Positions 1 to 47,981 of a stretch of 47,981 bases of DNA are shown here, in pieces; the first letter of the stretch is position 1, and each line of letters opens with the position of its first letter. Source of the stretch: Verrucomicrobiales bacterium (lineage in GTDB: Bacteria > Verrucomicrobiota > Verrucomicrobiia > Limisphaerales > UBA11320). The notes under the pieces were generated by a model. It saw nothing but the letters and a program-made list of their open reading frames with translations. It was not told the DNA's origin and searched no databases. A program made the translations under genes and the position numbers. The DNA lies in contig JAEUHE010000146.1 in assembly GCA_016793885.1 (NCBI GenBank), forward strand, positions 1-47,981, written 5' to 3'.

Positions 1-44
1 TCGCTGCACAGCCGGAGGTAGGAAGGAGTTTCAATTCTACGGAG

Positions 45-254
45 TTGACCTACGACGAAGCCATTCGCGCACTGCGGGAGTACGTCGATGAGGCGCACGA
101 ATATGGCGTCGCTTACGAAGTGGTTGTAGCTACTCTGGAAAAGCATAGCTTCGGGCTGTCGGGCCGCGGAGCTGTTCGCTTGCTGGAGACCGGCCTAATC
201 ATGGGGTACAAAACCGAACGACCGGAAGATTCAGAATTCGACTTGAGGAAATGA
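45..254 (+). CDS. small immunity-like protein (first member of toxin/immunity array)
   Basis: This encodes an acidic, helix-rich protein of 69 residues with no recognised domain. The proposed start is TTG at 45. The same frame stays open to the left edge, so a start outside the window is possible, although a purine-rich Shine-Dalgarno-like stretch at 14-28 argues for initiation near here. Its stop (TGA, 252-254) is followed at once, in the same frame, by the first recognisable toxin tip. The gene therefore sits in the immunity position of a repeating tip/immunity array and probably protected against a tip encoded just left of the window. Function is inferred from position and size only. It could instead be an unrelated small hypothetical protein. 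Confidence 0.5.
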   Translation: MTYDEAIRALREYVDEAHEYGVAYEVVVATLEKHSFGLSGRGAVRLLETGLIMGYKTERPEDSEFDLRK

Positions 255-523
255 TTCGCCGCAAAGAATCCACCCGGGACTTATCGACCAAATCGACCAC
301 TTCCGCGCGACGCACAAGGTAATCCGATTCCTGAAGCCGGAGCTTCTGGACCTCATACTCAACTGGGCACAAAAGCGGGCAGGAATGGTGACTATACGCA
401 AGCTCGGGAATTCGACGCCAACGGCGCTCCGGGGGCATACAAAATCCTCATCAACACCCTTACATTCCCAATCCTACTGGAGGAACTCCTCAACGGGGTC
501 CGGCAGAACCATACATTTGGTAA
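255..523 (+). pseudogene. orphan polymorphic-toxin C-terminal tip 1 (GPHTQLGTK type), frameshifted
   Basis: The frame that starts right after the preceding stop reads ...LPRDAQGNPIPEAG, GPHTQLGTKAGRNG, QAREFDANGAPG up to about position 436. It then breaks. The homologous-looking continuation NPHQHPYIPNPTGG...AEPYIW appears in another frame from about 437 and ends at TAA 521-523. Motifs of the form PHTQLGTK...REFD followed by an HQH...PNPTGG tail are familiar from C-terminal tips of Rhs- and CdiA-like polymorphic toxins (I believe the type annotated as polymorphic toxin type 24, from memory). There is no start codon and no toxin body, so this is a displaced tip. One frameshift near 425-437, possibly with a short deletion, makes it non-functional as it stands. 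A sequencing indel is the alternative explanation. Confidence 0.65.
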
Positions 524-528
524 CGTTT

Positions 529-914
529 ATGAACACGTTCATTGTCACCGATAAACAAGGGCAGATTCTACTACCTCTCCCCGCGCTGGTGCAGCGGCTG
601 GTGTTCCTTCCGGTAGCGTTATGGGTGTTTCGGGAAGTAACAATTAGGCACCCTCAGCCTTTTGGTCTCTGCGTGGCAGAGTTTGAGCGCCTTACTCGTG
701 AGCTAGCACTCGGTTTTGTGGTGAGTGATCTAGATTTTCGGAACTTTCTGAAAGCGGACTTCCAACTACTGGACGGCTACACGACGCATACCACGATCGG
801 TCTCTCCACAGCCCATCATTGACATTAGAATGCGTTGATACGACGCAGTGGGAAATCGTCACGAAATCGGATGCCATAGCGAAGGAGCTACAAGGGAGGG
901 GCTTCAAACGCTGA
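529..914 (+). pseudogene. immunity-like gene paired with toxin tip 1, broken by a frameshift
   Basis: ATG at 529 lies five bases after the stop of tip 1, the usual place for a cognate immunity gene. The first part (MNTFIVTDKQGQI..., about 83 residues) is soluble and has no known motif. In the starting frame it ends in an implausible tail at 820-822. A shift to another frame near 772-783 restores a natural-looking continuation (HDAYHDRSLHSP...QWEIVTKSDAIAKELQ...) that ends at TGA 912-914. I infer a single indel in an original protein of about 127 residues. I do not recognise the family. Its role is inferred from position next to a toxin tip. An assembly error could also cause the break. Confidence 0.55.
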
Positions 915-1247
915 CAAAGGCCACTTGCCACAAAGAGTCTAAGAGGGGCTGATTTTGAGCGCTGGCTTCAAAATCGTCTAGGTGCGACTCGTGGCAACTT
1001 TAAGGTTGGAGGAAGGGAGTTTGATGGAGCGGTGGACTCAAGGTGGCTTGAAGCGAAATCGGGCGCTTACTGGGAGAATTACACTCAACCCGGGCCTGGC
1101 TTCGACAAATTCAAATCAGATATCGGCTCAAAATTGCGCGTCGCTTCCGATCATGGCGCAAGCTTGGAAGTGCATTCCAATAGTCCCATCCCAAAACACG
1201 TTAAAAATTGGCTCAACGAGAAGGGTGTCAGATACTTCGAGCATTAA
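915..1247 (+). pseudogene. orphan toxin C-terminal tip 2, PD-(D/E)XK nuclease-like
   Basis: The frame running on from the previous stop codes for about 110 residues ending at TAA 1245-1247, with no good start codon. It reads GADFERWLQNRLGA, GGREFDGAV, WLEAKSGAYW, then HSNSPIPKHVKNWL and a short tail. An Asp in FDGAV followed about ten residues later by E-A-K fits the D...ExK core of PD-(D/E)XK nucleases. This pattern is common in restriction-endonuclease-fold toxin tips of Rhs and filamentous haemagglutinin-type proteins. The reading frame is intact and the catalytic residues are present, so the module could become active if fused to a secreted toxin body. A GTG at 1032 could start only the C-terminal half. 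Family assignment is from motif memory and needs a profile search. Confidence 0.65.
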
Positions 1248-1258
1248 TTGGAAATAAT

Positions 1259-1684
1259 ATGTCTGTAGACGCTGGTTTGAGCCTTCAACTGTCCTGTAAA
1301 AACGGGTTACGCTCTATTGTTCAAGCGTTGCTCTCCTCCGAGTGGGGACCGCATGCCGAGGGGTGGCATTGTGTCCCGCTCGACCAAGATACGTCAGAAT
1401 GGACCCTACTTGGAAACAACAGTCGAGAGATTGAAATGTTGTTCAGTGCTAAGATGGCTGCAAAGCAGGTATTTGGAATTCGCCTCTGGTGGAAGGGAGG
1501 TGAAACCGGAGGAGAGTTCCTTGTTTTTGAAAGCGGTGAGATCGTCTTCAGTCCTACAACAAACCGAGTTACCCTGGATGGGCGGGTTACGGATGTTTCA
1601 TGGTACCTCGAGAGGTTGCTTCCAGTGTTCCAACGCAGCCCCGGCGTTGTGGTAGATAACTGGGCTTGGCGAGAGACTAGTTAG
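1259..1684 (+). CDS. immunity-like protein paired with nuclease tip 2
   Basis: This codes for an intact protein of 141 residues from ATG 1259, twelve bases after the stop of toxin tip 2. The upstream Shine-Dalgarno match is weak (TGGAAAT). The product is soluble, with no signal peptide, and rich in Trp and aromatic residues (EWGPHAEGWHC, LWWKGGETGGEF). I do not recognise the family. Position directly after a nuclease tip, small size and intact frame fit an immunity protein that neutralises the nuclease. That immunity genes stay intact while some tips decay is typical of retained orphan cassettes. The frame continues, after the TAG stop, straight into toxin tip 3. Confidence 0.65.
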   Translation: MSVDAGLSLQLSCKNGLRSIVQALLSSEWGPHAEGWHCVPLDQDTSEWTLLGNNSREIEMLFSAKMAAKQVFGIRLWWKGGETGGEFLVFESGEIVFSPTTNRVTLDGRVTDVSWYLERLLPVFQRSPGVVVDNWAWRETS

Positions 1685-2045
1685 CGAGTATTCGCCGCAG
1701 AGACAGCAGCCGGCGCTGGCGATGAAATGGTAACGGTGTTTCGCGGCGTTAGCGGACAACACCCTCAGTTCCAAAACGCGATACAAGGCAGGGCGATGCC
1801 GTGGGGCGGGCACGCCGACGCTGCACTTCTCAACGCCGGCAACAACCGGAGCATCTTCACGTCATGGAGCACCGATTACTGAACGGCCGTTGACTTCGCA
1901 TCTCCAAGATGGGCCGGGCGGCGTTGTCTTACGCCAGACCGTGCCCAGGTCATTGTTGATAAGGTCGCCGGACGTCCTCGGTTAATTTGAAGTCCTTCGC
2001 AGCGGCCCAGTCAGCGGCGCAACGCCAATTATCCTAAGCCCATGA
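1685..2045 (+). pseudogene. orphan toxin tip 3, ADP-ribosyltransferase-like, multiply inactivated
   Basis: Starting right after the previous stop, the translation contains VTVFRGVSGQHPQFQNAIQG, AMPWGGHADAALLNAGNN and SIFTSWSTDY. These fit the Arg (FRG) and Ser-Thr-Ser-like (FTSWST) motifs of arginine-type ADP-ribosyltransferase toxin tips. After TDY comes an in-frame TGA (1880-1882), then TAVDFAS, then an extra base near 1904-1908 that shifts the frame. The continuation is DGPGGVVLRQTVPRS...SPDVLG, a TAA at 1983-1985, and FEVLRSGPVSGA...LSP ending at TGA 2043-2045. In relatives the third catalytic motif (Glu) lies near SPD...SEV, so the TAA falls at or next to the expected catalytic Glu region. 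Three independent lesions make this a real pseudogene rather than one sequencing error. Its end overlaps the next ATG as ATGA. Confidence 0.7.
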
Positions 2046-2377
2046 ATAAGGACGAACTTTTGACTTTGTTTGGTCGCTGCGCTCAGGACTCGGTGCTGTT
2101 CGCAGTCGCCCAGGAAGCATCAAGGCGGCTCGAAGCTTCCAGCACGGCACGCATTGTCGTCGGAGAGGCGCAACCTTGCGATGAGTTGCTTCGCATCTAC
2201 ACCGGGCGGCTGAAACGCAAGACCGAGCGGAATGAGCAAATCACTGGTCTGAAAGAAACAGTCGAGACGTTCGCCAAGTGCAGTGGCCAACTTCAAGGCG
2301 GCTACGTCGAAACGGGTAATGGGCTGATTTATTTTTGGACCGACGCCGCTGGGAACTTGGCGGGTTGCGTGTTGTAG
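2042..2377 (+). CDS. immunity-like protein paired with ADP-ribosyltransferase tip 3
   Basis: This codes for an intact 111-residue protein. Its ATG (2042-2044) overlaps the TGA that ends the degenerate toxin tip (2043-2045), a classic translational-coupling junction between toxin and immunity genes. The protein is soluble, helical in the N-terminal half (DELLTLFGRCAQ...AQEASRRLE), and ends FWTDAAGNLAGCVL. No known domain is recognised. The toxin partner is dead but the immunity frame is preserved, which suggests either recent decay of the toxin or selection to keep protection against siblings. Function is inferred from the junction and the neighbour. Confidence 0.65.
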   Translation: MNKDELLTLFGRCAQDSVLFAVAQEASRRLEASSTARIVVGEAQPCDELLRIYTGRLKRKTERNEQITGLKETVETFAKCSGQLQGGYVETGNGLIYFWTDAAGNLAGCVL

Positions 2378-2656
2378 AATCCCAACCGGCTGTCCCGCCA
2401 GCGGCTTCCACTTTGGCTGCTGAAGTTGTCACTGCGGTCGAGGTGAAGGGGTAAGGTGCTCTGTCGTGAGATGCTTGCCTGTGCCGGTTCTCTCATGGGT
2501 TTCGTGCCATGTGAACCTGCCCCCTGATGTTCACGCTGTGACCGCGCTTTCACGCGTGCGGAATGAGGCCGCTGACTGCTCACGGAAAGTGACCCCGGGG
2601 GTGGGTCGGCTGATCCCTTAAGCGGCTAAAGAAAGAGTCAACTGGGGTTGGCGTGA
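2378..2656 (+). other. non-coding stretch inside the cassette array
   Basis: All three plus-strand frames contain several stops, and I recognise no toxin, immunity or transposase sequence. A GC-rich segment near 2585-2640 with a short palindrome (ACCCCGGGGGT) could be a mobile-element end, but there is nothing to confirm it. It is probably decayed cassette DNA. Confidence 0.4.
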
Positions 2657-2872
2657 CGGGCGACGAAGGTCTGTAAGCAAGATGCCGTTTGGCGGGTTCG
2701 TCTGAAATCGTCTCCCGAGCAGTCTTTTGCCATGTGTTTTGAGTGTGACTCAGTGTGGCTTGGCGAGCAACACGTCTCAGATCAAGTCGGAACTACTTTT
2801 GATAAATATATGCGTAGCCTGGGAAAAGTAGGCGATTGGAAAATTCTTGAGAAAATCGCCGTAATCGAATGA
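2657..2872 (+). pseudogene. immunity-like protein fragment (fifth member of array)
   Basis: An open frame of 71 codons between TGA 2654-2656 and TGA 2870-2872 reads ...DAVWRVRLKSSPEQSFAMCF, LGEQHVSDQVGTTFDKYMRS and VGDWKILEKIAVIE. It looks like a normal soluble protein and resembles small immunity proteins in style. The only in-frame ATG (2732) lies inside the conserved-looking part, leaving 46 residues. The true N-terminus has therefore probably been lost or shifted by the decayed segment just upstream. No matching toxin tip is visible upstream. Function is inferred only from position at the end of the cassette array. Confidence 0.45.
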
Positions 2873-3210
2873 CCGTAAGCGGTGATTTGGCGGCCTCCTA
2901 TGCGAGATCGCCACGGGGTGATACAGACTGGGGATGAACGAAGCCAACTCCATCCCCCGTCGCGGTCCCGAAGCTCTTGCCCACCGCTTACCCCTCCTTT
3001 AGCATCCTGGTCGATCTACGAGCCAATTTTCGCGTGTCGGCTTACAACAACTTCCAGTTCCTCGAATTGCACGGAGGAGGCCATTGGAACAACCGCTGCG
3101 CAATCGGTTGTATCGGGTTGTTCGGAGTGGACACCCAGCCCGTGAAATCCGATTGGGGTCGAAAAAGTGGCCCAGAATTGCCCCAGGCAAATTTTGAGCT
3201 TGCGTAAGTA
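2873..3210. other. gap between cassette array and tRNA, no gene seen
   Basis: The stretch carries overlapping short frames on both strands but none with a start site, recognisable motif or plausible neighbour. The longest (2977-3207, plus) runs up to the tRNA and is not convincing as a protein. It may be the decayed edge of the accessory island. Confidence 0.4.
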
Positions 3211-3286
3211 TGGTGGGCCCAGTTGGATTTGAACCAACGACCAAACGATTATGAGTCGCCTGCTCTAACCGCTGAGCTATGGGCCC
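3211..3286 (-). tRNA. tRNA-Ile(CAU), lysidine type
   Basis: On the minus strand a 76-base cloverleaf runs from GGGCCCA to TGGGCCC plus A, with CCA encoded at the 3' end. The acceptor stem pairs fully. The D-arm has AGCTCAGCGGTTAGAGC, the T-arm GGTTCAAATCC. The anticodon loop is CTCATAA, giving anticodon CAU, closed by a five-pair stem with two G-U pairs. The overall sequence is close to the E. coli ileX type, so it is most likely the AUA-reading isoleucine tRNA whose C34 is converted to lysidine, rather than a methionine tRNA. Its 3' end faces the toxin cassette array, the usual side for island integration. It lies 41 bases downstream of the DUF5069 gene on the same strand. Confidence 0.92.
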
Positions 3287-3327
3287 AACCAAAATTCTCC
3301 TCCCGCCGCTTCATTCCCGCTTCTAGG

Positions 3328-3762
3328 CTAACTGCGCTTCTCGTCGGCATCGATGAACTCGAAAAAAGTCTGAATGTCGTCGCGCGCTCCCAACCCCGCT
3401 TGCTCCTTCCGCAGCTTCAATAAGGCGCGCAAACTCTCGTCGTTCTGGCGACCGTGATTCAACGCCTGTTCCCGGAAGGCGGACTTCTCGGCGTCGGTGC
3501 GTTTCACGTTCTTGGCGACCCAGTCGGCTACCTCCCCGTCCGTGATGGTTGCCTTAACCACAGCGATGAATGCCTCGGCTTCGAGGCCCGCCGCGTTCAG
3601 CCACGCCAGATCGAATCCCTTCTTGCCTAGGTTGCCTTGATAGTCCGGATGTAGACGCCCGGCCAAATGCAGGCGGATCTTGTCCACGAAGCGAGGGAGA
3701 TAAATCCAACCCGACATGGTCTCGCGGGGACTTCGTGGATAGATCAGGGTGCTGTCCGACAT
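3328..3762 (-). CDS. DUF5069 domain protein
   Basis: This codes for a 144-residue soluble protein with the DUF5069 signature: PRSPRETMSGWIYLPRFVDK near the N-terminus, then KIRLHLAGRLHPDYQGNLG and a helical C-terminal half (AFREQALNHG...LRALLKLRKEQAG). The family is widespread in Verrucomicrobiota and Planctomycetota and has no established biochemical role. The ATG start at 3762 gives the usual family length. It is transcribed away from a repeat-rich intergenic region and toward the tRNA-Ile gene, with which it may share a transcript. Confidence 0.85.
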   Translation of the reverse strand: MSDSTLIYPRSPRETMSGWIYLPRFVDKIRLHLAGRLHPDYQGNLGKKGFDLAWLNAAGLEAEAFIAVVKATITDGEVADWVAKNVKRTDAEKSAFREQALNHGRQNDESLRALLKLRKEQAGLGARDDIQTFFEFIDADEKRS

Positions 3763-3875
3763 TGCCTACATAGTTCCGACGGCCCGCCGAACTGTCAATC
3801 TCAGGGAATGGGGGGGAGGGGGATGCGGCAGGGCAATTAGAATTGGGATGAGTCTCGTAAGGGAAACGTCACCCA

Positions 3876-4047
3876 GGTAGGGAGACACTCCGTTGAGCCC
3901 ACGAGGGCTCCAGGCACCGTTGCACACGGAGGGTTACCCCCGAGGAGGGCCTCCAACCCTAGATTGTCCCACTGCGCTTATCGCCGCGGCTCCTTCAACC
4001 CTTTCAAACGTGGGGCATGCATGGGCTCGACGGAGTCTCTCCCTACC
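3876..4047. repeat. inverted repeat, 26-base arms around a 120-base core
   Basis: The left arm 3876-3901 and right arm 4022-4047 are reverse complements at 24 of 26 positions. The arm begins TGGGCTC on the right and ends CTCCCTACC. The 120-base core contains a further short hairpin (AGGGTT...AACCCT). There is no open reading frame of note inside. This shape fits a small non-autonomous palindromic element or an extended hairpin. Its arms do not match the neighbouring repeat at 4106-4273. Confidence 0.7.
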
Positions 4048-4105
4048 TTGCGGTCATGACTGCGTTCACCTCATTCTCAGCCTCTGGGTTTAGGGGGAAG
4101 GTTGA

Positions 4106-4273
4106 GCAGCCCTCTGCCGCTTTTGTCCCGGGACGGAGTCGTAACCCCCGGGATTTTACCCACTTCGAACCATACCTGGGGATGTGGGGTGTGATCATTT
4201 CTCGGTGAGGGCGTATCCGCCCCAGGAACGATTCCCGACTCCGTCGGGTCCTGAAAAGCTGTAGAGGGCTACA
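4106..4273. repeat. imperfect palindromic element, copy 1 of dispersed family
   Basis: The left arm (about 4106-4142, containing CCTCTGCCGCTTT) and the right arm (about 4236-4273, containing AAAAGCTGTAGAGGGCT) are imperfect reverse complements over some 37 bases, around a core of about 93 bases. The outer part of the left arm, CCTCTGCCGCTTT at 4111-4123, recurs identically at 8242-8254 in another palindrome in this window. Both lie in intergenic DNA. This suggests a dispersed REP- or MITE-like repeat family of the genome. Confidence 0.6.
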
Positions 4274-4299
4274 GCACTCCATAGTCACACCTGGGGAGG

Positions 4300-6966
4300 T
4301 TAAGGTATTACCCGTTCGACGCGGAGCAGGCGGCTGGTGTCGGTGCCCAATAGAGTGAAATACTCCGTAACGGGGAATGCACCCGGGATGCTCTCGATCT
4401 CGGTGTAGGGACCTTCCGGATTGACGCTCTCGAGGATTCGATAGGTGGCGCCGGCCAACCCCGGCCAGCTCAATCGCAAGATCTGGCTGCTCCACGGCGA
4501 CACATCCAAACGGAACGGAACATCGACCGCGAGAGGTTTGGTGTGCATCACCTGCTCCACTGAATTGGGCACCCCATCTGCATCCGGATCCCCGCTCCCG
4601 GTTGACGCGAGATTCCCAAAGTGGGAGGCCTCCCAGCTGTCCTCCAGTCCATCGCGATCGCTATCCCGAATGGCGACGCCCGAGACGGTGAGGTCCGCAC
4701 GCAGCACGTTCCCCACGTTTCCGGGTTCCTGATCGCTCACTTCCAGCTTCCAGGTTCCGGCAGTGGATTCGTAAAAATGGGCCACGCTCGAGTAGGTCCA
4801 GTCGGCTGGGCCTGCCGAGGAGTCGTTGTTGAGCCGCTGAAGAATGCTGCGGGTGCCGGATGGTGATACGAGGGTGACGCGTAGATCGCCGCGGCGGGAA
4901 TGGTCTGTCTGCAGCCGCACCTTCACATGCTCCGAGATCAGGGTGTTGGTGATCTCGACGCTGCAGACCGTCGCTAGGAGTCGAAGTCGAACCCGTAGAC
5001 TGGAGTTGGTGGCGATCATCGCAGCGAGATCGGTTCCTGCGGAGCGGCCCATCATGACGGCTGGGACTGTCGCAAAATCCGTGGACAGCATTTGCGATCG
5101 CTCGGTCGTGCCTTGGTTATTGTAAATGAGCACCAATTGCGCACCGGCAGCGGCACAGTTCTGAATTTTCTCCGTGAAGCTGTTTCCGCCGCGCGACACC
5201 AAGGCGGCGCGTCCGGTCAGGGAATCGAGGGGCTGGTTGGCCAGTTCAACGGCGGTGATGGGCAGCAGCGCCGTGGGGACGTCCGCGTGGGCGCCGAAGG
5301 TGGCTGTGACGGGGATCGAAGCGAGACCCGCCGGCACGTTCGTGCCCGTTACCTCGACCCGGAGCCCATCGTCGGTAATCGCCTTGGTCGAACCCACATT
5401 GGTGGCGAAGGTTCGCGTCACCGTTGTGAGCGTGGGTCGAGAGGTCCACTGAAGAGCCCGTTGCACCGCCGCTCCGGCATCGGGAATGCCATAGCCCAGA
5501 TTGTAACTGACGCGGAGTCCGGCCCCGTTGGTCAACAAGAGCGGATCCGCCAGATCCAGGTGGCGACTGGAAAGCAATAGCGCCTGCTGCACGTCGCGAT
5601 AGCTCAGGGTCGGATTGGCGGAGAGCATCAGCGCCACCACTCCGGAGACCAACGGCGTCGATCCCGAAGTGCCGGAGAATCCTGACGTGCCGAACCGATA
5701 GTCCGCAGAGTCGTTGAGTCCAACCGACGCATTGGCTCCTGAAAAACCAGTGAGATCGGTAGTCACCAGCGAGGGGAAGCTGGAGTCCAGGTTGCTGCTG
5801 AAGCCTTCCGCCACCTCGGCGCTCGGCGCGGCGACCAACACACAGGCGCCTGGGTTGCTGTAGCGCGTGGTCCGGCCGTCGCTGCGAGCCGCGGAGACGG
5901 TGATGACTCGGGGATCGACGGCATAGCCGTCCGCGTTGGCATCGGCCAGGCTTTTGCGTCCATTGCTGGAGGCGCGAACGATGAGGACCCCGCGTCCGTC
6001 CCGACCACTGAACACCGCATTGCTGATCCCAATCTCCTCCAATGGAGGGATAGGATAGAGCGCTGTTCCTCCCGCCCCCCAACTATGGTTCTGCACATGA
6101 ACGATATTGGACTGCGCTTCGAACATGGACTTCATCTCGACGGTATCGGGATCGAGAACCGACCCTTTGAAGATCACCCAGCTGGCGAACTTGGCTCCTG
6201 GGGCTACTCCTGAGACGCCGCGCTGATTATTGCCCTGTGCCCCGATCAAACCTGCCACTGCGGTGCCATGCGAGGCGGTGCTCAGCGAAGGCCCGGCGTT
6301 CGGGGTGCCATCGCCAAAATTAAAATGCGGGCCCAAGGAAAAGGGGTCGGCGAGATCGGGGTGGGTCAGTTCCACTCCGTTGTCCACCACGGACACGAGA
6401 ACATTCTCCCCTCGGGTAGTGGGCCAGGCCGCGCGAATGTTGAGATCCGCCCCCAGATGCGCCGCTGCGGAGTTTCGGTATTCCAGATGCCATTGCTGGC
6501 TGAAATAGGGATCGCTGGGGGCGGGAGCATACAGGTCTTGGAGGCTGAAAAGAGCTCTTGCCGCCGGAAAGCAGGCGATGACCTGAGGGAGGGCGTGTAG
6601 TTCCTCGGCTTGGATGGCTGCGATCCAAGCATCAGGGGCTTCGAGAACCCACCATCCGGGGTGGATTTCCCGGGGGAGTCGGAGCGGACGTGTGCCAAGC
6701 AGGGGTGCGATGGCGGTGCCTGGAGGGACAGCGAGGACCACTCGACGACCTAGCTCCACAGGTTGATCCGGGCGATCTTCTGGCCAGGCGTAGATCCATT
6801 GGGCGGTTTGACTGGTGGGCAAATTGGCCCCGATGCCCAGGGGCGCGACATAGGTTCTGCGCTGTGGTTCGCTAAACTGGAATCGATTGGGGGTGGCGCT
6901 TGATGATCGTAACTCGCTAATCATCAAAGCGATAAACGTCCCGACCGCTAGGCACAACTTCTTCAT
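4300..6966 (-). CDS. secreted S8 family serine protease with PA and P domains
   Basis: This codes for an 888-residue exported protease. A signal peptide is visible (about residues 1-24). A pro-region follows to about 145. The subtilisin/kexin-type catalytic domain runs from about 150 to 505, with Asp195 (VVDNGVELTHPD), His233 (SHGTAVAGL), oxyanion Asn335 (ASSNG) and Ser434 (GTSGSTPLVSG). Next come a region containing a protease-associated (PA) insert (about 560-660), a proprotein-convertase-like P domain (about 665-770), a calcium-binding-type Asp-rich repeat (DSDRDGLEDSWE...DPDADGVPNSVEQ) and a C-terminal beta domain. It is likely to degrade or process proteins outside the cytoplasm. The gene stands alone, divergent from rpoZ. 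Family is clear; substrate is unknown. Confidence 0.92.
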   Translation of the reverse strand: MKKLCLAVGTFIALMISELRSSSATPNRFQFSEPQRRTYVAPLGIGANLPTSQTAQWIYAWPEDRPDQPVELGRRVVLAVPPGTAIAPLLGTRPLRLPREIHPGWWVLEAPDAWIAAIQAEELHALPQVIACFPAARALFSLQDLYAPAPSDPYFSQQWHLEYRNSAAAHLGADLNIRAAWPTTRGENVLVSVVDNGVELTHPDLADPFSLGPHFNFGDGTPNAGPSLSTASHGTAVAGLIGAQGNNQRGVSGVAPGAKFASWVIFKGSVLDPDTVEMKSMFEAQSNIVHVQNHSWGAGGTALYPIPPLEEIGISNAVFSGRDGRGVLIVRASSNGRKSLADANADGYAVDPRVITVSAARSDGRTTRYSNPGACVLVAAPSAEVAEGFSSNLDSSFPSLVTTDLTGFSGANASVGLNDSADYRFGTSGFSGTSGSTPLVSGVVALMLSANPTLSYRDVQQALLLSSRHLDLADPLLLTNGAGLRVSYNLGYGIPDAGAAVQRALQWTSRPTLTTVTRTFATNVGSTKAITDDGLRVEVTGTNVPAGLASIPVTATFGAHADVPTALLPITAVELANQPLDSLTGRAALVSRGGNSFTEKIQNCAAAGAQLVLIYNNQGTTERSQMLSTDFATVPAVMMGRSAGTDLAAMIATNSSLRVRLRLLATVCSVEITNTLISEHVKVRLQTDHSRRGDLRVTLVSPSGTRSILQRLNNDSSAGPADWTYSSVAHFYESTAGTWKLEVSDQEPGNVGNVLRADLTVSGVAIRDSDRDGLEDSWEASHFGNLASTGSGDPDADGVPNSVEQVMHTKPLAVDVPFRLDVSPWSSQILRLSWPGLAGATYRILESVNPEGPYTEIESIPGAFPVTEYFTLLGTDTSRLLRVERVIP

Positions 6967-7233
6967 GTCACAACACCGATGGCCGGAACCTAACCCGCTT
7001 GGGTCCTCCGTTCCAGGGGGAAAGAGACTAGCTCCCTGCTATCGCCATCGTCAGAAGCCTGCCTCGGCTTGAGTTTTCCGAGGCTCGTCACCTCGTTTGT
7101 TGCACGGACGACGGGGGGGAATCGTCGAGCAGGACCGCAACTGACCCTACAAATTCCCTTCACTTTAAGATTGCAGGGGTTCCCCAGCTCACTAACCTGA
7201 GTGGCTCGAGTTAGCGGTTAACCGGAATTTATT

Positions 7234-7524
7234 GTGAATAGCGAATACTGTAAGCAAGCCTTGGCAAAAGTGGGAAACCCCAACGTTCTCATCAACTTGG
7301 TCTCGCGTCGTGTGCGCCAGCTCAATTCCGGGGGCGGCGGCCTGAGCCGTCCTCTGATCATGGACACGCAGAACATGGGGGCCGGCGACATCGCCTTGGT
7401 GGAACTCATCGAGGACAAGATGGCGTTTGAGACCCCGTTGCTGAGCAAGGCATCGGAAAACGTGCCCAGCAAGAAGCGCAAACGCGCTCCCGGTGCGGCA
7501 CAGCATCCTAGCGCCGTGCGCTAA
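7234..7524 (+). CDS. rpoZ: DNA-directed RNA polymerase omega subunit
   Basis: This codes for a 96-residue protein matching the Rpb6/omega family. It begins MNSEYCKQALAKVGNPNVLI, followed by LVSRRVRQLNSG and a central block LVELIEDKMAFETP. Omega binds the beta-prime C-terminus and helps assemble and stabilise RNA polymerase. The start is GTG at 7234, since no ATG is available before the conserved N-terminus. The C-terminal tail (SKKRKRAPG...) is basic and lineage-specific. A small hairpin (GCTCGC...GCGAGC, 7541-7558) follows the stop but has no T-run. smpB follows 146 bases later on the same strand. Confidence 0.9.
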   Translation: MNSEYCKQALAKVGNPNVLINLVSRRVRQLNSGGGGLSRPLIMDTQNMGAGDIALVELIEDKMAFETPLLSKASENVPSKKRKRAPGAAQHPSAVR

Positions 7525-7670
7525 GGCCGTGACCTGAGACGCTCGCCCTGTCGCGAGCATCTTCCGGACCCCGATTCTGGCTCGGCAGGGTTAAAACCCT
7601 GTGGTGGATTCAGGACCGCGTAGGGCCTTTCAAACCTGCTCCGCGGTCCAATGAGCATCGACACCTCCCT

Positions 7671-8126
7671 GTGGCTGATATTGTCTCCAATCCGAAGGCT
7701 CGCCGCGACTACCACATCTTACACACATACGAGTCAGGTATTGTGCTGCACGGAACGGAGGTCAAAACCCTGCGAGCGGGCAAGGCGCAGATCAGTGACG
7801 CATTCGTACGTGTGGAGAAGGGGCAAGCCTACTTGTACAACGCCCACATCGAGGAATATCTCTTTGGAAATCGGGTCAACCATGTTCCCAAGGCGGTTCG
7901 AAAACTCCTGCTTCACAAAAGCGAAATCCTTAAGCTCGAGGGGTATTCCGGTCAGAAGGGGCATGCGATCTTCCCCCTCTCTTTCTATTGGAAGAACGGC
8001 AAGGTGAAGGTTCTGTTGGGGGTTGGGAAGGGCAAGGCTGAATTTGACAAGCGCGACGACATCAAGGAGCGCGAGTCGGATCGTGAGCTCAAGCGGTTGA
8101 CCATGAAGCATATGAAGGGTCGCTAG
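7671..8126 (+). CDS. smpB: SsrA-binding protein SmpB
   Basis: This codes for a 151-residue protein that binds tmRNA and delivers it to stalled ribosomes for trans-translation. The family features are visible: NPKARRDYHIL, GTEVKTLRAGKAQISDAFV, YLFGNRVNHVP..RKLLLHK and the basic C-terminal tail KRDDIKERESDRELKR. The length is normal. The start is GTG at 7671, placing MADIVSNPKARRDY at the N-terminus. An upstream ATG at 7651 is in another frame. The TAG stop (8124-8126) lies inside the left arm of a long inverted repeat, so the 3' end of the mRNA could form a very stable hairpin. No ssrA (tmRNA) gene was seen in the window. Confidence 0.95.
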   Translation: MADIVSNPKARRDYHILHTYESGIVLHGTEVKTLRAGKAQISDAFVRVEKGQAYLYNAHIEEYLFGNRVNHVPKAVRKLLLHKSEILKLEGYSGQKGHAIFPLSFYWKNGKVKVLLGVGKGKAEFDKRDDIKERESDRELKRLTMKHMKGR

Positions 8127-8211
8127 CAGCAACCACCGCCGACGTGATGTGACGGCCGTTGTGAGGTTCGCGGAAACATCATCGCATCACGTCGACGGTG
8201 GTTGCTGCTAG
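8123..8211. repeat. 27-base-arm inverted repeat overlapping the smpB stop codon
   Basis: The left arm 8123-8149 and right arm 8185-8211 are reverse complements at 26 of 27 positions around a 35-base loop. The left arm begins in the last smpB codon and includes its TAG stop. There is no T-run after the right arm, so it is not a canonical intrinsic terminator, though a stem of this length could still stop transcription or protect the 3' end. The near-perfect pairing suggests either selection or a recent palindromic insertion. Confidence 0.85.
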
Positions 8212-8239
8212 ACGGCATTGACGAGTGTGGGGTGTGGTA

Positions 8240-8312
8240 GACCTCTGCCGCTTTCCGGCTCCCCCGGAGGGGGATCCCAGCTTCGCTGGTGGGGACTAAA
8301 ACGGTAGAGGTC
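8240..8312. repeat. palindromic element, copy 2 of dispersed family
   Basis: The left arm 8240-8254 (GACCTCTGCCGCTTT) and right arm 8298-8312 (AAAACGGTAGAGGTC) pair at 13 of 15 positions. Between them are two more small hairpins: TCCCCC-GGGGGA (8260-8274) and CCAGC-TTC-GCTGG (8277-8289). The single strand would fold into a multi-armed structure. The 13 bases at 8242-8254 are identical to 4111-4123, linking this element to the one near the protease gene. The rest of 8212-8546 shows no gene; a promoter for the following liv operon is expected there but I cannot place it with confidence. Confidence 0.6.
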
Positions 8313-8546
8313 TCCAGAACTATAAACCTCGTCGGACCGGTTCCCGATCAACTCTCGCCCTGCCTTACTGGCGTTTCCCATTCAAGCCCCAACGGAACTG
8401 ATCGCACTCTCTCGTCTCCGTTTCCCCACCCACTCTCGCTTGAGGGTTGAAATCGCAGAAACGTTTCCCTAGCCTGACCGCCATGTTACGGGTTGACGCC
8501 GGTGCAACGTGGTATTTCGTGGCAACTTCGGGGTCCTGAGAACTTT

Positions 8547-9710
8547 ATGAAACGATTTTTGATGCTTCCCGCGGTTCTTCTTGGCGTGCTTTGCTTCGTC
8601 ACCGGATGCAAGCCCACCGCCTCCACCTCTTCCGGTGCGGCGGATTCCGTCATCAAGATTGGAGAGTTCGCCTCCCTCTCGGGTAGCGAGGCTTCGTTTG
8701 GACGATCGTCCCACAATGGCACGCTGATCGCTATTGACGAGCTCAACGCCACGGGCGGCCTGCTCGGGCGGAAAATCGAGTTACTGACCGAGGACAACCA
8801 ATCCAAGGACGGTGAATCGGCAACTGCGGTGAAGAAGTTGATCTCGCGGGACAAAGTGATCGCAATTTTGGGTGAGGTCGCCTCGGGTCGTTCCTTGGAA
8901 GCCGCCCCCATCTGCCAGCAGTTCAAGATCCCTCAAGTATCACCATCGTCGACAAATCCCAAGGTGACCCAGATGGGCGACTACATCTTCAGGGTCTGCT
9001 TCGAGGATCGCTTTCAAGGCGGGACCGTGCTGGCCAAGTTTGCTTTGGAGAGTCTGCAGGCCAAGCGGGTTGCAATCTTGACTGATGTGAGCGCGCCCTA
9101 CAGCGCCGGACTTACGACTTATTTCAAGGAGCAGTTTGTCGCCAAGGGTGGCACCGTCGTGGTGGAGCAAAAGTTCACCAAGGATGACAAAGATTTCAAA
9201 GCGCAGCTGACGGCCATCAAAAGTCAAAACCCAGATGCGATTTTTCTTCCCGTCTACTATGGCCCAGCGACTTTGATCGCGCTTCAGGCCCGCGAGCTGG
9301 GCATCAAGGTGCCCTTGTTCGGTGGCGATGGATGGGAGGCTCCGGAGTTGGTGCAGGGGCCAGGAGCAGCGGAGGCTCTGGATGGCTGCTTTTTCTCGAC
9401 TCATTTCGCGCCCGACCAAGATTCACCGCAGGCCAAGGAGTTCGTGAAGAAGTATGAGGCGCGCTTCAACGCCAAACCCGATGCGATGGCCGCGCTGGGA
9501 TACGACTCGGCGATGGTTCTGGCCGATGCGGTCAAACGGGCGGGATCTACTGAAGGTTCGAAGCTGCGAGATGCTCTCGCTTCCACTAGAGACTTCCAAG
9601 GGGTAACCGGCAAGATGAGCTTGGATGCCGATCGGAATGCCCGCAAGCCAGCCGTCATCATACAGCTCAAGGGGGGGAAATTCCTTTACAAAGAAACGGT
9701 TAACCCCTGA
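8547..9710 (+). CDS. livK: branched-chain amino acid ABC transporter, substrate-binding lipoprotein
   Basis: This codes for a 387-residue periplasmic binding protein of the LivK/type I fold, first gene of a five-gene importer operon. It starts MKRFLMLPAVLLGVLCFVTGC, a lipoprotein signal peptide with lipobox ending at Cys21; this fixes the start at ATG 8547 rather than the upstream ATG at 8493. The mature part begins KIGEFASLSGSEASFG and contains the family blocks NATGGLLGRKIELLTEDNQS, KLISRDKVIAILGEVASG and ALGYDSAMVLADA. The ligand is likely leucine, isoleucine or valine, or another amide or amino acid, since such systems vary. The permease gene livH follows after 38 bases. Confidence 0.93.
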   Translation: MKRFLMLPAVLLGVLCFVTGCKPTASTSSGAADSVIKIGEFASLSGSEASFGRSSHNGTLIAIDELNATGGLLGRKIELLTEDNQSKDGESATAVKKLISRDKVIAILGEVASGRSLEAAPICQQFKIPQVSPSSTNPKVTQMGDYIFRVCFEDRFQGGTVLAKFALESLQAKRVAILTDVSAPYSAGLTTYFKEQFVAKGGTVVVEQKFTKDDKDFKAQLTAIKSQNPDAIFLPVYYGPATLIALQARELGIKVPLFGGDGWEAPELVQGPGAAEALDGCFFSTHFAPDQDSPQAKEFVKKYEARFNAKPDAMAALGYDSAMVLADAVKRAGSTEGSKLRDALASTRDFQGVTGKMSLDADRNARKPAVIIQLKGGKFLYKETVNP

Positions 9711-9748
9711 GCGAGTAGAGCGCGGGCATCCCATTTTCAAACCACCGG

Positions 9749-10639
9749 ATGACGGAATTCTTTCAACAGCTGATCAATGGGTTGTCCCTCGGGGCGATGT
9801 ACGCGCTGATTGCCCTGGGCTACACTCTCGTCTATGGTGTATTACGGTTCATCAATTTTGCCCATAGCGACGTCTTTATGGTTGGGTCATTTGCCGGCTT
9901 CTATCTCGGCCGAGGTGTCGCGGAGGCCTCGCTGCTGAACGGGCTGTTGGTGATGATGGGAGCAATGCTCATATGCGCGGGGCTCGGGATTCTCATCGAA
10001 AGGTTGGCTTACCGTCCGCTTCGCAATCGATCCAAGCTCACGGTGTTGATCACGGCGATCGGAGTTTCTCTCCTCCTGCAAAATGCCGGACAGCTCATCT
10101 TTGGAGTAAATCCTCGTCCGTTTCCGGAGACATTTCCCTCACGTACCTTTGATTTGTTGGGCGTGGTGATCTCGAGCAAGGATATCGTCGTGCTGACGGT
10201 GACCTTGGCGCTTCTTGGTGTTCTGGAGTTTGTGGTGCACCGGACCAAGGTCGGGACAGCCATGCGGGCGGTGGCATTCAACCCTCAGGCGGCGACATTG
10301 ATGGGTATCAACATTGATCTCATCATCAGCTTTACGTTCGGTTTGGGCTCGGCGTTGGCGGCGGCGGCGGGGATACTCTGGGCCTACAAATTTCCTAAGA
10401 TTGATCCTTTGATGGGTATTACTCCGGGGCTCACGGCTTTTGTTGCTGCGGTGTTTGGCGGCATCGGCAGTATCCAAGGCGCTGCGCTGGGAGGACTCAT
10501 GATAGGAGTGATCGAGACTTTGGTCCGGGGTAGCAGGTGGTCGACCTGGACCGAAGCGATTGCGTTCATCCTTCTAATCCTAGTGCTGCTGTTTCGGCCG
10601 GCGGGTTTGATTGGTAAACTTCAACCTGAAAAAGTCTGA
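9749..10639 (+). CDS. livH: branched-chain amino acid ABC transporter permease LivH
   Basis: This codes for a 296-residue inner-membrane permease with about eight hydrophobic segments. Family motifs are the N-terminal QLINGLSLGAMYALIALGYT and VLRFINFAHSD, the central ERLAYRPLRNRSKLTVLITA, and the cytoplasmic EAA-like loop GTAMRAVAFNPQAATLMGI that contacts the ATPase. The C-terminus is VLLFRPAGLIGK. With LivM it forms the heterodimeric channel. Length is typical. The stop (10637-10639) is one base before the livM ATG, so the two subunits are probably made in a fixed ratio. Confidence 0.94.
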   Translation: MTEFFQQLINGLSLGAMYALIALGYTLVYGVLRFINFAHSDVFMVGSFAGFYLGRGVAEASLLNGLLVMMGAMLICAGLGILIERLAYRPLRNRSKLTVLITAIGVSLLLQNAGQLIFGVNPRPFPETFPSRTFDLLGVVISSKDIVVLTVTLALLGVLEFVVHRTKVGTAMRAVAFNPQAATLMGINIDLIISFTFGLGSALAAAAGILWAYKFPKIDPLMGITPGLTAFVAAVFGGIGSIQGAALGGLMIGVIETLVRGSRWSTWTEAIAFILLILVLLFRPAGLIGKLQPEKV

Positions 10640-10640
10640 G

Positions 10641-11642
10641 ATGCTGCCCTACTCCCGGATCCTGTTATTGATCGCGCTCGTCTTGAGCGGGGTGCTGGGG
10701 TTTGCGCAGGATCGGATTGATGCGTATTTCGTGGACGTGCTGACCCGCATTGGCATCAACATTGTTTTGGCGGTCAGCCTCAATCTCATCAACGGGCATG
10801 CGGGCCAGTTTTCCCTGGGGCATGCGGGCTTTATGGCCGTTGGAGCCTATGTAGCGGCGGCACTTACCATGTTTGCTGGCCCGCTGCTTTTTGGGTCGAG
10901 CGCGGCCGGGTTGGGGCCCACCCTTTGGTTCCTATTCGCTTTGTTTGCGGGCGGTGCCATTGCCGCTTTGGCGGGTTTGGTCGTTGGGGCACCTTCTCTT
11001 CGCCTCAAAGGCGATTATCTTGCCATCGTGACCTTGGGCTTCGGACAGATCATTGCGGTGATCTTCCGCAACATCGAATCGCTTGGCGGAGCGTTGGGAT
11101 TGAATGGCGTGCCTGCACAGACCAATTTGTTTTGGGTATTCGCTGCGGCCGCGGTGACCATTTATACCGTCACTTCGATCGTGAATAGTACTTATGGGAG
11201 GGGATTCTTGGCGACACACGACGATGAAGTGGCGGCTGAGGCGATGGGTATCGATACCACGCGATGCAAGATAGTGGCCTTCGTGGTCGGTGCCTTCTTC
11301 GCTGGCATCGCGGGCGGCCTTTACGGACACTTCAATCTAACCATAAATCCCAAAGGCTTCGATTTCACTCGGAGCGTGGAGATTGTGGTGATGGTGATTG
11401 TGGGTGGGATGGGGAACACCGCTGGAGTGATTTTGGCGGCTGCTTTGCTGACTTTGCTGCCCGAAGGGCTACGGGTTCTGGCAGGATATTCATTGCCGTT
11501 TCCGGGAACGCCTGAAGGGTGGTCCCTTCGCTGGGTTGGCGAGGCGCGACCATTGCTCTACTCAATGTTGTTGATTGGGCTGATGTTGCTTCGGCCTCAG
11601 GGGATTTTGACTTGGCGGCGTCGTCCCGCCTCGGCTGTGTGA
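10641..11642 (+). CDS. livM: branched-chain amino acid ABC transporter permease LivM
   Basis: This codes for a 333-residue second permease subunit with about ten membrane segments. Recognisable blocks are NLINGHAGQFSLGHAGFMAVGAY (split here only by wording), SLRLKGDYLAIVTLGFGQI and the coupling loop RGFLATHDDEVAAEAMGID. The C-terminus carries MLLRPQGIL. I place the start at ATG 10641, directly after the livH stop; the longer frame from 10611 would overlap livH and adds a non-conserved N-terminus. The stop codon overlaps the livG GTG start (GTGA, 11639-11642). Confidence 0.93.
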   Translation: MLPYSRILLLIALVLSGVLGFAQDRIDAYFVDVLTRIGINIVLAVSLNLINGHAGQFSLGHAGFMAVGAYVAAALTMFAGPLLFGSSAAGLGPTLWFLFALFAGGAIAALAGLVVGAPSLRLKGDYLAIVTLGFGQIIAVIFRNIESLGGALGLNGVPAQTNLFWVFAAAAVTIYTVTSIVNSTYGRGFLATHDDEVAAEAMGIDTTRCKIVAFVVGAFFAGIAGGLYGHFNLTINPKGFDFTRSVEIVVMVIVGGMGNTAGVILAAALLTLLPEGLRVLAGYSLPFPGTPEGWSLRWVGEARPLLYSMLLIGLMLLRPQGILTWRRRPASAV

Positions 11643-12424
11643 GCAATCCTCTTCTCCAGCTCGATCAGGTGACGATCCGCTTCGGCGGTCTGACGGCGGT
11701 TTCAGAGCTTGATATCTCCATCGGTGAAGGAGAGTTGATCGGGCTGATCGGCCCGAACGGCGCGGGCAAAACCACCGTATTCAACCTGATCACGGGCGTC
11801 TATCGTCCTACTGAAGGTAGCCTTCGGTTTGGCGGTGAGTTGAACCTTGGACTGAAGCCGCATCAGATCACCTCGCGTGGCATCGCGCGCACTTTCCAGA
11901 ACATTCGGCTCTTTGGATCCCTCTCGGTGCTCGACAATGTGCGGGCGGCACTGCGAATGCACCAGGAACACGGGTTGCTGGCAGCGCTTCTGCGCGGCGG
12001 GCGCTTTGCGGCGTCGGAAGCGGCGGTGGAGAAGGAGACGATGGAGCTTCTGGAGATTTTCGGGCTAGCAAGAAGCCGACATTCGCTCGCGAGAAATCTT
12101 CCTTATGGGGATCAGCGCCGACTCGAGATCGTTCGCGCGTTGGCTACCCACCCCAAACTTCTCCTGTTGGATGAGCCCGCCGCGGGTATGAATCCCACCG
12201 AAAAGCAGGAGCTTATGAGGCTGATCCAGTTTATCCAGGGAAAGTACCGGATTGCGGTCTTGTTGGTGGAACATGACATGCCAGTCGTCATGGGGATCTC
12301 CAAGCGAATTGTTGTGCTGGACCACGGGATGAAAATTGCTGAAGGGACCCCGCGAGAGATTCGAAGTAATCGCAAGGTCATTGAAGCCTATCTCGGAGAG
12401 GAACATTCCGGTGAAGGAGACTAG
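11639..12424 (+). CDS. livG: branched-chain amino acid ABC transporter ATPase LivG
   Basis: This codes for a 261-residue ATP-binding protein. The Walker A motif is GPNGAGKTT, followed by the LivG-specific [12 protein letters not shown], a family ABC signature ([16 protein letters not shown] in place of LSGGQ), Walker [14 protein letters not shown] and the switch histidine block [11 protein letters not shown] chose GTG 11639 because it overlaps the livM stop as GTGA and puts [13 protein letters not shown] at the N-terminus. The longer open frame back to 11519 lies inside livM. It pairs with LivF to energise the importer. Confidence 0.94.
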
Positions 12425-12452
12425 TGATCATGTCCCCAGGACGAAGGTCTCG

Positions 12453-13163
12453 ATGCTCGAGGTTCAGGACTTGCGCGTCTCATACGGAGCTATTGGAGCG
12501 CTTGGCGGCGTTTCTCTCCAAGTTCAGGAAGGGCAGATCGTTTCGCTGATCGGTGCCAATGGTGCCGGCAAGACTACCCTGTTGCGAACCATCTCTGGCC
12601 TGCTGCGTCCACATTCGGGAAAGGTGGTGTATGCAGGTGAAATCATCACTCAGCTTCCCGCTCATCAGATTGTTCGCCGCGGGCTGTGTCACGTGCCGGA
12701 AGGCCGCATGGTGTTCGCCAACCTGACTGTGTTCGAGAACTTGAAGATGGGCGCCTATCTCCAGACCGACAAGGGTGTGATTGAGCGGGAGTTGGAGTTT
12801 GTGTTTCACACATTTCCCCGCCTGAAGGAGCGCTTGAAACAGCTCGCCGGGACGCTGTCGGGAGGCGAGCAGCAGATGCTGGCGATTGGTCGGGCCCTGA
12901 TGGGTAAGCCGCGCTGCCTGATGCTCGACGAGCCTTCCCTGGGAATCGCTCCGCTGCTGGTCAAATCCATTTTCGAGAAGATCGTTGAGATCAACCGTGA
13001 GCATGGCATCACCATATTGTTGGTGGAGCAGAATGCGAACCTCGCCTTGGAGGTTTCCAGTTACGCCTATGTTTTGGAGACTGGGAAGGTCAAGCTGCAG
13101 GACGATTCCAAGACGCTGAAGGCGAATCCGGAGGTTCGGGCGGCCTACCTTGGGGGGGCCTAG
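12453..13163 (+). CDS. livF: branched-chain amino acid ABC transporter ATPase LivF
   Basis: This codes for a 236-residue ATP-binding protein, last gene of the liv operon. It begins MLEVQDLRVSYGAIGALGGV. Walker A is GANGAGKTT; the LivF-typical block GLCHVPEGRMVFANLTVFEN follows, then the signature LSGGEQQMLAIGRALM, Walker B CLMLDEPSLGIAPLLV and the His block LLVEQNANLAL. The ATG at 12453 has a purine-rich site (GAAGG) a few bases upstream and gives the family length. An in-frame GTG at 12411 would overlap livG. Its stop lies only two bases from the stop of the convergent pseudopilin gene. Confidence 0.94.
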   Translation: MLEVQDLRVSYGAIGALGGVSLQVQEGQIVSLIGANGAGKTTLLRTISGLLRPHSGKVVYAGEIITQLPAHQIVRRGLCHVPEGRMVFANLTVFENLKMGAYLQTDKGVIERELEFVFHTFPRLKERLKQLAGTLSGGEQQMLAIGRALMGKPRCLMLDEPSLGIAPLLVKSIFEKIVEINREHGITILLVEQNANLALEVSSYAYVLETGKVKLQDDSKTLKANPEVRAAYLGGA

Positions 13164-13165
13164 GT

Positions 13166-14002
13166 TTACTTGAGGGGATCGAAATGGCGATCTAACCGGT
13201 TCATCGTCTTCACCACATCGAGCATCGCCTCTCCCTGAACCGGCACCACGCTACCATCGAAGAAGGAAAAATTCGCGGAGCGGTTGTGCATGAGGAACAT
13301 CTCCCCGGCGGTGTTGTACTTATTCACCGGCTCGAACGCGGCATCCGACATGGCAAACGGGTTCTCGTTAACGAAAAGCACTTTCTCGCTGGGAGCCGTT
13401 ACCCAGCCCAACTTCAGTTGGCCGCGGGTGAATCCGCTGTTCTTGCTGAGCTTGCGCTCGGGGTTGAGATAGCCGTTCAAGCTGTAATTGACCCGCAGCG
13501 CCGCCCCAATGTCATCCGAGGAAGGGCACCGGTAAGATTTGAACACCCGAGAATCTGCCTCGTTGAAGATTTCTTCCCGAGGATAGTCGGTGACATAGTT
13601 GAAAATCGAACCGGACTCGGCGTGGAAAGGAAATTTGGGGTCGGTCCACTTCGAGGCTGTCTTGCTGGGTAGTTCACCTGGCCCGCCTACGACCCAGTCC
13701 GTCGGCCGCTTTTGGTAGGTCTGCTTGGTTGTGGATGGCCCGGTCGTGGGAAGCTCGTCCTCCTTCTCATGCGCATAGGAGAAAACCCCATACGTCAATT
13801 GTTTCATGTTGTTGCGACAGACGGTCGAACGAGCCTGCTCTCGGGAGCGAGTCAGCGCGGGAAGCAGTAACGAGGCGAGCACGGCAACAATACCAATCAC
13901 GGTGAGCAACTCAACCAACGTGAAAGCGTCTCGATAAGCTGCACCTAAACAACTCTTCTTTTCAGAAGAAGAACGACAACTGGTTATGACAGGTCGGTTC
14001 AT
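13166..14002 (-). CDS. type II pseudopilin-like protein with N-terminal methylation motif
   Basis: This codes for 278 residues from ATG 14002 (an in-frame GTG at 14026 is possible). After a basic leader comes the prepilin peptidase site and hydrophobic helix, AFTLVELLTVIGIVAVLASL, with Glu at +5. The residue before the cleavage point is Ala26 rather than the usual Gly. The globular part contains CRNNMKQL, RCPSSDD and near the C-terminus MHNRSANFSFFDGSVVPV, the H-X-DG type tail seen in the large pseudopilin-like families of Planctomycetota and Verrucomicrobiota. It is likely to be exported through a type II/IV pilus-like machine; the precise role is unknown. It is convergent with livF, two bases separating the stops. 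Confidence 0.85.
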   Translation of the reverse strand: MNRPVITSCRSSSEKKSCLGAAYRDAFTLVELLTVIGIVAVLASLLLPALTRSREQARSTVCRNNMKQLTYGVFSYAHEKEDELPTTGPSTTKQTYQKRPTDWVVGGPGELPSKTASKWTDPKFPFHAESGSIFNYVTDYPREEIFNEADSRVFKSYRCPSSDDIGAALRVNYSLNGYLNPERKLSKNSGFTRGQLKLGWVTAPSEKVLFVNENPFAMSDAAFEPVNKYNTAGEMFLMHNRSANFSFFDGSVVPVQGEAMLDVVKTMNRLDRHFDPLK

Positions 14003-14058
14003 GGTGCTTGGGTTTGTTGATTGCACACATCTTTAGGGAATTAGGTGGAGATTTGCAA

Positions 14059-14083
14059 GGGATAAGTTTTCACAACTTATCCC
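14059..14083. repeat. perfect 10-pair hairpin in intergenic DNA, DnaA-box-like words
   Basis: GGGATAAGTT (14059-14068) and AACTTATCCC (14074-14083) are perfect reverse complements around TTCAC. The following bases continue TTATCCCCA and TTGTCCCC, each near the DnaA-box consensus TTATCCACA but with mismatches. It lies upstream of the pseudopilin gene, in the 219-base gap before the VOC gene. It could be a regulatory hairpin; an origin role is not supported. Confidence 0.45.
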
Positions 14084-14221
14084 CAGGTTGTCCCCTTGCC
14101 CAGAACCCTACGGCCCAGGTCGCGGGGATCCTCCTTGCGGCCGTCCACGGCCGCCTTCTGGAACCCCTGACGTCCTGTACCGCTTTTGGACAGCATACAT
14201 CGGGCCGCCCGCTCGTCGAGT

Positions 14222-14620
14222 TTAGGGGGTAGGCACCCAATTCGCTGGTCGTTCGACCAAGTGGAGCAGGTTCCCATCGGCGTCAGGGAAGAAAAGCACG
14301 CGGCCACCGCCTCCGGCGGGCTTGATAGGCTCGGAGAACACGACGCCGCGCTCCGCCAGATGGGCCTGGGCGGCTTCGATCGACTCCACCCGCAGGGCGA
14401 GGTGACGCCACCCCCCCAATCGATTGTAGCCGGTCTCGGGCACACTATGACTCCCGGGGTAGATCTCAATCAGAGCCCCCCCGGGCAGAGCAATCAGGTA
14501 AGCCGGCGGATTTTGCCCGTTAGTGTAGACCACGGTGGCTCCCAGGCTGTGTTCATACCAGGAACAGAGCTGAACCGGGTCTTTGCTGGCGAGGCCGATA
14601 TGCTCCAATGAGAGGTTCAT
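14222..14620 (-). CDS. VOC (glyoxalase/bleomycin resistance) superfamily protein
   Basis: This codes for a 132-residue cytoplasmic protein of the vicinal oxygen chelate fold. It starts MNLSLEHIGLASKDPVQLCS and has the paired beta-alpha-beta modules. Likely metal ligands are His in LEHIGL, Glu in LIEIYPGS, His in WRHLALRV and Glu in LLHLVERP. The block FFPDADGNLLHLVE is typical. The activity (lyase, isomerase or dioxygenase) cannot be told from the sequence. I chose ATG 14620 for family length; ATGs at 14635 and 14638 are alternatives, and the longer frame from 14677 adds a non-conserved hydrophobic leader. It is divergent from clpP. Confidence 0.85.
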   Translation of the reverse strand: MNLSLEHIGLASKDPVQLCSWYEHSLGATVVYTNGQNPPAYLIALPGGALIEIYPGSHSVPETGYNRLGGWRHLALRVESIEAAQAHLAERGVVFSEPIKPAGGGGRVLFFPDADGNLLHLVERPANWVPTP

Positions 14621-14779
14621 GCTGTCATTCAACATCATCGGCTTCAGGAAGACACGTAGAAATACGATGGTGAACATGTGAAAGTACCAGGCAACCTCGC
14701 CGATGCTCTCCCACCCCTGGCGGCCTTGACGGTGTTGGAGGGCTTGAGCTACGTTGCGCGCACGTTCAACAACTTACCT

Positions 14780-15412
14780 ATGCAAAACTTCTTCCCGATC
14801 CCTAATGTGATCGAACAGACCGGCCGCGGCGAGCGGGGCTACGACATCTATTCCCGGCTACTGGTCGATCGCATCGTGTTCCTTGGCACCCAAGTCGATG
14901 ATAATGTGGCGAATGTCATTATCGCCCAGCTGCTTTTTCTCCAGATGACGGATCCTAAGAAGGACATCCACCTCTACATCAACTCTCCGGGTGGGAGCGT
15001 GACGGCGGGATTGGCCATCTACGACACCATGCAATTCCTCACGTGTGACGTGAACACTTATTGCATCGGGCAAGCGGCCAGCATGGGAGCTGTTCTCCTC
15101 TGTGCCGGCACCAAGGGCAAGCGATTCTCCCTGCCGAACTCAAACGTCATGATCCATCAGGTGCTGGGTGGCGCCGAGGGGCAGGCGAGCGATGTGGAGA
15201 TCCGGGTCAAATACATGCTCAAGCTCAAGCAGCGCTTGAACAATATCATTTCCAAGCACACCGGCCAGACCTACGATACCGTGGAGAAGGCGTGCGACCG
15301 CGACAACTTCATGAGCGCCGAGGAAGCCAAAGCTTTCGGCCTGGTGGATGAGGTCGTGGTTTCCCGCAAAGAAGTTCCTGGTCTGCCGGACAAAACCTCG
15401 GTCACATCCTAA
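14780..15412 (+). CDS. clpP: ATP-dependent Clp protease proteolytic subunit
   Basis: This codes for a 210-residue serine protease that forms the tetradecameric Clp chamber. From [20 protein letters not shown] the family blocks are [44 protein letters not shown] with catalytic Ser101, [10 protein letters not shown] with His126 and [20 protein letters not shown] with Asp175. I place the start at ATG 14780 from family alignment; the open frame extends back to 14678 but its N-terminal part is not conserved. No clear Shine-Dalgarno is seen. clpX follows after 14 bases, so protease and unfoldase are co-transcribed. Confidence 0.95.
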
Positions 15413-15426
15413 ACTAAACAAATCCA

Positions 15427-16710
<1,284 letters not shown>

Positions 16711-16743
16711 CTCACACTCCGTCACTCGCGGTTCGTTTTTCAG

Positions 16744-16776
16744 ACCCGGAGGCAGCGATGCCTCCGGGTTTTTTTT
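16744..16776 (+). terminator. intrinsic terminator of clpP-clpX
   Basis: An 11-pair GC-rich stem, ACCCGGAGGCA (16744-16754) with TGCCTCCGGGT (16759-16769), closes a GCGA tetraloop and is followed by eight T residues. It lies 34 bases after the clpX stop. Confidence 0.95.
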
Positions 16777-16917
16777 ATGTGCTCGGCCGGGACGGGAAGG
16801 GGCCCGAGTTTTAAACCGCGATGGGCGCAATGGACGCGATGGGGGACCCGGAGGGAAGAGGAATGAGAACTCTTTTTTCCCCTTTAGACATAGCGTCACC
16901 CGTTGTCGGAGTCAGCA

Positions 16918-17691
16918 TTACTGAGCGGTCCAGCCGCCGTCGACGGCGAGCATGCTGCCGGTGCAGTAGCTGCCGGCGTCGCTGGCCAAGAAAATGGCAG
17001 CGCCCTGGATCTCCTCCAGTCGCCCCCAGCGCTTGAGGGCGGTGGCCCCGACCAGGAATTGCTTGGCTTCGCTGGTTTCGGCGATCGCCGCGTTCATCTC
17101 CGTGAGAAACGGCCCTGGACAGATGGCATTTACAGTAATGCCCTGCGGAGCGAGTTCCAGGCTGAGCGTGCGGGTCATCTGGACCACCGCGCCTTTGCTG
17201 GAGGCATAGGGGGTGCGGCCCGCGAGGCCCACCAGCCCGAGGGCACTGGCGACATTGATGATTCGCCCGTGGTTCCGCTGTTTCATGAGGGGCGCCACCG
17301 CCCGGCAGCACAGCCAGGTGCCCGTGACATTGGTGGCCATGACCTGATGAAACTGTTCCAGGCTCAGGTCTTCGATGGGGCCACGGATGTTGATACCCGC
17401 ACAGTTGATCAGGATATCGATCTTACCAAACTCGCGTCGGGCGGTTTCCACCATCTGCTCAACCTGAGGCTGCGAGGTGATATCGGCCTGCAAGCCGAGC
17501 GCGCGGGTGCCATGGTCCTTGGCTATGCGGCTTGCGGTTCGCACCGCCTCATCTTCCTTCCGGCTGACCACCATGATCTCCGCGCCGGCCGAAGCCAGGC
17601 CGGCCGCCATGGCCTCGCCCAGGCCGCGGGAGCCGCCCGTGATGACTGCTGATCGACCCTGGAGCTGAAACTGCTGAATTCCTGGGAGCAT
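16918..17691 (-). CDS. short-chain dehydrogenase/reductase
   Basis: This codes for a 257-residue classical SDR. The NAD(P)-binding motif TGGSRGLG is at residues 18-25, then ADITS, NCAGINIRG, the catalytic Ser in NVASALG and the YASSK pair, and the C-terminal substrate loop PGPFLTEMN. Overall it resembles the gluconate 5-dehydrogenase/3-oxoacyl reductase branch; the substrate is not known. It is the last gene of a minus-strand run behind a metallopeptidase, a binding protein and an ATPase. The gap to the ATPase gene is 24 bases. Confidence 0.9.
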   Translation of the reverse strand: MLPGIQQFQLQGRSAVITGGSRGLGEAMAAGLASAGAEIMVVSRKEDEAVRTASRIAKDHGTRALGLQADITSQPQVEQMVETARREFGKIDILINCAGINIRGPIEDLSLEQFHQVMATNVTGTWLCCRAVAPLMKQRNHGRIINVASALGLVGLAGRTPYASSKGAVVQMTRTLSLELAPQGITVNAICPGPFLTEMNAAIAETSEAKQFLVGATALKRWGRLEEIQGAAIFLASDAGSYCTGSMLAVDGGWTAQ

Positions 17692-17715
17692 GGGGTTTGG
17701 GGGAATGGGGACAAT

Positions 17716-18774
17716 TTAAGACTCGGGAGGAAGGAGGAGGAGATTCTCCGGGCGGACATACACACTCAGCGGCGATCCGATCTGCCGCAGCGCCTGCGGG
17801 TTTTGCTCGAACGCCTTGATGATTTTCCCTGTGGCGCTCGCGAGACCGTATTGCTCGATCTCTCCCAAATAGCTGAGCTGGCGGATTTCCGTACGGAACG
17901 AATTCTGGGACCGTTCGCCGATCTCCACCGCTTCCGGGCGAAAGCCCAGCAGAACGGAGTCGCCTGGCTGGAAGGCCGGCTGGCTGGAAGCTTCGAAACT
18001 CCCCAGTTCGGTCGTTACTGAGCAGTGGGTTCCGTTGGATTGCTGAACGGTGCCCGGAAGCCAGTTGGTTTCGCCGATGAAGTCGGCAACGAACCGATTG
18101 GCCGGAGAACGATAGATCGTTCGAGGGTCGCCGACCTGCTCGAGGCGGCCATCGCGCATCACGGCCATGCGATCGGCCAGCGACAGCGCTTCCTTTTGGT
18201 CATGGGTGACGTAGATCGTTGTGATCCGAGTCTCCTGATGGATGCGTCGGATCTCCTCGCGCATCTCCAGACGCAACTTCGCGTCTAGATTGGACAGGGG
18301 TTCGTCGAGTAGCAGGAGGTCCGGTTTGATCACGAGCGCCCGCGCCAGGGCCACTCGCTGTTGCTGGCCGCCGGACAGCTGATTGGGCGAGCGGTCGGCG
18401 TAGGGCAACATCTGCACAATGGAAAGCGCTTCGGTCACACGCTGGTCGCAATCCCGCTTGCCGATGCCTCGAGCCTCCAAACCGTAGGCGACATTCTTCG
18501 CCACGGTCAGGTGGGGCCAGAGCGCATAGTTTTGAAAGACCATGCCGCTATTTCGCTCATGGGGCGGGACCCCGTTCATCAGCCGGTCTCCGAACCGAAG
18601 TTCACCCTCGTCGGGCTGATAGAATCCCGCCAACGTGCGGAGGAGCGTGGTTTTCCCGCATCCGGAGGGCCCCAGCAGAAAGAAAAGCTCCTGGGATTCG
18701 ATGCGCAGGTCTATCCCGTGCAGGACGGCAGTGCTTCCGAAGCGCTTGGTGAGATGAGTGATGGTAACGTTCAC
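17716..18774 (-). CDS. ABC transporter ATP-binding protein, iron(III)/polyamine importer type
   Basis: This codes for a 352-residue ATPase with an N-terminal nucleotide-binding domain and a C-terminal TOBE domain. Walker A is GPSGCGKT (about 35-42), then MVFQNYALWPHLTVAKNVAYG, signature LSGGQQQRVALARAL, Walker B LLLLDEPLSNLDAKLR and switch YVTHDQKEAL. FRPEAVEIG and YVRPENLLLL lie in the TOBE part. This architecture belongs to the FbpC/PotA/ThiQ-like group. The binding protein gene lies immediately upstream, but no permease gene is in the cluster, so this ATPase must use a permease encoded elsewhere or one that has been lost. Confidence 0.9.
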   Translation of the reverse strand: MNVTITHLTKRFGSTAVLHGIDLRIESQELFFLLGPSGCGKTTLLRTLAGFYQPDEGELRFGDRLMNGVPPHERNSGMVFQNYALWPHLTVAKNVAYGLEARGIGKRDCDQRVTEALSIVQMLPYADRSPNQLSGGQQQRVALARALVIKPDLLLLDEPLSNLDAKLRLEMREEIRRIHQETRITTIYVTHDQKEALSLADRMAVMRDGRLEQVGDPRTIYRSPANRFVADFIGETNWLPGTVQQSNGTHCSVTTELGSFEASSQPAFQPGDSVLLGFRPEAVEIGERSQNSFRTEIRQLSYLGEIEQYGLASATGKIIKAFEQNPQALRQIGSPLSVYVRPENLLLLPPES

Positions 18775-18830
18775 CGGGTTTATGCTGCCCCCGTCTGTAG
18801 CGGCTCAAGTTGGGCTTTCCAAGCTCAATG

Positions 18831-20180
18831 TCAGCGGCGGTCGGCCAGGCCGCGGTACTTCTCCTGAGCCCAGCGCTGCCACGTCACTTTCAATGGCAGC
18901 CGATAGGAGTTCGATTTCCAATTGCCTTGCGCGAGAGCCATCAGCTCCGGCTCGGTCAAAGGAGGTCTTCCGAGTTCCTCCACTTCCTGGGGTTTCGTCC
19001 CTCGCGCCAGCACGGCCTGCCAGGCGGCCTGCAGCTCGGCATGGGTATCGATAAGCAGGGCTCCAAGCAGGGCTGGAAGCACCTCGCGTCGGTCGCGTGC
19101 TAACTTTCCGTTGTATTGGAAGGTCTGGGAGCGCGCGAAGGGCGAACTGCCGATGTTACTGCCCTGGGGGTATCGTTGGTAGAGATCACTCCGGATTGGG
19201 AGGCGTTCGATGGAATTGAGGCGCGCTCCCTCAGGATGGCCCCGAGGAAAGAACCACAGTTTCTGCCCGGGTTCACCGAGTGCGAAATGGAGCCAGCGCT
19301 GCGCGAGCTTTAGGTTTGGCGCGCCCTTCAGGATGGCGATCGGGTCTGGTGCCAGGGTGGCGAAATCCTCGGGGATGATGAAGGTGAGGTTGGTCTTTCC
19401 CGCGTAGGCGACTTGGCTGAACCCGTAGAAATCGATGGCCAGCCCATAAGCCGTTTCCCCGATCGTGACATCTTTGGCCGTCGTGGTCGAAACCCGGTCA
19501 AATTTACGCGCATTGCCGGCCATTTGGGTGAGAACTCGCCAGCCCTGGTCCCAGCCATTGAATTGGAGAATTCCCTCGAACATGACCATCATCGTGCCGC
19601 TGTTGCGCGGGTCGCCGGCCCCCACCCAACCTTTGAGGCGCGGGTCGGCCAGGTCGGACCAGCGATGGATTTGCGGCAGGCCAAGCTGGGACTGGACGCG
19701 CAAGTTCTGCAGGATGCCGAAGCTCGAGATCGCGGCTCCATACCAACGATGTCCCGGATCGTAGAGATCAAGCCCGTGCAGCTTGGCCGGGATTGGCTGC
19801 AGTAACTCCGTCGGAAGGTCAACGATTTCGAGCAGGCCTTTTTGGGCCAGCAAGACGTATGGCTCCTGGCCTCCACCGAAAAAGGAGTCGACCCCGATCC
19901 CGTTCGGCTTTTTCCCAAATTCGGACTGGATGAATCGCAGGGCCTCCGAGCTGCCACCCACATCACGCCACTCAATTTTCACCCTGGACCCGTGGGTCTT
20001 CAAGTGCCAGTCGGAAAAGGCCAGACCGAACTCCTGGCGGATCGACTCGTTGTGGGGGGAGATGACCACCAGGTCGCCAGAGCCCGTCTCGGCAGCGTTG
20101 AGGGGGTGGGCGGAGACCGTCCACAGCAGAAGGGCAATGCCTTTGCCAACTCTGGCCGCGCTGATCCAGTTACCGGTCAT
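18831..20180 (-). CDS. ABC transporter substrate-binding protein, iron(III)/thiamine type
   Basis: This codes for 449 residues with an N-terminal signal sequence ending near HPLNAAETG. The mature part is a type II periplasmic binding protein of the AfuA/FbpA kind: LVVISPHNESIRQEFG at the start, WRDVGGSSEAL, GVDSFFGGGQEPYVLL, WYGAAISSFGILQN, DPRNSGTMMVMFE and GLAIDFYGF. It has an unusually long C-terminal extension (about residues 340-449) beyond the normal fold. The ligand is not certain; iron(III), phosphonate or thiamine are possible. Its start overlaps the upstream metallopeptidase gene by 11 bases, so the two are translated together, and the ATPase gene follows 56 bases later. Confidence 0.85.
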   Translation of the reverse strand: MTGNWISAARVGKGIALLLWTVSAHPLNAAETGSGDLVVISPHNESIRQEFGLAFSDWHLKTHGSRVKIEWRDVGGSSEALRFIQSEFGKKPNGIGVDSFFGGGQEPYVLLAQKGLLEIVDLPTELLQPIPAKLHGLDLYDPGHRWYGAAISSFGILQNLRVQSQLGLPQIHRWSDLADPRLKGWVGAGDPRNSGTMMVMFEGILQFNGWDQGWRVLTQMAGNARKFDRVSTTTAKDVTIGETAYGLAIDFYGFSQVAYAGKTNLTFIIPEDFATLAPDPIAILKGAPNLKLAQRWLHFALGEPGQKLWFFPRGHPEGARLNSIERLPIRSDLYQRYPQGSNIGSSPFARSQTFQYNGKLARDRREVLPALLGALLIDTHAELQAAWQAVLARGTKPQEVEELGRPPLTEPELMALAQGNWKSNSYRLPLKVTWQRWAQEKYRGLADRR

Positions 20181-20916
20181 TTCGCGAGCTCAAGCTGCGC
20201 GAGATCATGATCAGACGCAAGAGTTCAAACACGGCCGATGCGAGAGCGGCGACGTAAGTCAGCGCGGCCGCCCCCAGGACGCTGGAGACGCCGCGGAGTT
20301 CGTGCGGGCTGATCAGCCCCAGGCCGATCAGCTGCTTCTTGGCGCGGCTGCTGGCGTCGTACTCCACTGGCAGGGTCACCAGCTGGAAGAAGGTCATGGC
20401 GGTGAAGAGGGCGATGCCGATGCCCATGAGGGTGGAGCCCCAGCCCCCGGCTACCCGTCCTCCGGCGAGGAACATGCCGATCATGAAGGCGAACATGGCG
20501 CCGTTGCTGGCAAAGGTAACCACGGGCACCAAGGCCATGCGCAGGTGGAGCGGGCCGTAGGCCGCCTTGTGCTGCAAGGCGTGTCCGGCTTCATGGGCGG
20601 CCACGCCCAGGGCGGCCAGCGATCGGCCATGAAAATTCTCACCGCTCAAGAACAGGGCCTTCTTGATAGGATCATAGTGATCCGTGAGTTGGCCTGGAGT
20701 CTCGTAAATTGGCATGCTGCGCAATCCGACGGAATCCAGGATTTGGCGGGCGGCCTGTGCTCCGCTTAGTCCCGATTCGGCCGGGACTTGCGAATAGCGT
20801 CCGTACGATGAGGAAAGCCGCGCCCGGGCATAGAGCCCGAGCAGGAGCCCTGGAATGAGCAGTAAGTCCCAGGCGCTGAAGCCATAGCCCATCATAAATG
20901 CGAGCATCGGTGTCAT
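20170..20916 (-). CDS. membrane zinc metallopeptidase (YugP-like, Zn_peptidase_2)
   Basis: This codes for a 248-residue integral membrane protein with the HEAGH zincin motif at residues 108-112 (VAAHEAGHALQH). It has an N-terminal membrane segment (about 13-30), two more after the active site (about 125-180) and one near the C-terminus. The block LPVEYDASSRAKKQL, with its conserved Glu, is typical of the YugP family and likely supplies the third metal ligand. Substrates of the family are poorly known. It leads a minus-strand operon with a binding protein, ATPase and SDR. The ATG at 20916 gives the usual family N-terminus. Confidence 0.9.
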   Translation of the reverse strand: MTPMLAFMMGYGFSAWDLLLIPGLLLGLYARARLSSSYGRYSQVPAESGLSGAQAARQILDSVGLRSMPIYETPGQLTDHYDPIKKALFLSGENFHGRSLAALGVAAHEAGHALQHKAAYGPLHLRMALVPVVTFASNGAMFAFMIGMFLAGGRVAGGWGSTLMGIGIALFTAMTFFQLVTLPVEYDASSRAKKQLIGLGLISPHELRGVSSVLGAAALTYVAALASAVFELLRLIMISRSLSSRNDR

Positions 20917-21141
20917 ATCCGTCGTATCGTCGTATCGATCCCAGGTTTATCGCCCGTCTCGCCTTGAGGGCGCCGGGACTAGTGTGGACTAGATAGTGTC
21001 CCCCGCCAAAAAGGCAAGGGGGGAGGCTACCGATTTTTGTAACCGGGAGGAGGGGCTAGGAGTCAGACAGAGGAGCAGTGGGCGCAGGGAACCCGGGAGA
21101 CGCACCGGGCGCGGCGGGATGAGACGCGAAGAATAGCGGCA

Positions 21142-21173
21142 GCGCGGTTGGAGCTACGTGAGTCCAACCGCGC
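21142..21173 (-). terminator. hairpin downstream of second pseudopilin gene
   Basis: An 11-pair stem, GCGCGGTTGGA (21142-21152) with TCCAACCGCGC (21163-21173), around a 10-base loop. It lies 10 bases beyond the stop of the minus-strand pseudopilin gene. No T-run follows on that strand, so termination activity is only likely, not certain. Confidence 0.6.
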
Positions 21174-21183
21174 GAAAGCAGGC

Positions 21184-21930
21184 TCAATTGCTGGAGACTT
21201 GAACCGGGCTCTTGCGCCATTTGTCGGTGATGGCCCAGAGGTTCTCGGGGTTGACCGATTGGCCGAATGGCAGGTAGCGGGCGCTGCCGTCGACGAAGGC
21301 ATAGTTGGAGCCGCCCGAGCCCTTGAGGGCGATCGAATGTTTGGCATGGTCCAACTCCTCAAAGTCGTTACCGGCGCTCGACTCCAAGAAGTCCATGTAG
21401 AAATGTCGGGAGCTGATCTCCTTTTCTCCATAGATAACGGTTTCGGTCGGGCGGGTGACACCCGACTCGTCCATCTTGGTGCCGTTAATCTGAGAGAACG
21501 ACCAACCCTTGTCGCGGTTCATTTCCAGATAGTAATCATTCCAACCATTCATGATGTAGCTGCGCGGAGCGGAGTCGGCGATCATGTTCTTGGCGGCCAG
21601 CTCGGTATGACTGGCGGGGACCCCGGGTCCATCCGACGGGCAGCGAAGAATCTTCACCTCGTGATAGTCCTCGTACAAAGATTCGGGCCAGGCATTCGGC
21701 ACTTGGCGGGTGGGAAAACGACCCTCGTGATCTCCGGTGTACATCGCGGTGGCGATGCCCAATTGCCGCAGGTTGTTGAGGCAGCTGGTGCGTTTGCCCG
21801 ATTCCTTTGCCTTGGAAAGCGCTGGAAGGATCATGCCGGCGAGGATCGCGATGATCGCGATAACTACCAACAGCTCAATCAAGGTGAAGCCCTTGGCCGT
21901 TGAGAATGTGGATTTGCAACTTCGCTTCAT
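21184..21930 (-). CDS. type II pseudopilin-like protein (methylation motif, H-X9-DG-type tail)
   Basis: This codes for 248 residues from ATG 21930 ([14 protein letters not shown]). The prepilin cleavage site is Gly14-Phe15, followed by the standard [19 protein letters not shown] helix with Glu at +5. Then come [28 protein letters not shown] and, near the C-terminus, [18 protein letters not shown]. This layout is characteristic of the expanded pseudopilin-like families of this phylum. The longer open frame reaching 22065 has an unrelated N-terminal part and is not preferred. It is divergent from the small membrane-anchored protein gene at 22090. Confidence 0.92.
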
Positions 21931-22089
21931 ACGTTTGTTTTCCGTTTTGATTCGATATGGGATCTCGCCTTGGTCGCGAGCGCCCAGGGCTGGTGATGGG
22001 TTGCCTTCCGGCGGCTGCTCCCATCTGTTGGCCTCTGCGGATTCGATCTCTCGAATAATCGGCACCCGACACCGTCAACTGAAACTAAT

Positions 22090-22560
22090 ATGCAGAAGCG
22101 AACGTCCGTCTTGCTGAGCACTGTCCTGTTACTCGCTGTGCTCTACGTCAGCTATTTTACCGACTGGTTTGGTCGTCAAAGTATTCAGATCATTGTTCAA
22201 CATCGCCCGATCCCCCAGAGGGCGGACCCGGCGAAGAACCTGGATGCCCCGCCCGTCTTTCCTGTTTCGTTTGCCTTTAGCCGCAAGTATGAGCTGACCT
22301 CGTTGAAAGTGGTGAAGACGGAGGAGTTGGCCTCGCAGAAGTTCCCGACCCCGCTCTGGCACCTGGTATCTGAGACAAACTCAGGCCCCACCAAGGCCAT
22401 GGTCTACGGAATCGCTCCGCGCGGCATGCGGCCGGCCGTTGAAGACGCCCAGCCTGAGCCGCTCGTGGCGGGGGTGAGCTACACTCTGTTGGTGGAGGCA
22501 GGAAAAATGAAAGGCTCCACCAATTTTGTGCCCCTGAAGGCTACGGTGGCTCGGCGTTAG
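22090..22560 (+). CDS. small membrane-anchored protein of unknown function
   Basis: This codes for 156 residues with one N-terminal transmembrane segment (about residues 7-23, SVLLSTVLLLAVLYVSY), then a short basic linker and a beta-rich soluble domain probably outside the cytoplasm (PPVFPVSFAFSRKYELTSLK, PTPLWHLVSETNSGPTKA, YGIAPRGMRPA). I do not recognise the family. The gene is divergent from a pseudopilin gene, 159 bases between starts, which may mean a shared regulatory region and a role in the same export system; this is inference only. The codon use and frame look like a real gene. Confidence 0.7.
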   Translation: MQKRTSVLLSTVLLLAVLYVSYFTDWFGRQSIQIIVQHRPIPQRADPAKNLDAPPVFPVSFAFSRKYELTSLKVVKTEELASQKFPTPLWHLVSETNSGPTKAMVYGIAPRGMRPAVEDAQPEPLVAGVSYTLLVEAGKMKGSTNFVPLKATVARR

Positions 22561-22580
22561 TCTGCGCTGACCGCGGCCGC

Positions 22581-25121
22581 TTAAGGATTGCGGCTGCGGT
22601 AGTAGCTTTGGCCGGGCTGGGCTGTCGGCTCGATGCGGAGGGGGGAGGCGGCGCCCTCCACGGCGGTGTAAGGTCCCGCAGGTTGCGTGGCCGACTCCAG
22701 GGTTCCGGTGAACTGGATGACGAGCGCGGTGCCGTCGCGTGTTGCCTGGAGCGAAGGGCGATTCTGGCCTAGCCCGATGACTCGCAGATTGTCGAACAGG
22801 GTATAGTTGTCGACACTTCCCACCGAGCCGAACGAGTCCATGTGCCCGAGCATCAGAGTTCCAGAGGTGTAAGGAGCCGCCGTGCGGGTGAACAGGTTGT
22901 TGCCATTGATGAAGAGCGTGATGCTGTCTGCCACCTGTCGGACCTCCACGTCGACCCACTGGCCGGAGGCCGCGCCAGCGGCAGCGTAGGGCGGGCGAGT
23001 GAAGACAGAGGCGAACTCGGTGGCAGTCCTGTTCAGGAAGGTGGGGGCAGCCGTGGGATTGCCAAGGTAGCTCACATAGCTTCGGCCGCCGCCGCTCGCA
23101 CTCCCATCTGTCTCGACTGCGAACCAGACGCCGTCGCTCCCCGCCAGGCCGTGACGATTCGTCGCCGTGCCGCTATGGTTCACGCCAAAGATGGCATGTT
23201 CAGTGGTGCCGGCCACCGCCGGGTTGTAGTGCACGAACATGTCGAATCGGACCGAGTAATCGCCGTTCAGTGCCAGGCCGATGGGATAAAGATTCAGCGC
23301 GGCGGCCGAGGCGGTGGCGTCGTTCTTGTTCACCGTCGCTTTCAATCCGCGAGTGGTGCCGCTGCCATGAGGTGAGGCGGGTATGCTTTCCGCGCTGTAG
23401 TCATGGCTGATTTCGAATTGATAGTCCTCCACGCCATTGGCGGCATTGAAGGAGAATTTCCATTGCCCCGAAACGTCATTGTCGAAGTCCTCGTTGAACA
23501 GAACCGTCCCTGAGGGTAGGTCGTCATCGGTGATGGAGGCGCTGGCGGAAGGGTTGGTGGCGGCGACCACATAGCCCTCGCCCTGCTCCAGTGTCAGTGT
23601 GACGGATTCCCCGCCTTCGATCTCGGAATCATCCTCGGGTGTGAGAGTGACGATGGCGGTGGTGCTGAGGGCGGGAATGGTCACCGTCAGGTCGGCTGCG
23701 GTGTAGTCGGCTCCGTTCTGAGCAGTGCCGCTCAGGGAGAACTGGACGGTCAGGTCGGTGCTCTCATCCCCGTTTCGAGTAACCTGGAAGGTCATGGTGT
23801 CCAGATCCTGCCGCTCATAGCTGAGAGCGTCGAGTGCGACCACGCCAACCGAAGTGATGTCCCCATCGTCGGCGATCTCCACCTTTCCGCGAAAGGGCGC
23901 GCCGACCTCGTATCCGGATCCGGCCGCCACATCGACTAGCACGGTCTCCAACTTCTCGCCCTTGGCGTCATCGAGGACTTGGACGTCCACCGTCAGAACA
24001 TCGGCATTCGCTGGAAAGGTGACCGATTCCGGCAGGGCTTGGTAGTCGGAGTCTTTCGTGGCGGTGCCTCGCGTGCTGAGATTCACGGTCAGCGGCTGTG
24101 TCAGGTCCCCTCCCGAGCGACGGAGGATCACACTGGCATTGTCTCCGGACGGTTCGGTGGCGGTGGTGTCGCCGTTCTCCGCGGTGACGACGGCGATGGC
24201 TGGTCCGTCCAGCGTTTCCACGCGCACATTGTCATAGAGCACGAACGCCAGGTTCGCCGGGGCTGCGATCGAGGGGAAGAGGTCGGTGTAGCCCAGCATG
24301 ATGTTGCCGGAAGTCCAGGCGGAGGTGTTGCTGCGCCGGGCCATTTGGTAACCGTTCAGCACCCAGATGACTTCGTTGTTCTCCTGTCGCACCTCCACCT
24401 CGATCCAGTGCTTACCGATGGATCCTTGGGATTCGTAGGCCGGGCTGGGAAACATCACCGCCAAGGGATGGTCGGCGGGCAATGTAAAATTCTCCTGTTC
24501 GATCCCGCCGGCGCCATCCCGGTCCAGGAATCCCCCGGCGGCGCCCTGCAATTCAGTCAAGGCTGCGCCGGGCACTCCCTCGTAGGCTCGATAATCCCGG
24601 TTTGCACCACCTTCACCGGTCGCGGCAAACACCAAGCCATCGGTGTCGGTGCCGAATGGCCAGGTCACCTTGTCGCCGACATGGTTGATGCCAAACAGGC
24701 TGAACTCGGTCGATCCCGTGCCCCCGGCACCGAAGGCGCCACCCGGATAGTTTATCCACATGTCGAAACGGAGGACGAAATTCCCGCTGAAGCTTTTGTC
24801 TTTGGGAAACACCGTGACCGCCGCGCGATCTTGGATGTCATCCGCTTTGTTCACGGTCAGGCGCAGGCCCCGGGTCGAACCTCCTGAAGAATGGGGGGCG
24901 GGGGGTATCCCTTGGGTGCTGTAGTCAAAGTTGAAGCGAGCCTCGAAGTCGGAAGGTCCGGTTTCAGCGCCATCGAACACCAGCCAAGCTGCCGAGCTGT
25001 CAGCCTCAAAGTCATCTTGAAACACGGTGGCAGCGCTAGCATTCCAGGCCCACGAGCTGATGGCCAAGGCAGGCAGAAAAGTGAGCCCTTGACGGATGGA
25101 TCCGGGGAGATTTCTGATCAT
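22581..25121 (-). CDS. secreted Calx-beta protein with duplicated LamG-like domains
   Basis: This codes for 846 residues with an N-terminal signal peptide (ending near WNASA, residue 30). Two LamG-like halves, about residues 33-310 and 545-800, clearly derive from one duplication: FQDDFEADSSAAW against FNEDFDNDVSGQW, GSTRGLRLTVNKAD against GTTRGLKATVNKND, and NGYQMARR against NGNNLFTR. Between them lie two Calx-beta repeats (about 315-425 and 430-535) with the DSDY and GADYTAAD calcium-site motifs and the closing ITDDD. The C-terminus is a short beta domain ending SYYRSRNP. It is probably an extracellular or cell-surface carbohydrate- or matrix-binding protein. No catalytic residues are evident. 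Confidence 0.85.
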   Translation of the reverse strand: MIRNLPGSIRQGLTFLPALAISSWAWNASAATVFQDDFEADSSAAWLVFDGAETGPSDFEARFNFDYSTQGIPPAPHSSGGSTRGLRLTVNKADDIQDRAAVTVFPKDKSFSGNFVLRFDMWINYPGGAFGAGGTGSTEFSLFGINHVGDKVTWPFGTDTDGLVFAATGEGGANRDYRAYEGVPGAALTELQGAAGGFLDRDGAGGIEQENFTLPADHPLAVMFPSPAYESQGSIGKHWIEVEVRQENNEVIWVLNGYQMARRSNTSAWTSGNIMLGYTDLFPSIAAPANLAFVLYDNVRVETLDGPAIAVVTAENGDTTATEPSGDNASVILRRSGGDLTQPLTVNLSTRGTATKDSDYQALPESVTFPANADVLTVDVQVLDDAKGEKLETVLVDVAAGSGYEVGAPFRGKVEIADDGDITSVGVVALDALSYERQDLDTMTFQVTRNGDESTDLTVQFSLSGTAQNGADYTAADLTVTIPALSTTAIVTLTPEDDSEIEGGESVTLTLEQGEGYVVAATNPSASASITDDDLPSGTVLFNEDFDNDVSGQWKFSFNAANGVEDYQFEISHDYSAESIPASPHGSGTTRGLKATVNKNDATASAAALNLYPIGLALNGDYSVRFDMFVHYNPAVAGTTEHAIFGVNHSGTATNRHGLAGSDGVWFAVETDGSASGGGRSYVSYLGNPTAAPTFLNRTATEFASVFTRPPYAAAGAASGQWVDVEVRQVADSITLFINGNNLFTRTAAPYTSGTLMLGHMDSFGSVGSVDNYTLFDNLRVIGLGQNRPSLQATRDGTALVIQFTGTLESATQPAGPYTAVEGAASPLRIEPTAQPGQSYYRSRNP

Positions 25122-25321
25122 AGCAGGGTTTGGTTAACGCAACATCAGTTAAAGGACACGACTCAAAGACACGACCCGAGAAGCTAACTTGGAGCGAAAG
25201 GCCAGGTTCGGGGAGCACCCGCGAGGTCCACGGCTTTTAACGATCCACGGTTTTTATCAGGGATCGGGCGGCTTCTGACAAGGCAAAACGGCCAGGTTTG
25301 AGGCGGCAGGGGGACTCGGCT

Positions 25322-26035
25322 TTAGCAGGGTTCTTTGCCGAAGTATTTAGCCACGGCCTGGCTGCGGGACCGAACGTGCAGGCGCTCGTAGATGCTTTTG
25401 ACGTGGCTGTTGACGGTGGAGAAGCTGATGCCCAGCCGTTCCGCAATTTCCCGATAAGATGCCCCTTTGGAAAGCAGTTCCAGAACCTCGCACTCCCGCG
25501 GGCGGAGCAGGGCGGTGACAGCTTCGCCCTCCGGGCGGATTTCCTGAAAAGATTTCACCACCCTCCGCGCGATCTCGGCGGTCATCGGGGCTCCGCCGGC
25601 GTGAACTTCTTCGAGTGCCGACATGATTCGAGTGGGTTCGGATCTTTTCAGCAGGTAACCGCTGGCTCCCGCCTTGAGCGACTCGAAGATTCGGTCGGTG
25701 TCTTCGTACACCGTCAGCATGAGAAACTGAGTCTGAGTGCACTGGGGTTTCAGATGACGGACACATTCGATGCCCGACATTTTGGGCAGGTTGATGTCGA
25801 CCAGCGCCACGTTAGGCCGGCTCTCTGGAAGGAACCGGAGCGCATGCTCGGCATTGGGATGAACCGAGACGCACCGAAAGCGTGGGAATCCTCCCAGCAG
25901 GGTTTGCAGGCTGTCCCTCAGACCAGAGTCATCCTCAATGATCGAGACAGTGATTTTCGGTGTTGGAAGGTTCACGGAATAGCTGGAACTCATGGTACTG
26001 CTGGGGTGAGGTTGGTGAGAAAAAGTGTTCATCAT
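25322..26035 (-). CDS. LuxR/NarL-family response regulator
   Basis: This codes for 237 residues: an N-terminal receiver domain with acidic pair Glu34-Asp35-Asp36 (SIIEDDSG) and phospho-acceptor Asp80 (VALVDINLPKMSG), Thr and Lys switch residues in FLMLTVYED and GYLLKRSEP, and a C-terminal LuxR-type helix-turn-helix (about 175-230: LRPRECEVLELLSKGASYRE...ISFSTVNSHVKSIYERL). Its ATG overlaps the stop of the sensor kinase gene as ATGA, so the two are partners in one two-component system. ATG at residue 15 is an alternative start. Target genes are not known; the neighbouring secreted Calx-beta gene is a possible one. Confidence 0.93.
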   Translation of the reverse strand: MMNTFSHQPHPSSTMSSSYSVNLPTPKITVSIIEDDSGLRDSLQTLLGGFPRFRCVSVHPNAEHALRFLPESRPNVALVDINLPKMSGIECVRHLKPQCTQTQFLMLTVYEDTDRIFESLKAGASGYLLKRSEPTRIMSALEEVHAGGAPMTAEIARRVVKSFQEIRPEGEAVTALLRPRECEVLELLSKGASYREIAERLGISFSTVNSHVKSIYERLHVRSRSQAVAKYFGKEPC

Positions 26036-29000
26036 CTGGATCCTTCCGTGGGGAGGGGAAACCGGACTTCAATCCGGGTCCCTTGCTTTTTCCGGCTGTC
26101 GAGATCGAAAGAGGCGCCCACGCTTTCGGCACGCTTCCTCATGTTGGCCAGTCCATTGCCTGCCCCGGCGGCGTCCGCGATGTTGAAGCCGTCGCCGTCG
26201 TCGCTGATGACGACGCGGCCCTCCTGTGGACCGTGGCTAAACTCAAGCCGGATGCAGTTGCCGCCGCTGTGCTTCACCGCGTTGTTCAAGGCTTCCTTGG
26301 ATACCAGGAACACGTTGTGACGAAGCTCGGACGTCAGTGGAAGCGGCGGGATGTGTGGGGGCATCTGCAGCTCGAAGCGCAGGCCGGACGGGGTGATGAG
26401 ATCCTGGGCGGACTGGACCAGGTAGCCCGCGAGTTGGTCGAGCGAGTTCTTGCCCGGGCTGACCGCCCAGACAATCTCGTCCAGGCTGCGCACCGCATCC
26501 CGCGCGAGGGCGGAGATCTTGGGGAGTGGGGACCCTTCCCCTGGGTTGGCTTGGAAGCCAGGCGACTCGATCGCCTGGCTAATCATGCCCAGCTGGGTGA
26601 GCCGTGCGCCCAGATCATCGTGCATATCCTTGGCGATGCGCGCGCGCTCTTTTTCCAGGGCGTGCTCCTTTTCGAGCTGTAGGATTTTGCGCTGGGTTTT
26701 CAGACGATAGGACTGAACCGCCATCACGCTCGCCACGATTCCCAGGAGGGACAGGCTCGCGAACCACCAAGTCTGGTGAAAGTAGGGCGCTATGGTGAAG
26801 GTTAGATGACGGTCGATCGGTCCCCAGCGCCCGTGACTGCTGCAAGCGCGGATCTGGAATTCATAGGTGCCGGGGTCCAGATTGGTGTAGTGGGCGATTC
26901 GACGGTCTCCCGCGTCCTGCCAGCCGCGATCATGGCCGATCATGCGGTATTGGAAGCGCACTTTGCTTGGGTCGCCGAACGAGTTGGCCGTATAGCGAAT
27001 CTCCACGACTCCAGCCTGGCCGGCGGGAAATTGGAGATGGAAGGGTTGTTCAGGCCTGGCGCGCTGCTCTTGCCAGCGGCCCTCGCCGGATCGGACCGTG
27101 GGAGGATCCCGATCTGCTCCGTCACCGTAACGTATGACCGCGTTGGCGATGACCTGCTCGACGACCACCGAGGGTCTTCGCTTGTTGACGAGGAAGTCTT
27201 TAGGATCAATTCGGATGAGCCCGTTTCCGCTGGGGAACCAGAGGAGGCCGTCGCGGGATTTCCAACCGGCCGGCTGCGAACCACCGTTGGTCTCAGCGCT
27301 TTGCATGCCCTCGGATTCGCCAAAGGGCATCGAGGTGAGGGCTTCCAGCGTCCCATCCGCCACCTCGCGGGCATCGTCCTTGGAGATTCGGTAGATGCCC
27401 CGATTGCAGCTGATCCAGTAAGAACCGTAATCGTCGGCCACAATTTGATTCACCAGGTTGTCATAAAGCCCCTCCTTCCGGGTCAAGGTGCGGAAGCTTC
27501 CGTTGCGGTGGCGGGCCAGACCGGACGAGGTTCCGATCCACAGGGAGCCGTCCGGTTCCTCCAGAAAGGCGGAGATCTGAAGGTCTTTCAGACCTTCTTT
27601 GCGCCCAAAGTTGGTGAATGTTCCGCCGGTGTAACGGGAGAGTCCATCGCTGTAGGTGCCGATCCAGAGGTTGCCCGCCGCATCCTCGTGGAGGGCCCGG
27701 ATATCATTCCCGGGCAGCCCATTCGTTTTCGTGAAGTGGGTGAGCTTCTCGTTCGACCAGCTGTAAAGCCCATCCAGCATGCCGAACCAGACAGATCCGT
27801 CACGACGTGTGAGGATGCAGCGGGTGTTCAGGTCGTTAGTTGCTTGCAGGCTCAGGCTCGACCGAGGACCGGGGTCCCATCGCGTGCCGTTGAAATGAAA
27901 CAGTCCGTAGCCCGCGTACCCCACCCAGATGCCTCCTCGAGGGTCGGGGACCACCGAGAAGACGAGCCCGTTGGGCATCGAGGAAGGGGGTGGGCCAAAC
28001 GGAGTCAGCTCATTCTGGTGCCAGCGCAGCAGGTTCCGCGAGCTGCCCATCCAGATCGCCCCCTCGCTATCCTCACAGACCGACCACAGGTTATTCTGCA
28101 ATCTGCCACCGGGTGCGATCAGCGTGGCGATGCGATGCTCCTTGATAAACAGCAACCCGTCGAAGCTGGTTCCAGCCCATAGATTGCCCTCGGCGTCCCG
28201 CATCAGCTTCTCCACGGAAGTGAGCCCTGGATGCCGGTGAACTCCAATTTCCTGAGGCTCTTCCCCGGACTTACCAAAAATGGATTGGACCAGCCGCCCG
28301 TCCTCGGCGGTCCACACTCGTCCATGACCGTCGTCCGCGATGGCGAACACCGTGTTGGTGAGAATACCCCCGGAAGACGTTTTGAATCCGCCGATCAGCC
28401 GGGGCAGGTCGTTTTCGACCTTGTAGGCTCCAAATTGGCCGCCGAACCGAATGCTGCCGTCGTCGGGATCTTTGTAGAGGTAGTGGACCCAGCCCACCGC
28501 GTTCGAATAGTCAAACACCATGACGGCCCGGTCCTCCCCCGGGGTCCAGCGCATGACGCGGTATCGGTCCGCCAGCCAGACCCGGCCTCGATCATCTTCC
28601 GCTAGCATCCGGACCGAGCGGACCGCCGGTTTGAAGTCCAGTATGAGGGTCTCCTTGGCTCCGTTCTGATCGAAACGCAGGACCGCACCGTGAACACCCA
28701 CCCACACCCCTCCCTCTTTCGCGGCGCAAACTCCGGTGGGCTGATACTTTCCCAGTTCGGGTCCTCCGGTAATGAACGCCGTCCAGGTATGCTCCTGCCG
28801 GCGCAACAGTCCATTCCGAGCGCAGACCCAGATCGCATGGTCCCGATCTTCCGCCATGCCCAGGATGTGGTCGTCGGTCTCCACCATCAGCGGAAGGCTC
28901 GATTTTTCAAACACCGTAAATCGGACACCGTCGTAACGGGCGAGTCCAAAAACCGTTCCTACCCATACATAGCCATCATGGCTTTGCATCAGGCAGGTGA

Positions 29001-29190
29001 CGTGGTTCTGCGGCAGCCCTTGCTCCACCTTCCACTGCTGCACTCGGTAGCGGGTTGTTAGGTCTCCAAAGGGATGGGTGCCATCGGTTTGCAGCGAGAA
29101 ATCAATCGACCGAGGACTCTGCCCCGAGACGAGTTGCCCCCAGGCGAAGAGAATCGCCAGAAACAACGGGATTTTGAACCTCGGAACCAT
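26032..29190 (-). CDS. large sensor histidine kinase with beta-propeller sensor and Y_Y_Y domain
   Basis: This codes for 1052 residues from ATG 29190, beginning with a signal peptide (MVPRFKIPLFLAILFAWGQL). The periplasmic part (about 40-720) is built of repeated Reg_prop motifs (GYVWVGTVFGLARYDGVRF, NLWAGTSFDGLLF, GNLWIGTYSDGLSRY and others), probably two seven-bladed propellers. A Y_Y_Y domain (about 730-795, FQYRMIGHDRGWQ...PGTYEFQIRA) and one membrane helix (about 803-825) follow. The cytoplasmic kinase is of the HisKA_3 type with His857 (KDMHDDLGARL), then a HATPase with NAVKHSGG, DDGDGF and GNGLANMRKRAE. Such sensors often respond to glycans in Bacteroidota; the ligand here is unknown. 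The longer start at 29229 lacks the signal peptide at its tip. Confidence 0.92.
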   Translation of the reverse strand: MVPRFKIPLFLAILFAWGQLVSGQSPRSIDFSLQTDGTHPFGDLTTRYRVQQWKVEQGLPQNHVTCLMQSHDGYVWVGTVFGLARYDGVRFTVFEKSSLPLMVETDDHILGMAEDRDHAIWVCARNGLLRRQEHTWTAFITGGPELGKYQPTGVCAAKEGGVWVGVHGAVLRFDQNGAKETLILDFKPAVRSVRMLAEDDRGRVWLADRYRVMRWTPGEDRAVMVFDYSNAVGWVHYLYKDPDDGSIRFGGQFGAYKVENDLPRLIGGFKTSSGGILTNTVFAIADDGHGRVWTAEDGRLVQSIFGKSGEEPQEIGVHRHPGLTSVEKLMRDAEGNLWAGTSFDGLLFIKEHRIATLIAPGGRLQNNLWSVCEDSEGAIWMGSSRNLLRWHQNELTPFGPPPSSMPNGLVFSVVPDPRGGIWVGYAGYGLFHFNGTRWDPGPRSSLSLQATNDLNTRCILTRRDGSVWFGMLDGLYSWSNEKLTHFTKTNGLPGNDIRALHEDAAGNLWIGTYSDGLSRYTGGTFTNFGRKEGLKDLQISAFLEEPDGSLWIGTSSGLARHRNGSFRTLTRKEGLYDNLVNQIVADDYGSYWISCNRGIYRISKDDAREVADGTLEALTSMPFGESEGMQSAETNGGSQPAGWKSRDGLLWFPSGNGLIRIDPKDFLVNKRRPSVVVEQVIANAVIRYGDGADRDPPTVRSGEGRWQEQRARPEQPFHLQFPAGQAGVVEIRYTANSFGDPSKVRFQYRMIGHDRGWQDAGDRRIAHYTNLDPGTYEFQIRACSSHGRWGPIDRHLTFTIAPYFHQTWWFASLSLLGIVASVMAVQSYRLKTQRKILQLEKEHALEKERARIAKDMHDDLGARLTQLGMISQAIESPGFQANPGEGSPLPKISALARDAVRSLDEIVWAVSPGKNSLDQLAGYLVQSAQDLITPSGLRFELQMPPHIPPLPLTSELRHNVFLVSKEALNNAVKHSGGNCIRLEFSHGPQEGRVVISDDGDGFNIADAAGAGNGLANMRKRAESVGASFDLDSRKKQGTRIEVRFPLPTEGSR

Positions 29191-29294
29191 GGGCGGTAGG
29201 GTGATAGCAGAAATTGCCGCCCCGGCCAACAGGATTCTCGGTCGGAAATCTCCGCTTTCCTGTCGGCAGGCTTTTGTGTTTAGTCCCGCCAGAA

Positions 29295-30233
29295 ATGAAC
29301 AAAACAGCGCTCCTCTTTGCCGGCCAAGGAGCCCAAGCCGTGGGCATGGGCAAGGACCTCGCCGAAAAGTACCCCATCGCCCGGCAGTGGTTTGACCGAG
29401 CCAATTTGGCTGTCGGTTGTGACCTGGCTCGCATCTGCTTCGAGGGTCCGGAATCCGAACTGACCCAAACGGAGAACGCCCAGCCAGGAATTTTCCTGGT
29501 GGGATGGATCGCCTATCAGCTCCTGAAAGAACGGGTTCCGGGGTTCGAATTCCATGCTGCCGCCGGTTTGTCGCTCGGAGAGTTTACCGCCCTCACGGCC
29601 GCGGGAGCCATGTCCTTCGATGATGGAATCCGAGTGGTGCGTCAACGGGGCCGCTTCATGCAGGAAGCCTGTGAGGCGACCCGCGGGGGGATGGCCGCCA
29701 TTATCGGACTGGATGAGGCCAAGACCCGGGAGGTCTGCGCCCAGGTGGGCGTCACTCTCGCGAACTTGAACTGCCCCGGCCAGATTGTGATCTCCGGGGC
29801 CGCCGACTTAATGGACAAAGCCTGCGAAGCGGCCAAGGCGGCGGGAGCGAAGAAAGCCATGACCCTCAAGGTGGCGGGCGCTTATCATTCCCCGTTGATG
29901 GCGGTCGCCCAGCCGCGGCTGCGGGAAGCCATGGGCGCCCTCACGCTCCACGCAACTCAAGTCCCGGTCATTTCCAACGTGACAGCGCAACCCCATGGCG
30001 ACCCCGCCAGCATTGTGTCGACGGTTGTGGATCAGGTCACCGCTTCAGTTCGCTGGGAGGAGTCGATCCGTTACCTCATCGCTCAGGGATTCACTCGGTT
30101 CGTGGAACTGGGGCCGGGTAAGGCGTTGAGCGGTTTTATGAAGCGCATCGACGATCAGGTGCAGATCTTGAACGTGGCGGACACGACTAGCCTGGAGGTT
30201 GCGGTTCAAGCATTGAACTCGCCGCAGGGTTGA
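29295..30233 (+). CDS. fabD: malonyl-CoA:ACP transacylase
   Basis: This codes for a 312-residue enzyme that transfers malonyl from CoA to acyl carrier protein, the first gene of the fatty acid synthesis cluster. Motifs: N-terminal ALLFAGQGAQAVGMG, QTENAQPGIFLV, nucleophile elbow AGLSLGEFTAL with catalytic Ser, VRQRGRFMQEA with the carboxylate-binding Arg, and catalytic His in VAGAYHSPLM. C-terminus has FVELGPGKALSGFMKRI. The start is ATG 29295; the open frame back to 29214 is not conserved. It is divergent from the sensor kinase gene with about 104 bases between starts. fabG follows after 44 bases. Confidence 0.95.
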   Translation: MNKTALLFAGQGAQAVGMGKDLAEKYPIARQWFDRANLAVGCDLARICFEGPESELTQTENAQPGIFLVGWIAYQLLKERVPGFEFHAAAGLSLGEFTALTAAGAMSFDDGIRVVRQRGRFMQEACEATRGGMAAIIGLDEAKTREVCAQVGVTLANLNCPGQIVISGAADLMDKACEAAKAAGAKKAMTLKVAGAYHSPLMAVAQPRLREAMGALTLHATQVPVISNVTAQPHGDPASIVSTVVDQVTASVRWEESIRYLIAQGFTRFVELGPGKALSGFMKRIDDQVQILNVADTTSLEVAVQALNSPQG

Positions 30234-30277
30234 ACTGGCGCCCGCGCTCAGACATTCTCAATTTCACAAACACAATT

Positions 30278-31021
30278 ATGTCCATTCTCTCAAATCAAGT
30301 TGCGGTCGTCACCGGGGCGGGCCGAGGTATCGGTCGTGCCATCGCTCTTAAATTCGCCTCGGAGGGGGCTAACGTGGTCTGCGTCTCGCGGACTGTGGAA
30401 AATTCTGAAAAGGTGGCGAATGAGGTTCGGGCCCTCGGCCGTACTGCTTGGGCACTGGCGGTGGATGTGTCGGATGGCCCGGCGGTGGCCGCCGCAGGCG
30501 AGAAGATTCTCGCGGAGGCGGGGCGCGTGGACATCCTGGTCAACAATGCTGGCGTCACTCGGGATGGCTTGTTGATGCGCATGAGCGAGGCCGACTGGGA
30601 TGTGGTCTTGGACACGAATCTCAAGGGGGCCTTTCATTTCACCAAGGCTTTTACCCGCTCCTTGTTGAAACAGCGGAGCGGACGCATCATCAATATTTCT
30701 TCGGTGATCGGGTTGATGGGCAATGGTGGGCAGGCGAATTATGCAGCCAGCAAGGCCGGCCTCATCGGTTTTACCAAATCAGTGGCCCGCGAGTTCGCAT
30801 CGCGTGGAATCACCGCGAATGCGATCGCCCCTGGCTTCATCGAAACCGACATGACGGCGGAGCTGACCGACGAGCTTAAAGCTGGCATTCTGAAGCAGAT
30901 ACCGATGGCGACATTGGGGCAGGCCGAGGACATCGCGGGAGCGGCTCTTTATCTCGCCAGCGCGGCCGGCCGCTACGTCACGGGGCAGGTGTTGACCGTG
31001 GATGGCGGCATGGTCATGTGA
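30278..31021 (+). CDS. fabG: 3-oxoacyl-[acyl-carrier-protein] reductase
   Basis: This codes for a 247-residue NADPH-dependent SDR of fatty acid elongation. The cofactor motif is TGAGRGIG (12-19), then NNAGVTRDGLLMRM, catalytic Ser142 in NISSVIG, Tyr155 and Lys159 in NYAASKAG, and the C-terminal PGFIETDMT and TGQVLTVDGGMVM. These are diagnostic of FabG rather than other SDRs. The ATG at 30278 gives the canonical N-terminus. The gene order fabD-fabG-acpP-fabF is the conserved bacterial cluster. Confidence 0.96.
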   Translation: MSILSNQVAVVTGAGRGIGRAIALKFASEGANVVCVSRTVENSEKVANEVRALGRTAWALAVDVSDGPAVAAAGEKILAEAGRVDILVNNAGVTRDGLLMRMSEADWDVVLDTNLKGAFHFTKAFTRSLLKQRSGRIINISSVIGLMGNGGQANYAASKAGLIGFTKSVAREFASRGITANAIAPGFIETDMTAELTDELKAGILKQIPMATLGQAEDIAGAALYLASAAGRYVTGQVLTVDGGMVM

Positions 31022-31149
31022 AAAAGCACTCGACACGGTCCTCCCCCATCGATAGACACAACACGATTTTCGACCCAAAAATCATCATGATCGGCATTTC
31101 GGTGCAGCAGTCCCTGTTTTTAGGCGGGTCGATTGGTTGGAAACAGGGC

Positions 31150-31178
31150 TTGACGGTCAGTAGAACGTGACTTAGACA
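31150..31178 (+). promoter_or_regulatory. candidate sigma-70-type promoter of acpP
   Basis: TTGACG at 31150-31155 matches the -35 box at five of six positions. After a 17-base spacer, TAGACA at 31173-31178 is a weaker -10 match. It lies 28 bases before the acpP ATG, within a 184-base gap after fabG. A hairpin (CCCTGTTT...AAACAGGG, 31109-31146) lies just upstream and could end the fabDG transcript. A GGAGAG ribosome site at 31196-31201 precedes the gene. Confidence 0.45.
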
Positions 31179-31205
31179 GTCGCAAACTTGTAATCGGAGA
31201 GACTC

Positions 31206-31451
31206 ATGGCTGAGAAATCGATTGAGGAAAGAGTTAAGGCGATCATCGTCGAACAATTGAACGTGAACCCGGATCAGGTCACGCCAGACGCCAAGTTCAT
31301 TGAGGACTTGGGGGCGGACTCCCTGGACACGGTTGAGTTGGTGATGGCGCTGGAAGAAAATTTTGGCAACGAGATTCCGGATGAAGAAGCCGAGAAGCTG
31401 CAGAGCGTTGGCGATGTCGTGAAGTACATCGAAGACCTTCAGCGCAAGTAG
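31206..31451 (+). CDS. acpP: acyl carrier protein
   Basis: This codes for an 81-residue acidic four-helix protein that carries growing acyl chains on a 4'-phosphopantetheine arm. The attachment Ser39 lies in the invariant DSL motif ([15 protein letters not shown]). The ends, [18 protein letters not shown] and [12 protein letters not shown], are typical. A good ribosome site (GGAGAG) precedes the ATG. It has a possible promoter of its own and is followed by a strong hairpin before fabF, an arrangement that would let AcpP be made in excess of the enzymes around it. Confidence 0.97.
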
Positions 31452-31469
31452 GACCTGGCGACTTTGACC

Positions 31470-31510
31470 GGGGCAGCCATGGCGGAAAAGCCAGGCTGCC
31501 CCTTTGATTT
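31470..31510 (+). terminator. hairpin with T-rich tail between acpP and fabF (attenuator candidate)
   Basis: GGGGCAGCC (31470-31478) pairs perfectly with GGCTGCCCC (31494-31502); inside, TGGC and GCCA pair around a GGAAAA loop, with one bulged A. TTTGATTT follows directly. It ends one base before the fabF ATG (31512), so it would both act as a partial terminator after acpP and occlude fabF translation initiation. Confidence 0.7.
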
Positions 31511-31511
31511 C

Positions 31512-32771
31512 ATGTCGAACTCCCCGTTTGATCGTCGTGTGGTGATTACCGGCCTGGGTGTGGCTTCACCCTTGGGTAATCACATTGATGAACTTTGGAA
31601 AAACGTCATCGAAGGCCAGTGTGGCATCGACCGGATCACGCTGTTTGACGCCTCGGCGTATGACACGCAGATCGCGGGTGAGGTCAAGAACTTCGATCCG
31701 TTGCCGGCGTTCCCCGGTCCCAAGGATGTTCGACGAGCGGATCGTTTCAGCCAGTTCGGCATTTTTGCCGGCTGGATGGCACTGAAGGACTCCGGCTTGG
31801 ATCTCGAGAAGGTGAACCGGGATGAGGTCGGGGTTTTCCTGGGATCAGGAATCGGTGGCTTGCATACCACCGAGGAACAGCATCGGATTTTGCTGGCCAA
31901 AGGTCCGGGCCGGCTTTCCCCGTTCATGATCCCGATGTTGATCCTGAACATGTCCTCGGGTCTATTTTCGATGTTTCACAAGCTGCGCGGGCCCAACGTG
32001 GCGACTTGCTCGGCGTGTGCGACGGCAACGCACGCGATCGGCGAGGCCTGGCGGACGATCAAGATGGGTGACGCCCAGGTCATGTTCGCGGGCGGGACTG
32101 AGGCGACCATCGTGCCCCTGGGCATTGGCGGTTTTTGTGCCATGAAGGCCATGAGCCGGCGCAATGGGGAGCCCAAGCGGTCTTCGAGGCCTTTTGATGT
32201 GGACCGTGACGGCTTTGTCATGGGCGAAGGTGCCGGGGTGGTGGTCCTCGAGGAACTAGAGCATGCCAAAGCGCGCGGGGCGCGGATCTATTGCGAGTTG
32301 GTGGGCTACGGGAACACCGCGGACGCCAACCACATGACCTCCCCGGCCCCGGAAGGCGAAGGGGCCGCTCGCTGCATGCGGATGGCCCTGCGTAGCGCTC
32401 GCCTCAATCCGACGGACATCTCTTACATCAATGCGCACGGCACCTCCACCTCGCAGGGTGATGTTTGCGAGACGCAGGCCATCAAGACCGTGTTTGGGGA
32501 GCATTCCCTTAAGCTGGCGGTTAGCTCGACCAAGGGCGCGACGGGCCACATGCTCGGGGCTGCCGGCGGGGTTGAAACCGCGATCTGTGCCAAGGCGATG
32601 GAGACCGAAATTGCGCCGCCGACCCTGAATCTGGACAACCCGGACCCGCAGTGCGATCTCGACTATGTGCCGCACACTGCCCGGCCGATGCCGATCCAGG
32701 CGATTGTGAACAACTCATTCGGATTTGGCGGGCACAACGCCAGCATTGTTCTCAAACGGTTCAACGGTTAG
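31512..32771 (+). CDS. fabF: 3-oxoacyl-[acyl-carrier-protein] synthase II
   Basis: This codes for a 419-residue condensing enzyme of fatty acid elongation. It starts [20 protein letters not shown], the usual FabF N-terminus. The catalytic triad is Cys169 ([14 protein letters not shown]), His in [12 protein letters not shown] and His in [15 protein letters not shown]-terminus [18 protein letters not shown] is diagnostic. An in-frame ATG at 31479 and a longer frame from 31464 exist, but they run through the intergenic hairpin and add residues not seen in the family. No clear Shine-Dalgarno is visible, since the hairpin occupies that place. Confidence 0.95.
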
Positions 32772-32851
32772 TTCGCGGTTGGTCCCAATGGGTTGCAGAG
32801 TGCGGCCAGGCGGCCCGTCCTCGCCTGTGGTTCAAGACCTTCGGTCGTCTG

Positions 32852-33667
32852 TTGAAACAAGCTTTGAAACCAATCATACAGCCCATTGCCCTGACCATCG
32901 CCGGCTCGGACTCCGGAGGTGGAGCCGGCTTGCAGGCGGATCTCAAAACCTTTGCCGCGCTCTCCGTGCACGGGACCTGCGTCACCACCTGTCTTACGGC
33001 GCAGAATCCGGAAGAGGTGGCCGCCATCCTGCCGACCCCGCCGGAGTTCATCCAAATCCAGCTCGAGACGCTCTTTGCGGAATTACCGCCAGCCGCGGCG
33101 AAGACCGGGATGCTCTACTCGGAGGCGATGATTCGACATATCTCCGCGTGGTGGGAGGAAGACCCTCGGGTGCCGCTCGTGGTGGACCCGGTCATGGTGG
33201 CCACCAGTGGTGCCCGCTTGCTGAAGCCGGCGGCCATGCGAAGTCTGATGTCGCGGCTGTTTCCCCAGGCGATCCTCATCACCCCCAATCTCGATGAGGC
33301 GGAGTTGATTGTGGGAAGGAAGATTCGCGATGTGGAGGGTTTGGCCTCGGCGGCTCGAACCGTGCATGATCGTTGGGGATGTGCTGCCCTGATCAAGGGA
33401 GGCCACCTTAAGAATCAGGTGGAGGCCATCGATGTCCTTTTCGATGGACGGAAGGAGTATCTGCTGCGGGCCAAGTTTATCCGTGGTGTTGCCACCCATG
33501 GCACGGGATGCACTTATTCGGCCGCCATCACGGCCTACCTTGCGCGGGGGTTGTCGTTGGTGCAGTCGGTCCGTCAGGCGAAGGTCTTCGTGACGCGGGC
33601 GATCCGATACTCAACCACGGTGGGGGATCATATGGTGCTCAATCCAACCCGGGCTGCGCAGCCGTAA
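32852..33667 (+). CDS. thiD: hydroxymethylpyrimidine/phosphomethylpyrimidine kinase
   Basis: This codes for about 271 residues of the ribokinase-like ThiD family, which phosphorylates HMP and HMP-phosphate in thiamine synthesis. Motifs: [20 protein letters not shown] at the N-terminus, [46 protein letters not shown] and the anion-hole/catalytic [15 protein letters not shown]. No ATG is available before the conserved part. In-frame TTG codons at 32852 and 32864 are the candidates; the open frame back to 32651 runs inside fabF and is not used. A small zinc-ribbon gene follows six bases after the stop. No other thiamine gene is in the window. Confidence 0.9.
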
Positions 33668-33673
33668 CGCCGG

Positions 33674-33850
33674 ATGAGTGCAGACCCCCAGCCCTCTCCT
33701 GAGCCGCCCCCTTCGGAAGTGGGGAGTGCAGCGGAGCCTGGTGAGTATTGGCGCTGGTGTCCGCGCTGTGGGCAGGAATTGCAGAATGAGAAGTGCAAGC
33801 TGCGGTGCGCGCGCTGTCACTATTTTATGAGTTGCTCGGATTTCGACTGA
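33674..33850 (+). CDS. 58-residue zinc-ribbon protein
   Basis: This small gene begins at ATG 33674, six bases after the thiD stop, and ends at TGA 33848-33850, directly abutting the convergent gene. The N-terminal half is Pro/Glu-rich and probably disordered (PQPSPEPPPSE). The C-terminal half is a zinc ribbon: CPRCGQ then CARCHYFMSCSDFD, giving two Cys-X2-Cys pairs fifteen residues apart and an extra Cys near the end. The motif density and placement make a chance frame unlikely. It probably binds one zinc ion and may act as a nucleic-acid or protein adaptor. I do not know the family's role. It is probably co-translated with thiD. Confidence 0.75.
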   Translation: MSADPQPSPEPPPSEVGSAAEPGEYWRWCPRCGQELQNEKCKLRCARCHYFMSCSDFD

Positions 33851-33851
33851 A

Positions 33852-34715
33852 CTACGAGCCGTTCTCGAGGAGTTCGTCCACCCGCAGCAGCTTCTTCAGT
33901 TCGGCGAAGGGCATGGCCGCGTTCGCCACGTTATCCACCCGGCCTTCCTCAAGCCAGGCACGCGTCAAGTCTCGAACCGCCTTGCCAGTCACCATGAGCG
34001 ACTCGACGGGCGCCACTGCAAACTTGTAGCCCATTTCTCCGAGCCGGGCTAGTGGGACGATCGGTGTGGCTCCTCCGGTCAGCATGTTTGCCAGCATGGG
34101 GATTGGCAGGCTTCGGGGAACTTTCTCGAGCTCTTCCAAAGATTGGGGCGCTTCCACGAATCCGGCGTCGGCACCTGCGTCGACGCAGCGGCGAATGCGC
34201 TCCAAGGCCTCATCGAGGCCCAGGGTTTGACGGGCATCGGTCCGAGCGAAGATGACAAATTCTGGATCGCGGCGTGCCTGCACCGCGGTTTGGATTCGTT
34301 GCGCGAACTCTGCGGCTGACACCACGGGTTTGTTCGGAAAATGTCCGCATCGTTTGGGCGTCACCTGATCTTCGAGCAAGATTCCCGAAGCGCCGGCAGC
34401 TTCGAACAACTCGACGGTACGGCGAACGTTCTGGAGATTGCCATGTCCCGTGTCCCCATCCGCGATGATGGGAACCGGGATTCGGGCGGTCATGCGCCGC
34501 ACGGCGTCGGCCATCTCGGAGACGCTGATGAGGTTTAGATCGGGCAAGCCCAGCAGGGAGGCGCTGGTGCCGAACCCGCCGAGAAACAAGCATCTCAACC
34601 CGGACTGCACCATGACGAGCGCTGAGAAGACGTCGTGGGGCGCGAGGGTAGGGACGATGCCTGGCTGAGTCATCAGCAGGCGCAATTGTTGTCTGGGCGA
34701 CAGAGCTGGGACCAT
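33852..34715 (-). CDS. isocitrate lyase/phosphoenolpyruvate mutase superfamily protein
   Basis: This codes for a 287-residue TIM-barrel enzyme. Family features: LLMTQPGIVPTLAPHDVFSA, metal-site Asp in IIADGDTGHGN, EDQVTPKRCGHF (the active-site loop with the family's catalytic Cys in the K-R-C-G-H motif), FVIFARTDARQT and the GADAGFVEAP strand. Members include methylisocitrate lyase, oxaloacetate decarboxylase and carboxyphosphonate mutase; which applies is not decidable here. I chose ATG 34715, seven bases after the preceding waaF-like stop; the frame back to 34790 would overlap that gene by 68 bases. It lies at the end of a lipid A/LPS operon. Confidence 0.85.
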   Translation of the reverse strand: MVPALSPRQQLRLLMTQPGIVPTLAPHDVFSALVMVQSGLRCLFLGGFGTSASLLGLPDLNLISVSEMADAVRRMTARIPVPIIADGDTGHGNLQNVRRTVELFEAAGASGILLEDQVTPKRCGHFPNKPVVSAAEFAQRIQTAVQARRDPEFVIFARTDARQTLGLDEALERIRRCVDAGADAGFVEAPQSLEELEKVPRSLPIPMLANMLTGGATPIVPLARLGEMGYKFAVAPVESLMVTGKAVRDLTRAWLEEGRVDNVANAAMPFAELKKLLRVDELLENGS

Positions 34716-34722
34716 GGAAGCA

Positions 34723-35934
34723 TCAGGTAGAAGGTTGAGTTCGTGAGCGTGAGCTTGAGCGCGAGCTCGCCTCCCGGAGAGCGTTGGCAACCTGGGAGAC
34801 GGAGATCTGAGTCATGCAGCGGAAGTCGATCGGACACTCCCGCAGAAAGCAGGGGGAGCAGCCGGGCGGCTGAGGGCTTTGGAGCAGTCGATGGATCCGA
34901 TGGTCGGGGCTCCCGGGACCGGTGAGCGCGGCCGAGGTGCTGCCAAAGGGCACCACCACCGGCGTGCCCAAAGCGGCGGCGACGTGCATGGGGCCGGTGT
35001 CGTTGGTCAGGACAGCATCGCAGAGACTCAAGCCCGCCATAAGCTCGCGGAGCGTGGTCTTGCCAGCCACTGGAATGACCCGGCTGTCTTGTCTATTTGG
35101 CTGCATTGCTTCGACGATCGTGTCGCCAATCGACCGGGCCAGAGTCTCGTCCTGTCCGCCACCGAAGAGGATAAAAACACAGGGGCCTTCCCTGGCCATT
35201 TCGGTGGCCACGGCCGCGAATCGCTCCGCCGGCCAGCGCTTGGCCGGACCGTATTCGGCTCCTGGATTGAGTCCGATCCAGCGCGTGGTGGGATCCACAG
35301 GAAGCGGGGGCGACGCTAGGAATTTTTCCTGGAACTGCTGCCTTTCCTTCTCGCTCACCCGCAAGCTGGGTGCGAGAGGCTCTGCCAAGGCGCCCAGCAT
35401 CTGGGCAAGATGCAGGTATTGATAGATATGGTGAGCCGAAGCCGGGACCGGCGTCGGGGGTAGTGATTTAGGGGGTGTCAGCGAGCTTCGGATTTCTTGG
35501 ACCGAGCGTTTTCGCATTCGAATCTCACTCGGGCGTCGGGGACTGGCATGCGTGAGCAGCCAGCTTCGACCGTTACCCGAGTAACCCACCCGTCGAGGGA
35601 TTCGGCTTAGCCAGAGCTCCCAAGCGGAGCGGAACGAGTTGGGCAGAACGATCCCGAGATCGAACCTTCGTGTTCGCAGATGGCGGGCCACGGCGAGCGT
35701 GGTATCGTGGGGGGCGATCATCAACACCTCGTCGACCGCGGGGTGTTGCCACCAAAGCTCGGCCAGTTTTTCGGGGCACAGCAGCGTGATCGATGCCTCC
35801 GGGAAATGTTCCCGGATCCGGCTGATCGCCGGGGTGGTCATCACCGCGTCACCCAGCCAATTCACACCCCGGATCAGGAGGCTCTTGATCTGGGTCCGGT
35901 CGATGGTTGGACCGCTGGTGGACTTTGGGTTCAT
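34723..35934 (-). CDS. waaF: lipopolysaccharide heptosyltransferase II-like glycosyltransferase
   Basis: This codes for a 403-residue GT9-family enzyme that adds heptose from ADP-heptose to the LPS inner core. It begins (after a short polar leader) IKSLLIRGVNWLGDAVMTTP, the WaaF N-terminal signature with the catalytic Asp. Then IGLNPGAEYGPAKRWPAERF, FILFGGGQDE and VLTNDTGPMHVAAALGTPVV, with SPCFLRECPIDFRCM near the C-terminus, a Cys-rich tail typical of WaaF. The ATG at 35934 overlaps the stop of the acyltransferase gene (ATGA on the minus strand), so the longer frame to 36015 is not preferred. It acts at the cytoplasmic face of the inner membrane. Confidence 0.9.
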   Translation of the reverse strand: MNPKSTSGPTIDRTQIKSLLIRGVNWLGDAVMTTPAISRIREHFPEASITLLCPEKLAELWWQHPAVDEVLMIAPHDTTLAVARHLRTRRFDLGIVLPNSFRSAWELWLSRIPRRVGYSGNGRSWLLTHASPRRPSEIRMRKRSVQEIRSSLTPPKSLPPTPVPASAHHIYQYLHLAQMLGALAEPLAPSLRVSEKERQQFQEKFLASPPLPVDPTTRWIGLNPGAEYGPAKRWPAERFAAVATEMAREGPCVFILFGGGQDETLARSIGDTIVEAMQPNRQDSRVIPVAGKTTLRELMAGLSLCDAVLTNDTGPMHVAAALGTPVVVPFGSTSAALTGPGSPDHRIHRLLQSPQPPGCSPCFLRECPIDFRCMTQISVSQVANALREASSRSSSRSRTQPST

Positions 35935-36881
35935 CCGGCCGATGGTTCCTGGGGTGGAGGGTTCGAGGGGGAAGGAGCCGTGATGGCGCCTCGGCGAGGC
36001 TTCATGGGTTTCCATCGATTGTGCACCCAGAACCAGTTGGCGGGGTCCCGATGAATTGCCTTTTCGAACTGAACGTTCACCTCGCGCATGATGTCCTCCA
36101 CCGGGCGCGCCCTGCCGTCGATGTGGGTTGGAATGAACGGGCTGACCTCCACCTTCCAGCGGCCGAGCCCTATTCGGTAGCAGATCGCCACAAAGAGCGG
36201 CGCCCGATAGCGTAGGGCGAGGACTGCGGGAGCAGGATTAGTGGAGCAGGTGCGGCTCAGGAACGGCAACGCGATGCCGCCATCGCCTCCGTGCTGATCG
36301 GCCAGTAGACCCAACAGAACGCCGCCTTGGTTCAGGGCCGCTTTGAGGGCGGCGGCTCCCGATCGACGCTCGTAGAAAGTGCAGCCGCTGGTTGCCCTCA
36401 ACTTTCCGAGCAGCCGATCCAACCCCGGCTGCCGCAAGCCTCGGAACGTGGCAGCGGGGTGAAATCCGGGGACGAACCGGCCCATGTGAGCGTAGATCTC
36501 AAAGTTTCCGAAGTGGCCGATCGCCCCGACCGCTGAACACCTCGGCTGCTCCCTGTGCAGGGCTTGCAGGGCCTCGACTCCGGTGAATTCCAGGCAGCGC
36601 GAGATCTCTTCTGGCTTCATGGCCGATGTCTTAATGCCGCTGCAATAGGCCTCGCCGATCCGCTTGAAGTTCTCCTGGGCCAGGGCCTGAACTTGTGACG
36701 CGCCGAAGGTGGTTCCGAAAGCGGCCTCCAGGTTGCGCTGGGCAACTCGGCGGTGGCGAGCATCGAGGTAGTAGGCGAGCTGGCCCAGGCCGCGTCCGAG
36801 TCGGGCTGCCCAGGGCAGGGGGAGGAGTTGGATGAGGCGGATCAATCCTAGAGCCAGCCAATAGAGCGCATGATCAGCCAT
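35931..36881 (-). CDS. lipid A biosynthesis acyltransferase (LpxL/HtrB family)
   Basis: This codes for a 316-residue membrane-associated late acyltransferase of Kdo-lipid A synthesis. An N-terminal hydrophobic segment (YWLALGLIRLIQLLPLPWA) is followed by RVAQRNLEAAFG, the catalytic HX4E motif GHFGNFE and the FERRSGA/LLADQHGG substrate blocks (here FYERRSGAAAL and LLGLLADQHGG), and DPANWFWVHNRWK near the C-terminus. The ATG at 36881 overlaps the lpxK stop by one base (TGATG), so I prefer it over 36908. The last 20 residues are a Pro-rich tail. It may be LpxL or LpxM in function. Confidence 0.9.
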   Translation of the reverse strand: MADHALYWLALGLIRLIQLLPLPWAARLGRGLGQLAYYLDARHRRVAQRNLEAAFGTTFGASQVQALAQENFKRIGEAYCSGIKTSAMKPEEISRCLEFTGVEALQALHREQPRCSAVGAIGHFGNFEIYAHMGRFVPGFHPAATFRGLRQPGLDRLLGKLRATSGCTFYERRSGAAALKAALNQGGVLLGLLADQHGGDGGIALPFLSRTCSTNPAPAVLALRYRAPLFVAICYRIGLGRWKVEVSPFIPTHIDGRARPVEDIMREVNVQFEKAIHRDPANWFWVHNRWKPMKPRRGAITAPSPSNPPPQEPSAG

Positions 36882-38053
36882 CAGCGGAAGCAGATTTGCC
36901 GGACACACTCGTTGAAGTCCTTGGCCCCCTTCAGGATCTTGATCTCCACCCGCATGAAGTAGATGGGAAGGTCGCGGCGATCAACTTTGGGGAATCGAAC
37001 GGCATCCTTTTGAGTGGTGATGATGGCTGCCGCCTGGCGTTTCTTGCTGCGGTTGATGGCGTTGAGGATCTCTTGCTGGGTGAAGCGGTGATGATCGGCA
37101 AACCGCTTCGAATAAACCAGTTCGCCACCCAGGCGACTCAGGCTCTTTTCGAAGCTGTGCGGCTGGGCGATCCCGCTCAACGAAGCAACCTTGAGTCCCT
37201 TAATCAAGTCCAGACCGTGCTGTTCCCCCGTAAACACATCCTCAAAATAGAGGGGATGGTGTTCGCATTCAATGATGCCGGCGGATGGGTTGTGCTTGGC
37301 AATCCGATTGCGAAGCTCTCCCGTGTTCCCGTCGCTCTTGGTAATGAAGACATAGCTCGCCCGGCTGAGATGGGAGGGCGGTTCGCGCAGCGTGCCACGC
37401 GGAAGCAGGTGCTCGTTTCCGAACGGTTGCTGGTAATCGATCAACACGATATCTTTGCGACGTCCCGCAAGGCGCCAATATTGGAACCCATCATCCAGGA
37501 GTAGGGTGTCGCAACCGAACTTCTCGATGGCGTACCGGCCACTCTTCACCCGGTCCTTGTCCACGAGCACCACCACATCCTTGAGGTTGGAGGCGAGCAT
37601 GTAAGGTTCGTCTCCGGCTGTCTCGGAATCCAATAGCAACGACTTTCCATCGGAGACGACTCGCGGTGGAGTTCGCTCCTCGCGTAGTAGGAACTTGTTA
37701 ATCAATCGTTTAGACAAGGGTGGTGGCTTCGAGCGATAGCCACGCGAAAGAATAGCGACCGTGCGGCCTTGGTTCTGGAGCTCGCGGGCAAATTTCTCGA
37801 CCACCGGGGTTTTTCCTGTGCCCCCCACCGTGAGGTTTCCGATGGCGATGACTTGGATGCCTAGAGTGGAATCGCGGATGATCCGGGTTTCGTACAAGAA
37901 TCTCCGCAGTTTTACCGCTCCCGCGAAAACGAAGGACAGCGCGAACAGGAGCGCGCGTGCGACGGCCGCACGTTTGCCCGGTCTCTCCTCGAGAATCACC
38001 TCCAAGATGAAGGTCTCAAGATTTTCTGTCCAGGTCCGTAAGGTTTCGCGCAT
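36881..38053 (-). CDS. lpxK: tetraacyldisaccharide 4'-kinase
   Basis: This codes for a 390-residue inner-membrane kinase that phosphorylates the 4' position of the lipid A precursor. An N-terminal membrane segment ([20 protein letters not shown]) precedes the P-loop [14 protein letters not shown], then [17 protein letters not shown]-like AGDEPYMLA, the DDGFQYWRL active-site block and LPRGTLREP. All are diagnostic of LpxK. It is longer than the E. coli enzyme (328 residues) by N- and C-terminal extensions. It leads the minus-strand operon lpxK, lpxL-like, waaF-like, PEP mutase family, with successive overlaps of one and four bases. Confidence 0.93.
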
Positions 38054-38634
38054 GCAGCGGGTTCAGTCTGCCAAGGCGATGGGGCAGGAGGCAAGAAACC
38101 CTGCTGGAGTTCCGCTCGACTCGATGCGGGGAGGCGCTTCTCGATCCGACGGGTCCCAGCTGAAGGTGCGTCCTGAAACTCCGGTTCAGCCAGCGTGATG
38201 CCCATGAACGGGATAGGACAATCTTCTTAGTCCGAGATTAAGTTATTGAAGTGGAATTGCTCGGCGGGTGGGGGGAATAATTTGCCGCTGTTTGTAGTTT
38301 TGGTGAAGAAGGTGGGGCAGTTGGAGTCGGGATGAATCGTTAGGATGAGCCCTATTTATCGAGGTTTTTATCACAAACGCTCCTAGGTAGATTCTTCCAA
38401 AAAGGTCTTGCTATTCTTTCCCGATTTTTATACAAATACACCATCACTCTAGATCGACAGGCTCACTCAACTGCGGTAAGGCTGGACGTGATCGGCGATG
38501 GCGCGTTTGGTTTTTTGTTGTTGAGAGAGCCGGTTGGATGGTGCAACCGATGGCCCGGTTGCCTGTTCATTCACTAAAATCGTGCACGAACGGTCAGAGA
38601 CGTAAACAACCAACATCGCCATGAAGTAGAAACC
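38054..38634. other. intergenic region upstream of lpxK and of the PEP-CTERM gene
   Basis: No gene is evident in these 581 bases. The part from about 38220 to 38460 is AT-richer than its surroundings and should hold the divergent promoters. A weak sigma-70-like pair, TTGCTA (38408-38413) and TATACA (38429-38434) with a short 15-base spacer, points toward the PEP-CTERM gene. Small frames on either strand have no supporting motif. Confidence 0.45.
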
Positions 38635-39306
38635 ATGAAGAAAATCCTTCATATTAGTATGTTATCGCTGCTGCCTATGGGCTATGCATGGGCAGACTCG
38701 GTATCAAACTTAGCGAACGAAAAGTCTACCCTGTGTAAGCCTTTCGTCGTGTCTGAAAGTAATCTGTTCGCTGGTGGGTTCACCACTGGCAACTTTGCAG
38801 GCGGATATGTCTTGGATGACGTATTCTTGTCGGTCATCTCGGCCACTTATGCGGCTGGGGCTACCGATGCCAAAGGCAGTGGCACCTTCACCGTTCAAAT
38901 CTGGGACTCCAACGGATCCGCCCCGGGAACGGTTTTGGAAACACTGACTGGCTTCGGCAAGAAAAAGGACGTAGGCGGTCAGCTCACCACTGGGCTGACA
39001 ACTTACTCTTCCTCCGGTCTGACCTTGGCTGCCAATACGACGTATTGGATCTCGGCCACGGTTGTGGGCGGGGATGACCTCACGGTCGCTCTCGAGCGCA
39101 CCGCCAACAAGAGCGAGTATTCCAATCCTCCGGGCTGGAAGATCATCGACCAGAGCTATGTGTTCGAGAATGGAAAGCCCCATATCGACGACACCTGCGT
39201 GCCTTACCTGAAGGTAACGGCTGTCCCGGTTCCAGAACCCTCCTCGATCGCCCTCTTGGGTCTGACGGGCGCTGGGCTTCTGTTCCTGGCTCGACGCAAG
39301 AGCTAA
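38635..39306 (+). CDS. PEP-CTERM sorting-domain protein
   Basis: This codes for 223 residues. It has a signal peptide (MKKILHISMLSLLPMGYAWA), a beta-rich body of the choice-of-anchor type (LFAGGFTTGNFAGGYVLDDV, GSGTFTVQIWDSNGSAPG, LAANTTYWISATV) and a C-terminal PEP-CTERM signal: VPVPEPSSIALLG, a hydrophobic helix (LTGAGLLFLA) and the RRKS basic end. Such proteins are cleaved and anchored or secreted by the exosortase system and often form part of the extracellular matrix. Exosortase is not in this window. A clear terminator follows. The gene is monocistronic. Confidence 0.92.
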   Translation: MKKILHISMLSLLPMGYAWADSVSNLANEKSTLCKPFVVSESNLFAGGFTTGNFAGGYVLDDVFLSVISATYAAGATDAKGSGTFTVQIWDSNGSAPGTVLETLTGFGKKKDVGGQLTTGLTTYSSSGLTLAANTTYWISATVVGGDDLTVALERTANKSEYSNPPGWKIIDQSYVFENGKPHIDDTCVPYLKVTAVPVPEPSSIALLGLTGAGLLFLARRKS

Positions 39307-39330
39307 TCAGTACCGCAAGGTTTAAATCAG

Positions 39331-39357
39331 AGCCGGACCGCAAGGTCCGGCTTTTTT
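39331..39357 (+). terminator. intrinsic terminator of the PEP-CTERM gene
   Basis: A nine-pair stem, AGCCGGACC (39331-39339) with GGTCCGGCT (39344-39352), closes a GCAA tetraloop and is followed by a run of T residues. It starts 24 bases after the stop codon. Confidence 0.93.
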
Positions 39358-39423
39358 GTTTCTGGCACCGGTTCTCTTTGTGTTTCTGCTTGCCTCCCGT
39401 GCGGGGGCATCGAATGGTTAGCC

Positions 39424-39804
39424 ATGGACCAGCCTGATCAACTCCGCGAACTCTTTCGAATGCAGCAAGCGCTCAACCGGCGTATCGGGGTCAACACTGA
39501 GGGCATGGACACGGAGGAGAAGACCAAGTGGATTCTCAACTATTGCCGGGCGATGTCGCAAGAGATGGCCGAACTCACCGATAGTGTCCCTTGGAAATGG
39601 TGGGCCAAGTATCAGAAGTTCGACGAACAGAATGCGCGTGTCGAAGTGGTGGATCTGTTCCACTTCTTGATCAGCATGGCCCAAGTTCTCGGCATGAGCG
39701 CGGACGATGTCTTCCAGGCCTACGTCAAAAAGAACGAGGTCAATTTCAAGCGTCAGGAGACGGGATACACGGAGAAGGATCACGGGGATTCAAAGCACAT
39801 TTAG
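39424..39804 (+). CDS. dimeric dUTPase-like (all-alpha NTP pyrophosphatase) protein
   Basis: This codes for 126 residues of the all-alpha dUTPase/MazG-like superfamily, which hydrolyses dUTP or related nucleotides to the monophosphate. Helical motifs and metal-binding acidic pairs are visible: CRAMSQEMAELTDSV with WKWWAK, and ARVEVVDLFHFLISMAQ. The C-terminal part VFQAYVKKNEVNFKRQETGY is characteristic of the dimeric dUTPase family (Campylobacter/Leishmania type). Length is short for the family, closer to the MazG-like minimal fold. The hpt gene follows after seven bases, which fits a nucleotide-metabolism pairing. Confidence 0.8.
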   Translation: MDQPDQLRELFRMQQALNRRIGVNTEGMDTEEKTKWILNYCRAMSQEMAELTDSVPWKWWAKYQKFDEQNARVEVVDLFHFLISMAQVLGMSADDVFQAYVKKNEVNFKRQETGYTEKDHGDSKHI

Positions 39805-39811
39805 ACCCGTC

Positions 39812-40420
39812 ATGTCTGGCTCTCGATCTGTCCCGGTTGTCCGATGCGGAACGAAACCGCCTGCGGTTTGGCGTCGGGAGCTTGCCGAAGTGCTGATCAG
39901 CAAGGCGCGGATTGCTCGGCGCGTGGCGCACTTGGCCCAGGAGGTGCAACGGGATTTGGGCAAGCAAGAGCTGGTGGTGGTCGCGCTTCTGAACGGCACG
40001 GTGCTTTTCCTGGCGGATTTGATCCGTCATCTGTCAGTCCCTATGCGGTTGGATTTCATCGGGGTGTCCAGTTACGGCAATGGCCGCAGCTCCGGGAATC
40101 TAACCTTCACCAAGGAGTTGCGTCTGGATGTGAAGGGGCGTCAGGTGCTGTTGGTGGACGATATTTTGGATACCGGCCGAACGCTCGGTGAGGTTCGCCG
40201 TCGGCTCCTGAAGCTTCGGCCGGCTAGCCTGAGAATTTGTGTCTTTCTGAGCAAGCCTTCACGAGGTCAGGGGCGGATCGAGGCGGATTATACCGGGTTT
40301 CAGATTCCGGATCAGTTTGTGGTTGGGTATGGAATGGACTTCGCCGAGCGGTATCGAAACCTGCCGTTTGTGGGCGTGCTCAAACCGAAGGCACTCCCGG
40401 GATCGGCCGTTCGGGCATAG
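39812..40420 (+). CDS. hpt: hypoxanthine phosphoribosyltransferase
   Basis: This codes for 202 residues of the purine salvage enzyme that converts hypoxanthine or guanine plus PRPP to the nucleotide. The signature is the PRPP-binding motif QVLLVDDILDTGRTL; also VVALLNGTVLFLADLIRHL (PPi loop), the flexible loop VSSYGN and the base-recognition segment PDQFVVGYGMDFAERYRNLP. An atypical N-terminal extension of about 20 residues is present from ATG 39812. The open frame back to 39707 lies inside the dUTPase gene. It is probably co-transcribed with the dUTPase gene. Confidence 0.9.
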   Translation: MSGSRSVPVVRCGTKPPAVWRRELAEVLISKARIARRVAHLAQEVQRDLGKQELVVVALLNGTVLFLADLIRHLSVPMRLDFIGVSSYGNGRSSGNLTFTKELRLDVKGRQVLLVDDILDTGRTLGEVRRRLLKLRPASLRICVFLSKPSRGQGRIEADYTGFQIPDQFVVGYGMDFAERYRNLPFVGVLKPKALPGSAVRA

Positions 40421-40454
40421 ACCCATCCATGGCCATAGATCAGGAGCTTCAGCG

Positions 40455-40700
40455 ATGCGTGTGAACGTCCATTTTTATTCCTACTTCCAGGATTTAACCG
40501 GCTGTGCGGTGACGGCGGAAGAGTTGCCGCCAGCCGCTTCGGTCGGCCACCTGTTGGCGCGTCTCGCGGAACGGTTCCCGCGGTTCGGTGAGATGGAGCG
40601 CTGCCTGTTGATCGCGGTCGGCGTCGACTACCAGGATCGAAGCTATGTGCTTCAGGAGGGCGACGAGGTGTCGTTTTTTCCGCCGGTTCAGGGTGGTTGA
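40455..40700 (+). CDS. moaD: molybdopterin synthase sulfur carrier subunit
   Basis: This codes for an 81-residue beta-grasp ubiquitin-like protein ending in Gly-Gly (FFPPVQGG), the site of thiocarboxylation needed to donate sulfur to precursor Z. The N-terminus MRVNVHFYSYFQDLTG is family-typical. A ribosome site (CAGGAG) lies eight bases before the ATG. moaE follows 46 bases later, and together they form molybdopterin synthase. Genes for moaA, moaC or the activating MoeB are not in this window. Confidence 0.9.
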   Translation: MRVNVHFYSYFQDLTGCAVTAEELPPAASVGHLLARLAERFPRFGEMERCLLIAVGVDYQDRSYVLQEGDEVSFFPPVQGG

Positions 40701-40746
40701 TTCGGCTCGTGCACCCGGCGATCCTAACGAAGAACGAAAGTTGCCC

Positions 40747-41139
40747 ATGCATCACGTATTGAGTGTTGGTTGCGAGCCGATCGATGAGCCGAAATTGGTG
40801 AGTGAGCGTCGCCTGTCGAAGGCCATGGGGGCAGTGGTCTATTTTTGCGGGGTGGTGCGCGGTTCCGAGGGCGAGGCTGCGATCAGTGGTCTACACTACG
40901 AGGCGTTCCAGGCGATGGCTTGCCATCAATTCGAGCTGCTATTCGCTGAGGTCGAGACCCGCTGGCCGGTTGAGTCTATCCGCTTGGTTCATCGGATTGG
41001 GCCGGTTCAGGTAGGGGAAGCGTCTTTGTGGGTGGAAGTGATCGCCCCCCACCGGGGAGAAGCCTTCGCCGCCTGCCAATATCTCATCGACGAGATGAAG
41101 AAGCGGGTTCCGATCTGGAAGAAGCCCCTTCCGATTTGA
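40747..41139 (+). CDS. moaE: molybdopterin synthase catalytic subunit
   Basis: This codes for a 130-residue catalytic subunit that converts cyclic pyranopterin monophosphate to molybdopterin using sulfur from MoaD. Motifs: GAVVYFCGVVRGSEG, LHYEAFQAMA, RIGPVQVGEASLWVEV, APHRGEAFAACQYLIDEMK and the active-site lysine block KKRVPIWKK at the C-terminus. The ATG at 40747 gives the normal N-terminus (the frame open from 40645 lies across moaD). It implies the organism makes molybdenum cofactor. Confidence 0.93.
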   Translation: MHHVLSVGCEPIDEPKLVSERRLSKAMGAVVYFCGVVRGSEGEAAISGLHYEAFQAMACHQFELLFAEVETRWPVESIRLVHRIGPVQVGEASLWVEVIAPHRGEAFAACQYLIDEMKKRVPIWKKPLPI

Positions 41140-41220
41140 GCATCGATTTACATTGCCCGCGCAGCCCCAGCTGGCAAAAGATTCTCCCCACAATTGCTTT
41201 TCAACATTAGCGCATGACGC

Positions 41221-42486
41221 ATGAACACTGTTACCTCGCTCCGAACCATCACTAAGAACACCAAGAGCCTCGTTGAGGCCACCCTGGCGGAAACCGGCGG
41301 GCTCTTGCGCCTGGCTCCATGCTGGGTGCCCCGATCCTTTCTCCAACCCGGCAAACGCCTCAAGCTGCATCCCGATGATCTGTACGCCTTCGGCTTGAAC
41401 CGGGGCGGCATCGACGAGCGCTGGTTTGCTTCGACCACTCCGGCGGCGAACGAGAATCGGACTCCCGATGAGGGCTTCAGCTATTGCGTCGTGGGCAATC
41501 AGCGGTTCACCCTGGCCAAGGCGGTGGAGGATTGCGGCGCTACCTTGATCGGCAGCCGGCTGTGGAAGAAATACGGCAAATGGCCGGTCTACTCAAAGTT
41601 CTTCGACAACATGGGGCCGATCCCTCATCACATGCACCAGTCGCAGAAGCAAGCCGCTCTCGTAGGCCAAGAGGGAAAGCCGGAATCCTATTATTTCCCG
41701 CCTCAGCACAACAACGTCGGGAACAATTTCCCCTACACATTCATGGGCCTGGAGCCCGGTACCACCAAGGCTCAGGTCAAGAAGTGTCTGGAAAACTGGA
41801 ACCGGGGCGACAATGGCATCCTGGATCTCTCCCGTGCCTACCGATTGAAGCCGGGGAGCGGGTGGCTCATTGGGCCTGGGATTCTGCATGCGCCCGGCAG
41901 CCTGTGCACGTACGAGCCGCAATGGGGCAGCGATGTGTTCGGAATGTATCAAAGCCTTGTCGAGGGACGGGAAGTCCCATGGAGCCTGCTGGTCAAGGAC
42001 ATGCCCAAGAGCAAGCACAAGGATCTCGACTTCATCGTGGACCAATTGGACTGGGACGCGAACGTGGATACCAAGTTCAAGGACAACCACTATCTGGAGC
42101 CCGTGCCGGTGGCGGACACTCGCAGCGAAGGATTCGTCGATCGCTGGATCGTGTATGGCAACATCAACGACGAGCAGTTCTTTACTGCCAAGGAATTGAC
42201 GGTCGAACCGGGAACCAAGTGCACGATTACGGACAAGGGCGCCTATGGCTTGATTACTGTGCAAGGCAAGGGGCGCATGAACCGCCTCGCCTTGGACTGC
42301 CCGAAATTGATTCGATTCCACGAACTTACGGAGGACGAGGTGTTCTGCACTGAGGAAGCTGCCAAGGCAGGCGTGACGTTCGAGAATACCTCGGACGTCG
42401 AGCCCTTGGTCGTGTTGCGTTACTTCGGACCGGATGTCAATCCGGATGCCCCGAAGGTGGGCGCCTACCGCAAGAACAAGTTCTAA
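41221..42486 (+). CDS. cupin-fold protein, mannose-6-phosphate isomerase-like
   Basis: This codes for a 421-residue soluble protein. Its middle carries a cupin metal-binding motif, PIPHHMHQSQKQAA, with QHNNVGNNFPYTFMGLEPG and GWLIGPGILHAPGSLCTYEP further on, and a second cupin-like half near YGLITVQGKGRMN. This arrangement is seen in the type I phosphomannose isomerase-related branch of the cupin superfamily, though the enzyme activity has not been shown for this group. The start, MNTVTSLRTITKNTKSLVEA, at ATG 41221 gives no signal peptide. It lies between moaE and a Nudix gene. Confidence 0.7.
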   Translation: MNTVTSLRTITKNTKSLVEATLAETGGLLRLAPCWVPRSFLQPGKRLKLHPDDLYAFGLNRGGIDERWFASTTPAANENRTPDEGFSYCVVGNQRFTLAKAVEDCGATLIGSRLWKKYGKWPVYSKFFDNMGPIPHHMHQSQKQAALVGQEGKPESYYFPPQHNNVGNNFPYTFMGLEPGTTKAQVKKCLENWNRGDNGILDLSRAYRLKPGSGWLIGPGILHAPGSLCTYEPQWGSDVFGMYQSLVEGREVPWSLLVKDMPKSKHKDLDFIVDQLDWDANVDTKFKDNHYLEPVPVADTRSEGFVDRWIVYGNINDEQFFTAKELTVEPGTKCTITDKGAYGLITVQGKGRMNRLALDCPKLIRFHELTEDEVFCTEEAAKAGVTFENTSDVEPLVVLRYFGPDVNPDAPKVGAYRKNKF

Positions 42487-42495
42487 AGCCCTGCC

Positions 42496-42972
42496 GTGGC
42501 CGAGCGAGTCAGCGCGGGCTTGGTGATGTATCGCTTTCGCCGGGGTGAGTTGCAGGTTTTCCTCGCTCATCCCGGCGGACCCCGTTTCGCCTTGCGGGAT
42601 CATGGTTACTGGACGATCCCGAAAGGGGAAGTGGAGCGGGGCGAGCCGCTTCAGGAGACCGCCATCCGAGAATTCCGCGAGGAGGTGGGGCTGGAGCCGC
42701 GGGCTACTACCCGTTTCATTGACTTGGGCTGGATTCGGCAGAAAGGCGGAAAAATCGTCCATGCTTGGGGGTTTGACGGCGACTGGGATGAGCGTCAGCC
42801 GGTGGTTAGCAATACGTTTGAGATGGAGTGGCCACCGGGGTCGGGAGTGAATCAAGTGTTTCCTGAGGTGGATCGTGCGGCTTTCTTTCCGCTTTCCGAA
42901 GCCCGGGTGCGAATCAAACCGACGCAGATACCCTTGATCGATCGCTTGGAAACGGCACTTAAACCTTCCTGA
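42496..42972 (+). CDS. Nudix hydrolase
   Basis: This codes for a 158-residue NTP pyrophosphatase-fold protein. The Nudix box is complete: GEVERGEPLQETAIREFREEVG fits GX5EX7REUXEEXGU (spanning about residues 43-64). The N-terminus RVSAGLVMYRFRRGELQVFL and the DHGYWTIPKGE lead are typical of the DR1025/DUF-type bis-nucleotide-like group. The start is GTG at 42496, as the conserved part begins directly there. The substrate is unknown. The Nif3-like gene starts two bases after its stop. Confidence 0.88.
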   Translation: MAERVSAGLVMYRFRRGELQVFLAHPGGPRFALRDHGYWTIPKGEVERGEPLQETAIREFREEVGLEPRATTRFIDLGWIRQKGGKIVHAWGFDGDWDERQPVVSNTFEMEWPPGSGVNQVFPEVDRAAFFPLSEARVRIKPTQIPLIDRLETALKPS

Positions 42973-42974
42973 GG

Positions 42975-43745
42975 ATGAAAACGGCAACCAAGGTCTCTTT
43001 GACCAGTCTCGTCAACCATTGCAACAGGTTGCTGAACACCGCCGGGTGCCAGGACTGGGAGGGAGCTGTGAATGGGCTGCACGTGGAGAACCGGGGCGGC
43101 GTGACTCGCATTGCGGCGGCGGTGGATGCCACGTTGGCGACGGTTCGACTGGCGCGGCAGGCCGGTGCGGATCTGATGGTGGTCCATCACGGCCTGTTCT
43201 GGTCACCTTCCCACCCTTGGACCGGTAAGCGCTATGAGTTGCTGCAGGAGCTTCTAGCGGGAGACCTGGCCGTCTATAGCTCCCATCTCCCCTTGGATGC
43301 GCATCCCAAGTTGGGAAATAATGCGGGACTCTGTCGAGCGCTGAAGCTGCCTGGCTGGAAGCCATTCTTCTTCGAGAAGGGCCAAAATATTGGCGCGCTG
43401 GCGGTCGCCAATCTTAGCCGTGCGGAATTGGCCAACAGGCTGAAGTCGGTGTTGGGGGAGGCCCCTAAGTTGCTGCCGGGGGGCGGCGACCGATGCCGTC
43501 GCATCGGCATTGTGACCGGCGGGGCAGGCGCGGAGCTCAAGAAGGCCGCTCAGGCGGGGGTGGACACTTTCATCACCGGCGAAGGCCCCCACTGGACCTA
43601 TGCTCTGGCCGAGGAATTTGGGTTGAATGTGTTCTACGGCGGCCACTACGCCACGGAGACCTTCGGGGTCAAAGCCCTCGCCGCCTACTTATCCCGGCGA
43701 TATCGAGTCCCCTGGACCTTTATCGACCATCCCACGGGTCTCTGA
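42975..43745 (+). CDS. Nif3-like dinuclear metal centre protein
   Basis: This codes for a 256-residue protein of the Nif3/YbgI family, which forms hexameric toroids with a dinuclear metal site. Metal ligands are in VVHHGLFW, SSHLPLDAHPKLGNN, ITGEGPHWTYALAEE and FYGGHYATETFGVKAL. The family has been annotated as GTP cyclohydrolase 1 type 2 homologues, but the cellular role is unsettled. The ATG at 42975 is two bases after the Nudix stop, so the two are co-translated. The gene ends the plus-strand run and converges on a redoxin/monooxygenase-like fusion. Confidence 0.9.
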   Translation: MKTATKVSLTSLVNHCNRLLNTAGCQDWEGAVNGLHVENRGGVTRIAAAVDATLATVRLARQAGADLMVVHHGLFWSPSHPWTGKRYELLQELLAGDLAVYSSHLPLDAHPKLGNNAGLCRALKLPGWKPFFFEKGQNIGALAVANLSRAELANRLKSVLGEAPKLLPGGGDRCRRIGIVTGGAGAELKKAAQAGVDTFITGEGPHWTYALAEEFGLNVFYGGHYATETFGVKALAAYLSRRYRVPWTFIDHPTGL

Positions 43746-43823
43746 TCTCGGGGTGACGCCAGTGCTGCCCTACCCCGACACCCTCCCAGGACGTATTTGT
43801 CGTAGGCTCCGTTGAGGAGACCA

Positions 43824-45665
43824 CTAGTTTGCGCCGCTGACGGCTGCCGGTTCCTTCGCCTTGGGCTTGGGCTCCTTCGGTGTGCTGACGGGATCCAGCG
43901 GGGGAACCGCGATATCATAATAGCCAATGAACATCTCGTCGGTCGTCTGCTCGCCGAAAACCACCCATTGCTTGGGATCGGGATTGGCCGGGTTGCCGAT
44001 CGAGTTGTCAAATGTTCCTGAGCAAACGAGTTGGGCGCCGGCAGGGACCGAAATAGGCTCCTTAAGCTTGTAGAGCGACTGCCAGGCGAAATCCCAGCGG
44101 GGCACGGAGAGCAGAGTCTCTGACTTGCCATCGGGGTAGATCAGCTCGTATTTGAAGGAAGCTCCACGGACGTGCATGTGGGGGCTCAAGTTGTGGAGGA
44201 CCGCCGGCTTGCGAAACTTGTAGCTGGCTTTTGCTGGATAATCCCGAGCCCCCGGTGGAATGCCTAGGTCTTGCTGGGTGACGGCCCTGGTTCGAAGCTC
44301 ATATTGAGGTTTCTCCTTGGAGAGATACAGGCCGAGTTGGGTGAGATCACGCTCCTCCTTGCCGGCGGCCGCGTAGTGCATCTGGAAAACGAATTTGGTT
44401 CCTTTGGGCAGAAACTTGGCCGTGCCCTCCGGGAAAGGAACCGGCTCGGCTCCCGGAACAAATCCGGCGAAATAGCCCGCCGTCCCTGCATTTTGACGGG
44501 GTTCGATGGACTTCAGCGCTTCTGGATATTTCACGAAAATCAACGCATGATGCAGCACTTTGGAATTCCCCGGCTTGATTGACGTGGCTTTCACCCAAGA
44601 ATCCTCGGCAAGCGGCGAATCGATGACGAAGTATTGATAGGGAATGACACCGGTCGCGGGTACCACAAATTCCTTCGGCATGGAAACCACCACATCGGGC
44701 TTGCCCAGCGGCCATTCGGCAGGAGTCGGTGGCTGGTGAGTGGCCAGCGGATCCTCTCCCTCTCCGCGTGGCGATCCCTGAGCAATCCAACCCAGAAGGG
44801 TTTGCGTCTCCTCAACGCTGAGGAACCTCGGGTTAGCAAAGTGTCCGACCTGAGGATCGGCGGGCCATGGGGGCATCCGCTGCTCCAAGAGGACTTCCCG
44901 GATCATGGCTGACCAGCCCTTGACCTTCTCGTAGTTGGGCATGGTAAAGGGGCCGATGTTTCCGGGACTGTGACAGCTTACGCAGCTCTTCTGCAGGATG
45001 GGAGCCACGTCTTTGGTATAAGTGATCGAGGCTTTTTCGGCCGGGGCGGGATAGGTGATGGCGCAGCCTCGAACTTCAGTTTCCGGATGGGTCACCGGCT
45101 TGTCGGCCAGGCATTCGCGGAGGGCGTCGGCCAGCGGCGTCTTCTCGGCTTTCGGTTTTTGCGTCCCATAGCCCAGCCGGTCATCGATTTGTCCGCGATA
45201 CACGACTTTCCAAGTCTTGGTATCGATCGCGATCGCCTCAGCAGTACGATGGATGTTCAGGTTCTTCGAGACCCATTGGCCCCGGTCGAGAAGAATCGGG
45301 AAATCGATGCTGAACTCGGTTGCCTCTTTCTGCACCGCCGCCCGGTCGTCCTGCGGATTTGAGTTGAGGATCCAAAATTCTACCCCCTGGCTGGAGAACT
45401 CCTTCTCCAGTTCGTTGAGGGTGCCAATGCTTTGGCGCACGATGGGACAGCCGTTTCCTCCTACAAACAGCACCACCAACCGGGCCTGCTTCTGACGGTA
45501 GAGCTCTCGGGATGTGCCGGTGTGGTCGATCAGATGAAAATTGTCGACCTTCCCCGGCGAGGTCAAATCGCGCGCCCCCTGCAGGTTCGTAGCGAGTGAT
45601 ATCCCCAGGCACACTCCGGAGAGCAGGCGGGGATTCAAGGGAAAGAGTGTTCTGATTGTCATCAT
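43824..45665 (-). CDS. redoxin - cytochrome c - copper monooxygenase-like fusion protein
   Basis: This codes for a 613-residue exported protein (signal peptide about 1-31). Residues about 35-190 are a thioredoxin/AhpC-TSA-like redoxin with a single active-site Cys73 (GGNGCPIVRQ; the second Cys of a CXXC is absent). About 212-330 is a haem-binding segment with CVSCH at 228-232 and a MPPWP (distal Met) motif. About 335-600 resembles the copper type II monooxygenase (PHM/DBM-like) domain, with LHHALIFVK, FQMHY and SPHMHVRG copper-ligand-like histidines and the C-terminal QLVCSGTFDNS. It probably acts in the periplasm in electron transfer and oxidation of an unknown substrate. It is monocistronic, convergent with the Nif3 gene. 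Confidence 0.85.
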   Translation of the reverse strand: MMTIRTLFPLNPRLLSGVCLGISLATNLQGARDLTSPGKVDNFHLIDHTGTSRELYRQKQARLVVLFVGGNGCPIVRQSIGTLNELEKEFSSQGVEFWILNSNPQDDRAAVQKEATEFSIDFPILLDRGQWVSKNLNIHRTAEAIAIDTKTWKVVYRGQIDDRLGYGTQKPKAEKTPLADALRECLADKPVTHPETEVRGCAITYPAPAEKASITYTKDVAPILQKSCVSCHSPGNIGPFTMPNYEKVKGWSAMIREVLLEQRMPPWPADPQVGHFANPRFLSVEETQTLLGWIAQGSPRGEGEDPLATHQPPTPAEWPLGKPDVVVSMPKEFVVPATGVIPYQYFVIDSPLAEDSWVKATSIKPGNSKVLHHALIFVKYPEALKSIEPRQNAGTAGYFAGFVPGAEPVPFPEGTAKFLPKGTKFVFQMHYAAAGKEERDLTQLGLYLSKEKPQYELRTRAVTQQDLGIPPGARDYPAKASYKFRKPAVLHNLSPHMHVRGASFKYELIYPDGKSETLLSVPRWDFAWQSLYKLKEPISVPAGAQLVCSGTFDNSIGNPANPDPKQWVVFGEQTTDEMFIGYYDIAVPPLDPVSTPKEPKPKAKEPAAVSGAN

Positions 45666-45910
45666 AGCTCGTAGAAGATTCTTCGTCAGAATCCGCTTAA
45701 TCTATAGGCGGGATTGAGTGGTTTGGCGAGGGGGAATTAGCCAGGCGAGTTCACCTGATGTTTTCACGGCCGCCATCGGATCCTCACCCGACAGGGCTAG
45801 TTTCCTCTCGACGCGGGTAACTGGGACGCCTTTCGGATCGGGTGGTTAAGTTGGCACGAGATTCCAACACCCCCCATTCCGAAGGGTTTCCGCCGCCCCC
45901 GGGTCGGGAG

Positions 45911-47956
45911 CTAGGCTTCTCCTATCTTCCGCTTCAGATTTGAGTGGAAATTACCCAAGGGAAACTCGTCATTCTCAACCAACCCGATCCATTTGGCAGG
46001 GTCCGCCTCGTTGTCGATCAATCGTCCCTCTCGCTTCCAACGGGAAGCCACGTTGGGCCGAACATATTTTGTGATCAGGTCATGGGCTTCGATCCAGAAC
46101 GTCAGCTTCGAGCAGGTGGCGCCTAATCGGTAGAGCGAGGCGATCTCACGCCGGAGTTCTTCGATTGACGACGGTAGTTGTTCCCAGGCAATGCGCAGGG
46201 TGTTGTCGCACCATTGCAGGACGTCCTTTTCATGAAGAAATGCGAAGAGAAGCTGTCCGGCCAGGCCGTCGTAATTCTTGATCCGGCTACCGACGATGGG
46301 GAATCGGAACAGGCGGTCCAGCAGGATGGCGTAGGGAACGTACTCCGCGAAATGGAATCCCTCCTTGGCCAGGTGGTGCGCTTCGCTGAAGCTGCGAAGA
46401 TCGACCCGCAGTTCCTCCAGGGCATACATCCAGAAGGGAGCGCGCTGGCGGATCATGAACGGGTCGAAGGGCAACTCCCCCAGACTGTGCGAACGATCAT
46501 GGATCAGGTCCCAAAGGGCGACCGTATCCTCCAGGGTAGGCAGGGAACTGAGCAGGCATTCGAGATTGGGTGGGGTCGGCAGGCTGACGGCTTCGATCGC
46601 GTGCTTCGCATAACGCTGCAGCCGCAGCGCTTCTCGGTCGCAAAAGATTGTGGCGAAGTGGTTTGAGCTCTTGCCGGCGACTGCGATGGTTTCCGGGAAA
46701 AGGACGGCGCACTCGCTCTGATATCCTCGGGTGTGATCCACTAGGTGTCCGGGCGCGAATTTCGCGTTGGGATAACGCTCGCGCTCCAGCCGGGCCAGCC
46801 AGTCGGGCCAGGGCATTCGCATGATCAACGTCTCAAAGCGTGTCTGCAGCGAGGCATTCGGTGTGTACAGCGGGAAAAGCACGAAATGCTCAATCTGGTC
46901 TTGGCGATGCCGTTCGGGATGGAAGGCCGACAGCGATTTCTGGAAGTCGGGTTTGCGGTATCCTTCGGAGCGCCAGCGGTCCAGATCCTCGCGCAATTGT
47001 TCGAGGTATTCCTTTTGATGTGGGAAAAACTGGGCCAACTCGGGGAGGTGACCAAGGATCTGCTCGGTGAGCTTGCCGGCTGTTTCGTGGAATGAGGCGG
47101 GCACGCTTCCATCGGGCTGTTGCAGCAGACTCAGCCCATTCACGCTTTCGCGCATGGACTTCCAATGACCGGATCTCGCGGCTTCGCTGGGGGGCTTGGG
47201 CAAATTATTGCGTTGGAACCGGGGGACGGCCAGCCACTGGAAGCAATTCAGCCAGAGTGCTTGATGATTGGGATCGGTCAGATAGTCATCGCCGAACAGC
47301 AGAGAGTCGGTCACCAGGAGCACTCGGCCGTCCTCAGCCTGGCTAGCTCCCAAAAGTCCCGCCCGGGCCGGATGGGCTTGGGCCGACGCCTGGAGAACGA
47401 TTTCCGCGGAACCCGAGACAGTAATATACCCAGCCTGATAAAAGCAGACGGTGCTCACTCCCGTGGTCAGCGACCGACTCAAAGGAGAGCCGGAGGCCTC
47501 GCTCAAAACCCAGGTGGGATTGCGGTTGGCGCAACGAACGCGGTCCAACACCGTGCCATTCCGAATCGTCAGGCCAAAGGGCTCGAGCAGCTCGTTGAGA
47601 TTATCCCCGTACTTGTCATGTTCATATTCCGTGATCACCAGCAAAGCCCCGCCGCGCCTGACAAAGTCCTGAATATCTCGGATCTCTTCGGGGCTCAGTC
47701 GCGGCGAGTTTTGGCTGACGGTTCTCTCCCAGCGCGGGTCGCAGGGATGGACCAGAGCCAGAATGTCGACTCCCTCCAGTCGATCCCTCGTCAGGGCGTG
47801 ATGGAGATTTCTCTCCACCAGGAAGCCTCGCTCCTTCAGAAGTCCGGCTGCGGCCTGGTAGGAAGAGTATTCCGGGTAGTCCGGGCTGATCTCGATGGCC
47901 TTCTCGCGCGAAGTCGACCAGCTCTCATTGTGGGTCTCATCAAAGAGAACCTTCAC
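45911..47956 (-). CDS. GATase/ThuA-like plus DUF6421-like fusion protein
   Basis: This codes for 681 residues from GTG 47956, 25 bases from the window edge. The first 240 residues (MKVLFDETHNESW, VDILALVHPCDPRW, GGALLVITEYEHDKYGDNL, DGRVLLVTDSLLFGDDYL) form a class I glutamine amidotransferase/ThuA or DUF4350-like fold; no nucleophilic Cys is evident. The remaining part (HPERHRQDQIEHFVLFPLYT, FETLIMRMPWPDWLARLERE, SECAVLFPETIAVAG, ...) resembles the uncharacterised DUF6421 family of actinobacteria, from memory. The fusion is unusual and its function is unknown. No transmembrane segment or signal peptide is seen. No further gene in the window shares its operon. Confidence 0.65.
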   Translation of the reverse strand: MKVLFDETHNESWSTSREKAIEISPDYPEYSSYQAAAGLLKERGFLVERNLHHALTRDRLEGVDILALVHPCDPRWERTVSQNSPRLSPEEIRDIQDFVRRGGALLVITEYEHDKYGDNLNELLEPFGLTIRNGTVLDRVRCANRNPTWVLSEASGSPLSRSLTTGVSTVCFYQAGYITVSGSAEIVLQASAQAHPARAGLLGASQAEDGRVLLVTDSLLFGDDYLTDPNHQALWLNCFQWLAVPRFQRNNLPKPPSEAARSGHWKSMRESVNGLSLLQQPDGSVPASFHETAGKLTEQILGHLPELAQFFPHQKEYLEQLREDLDRWRSEGYRKPDFQKSLSAFHPERHRQDQIEHFVLFPLYTPNASLQTRFETLIMRMPWPDWLARLERERYPNAKFAPGHLVDHTRGYQSECAVLFPETIAVAGKSSNHFATIFCDREALRLQRYAKHAIEAVSLPTPPNLECLLSSLPTLEDTVALWDLIHDRSHSLGELPFDPFMIRQRAPFWMYALEELRVDLRSFSEAHHLAKEGFHFAEYVPYAILLDRLFRFPIVGSRIKNYDGLAGQLLFAFLHEKDVLQWCDNTLRIAWEQLPSSIEELRREIASLYRLGATCSKLTFWIEAHDLITKYVRPNVASRWKREGRLIDNEADPAKWIGLVENDEFPLGNFHSNLKRKIGEA

Positions 47957-47981
47957 CCGGCGAAGCTTTGAGTCGCCATTC

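Follow-up and report, generated by a model that had tools for sequence, protein, structure and literature searches.

The window (the whole stretch of DNA that was analysed, 47,981 nucleotides) ends in a reverse-strand gene at 45911..47956, which encodes a fusion of a GIFT domain with a DUF6421 domain. Open reading frame analysis gave 681 amino acids from a GTG; the frame has 689 codons before the stop and continues unbroken up to the edge of the window. Another contig from this genome, C235, begins with an exact copy of the window's last 141 bases (47841..47981, a sequence match with no strand assigned), and the frame extended through C235 reaches a possible ATG, the first two bases of which lie past the window end. 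The coding sequence thus probably extends to an ATG straddling the window end, and the protein probably begins MNGDSKLRRVKVLFDETH... and comprises 690 residues. C235 also carries a threonine-aldolase gene (C235:164-1222; PF01212, 2.2e-52; L-threonine aldolase 5vye, 3.1e-119) on the same strand as the fusion and upstream of it, with its stop 20 nt from the fusion-gene ATG, and the two genes form a probable operon. The preliminary description had advised looking past the window edge for partner genes, which is where this aldolase was found, and had called the fusion a stand-alone gene, a label that the neighbour overturns.

On the other side, the downstream neighbour (43824-45665, reverse strand) has an N-terminal redoxin domain by Pfam, followed by a CxxCH stretch; past the redoxin domain Pfam gives nothing at 1e-5, and the remainder presumably resembles a copper type II monooxygenase. 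Elsewhere in the window, 26032-29190 (reverse strand) encodes a large histidine kinase with a two-component regulator propeller (Reg_prop, Y_Y_Y).

Domains and metal motif of the fusion protein

The N-terminal domain covers residues ~1-250 (47207..47956, reverse strand) and was delimited by Pfam, model fold, and profile. Pfam matched DUF4350 at residues 82-238 (E 7.6e-10, 39.8 bits against a cut-off of 30.4), in keeping with the DUF4350-type label first given to it, while IFT52_GIFT (E 1.1e-5, 25.0 bits, cut-off 27.2) and, in the N-terminal third, ABC_transp_aux matched below their cut-offs. DUF4350 was matched by 41 of 47 homologues scanned, the remaining six being rows entered without the N-terminal part. 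An AlphaFold2 model built from an alignment of 47 homologues, 41 of them with the N-terminal half, reached pLDDT 91.3 and pTM 0.90, and in model comparison its N-terminal part matched the IFT52 GIFT structure 5fmr with Z 27.7 (rmsd 2.1, 217 aligned) and the ThuA-like 1t0b with Z 15.9; a profile/HMM comparison also related it to IFT52 GIFT in sequence (E 4.1e-13). The model thus identifies the domain as GIFT, the nearer family, with ThuA a fold-level relative, so that the earlier GATase/ThuA label stands for the fold and gives way to GIFT for the family.

Residues invariant in 17 aligned GIFT homologues include H9, W13, H70, E77, Y173, D217, S218, and D223. As to the nucleophile cysteine of class I glutamine amidotransferases, no cysteine is invariant in these 17 rows; C171 is almost so and lies outside the conserved ~102-119 region, with the nucleophile elbow placed by eye. 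Median identity to the window protein over 40 rows is 38% for GIFT versus 45% for the DUF6421 part, suggesting a domain that is constrained but drifts faster than its partner.

The C-terminal half, on which the preliminary description had staked its proposal of a GATase-like domain fused to DUF6421, matches the DUF6421 profile at residues 264-679 (45920..47167, reverse strand) with E 1.1e-136 and 456.5 bits against a cut-off of 25, as do all 47 homologues scanned; together with the model fold, this bears out the two-domain architecture. The description of DUF6421 as uncharacterised has been overtaken, as PolE, a member of the family, is an Fe/pterin-dependent L-Ile desaturase of polyoxin biosynthesis (Nat Chem 2025) that introduces a C3-C4 double bond into L-Ile and whose structures have been solved (PMC12614342). 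The same paper puts DUF6421/PolE homologues at about 10,000. In the literature searched it alone mentions DUF6421, PolE being the sole member with activity found in print, and in its main text, supplements aside, aldolase, GIFT, or fusion do not occur.

Compared with PolE (9j2e), the C-terminal part of the model gave Z 32.6 (rmsd 3.5, 358 aligned, ~22% identity; Foldseek was also run), indicating a PolE-like fold. Dipeptidyl peptidase III (DPP III) chains are fold matches too (6eom, Z 18.1), and one could accordingly read DUF6421 as a zinc peptidase-like protein and the fusion as a peptide-processing protein; we consider this exceedingly improbable, given that PolE is far closer and that DUF6421 proteins do not conserve the HExxGH motif or the catalytic His of DPP III (PMC12614342).

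The window protein carries the metal motif HDRSH-x23-E at 486-514. HDRSH (residues 486-490; 46487..46501, reverse strand), an instance of the HE/DxxH motif, aligns with PolE HExxH and supplies two predicted iron ligands, H486 and H490; the predicted third, E514 (46415..46417, reverse strand), follows H490 at x23 and aligns with the PolE LEELRVD stretch, in which, judged by spacing, Glu230 should fall. Tested as HE/DxxHx(21-23)E for the family, the motif occurs as H[DE]xxHx23E in 47 of 47 aligned rows. In a profile alignment read by eye, the invariant F420 and Y562 align with PolE F140 and Y280, the residues mutated in deposited structures, and the PolE Y157 column varies among homologues. With the motif and the F140/Y280 equivalents kept and the Y157 column variable, the metal centre should be functional and the substrate may differ from that of PolE.

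Distribution of fused and stand-alone DUF6421

Two samples describe the distribution, 57 loci from a GTDB genome scan and 10 from an even actinobacterial draw, with the window locus and plasmid loci counted apart. The GTDB scan used six query peptides from the whole fusion, some within GIFT, and is therefore biased to fusions and does not give a frequency: of its loci, 13 verrucomicrobial and 44 actinobacterial by record title, the GIFT part was present in 48, with six stand-alone and three cut by a contig end. One scan locus, L066, has the GIFT part only. The even draw found DUF6421 in 10 of 198 actinobacterial genomes, the Janibacter centre genome included, at 12 places, of which 10 were examined as loci alongside the Janibacter locus L025 and one (L096, a weak, partial match of 50 bits) was left out; two of the 11 full-length places are fused and nine stand-alone. 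Species overlap between the two samples was compared for Janibacter. A draw of 288 Verrucomicrobiota genomes yielded DUF6421 in one, the window's own, and all four other genomes searched in the window's genus have it, one as a fragment. The GIFT-DUF6421 fusion thus recurs in Verrucomicrobiota and Actinomycetota, and is neither a single curiosity nor a departure from a family of purely stand-alone proteins, as it had seemed at first.

It had also been suggested that the fusion might reveal a partner that other genomes encode separately. A GIFT profile search of 30 DUF6421 genomes matched 17, each at the fusion, the 13 non-matching genomes being those with stand-alone DUF6421; no separate GIFT gene was found at E 0.001 in any of these 13, where scoring took in 89 of the 92-148 first-look candidates in each of six large genomes (G069, G073, G097, G202, G235, and G267). 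Three genomes (G063, G004, and G059) have one extra weak GIFT match each (E 4.3e-7 to 1.2e-4). The recurring partners of DUF6421 are a threonine aldolase and often a short-chain dehydrogenase/reductase (SDR), not a split GIFT gene. In a quick DUF6421 tree, from which three short and three truncated rows were excluded and to which L066 contributed none, the 16 stand-alone rows come together as a single group of modest support (SH-aLRT 81) within the fused rows; this fits a single loss of GIFT in the stand-alone group, on a tree whose outgroup branches are saturated and whose root is unsure.

Plasmid records added three close homologues (Nonomuraea, Tsukamurella, and Paenarthrobacter), all with the aldolase, and several distant ones. 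On a plasmid of Streptomyces sp. KN37 (L117), a distant DUF6421 gene lies beside NRPS, flavin reductase, and cytochrome P450 genes and could possibly catalyse a PolE-like step within a natural-product cluster. Outside Actinomycetota, distant DUF6421 genes occur on two Pantoea plasmids (L115 and L119), with an ATP-grasp gene and an EamA transporter gene nearby, and on a Staphylococcus xylosus plasmid (L118).

Threonine aldolase and other linked genes

A same-strand aldolase lies within 2 kb of DUF6421 in 42 of the 44 actinobacterial GTDB-scan loci, and at the two misses (L038 and L053) the contig ends within 200 bases downstream. It is found at 10 of the 11 full-length places of the even draw (nine of the 10 examined loci plus the Janibacter locus L025); L098, the second DUF6421 copy of genome G082, retains the SDR and has an adjoining aldolase match of 88 residues only, as if the aldolase had decayed. 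Seven of the 13 verrucomicrobial scan loci have the aldolase, in every case upstream, as does the window locus, and none was found within 2 kb in the other six (L014, L017, L019, L020, L049, and L066). L017 and L019 lack it despite flanks of 3.3-10 kb on both sides, and hence the linkage is not required everywhere. The gene order differs between phyla, with the aldolase first in Verrucomicrobiota and last in Actinomycetota, where 4-base stop/start overlaps occur in many loci. This tie to a threonine aldolase is common to the fusion and its stand-alone relatives. Across 28 DUF6421 genomes, aldolases of this family are rare, at one or two matches per genome, and one adjoins DUF6421 in all 28, a count that bears on copy number only, since 17 of the 28 were chosen from loci already known to have the aldolase.

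The five far relatives (Nocardia, two Pantoea, Streptomyces KN37, and Staphylococcus) have no aldolase listed within ~6 kb, in gene tables that are incomplete and with one record beginning at the DUF6421 gene itself, and an aldolase profile search of the five stretches gave no full-length match. Conversely, aldolases in or near the actinobacterial operon clade occur away from DUF6421, namely the second copy of G097 and a 55% identical one from a Gordonia plasmid, the record of which has no DUF6421 match. On the Gordonia polyisoprenivorans plasmid p174 (L128), a succinic semialdehyde dehydrogenase gene lies ~3 kb downstream of an operon-type aldolase without DUF6421.

The aldolase tree (57 of 71 rows, with 14 near-copies or truncated rows removed by hand) groups the verrucomicrobial operon copies with aldolases not adjacent to DUF6421 (SH-aLRT 99), apart from the actinobacterial copies (99), and the window genome's second aldolase (contig C86) falls among the group of the verrucomicrobial operon copies. 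Placing the operon aldolases of both phyla in a single clade was rejected (log-likelihood 77 lower, p-AU 2.55e-5; L109 constrained with the operon rows), in a test on a quick tree with the tested group defined after the tree was seen. The pairing of aldolase and DUF6421 therefore probably arose twice, on good but not final evidence, and two acquisitions in different gene orders are most simply explained by a metabolite shared by both enzymes.

These two apparently separate recruitments, together with the stop/start overlaps, speak against taking DUF6421 as an Fe/pterin desaturase or hydroxylase in its own right beside an aldolase of general threonine and glycine metabolism. Such a loose association would accommodate the six aldolase-free verrucomicrobial loci, the five far relatives, and the similar aldolases that exist without DUF6421; weighing both sides, we find it distinctly improbable. 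The gene linkage of aldolase and DUF6421 offers much of the DUF6421 subfamily a specific reaction partner that can be put to the test, and from it the subfamily is predicted to produce beta-hydroxy amino acids.

Further genes accompany the pair in part of the loci. An SDR, always from the same family, comes next in 16 of the 44 actinobacterial scan loci and in 10 of 10 even-draw loci, frequently with stop/start overlaps; it was found in none of the 13 verrucomicrobial loci and is also absent from the window locus. Its GGWxG stretch, invariant in 16 rows, recalls, as we take it, quinonoid dihydropteridine reductase (QDPR). The PDB matches listed for the SDR are generic SDRs, and with QDPR absent among the matches listed, we rejected the SDR as a proven QDPR; it is a putative pterin-recycling enzyme. 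Carbinolamine dehydratase is encoded in 28 of 30 DUF6421 genomes, the exceptions G064 and G068 having kept fusion and aldolase with no dehydratase match, and classical Biopterin_H in six of 30. In the even draw the dehydratase is found in 10 of 10 DUF6421 genomes versus 105 of 188 others (Fisher p 0.0037, with genome size as a confounder); with a background of 115 of 198, we rejected this co-occurrence as too weak to prove pterin use, which it weakly backs.

In eight of the 44 actinobacterial loci (L034, L036, L040, L041, L043, L045, L052, and L062, from Microbacteriaceae or other actinobacterial MAGs), DUF6421 and the aldolase are separated by a gene for an Lrp/AsnC-type regulator, the effector of which may be the amino acid of the DUF6421-aldolase pathway. 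A gene of succinic semialdehyde dehydrogenase (SSADH) type, for which SSADH is the best NCBIfam match, below cut-off, lies divergently within 1.5 kb in six Janibacter loci; the Tsukamurella plasmid has a close relative of this Janibacter gene (E about 1e-180) two genes upstream, with gabT upstream too, and the Paenarthrobacter locus an agmatinase gene. These neighbours are suggestive, and only suggestive, of a C4 aldehyde and hence of a lysine- or aminoadipate-like substrate.

Proposed reaction and comparison with known systems

Starting from what was computed (domains, fold, metal motif, gene linkage, and two aldolase lineages), we propose, with a probability of about 0.6, that the fusion is a non-haem iron, tetrahydropterin-dependent amino-acid oxygenase in a pathway of beta-hydroxylation followed by aldolase cleavage to glycine and an aldehyde. 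The PolE-like DUF6421 domain would hydroxylate a free amino acid at its beta-carbon, presumably with a pterin, and the PLP-dependent threonine aldolase, if it runs in the cleavage direction as we infer, would cleave the hydroxylated product to glycine and an aldehyde. The SDR, where present, would recycle the pterin or convert the hydroxy or aldehyde product, and the GIFT domain, permanently attached, would probably bind a ligand or fix the oxygenase assembly in a non-catalytic role. Beta-hydroxylation is plausible because the C3-C4 desaturation of L-Ile by PolE already attacks the same region, and since threonine aldolases either consume or produce beta-hydroxy alpha-amino acids, a C3-hydroxylating PolE relative would be expected to supply such a substrate. 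As a counterpoint, PolE desaturates rather than hydroxylates, and it is only ~22% identical over the aligned fold. In a search for literature joining threonine aldolase with pterin-dependent enzymes or PolE, no such pair appeared in titles and the beginnings of abstracts.

Threonine aldolases are reversible, and the same genes could hence work in the opposite order, with the aldolase joining glycine and an aldehyde into a beta-hydroxy amino acid, DUF6421 desaturating or oxidising it, and the SDR oxidising the hydroxyl, to make an unusual amino acid. The aldolase-first order in Verrucomicrobiota would suit this sequence of steps, and the aldolase-last order in Actinomycetota speaks against it. 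PolE itself serves a natural-product pathway by desaturating an amino acid, and the authors of the PolE study anticipate unusual amino acids from the DUF6421 family (PMC12614342). The single DUF6421 match found in each of 19 genomes, and the occurrence of the family in two 1.4 Mb assemblies (MAGs, possibly incomplete), look rather like core metabolism, an appearance that the two DUF6421 matches in two of the 10 positive even-draw genomes run counter to. On balance, we judge the biosynthetic order unlikely.

For hydroxylation followed by cleavage, a lysine- or aminoadipate-like amino acid yielding a C4 semialdehyde is a weak guess at the substrate. Elaborated further, the pathway might be a recurrent degradation or salvage route in which Fe/pterin beta-hydroxylation and retro-aldol release of glycine feed a C4 semialdehyde into the GABA/succinate pathway, with GIFT as a substrate or regulatory module; we hold this full version to be quite unlikely. 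If true, it would represent a second, unrelated pterin-dependent amino-acid hydroxylase family in bacterial core metabolism.

Known systems offer partial parallels. In the carnitine route, TML is beta-hydroxylated and HTML aldolase then yields glycine and an aldehyde, the same two-step logic, with cleavage partly by threonine aldolases, as HTML aldolase is a side activity of these enzymes and of SHMT (PMC8085414). TML hydroxylase (EC 1.14.11.8), unlike the proposed DUF6421 chemistry, belongs to the pterin-independent 2-oxoglutarate class. The partner hydroxylase of GntG is likewise a 2-oxoglutarate enzyme. GntG, of guanitoxin biosynthesis, shares the retro-aldol cleavage and is the best NCBIfam match, below cut-off, of the three aldolases scanned, while belonging to a different cluster (PMC10367076). 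For the N-terminal domain, the likeness is to the GIFT domains of the IFT52 N-terminal domain and OST48/Wbp1, through the IFT52 5fmr fold and the HMM match; unlike these, the window GIFT is attached to a bacterial oxygenase domain and has invariants of its own (H9, W13, H70, E77, and Y173). The closest system is PolE (SnPolE, 9j2e), with which the window protein shares the DUF6421 family, the fold over 358 residues, HE/DxxHx23E, and equivalents of F140 and Y280. It differs in the low identity, in the Y157 column, which is not conserved, in the tie of its gene to threonine aldolase, and in length, as the PolE chains of known structure, at 373 and 391 aa, are too short to hold a GIFT domain. By profile, fold, and metal motif, the window protein appears to be a variant form within the recently recognised PolE-type Fe/pterin family, marked by its GIFT domain and by a tie to a threonine aldolase that stand-alone relatives also have.
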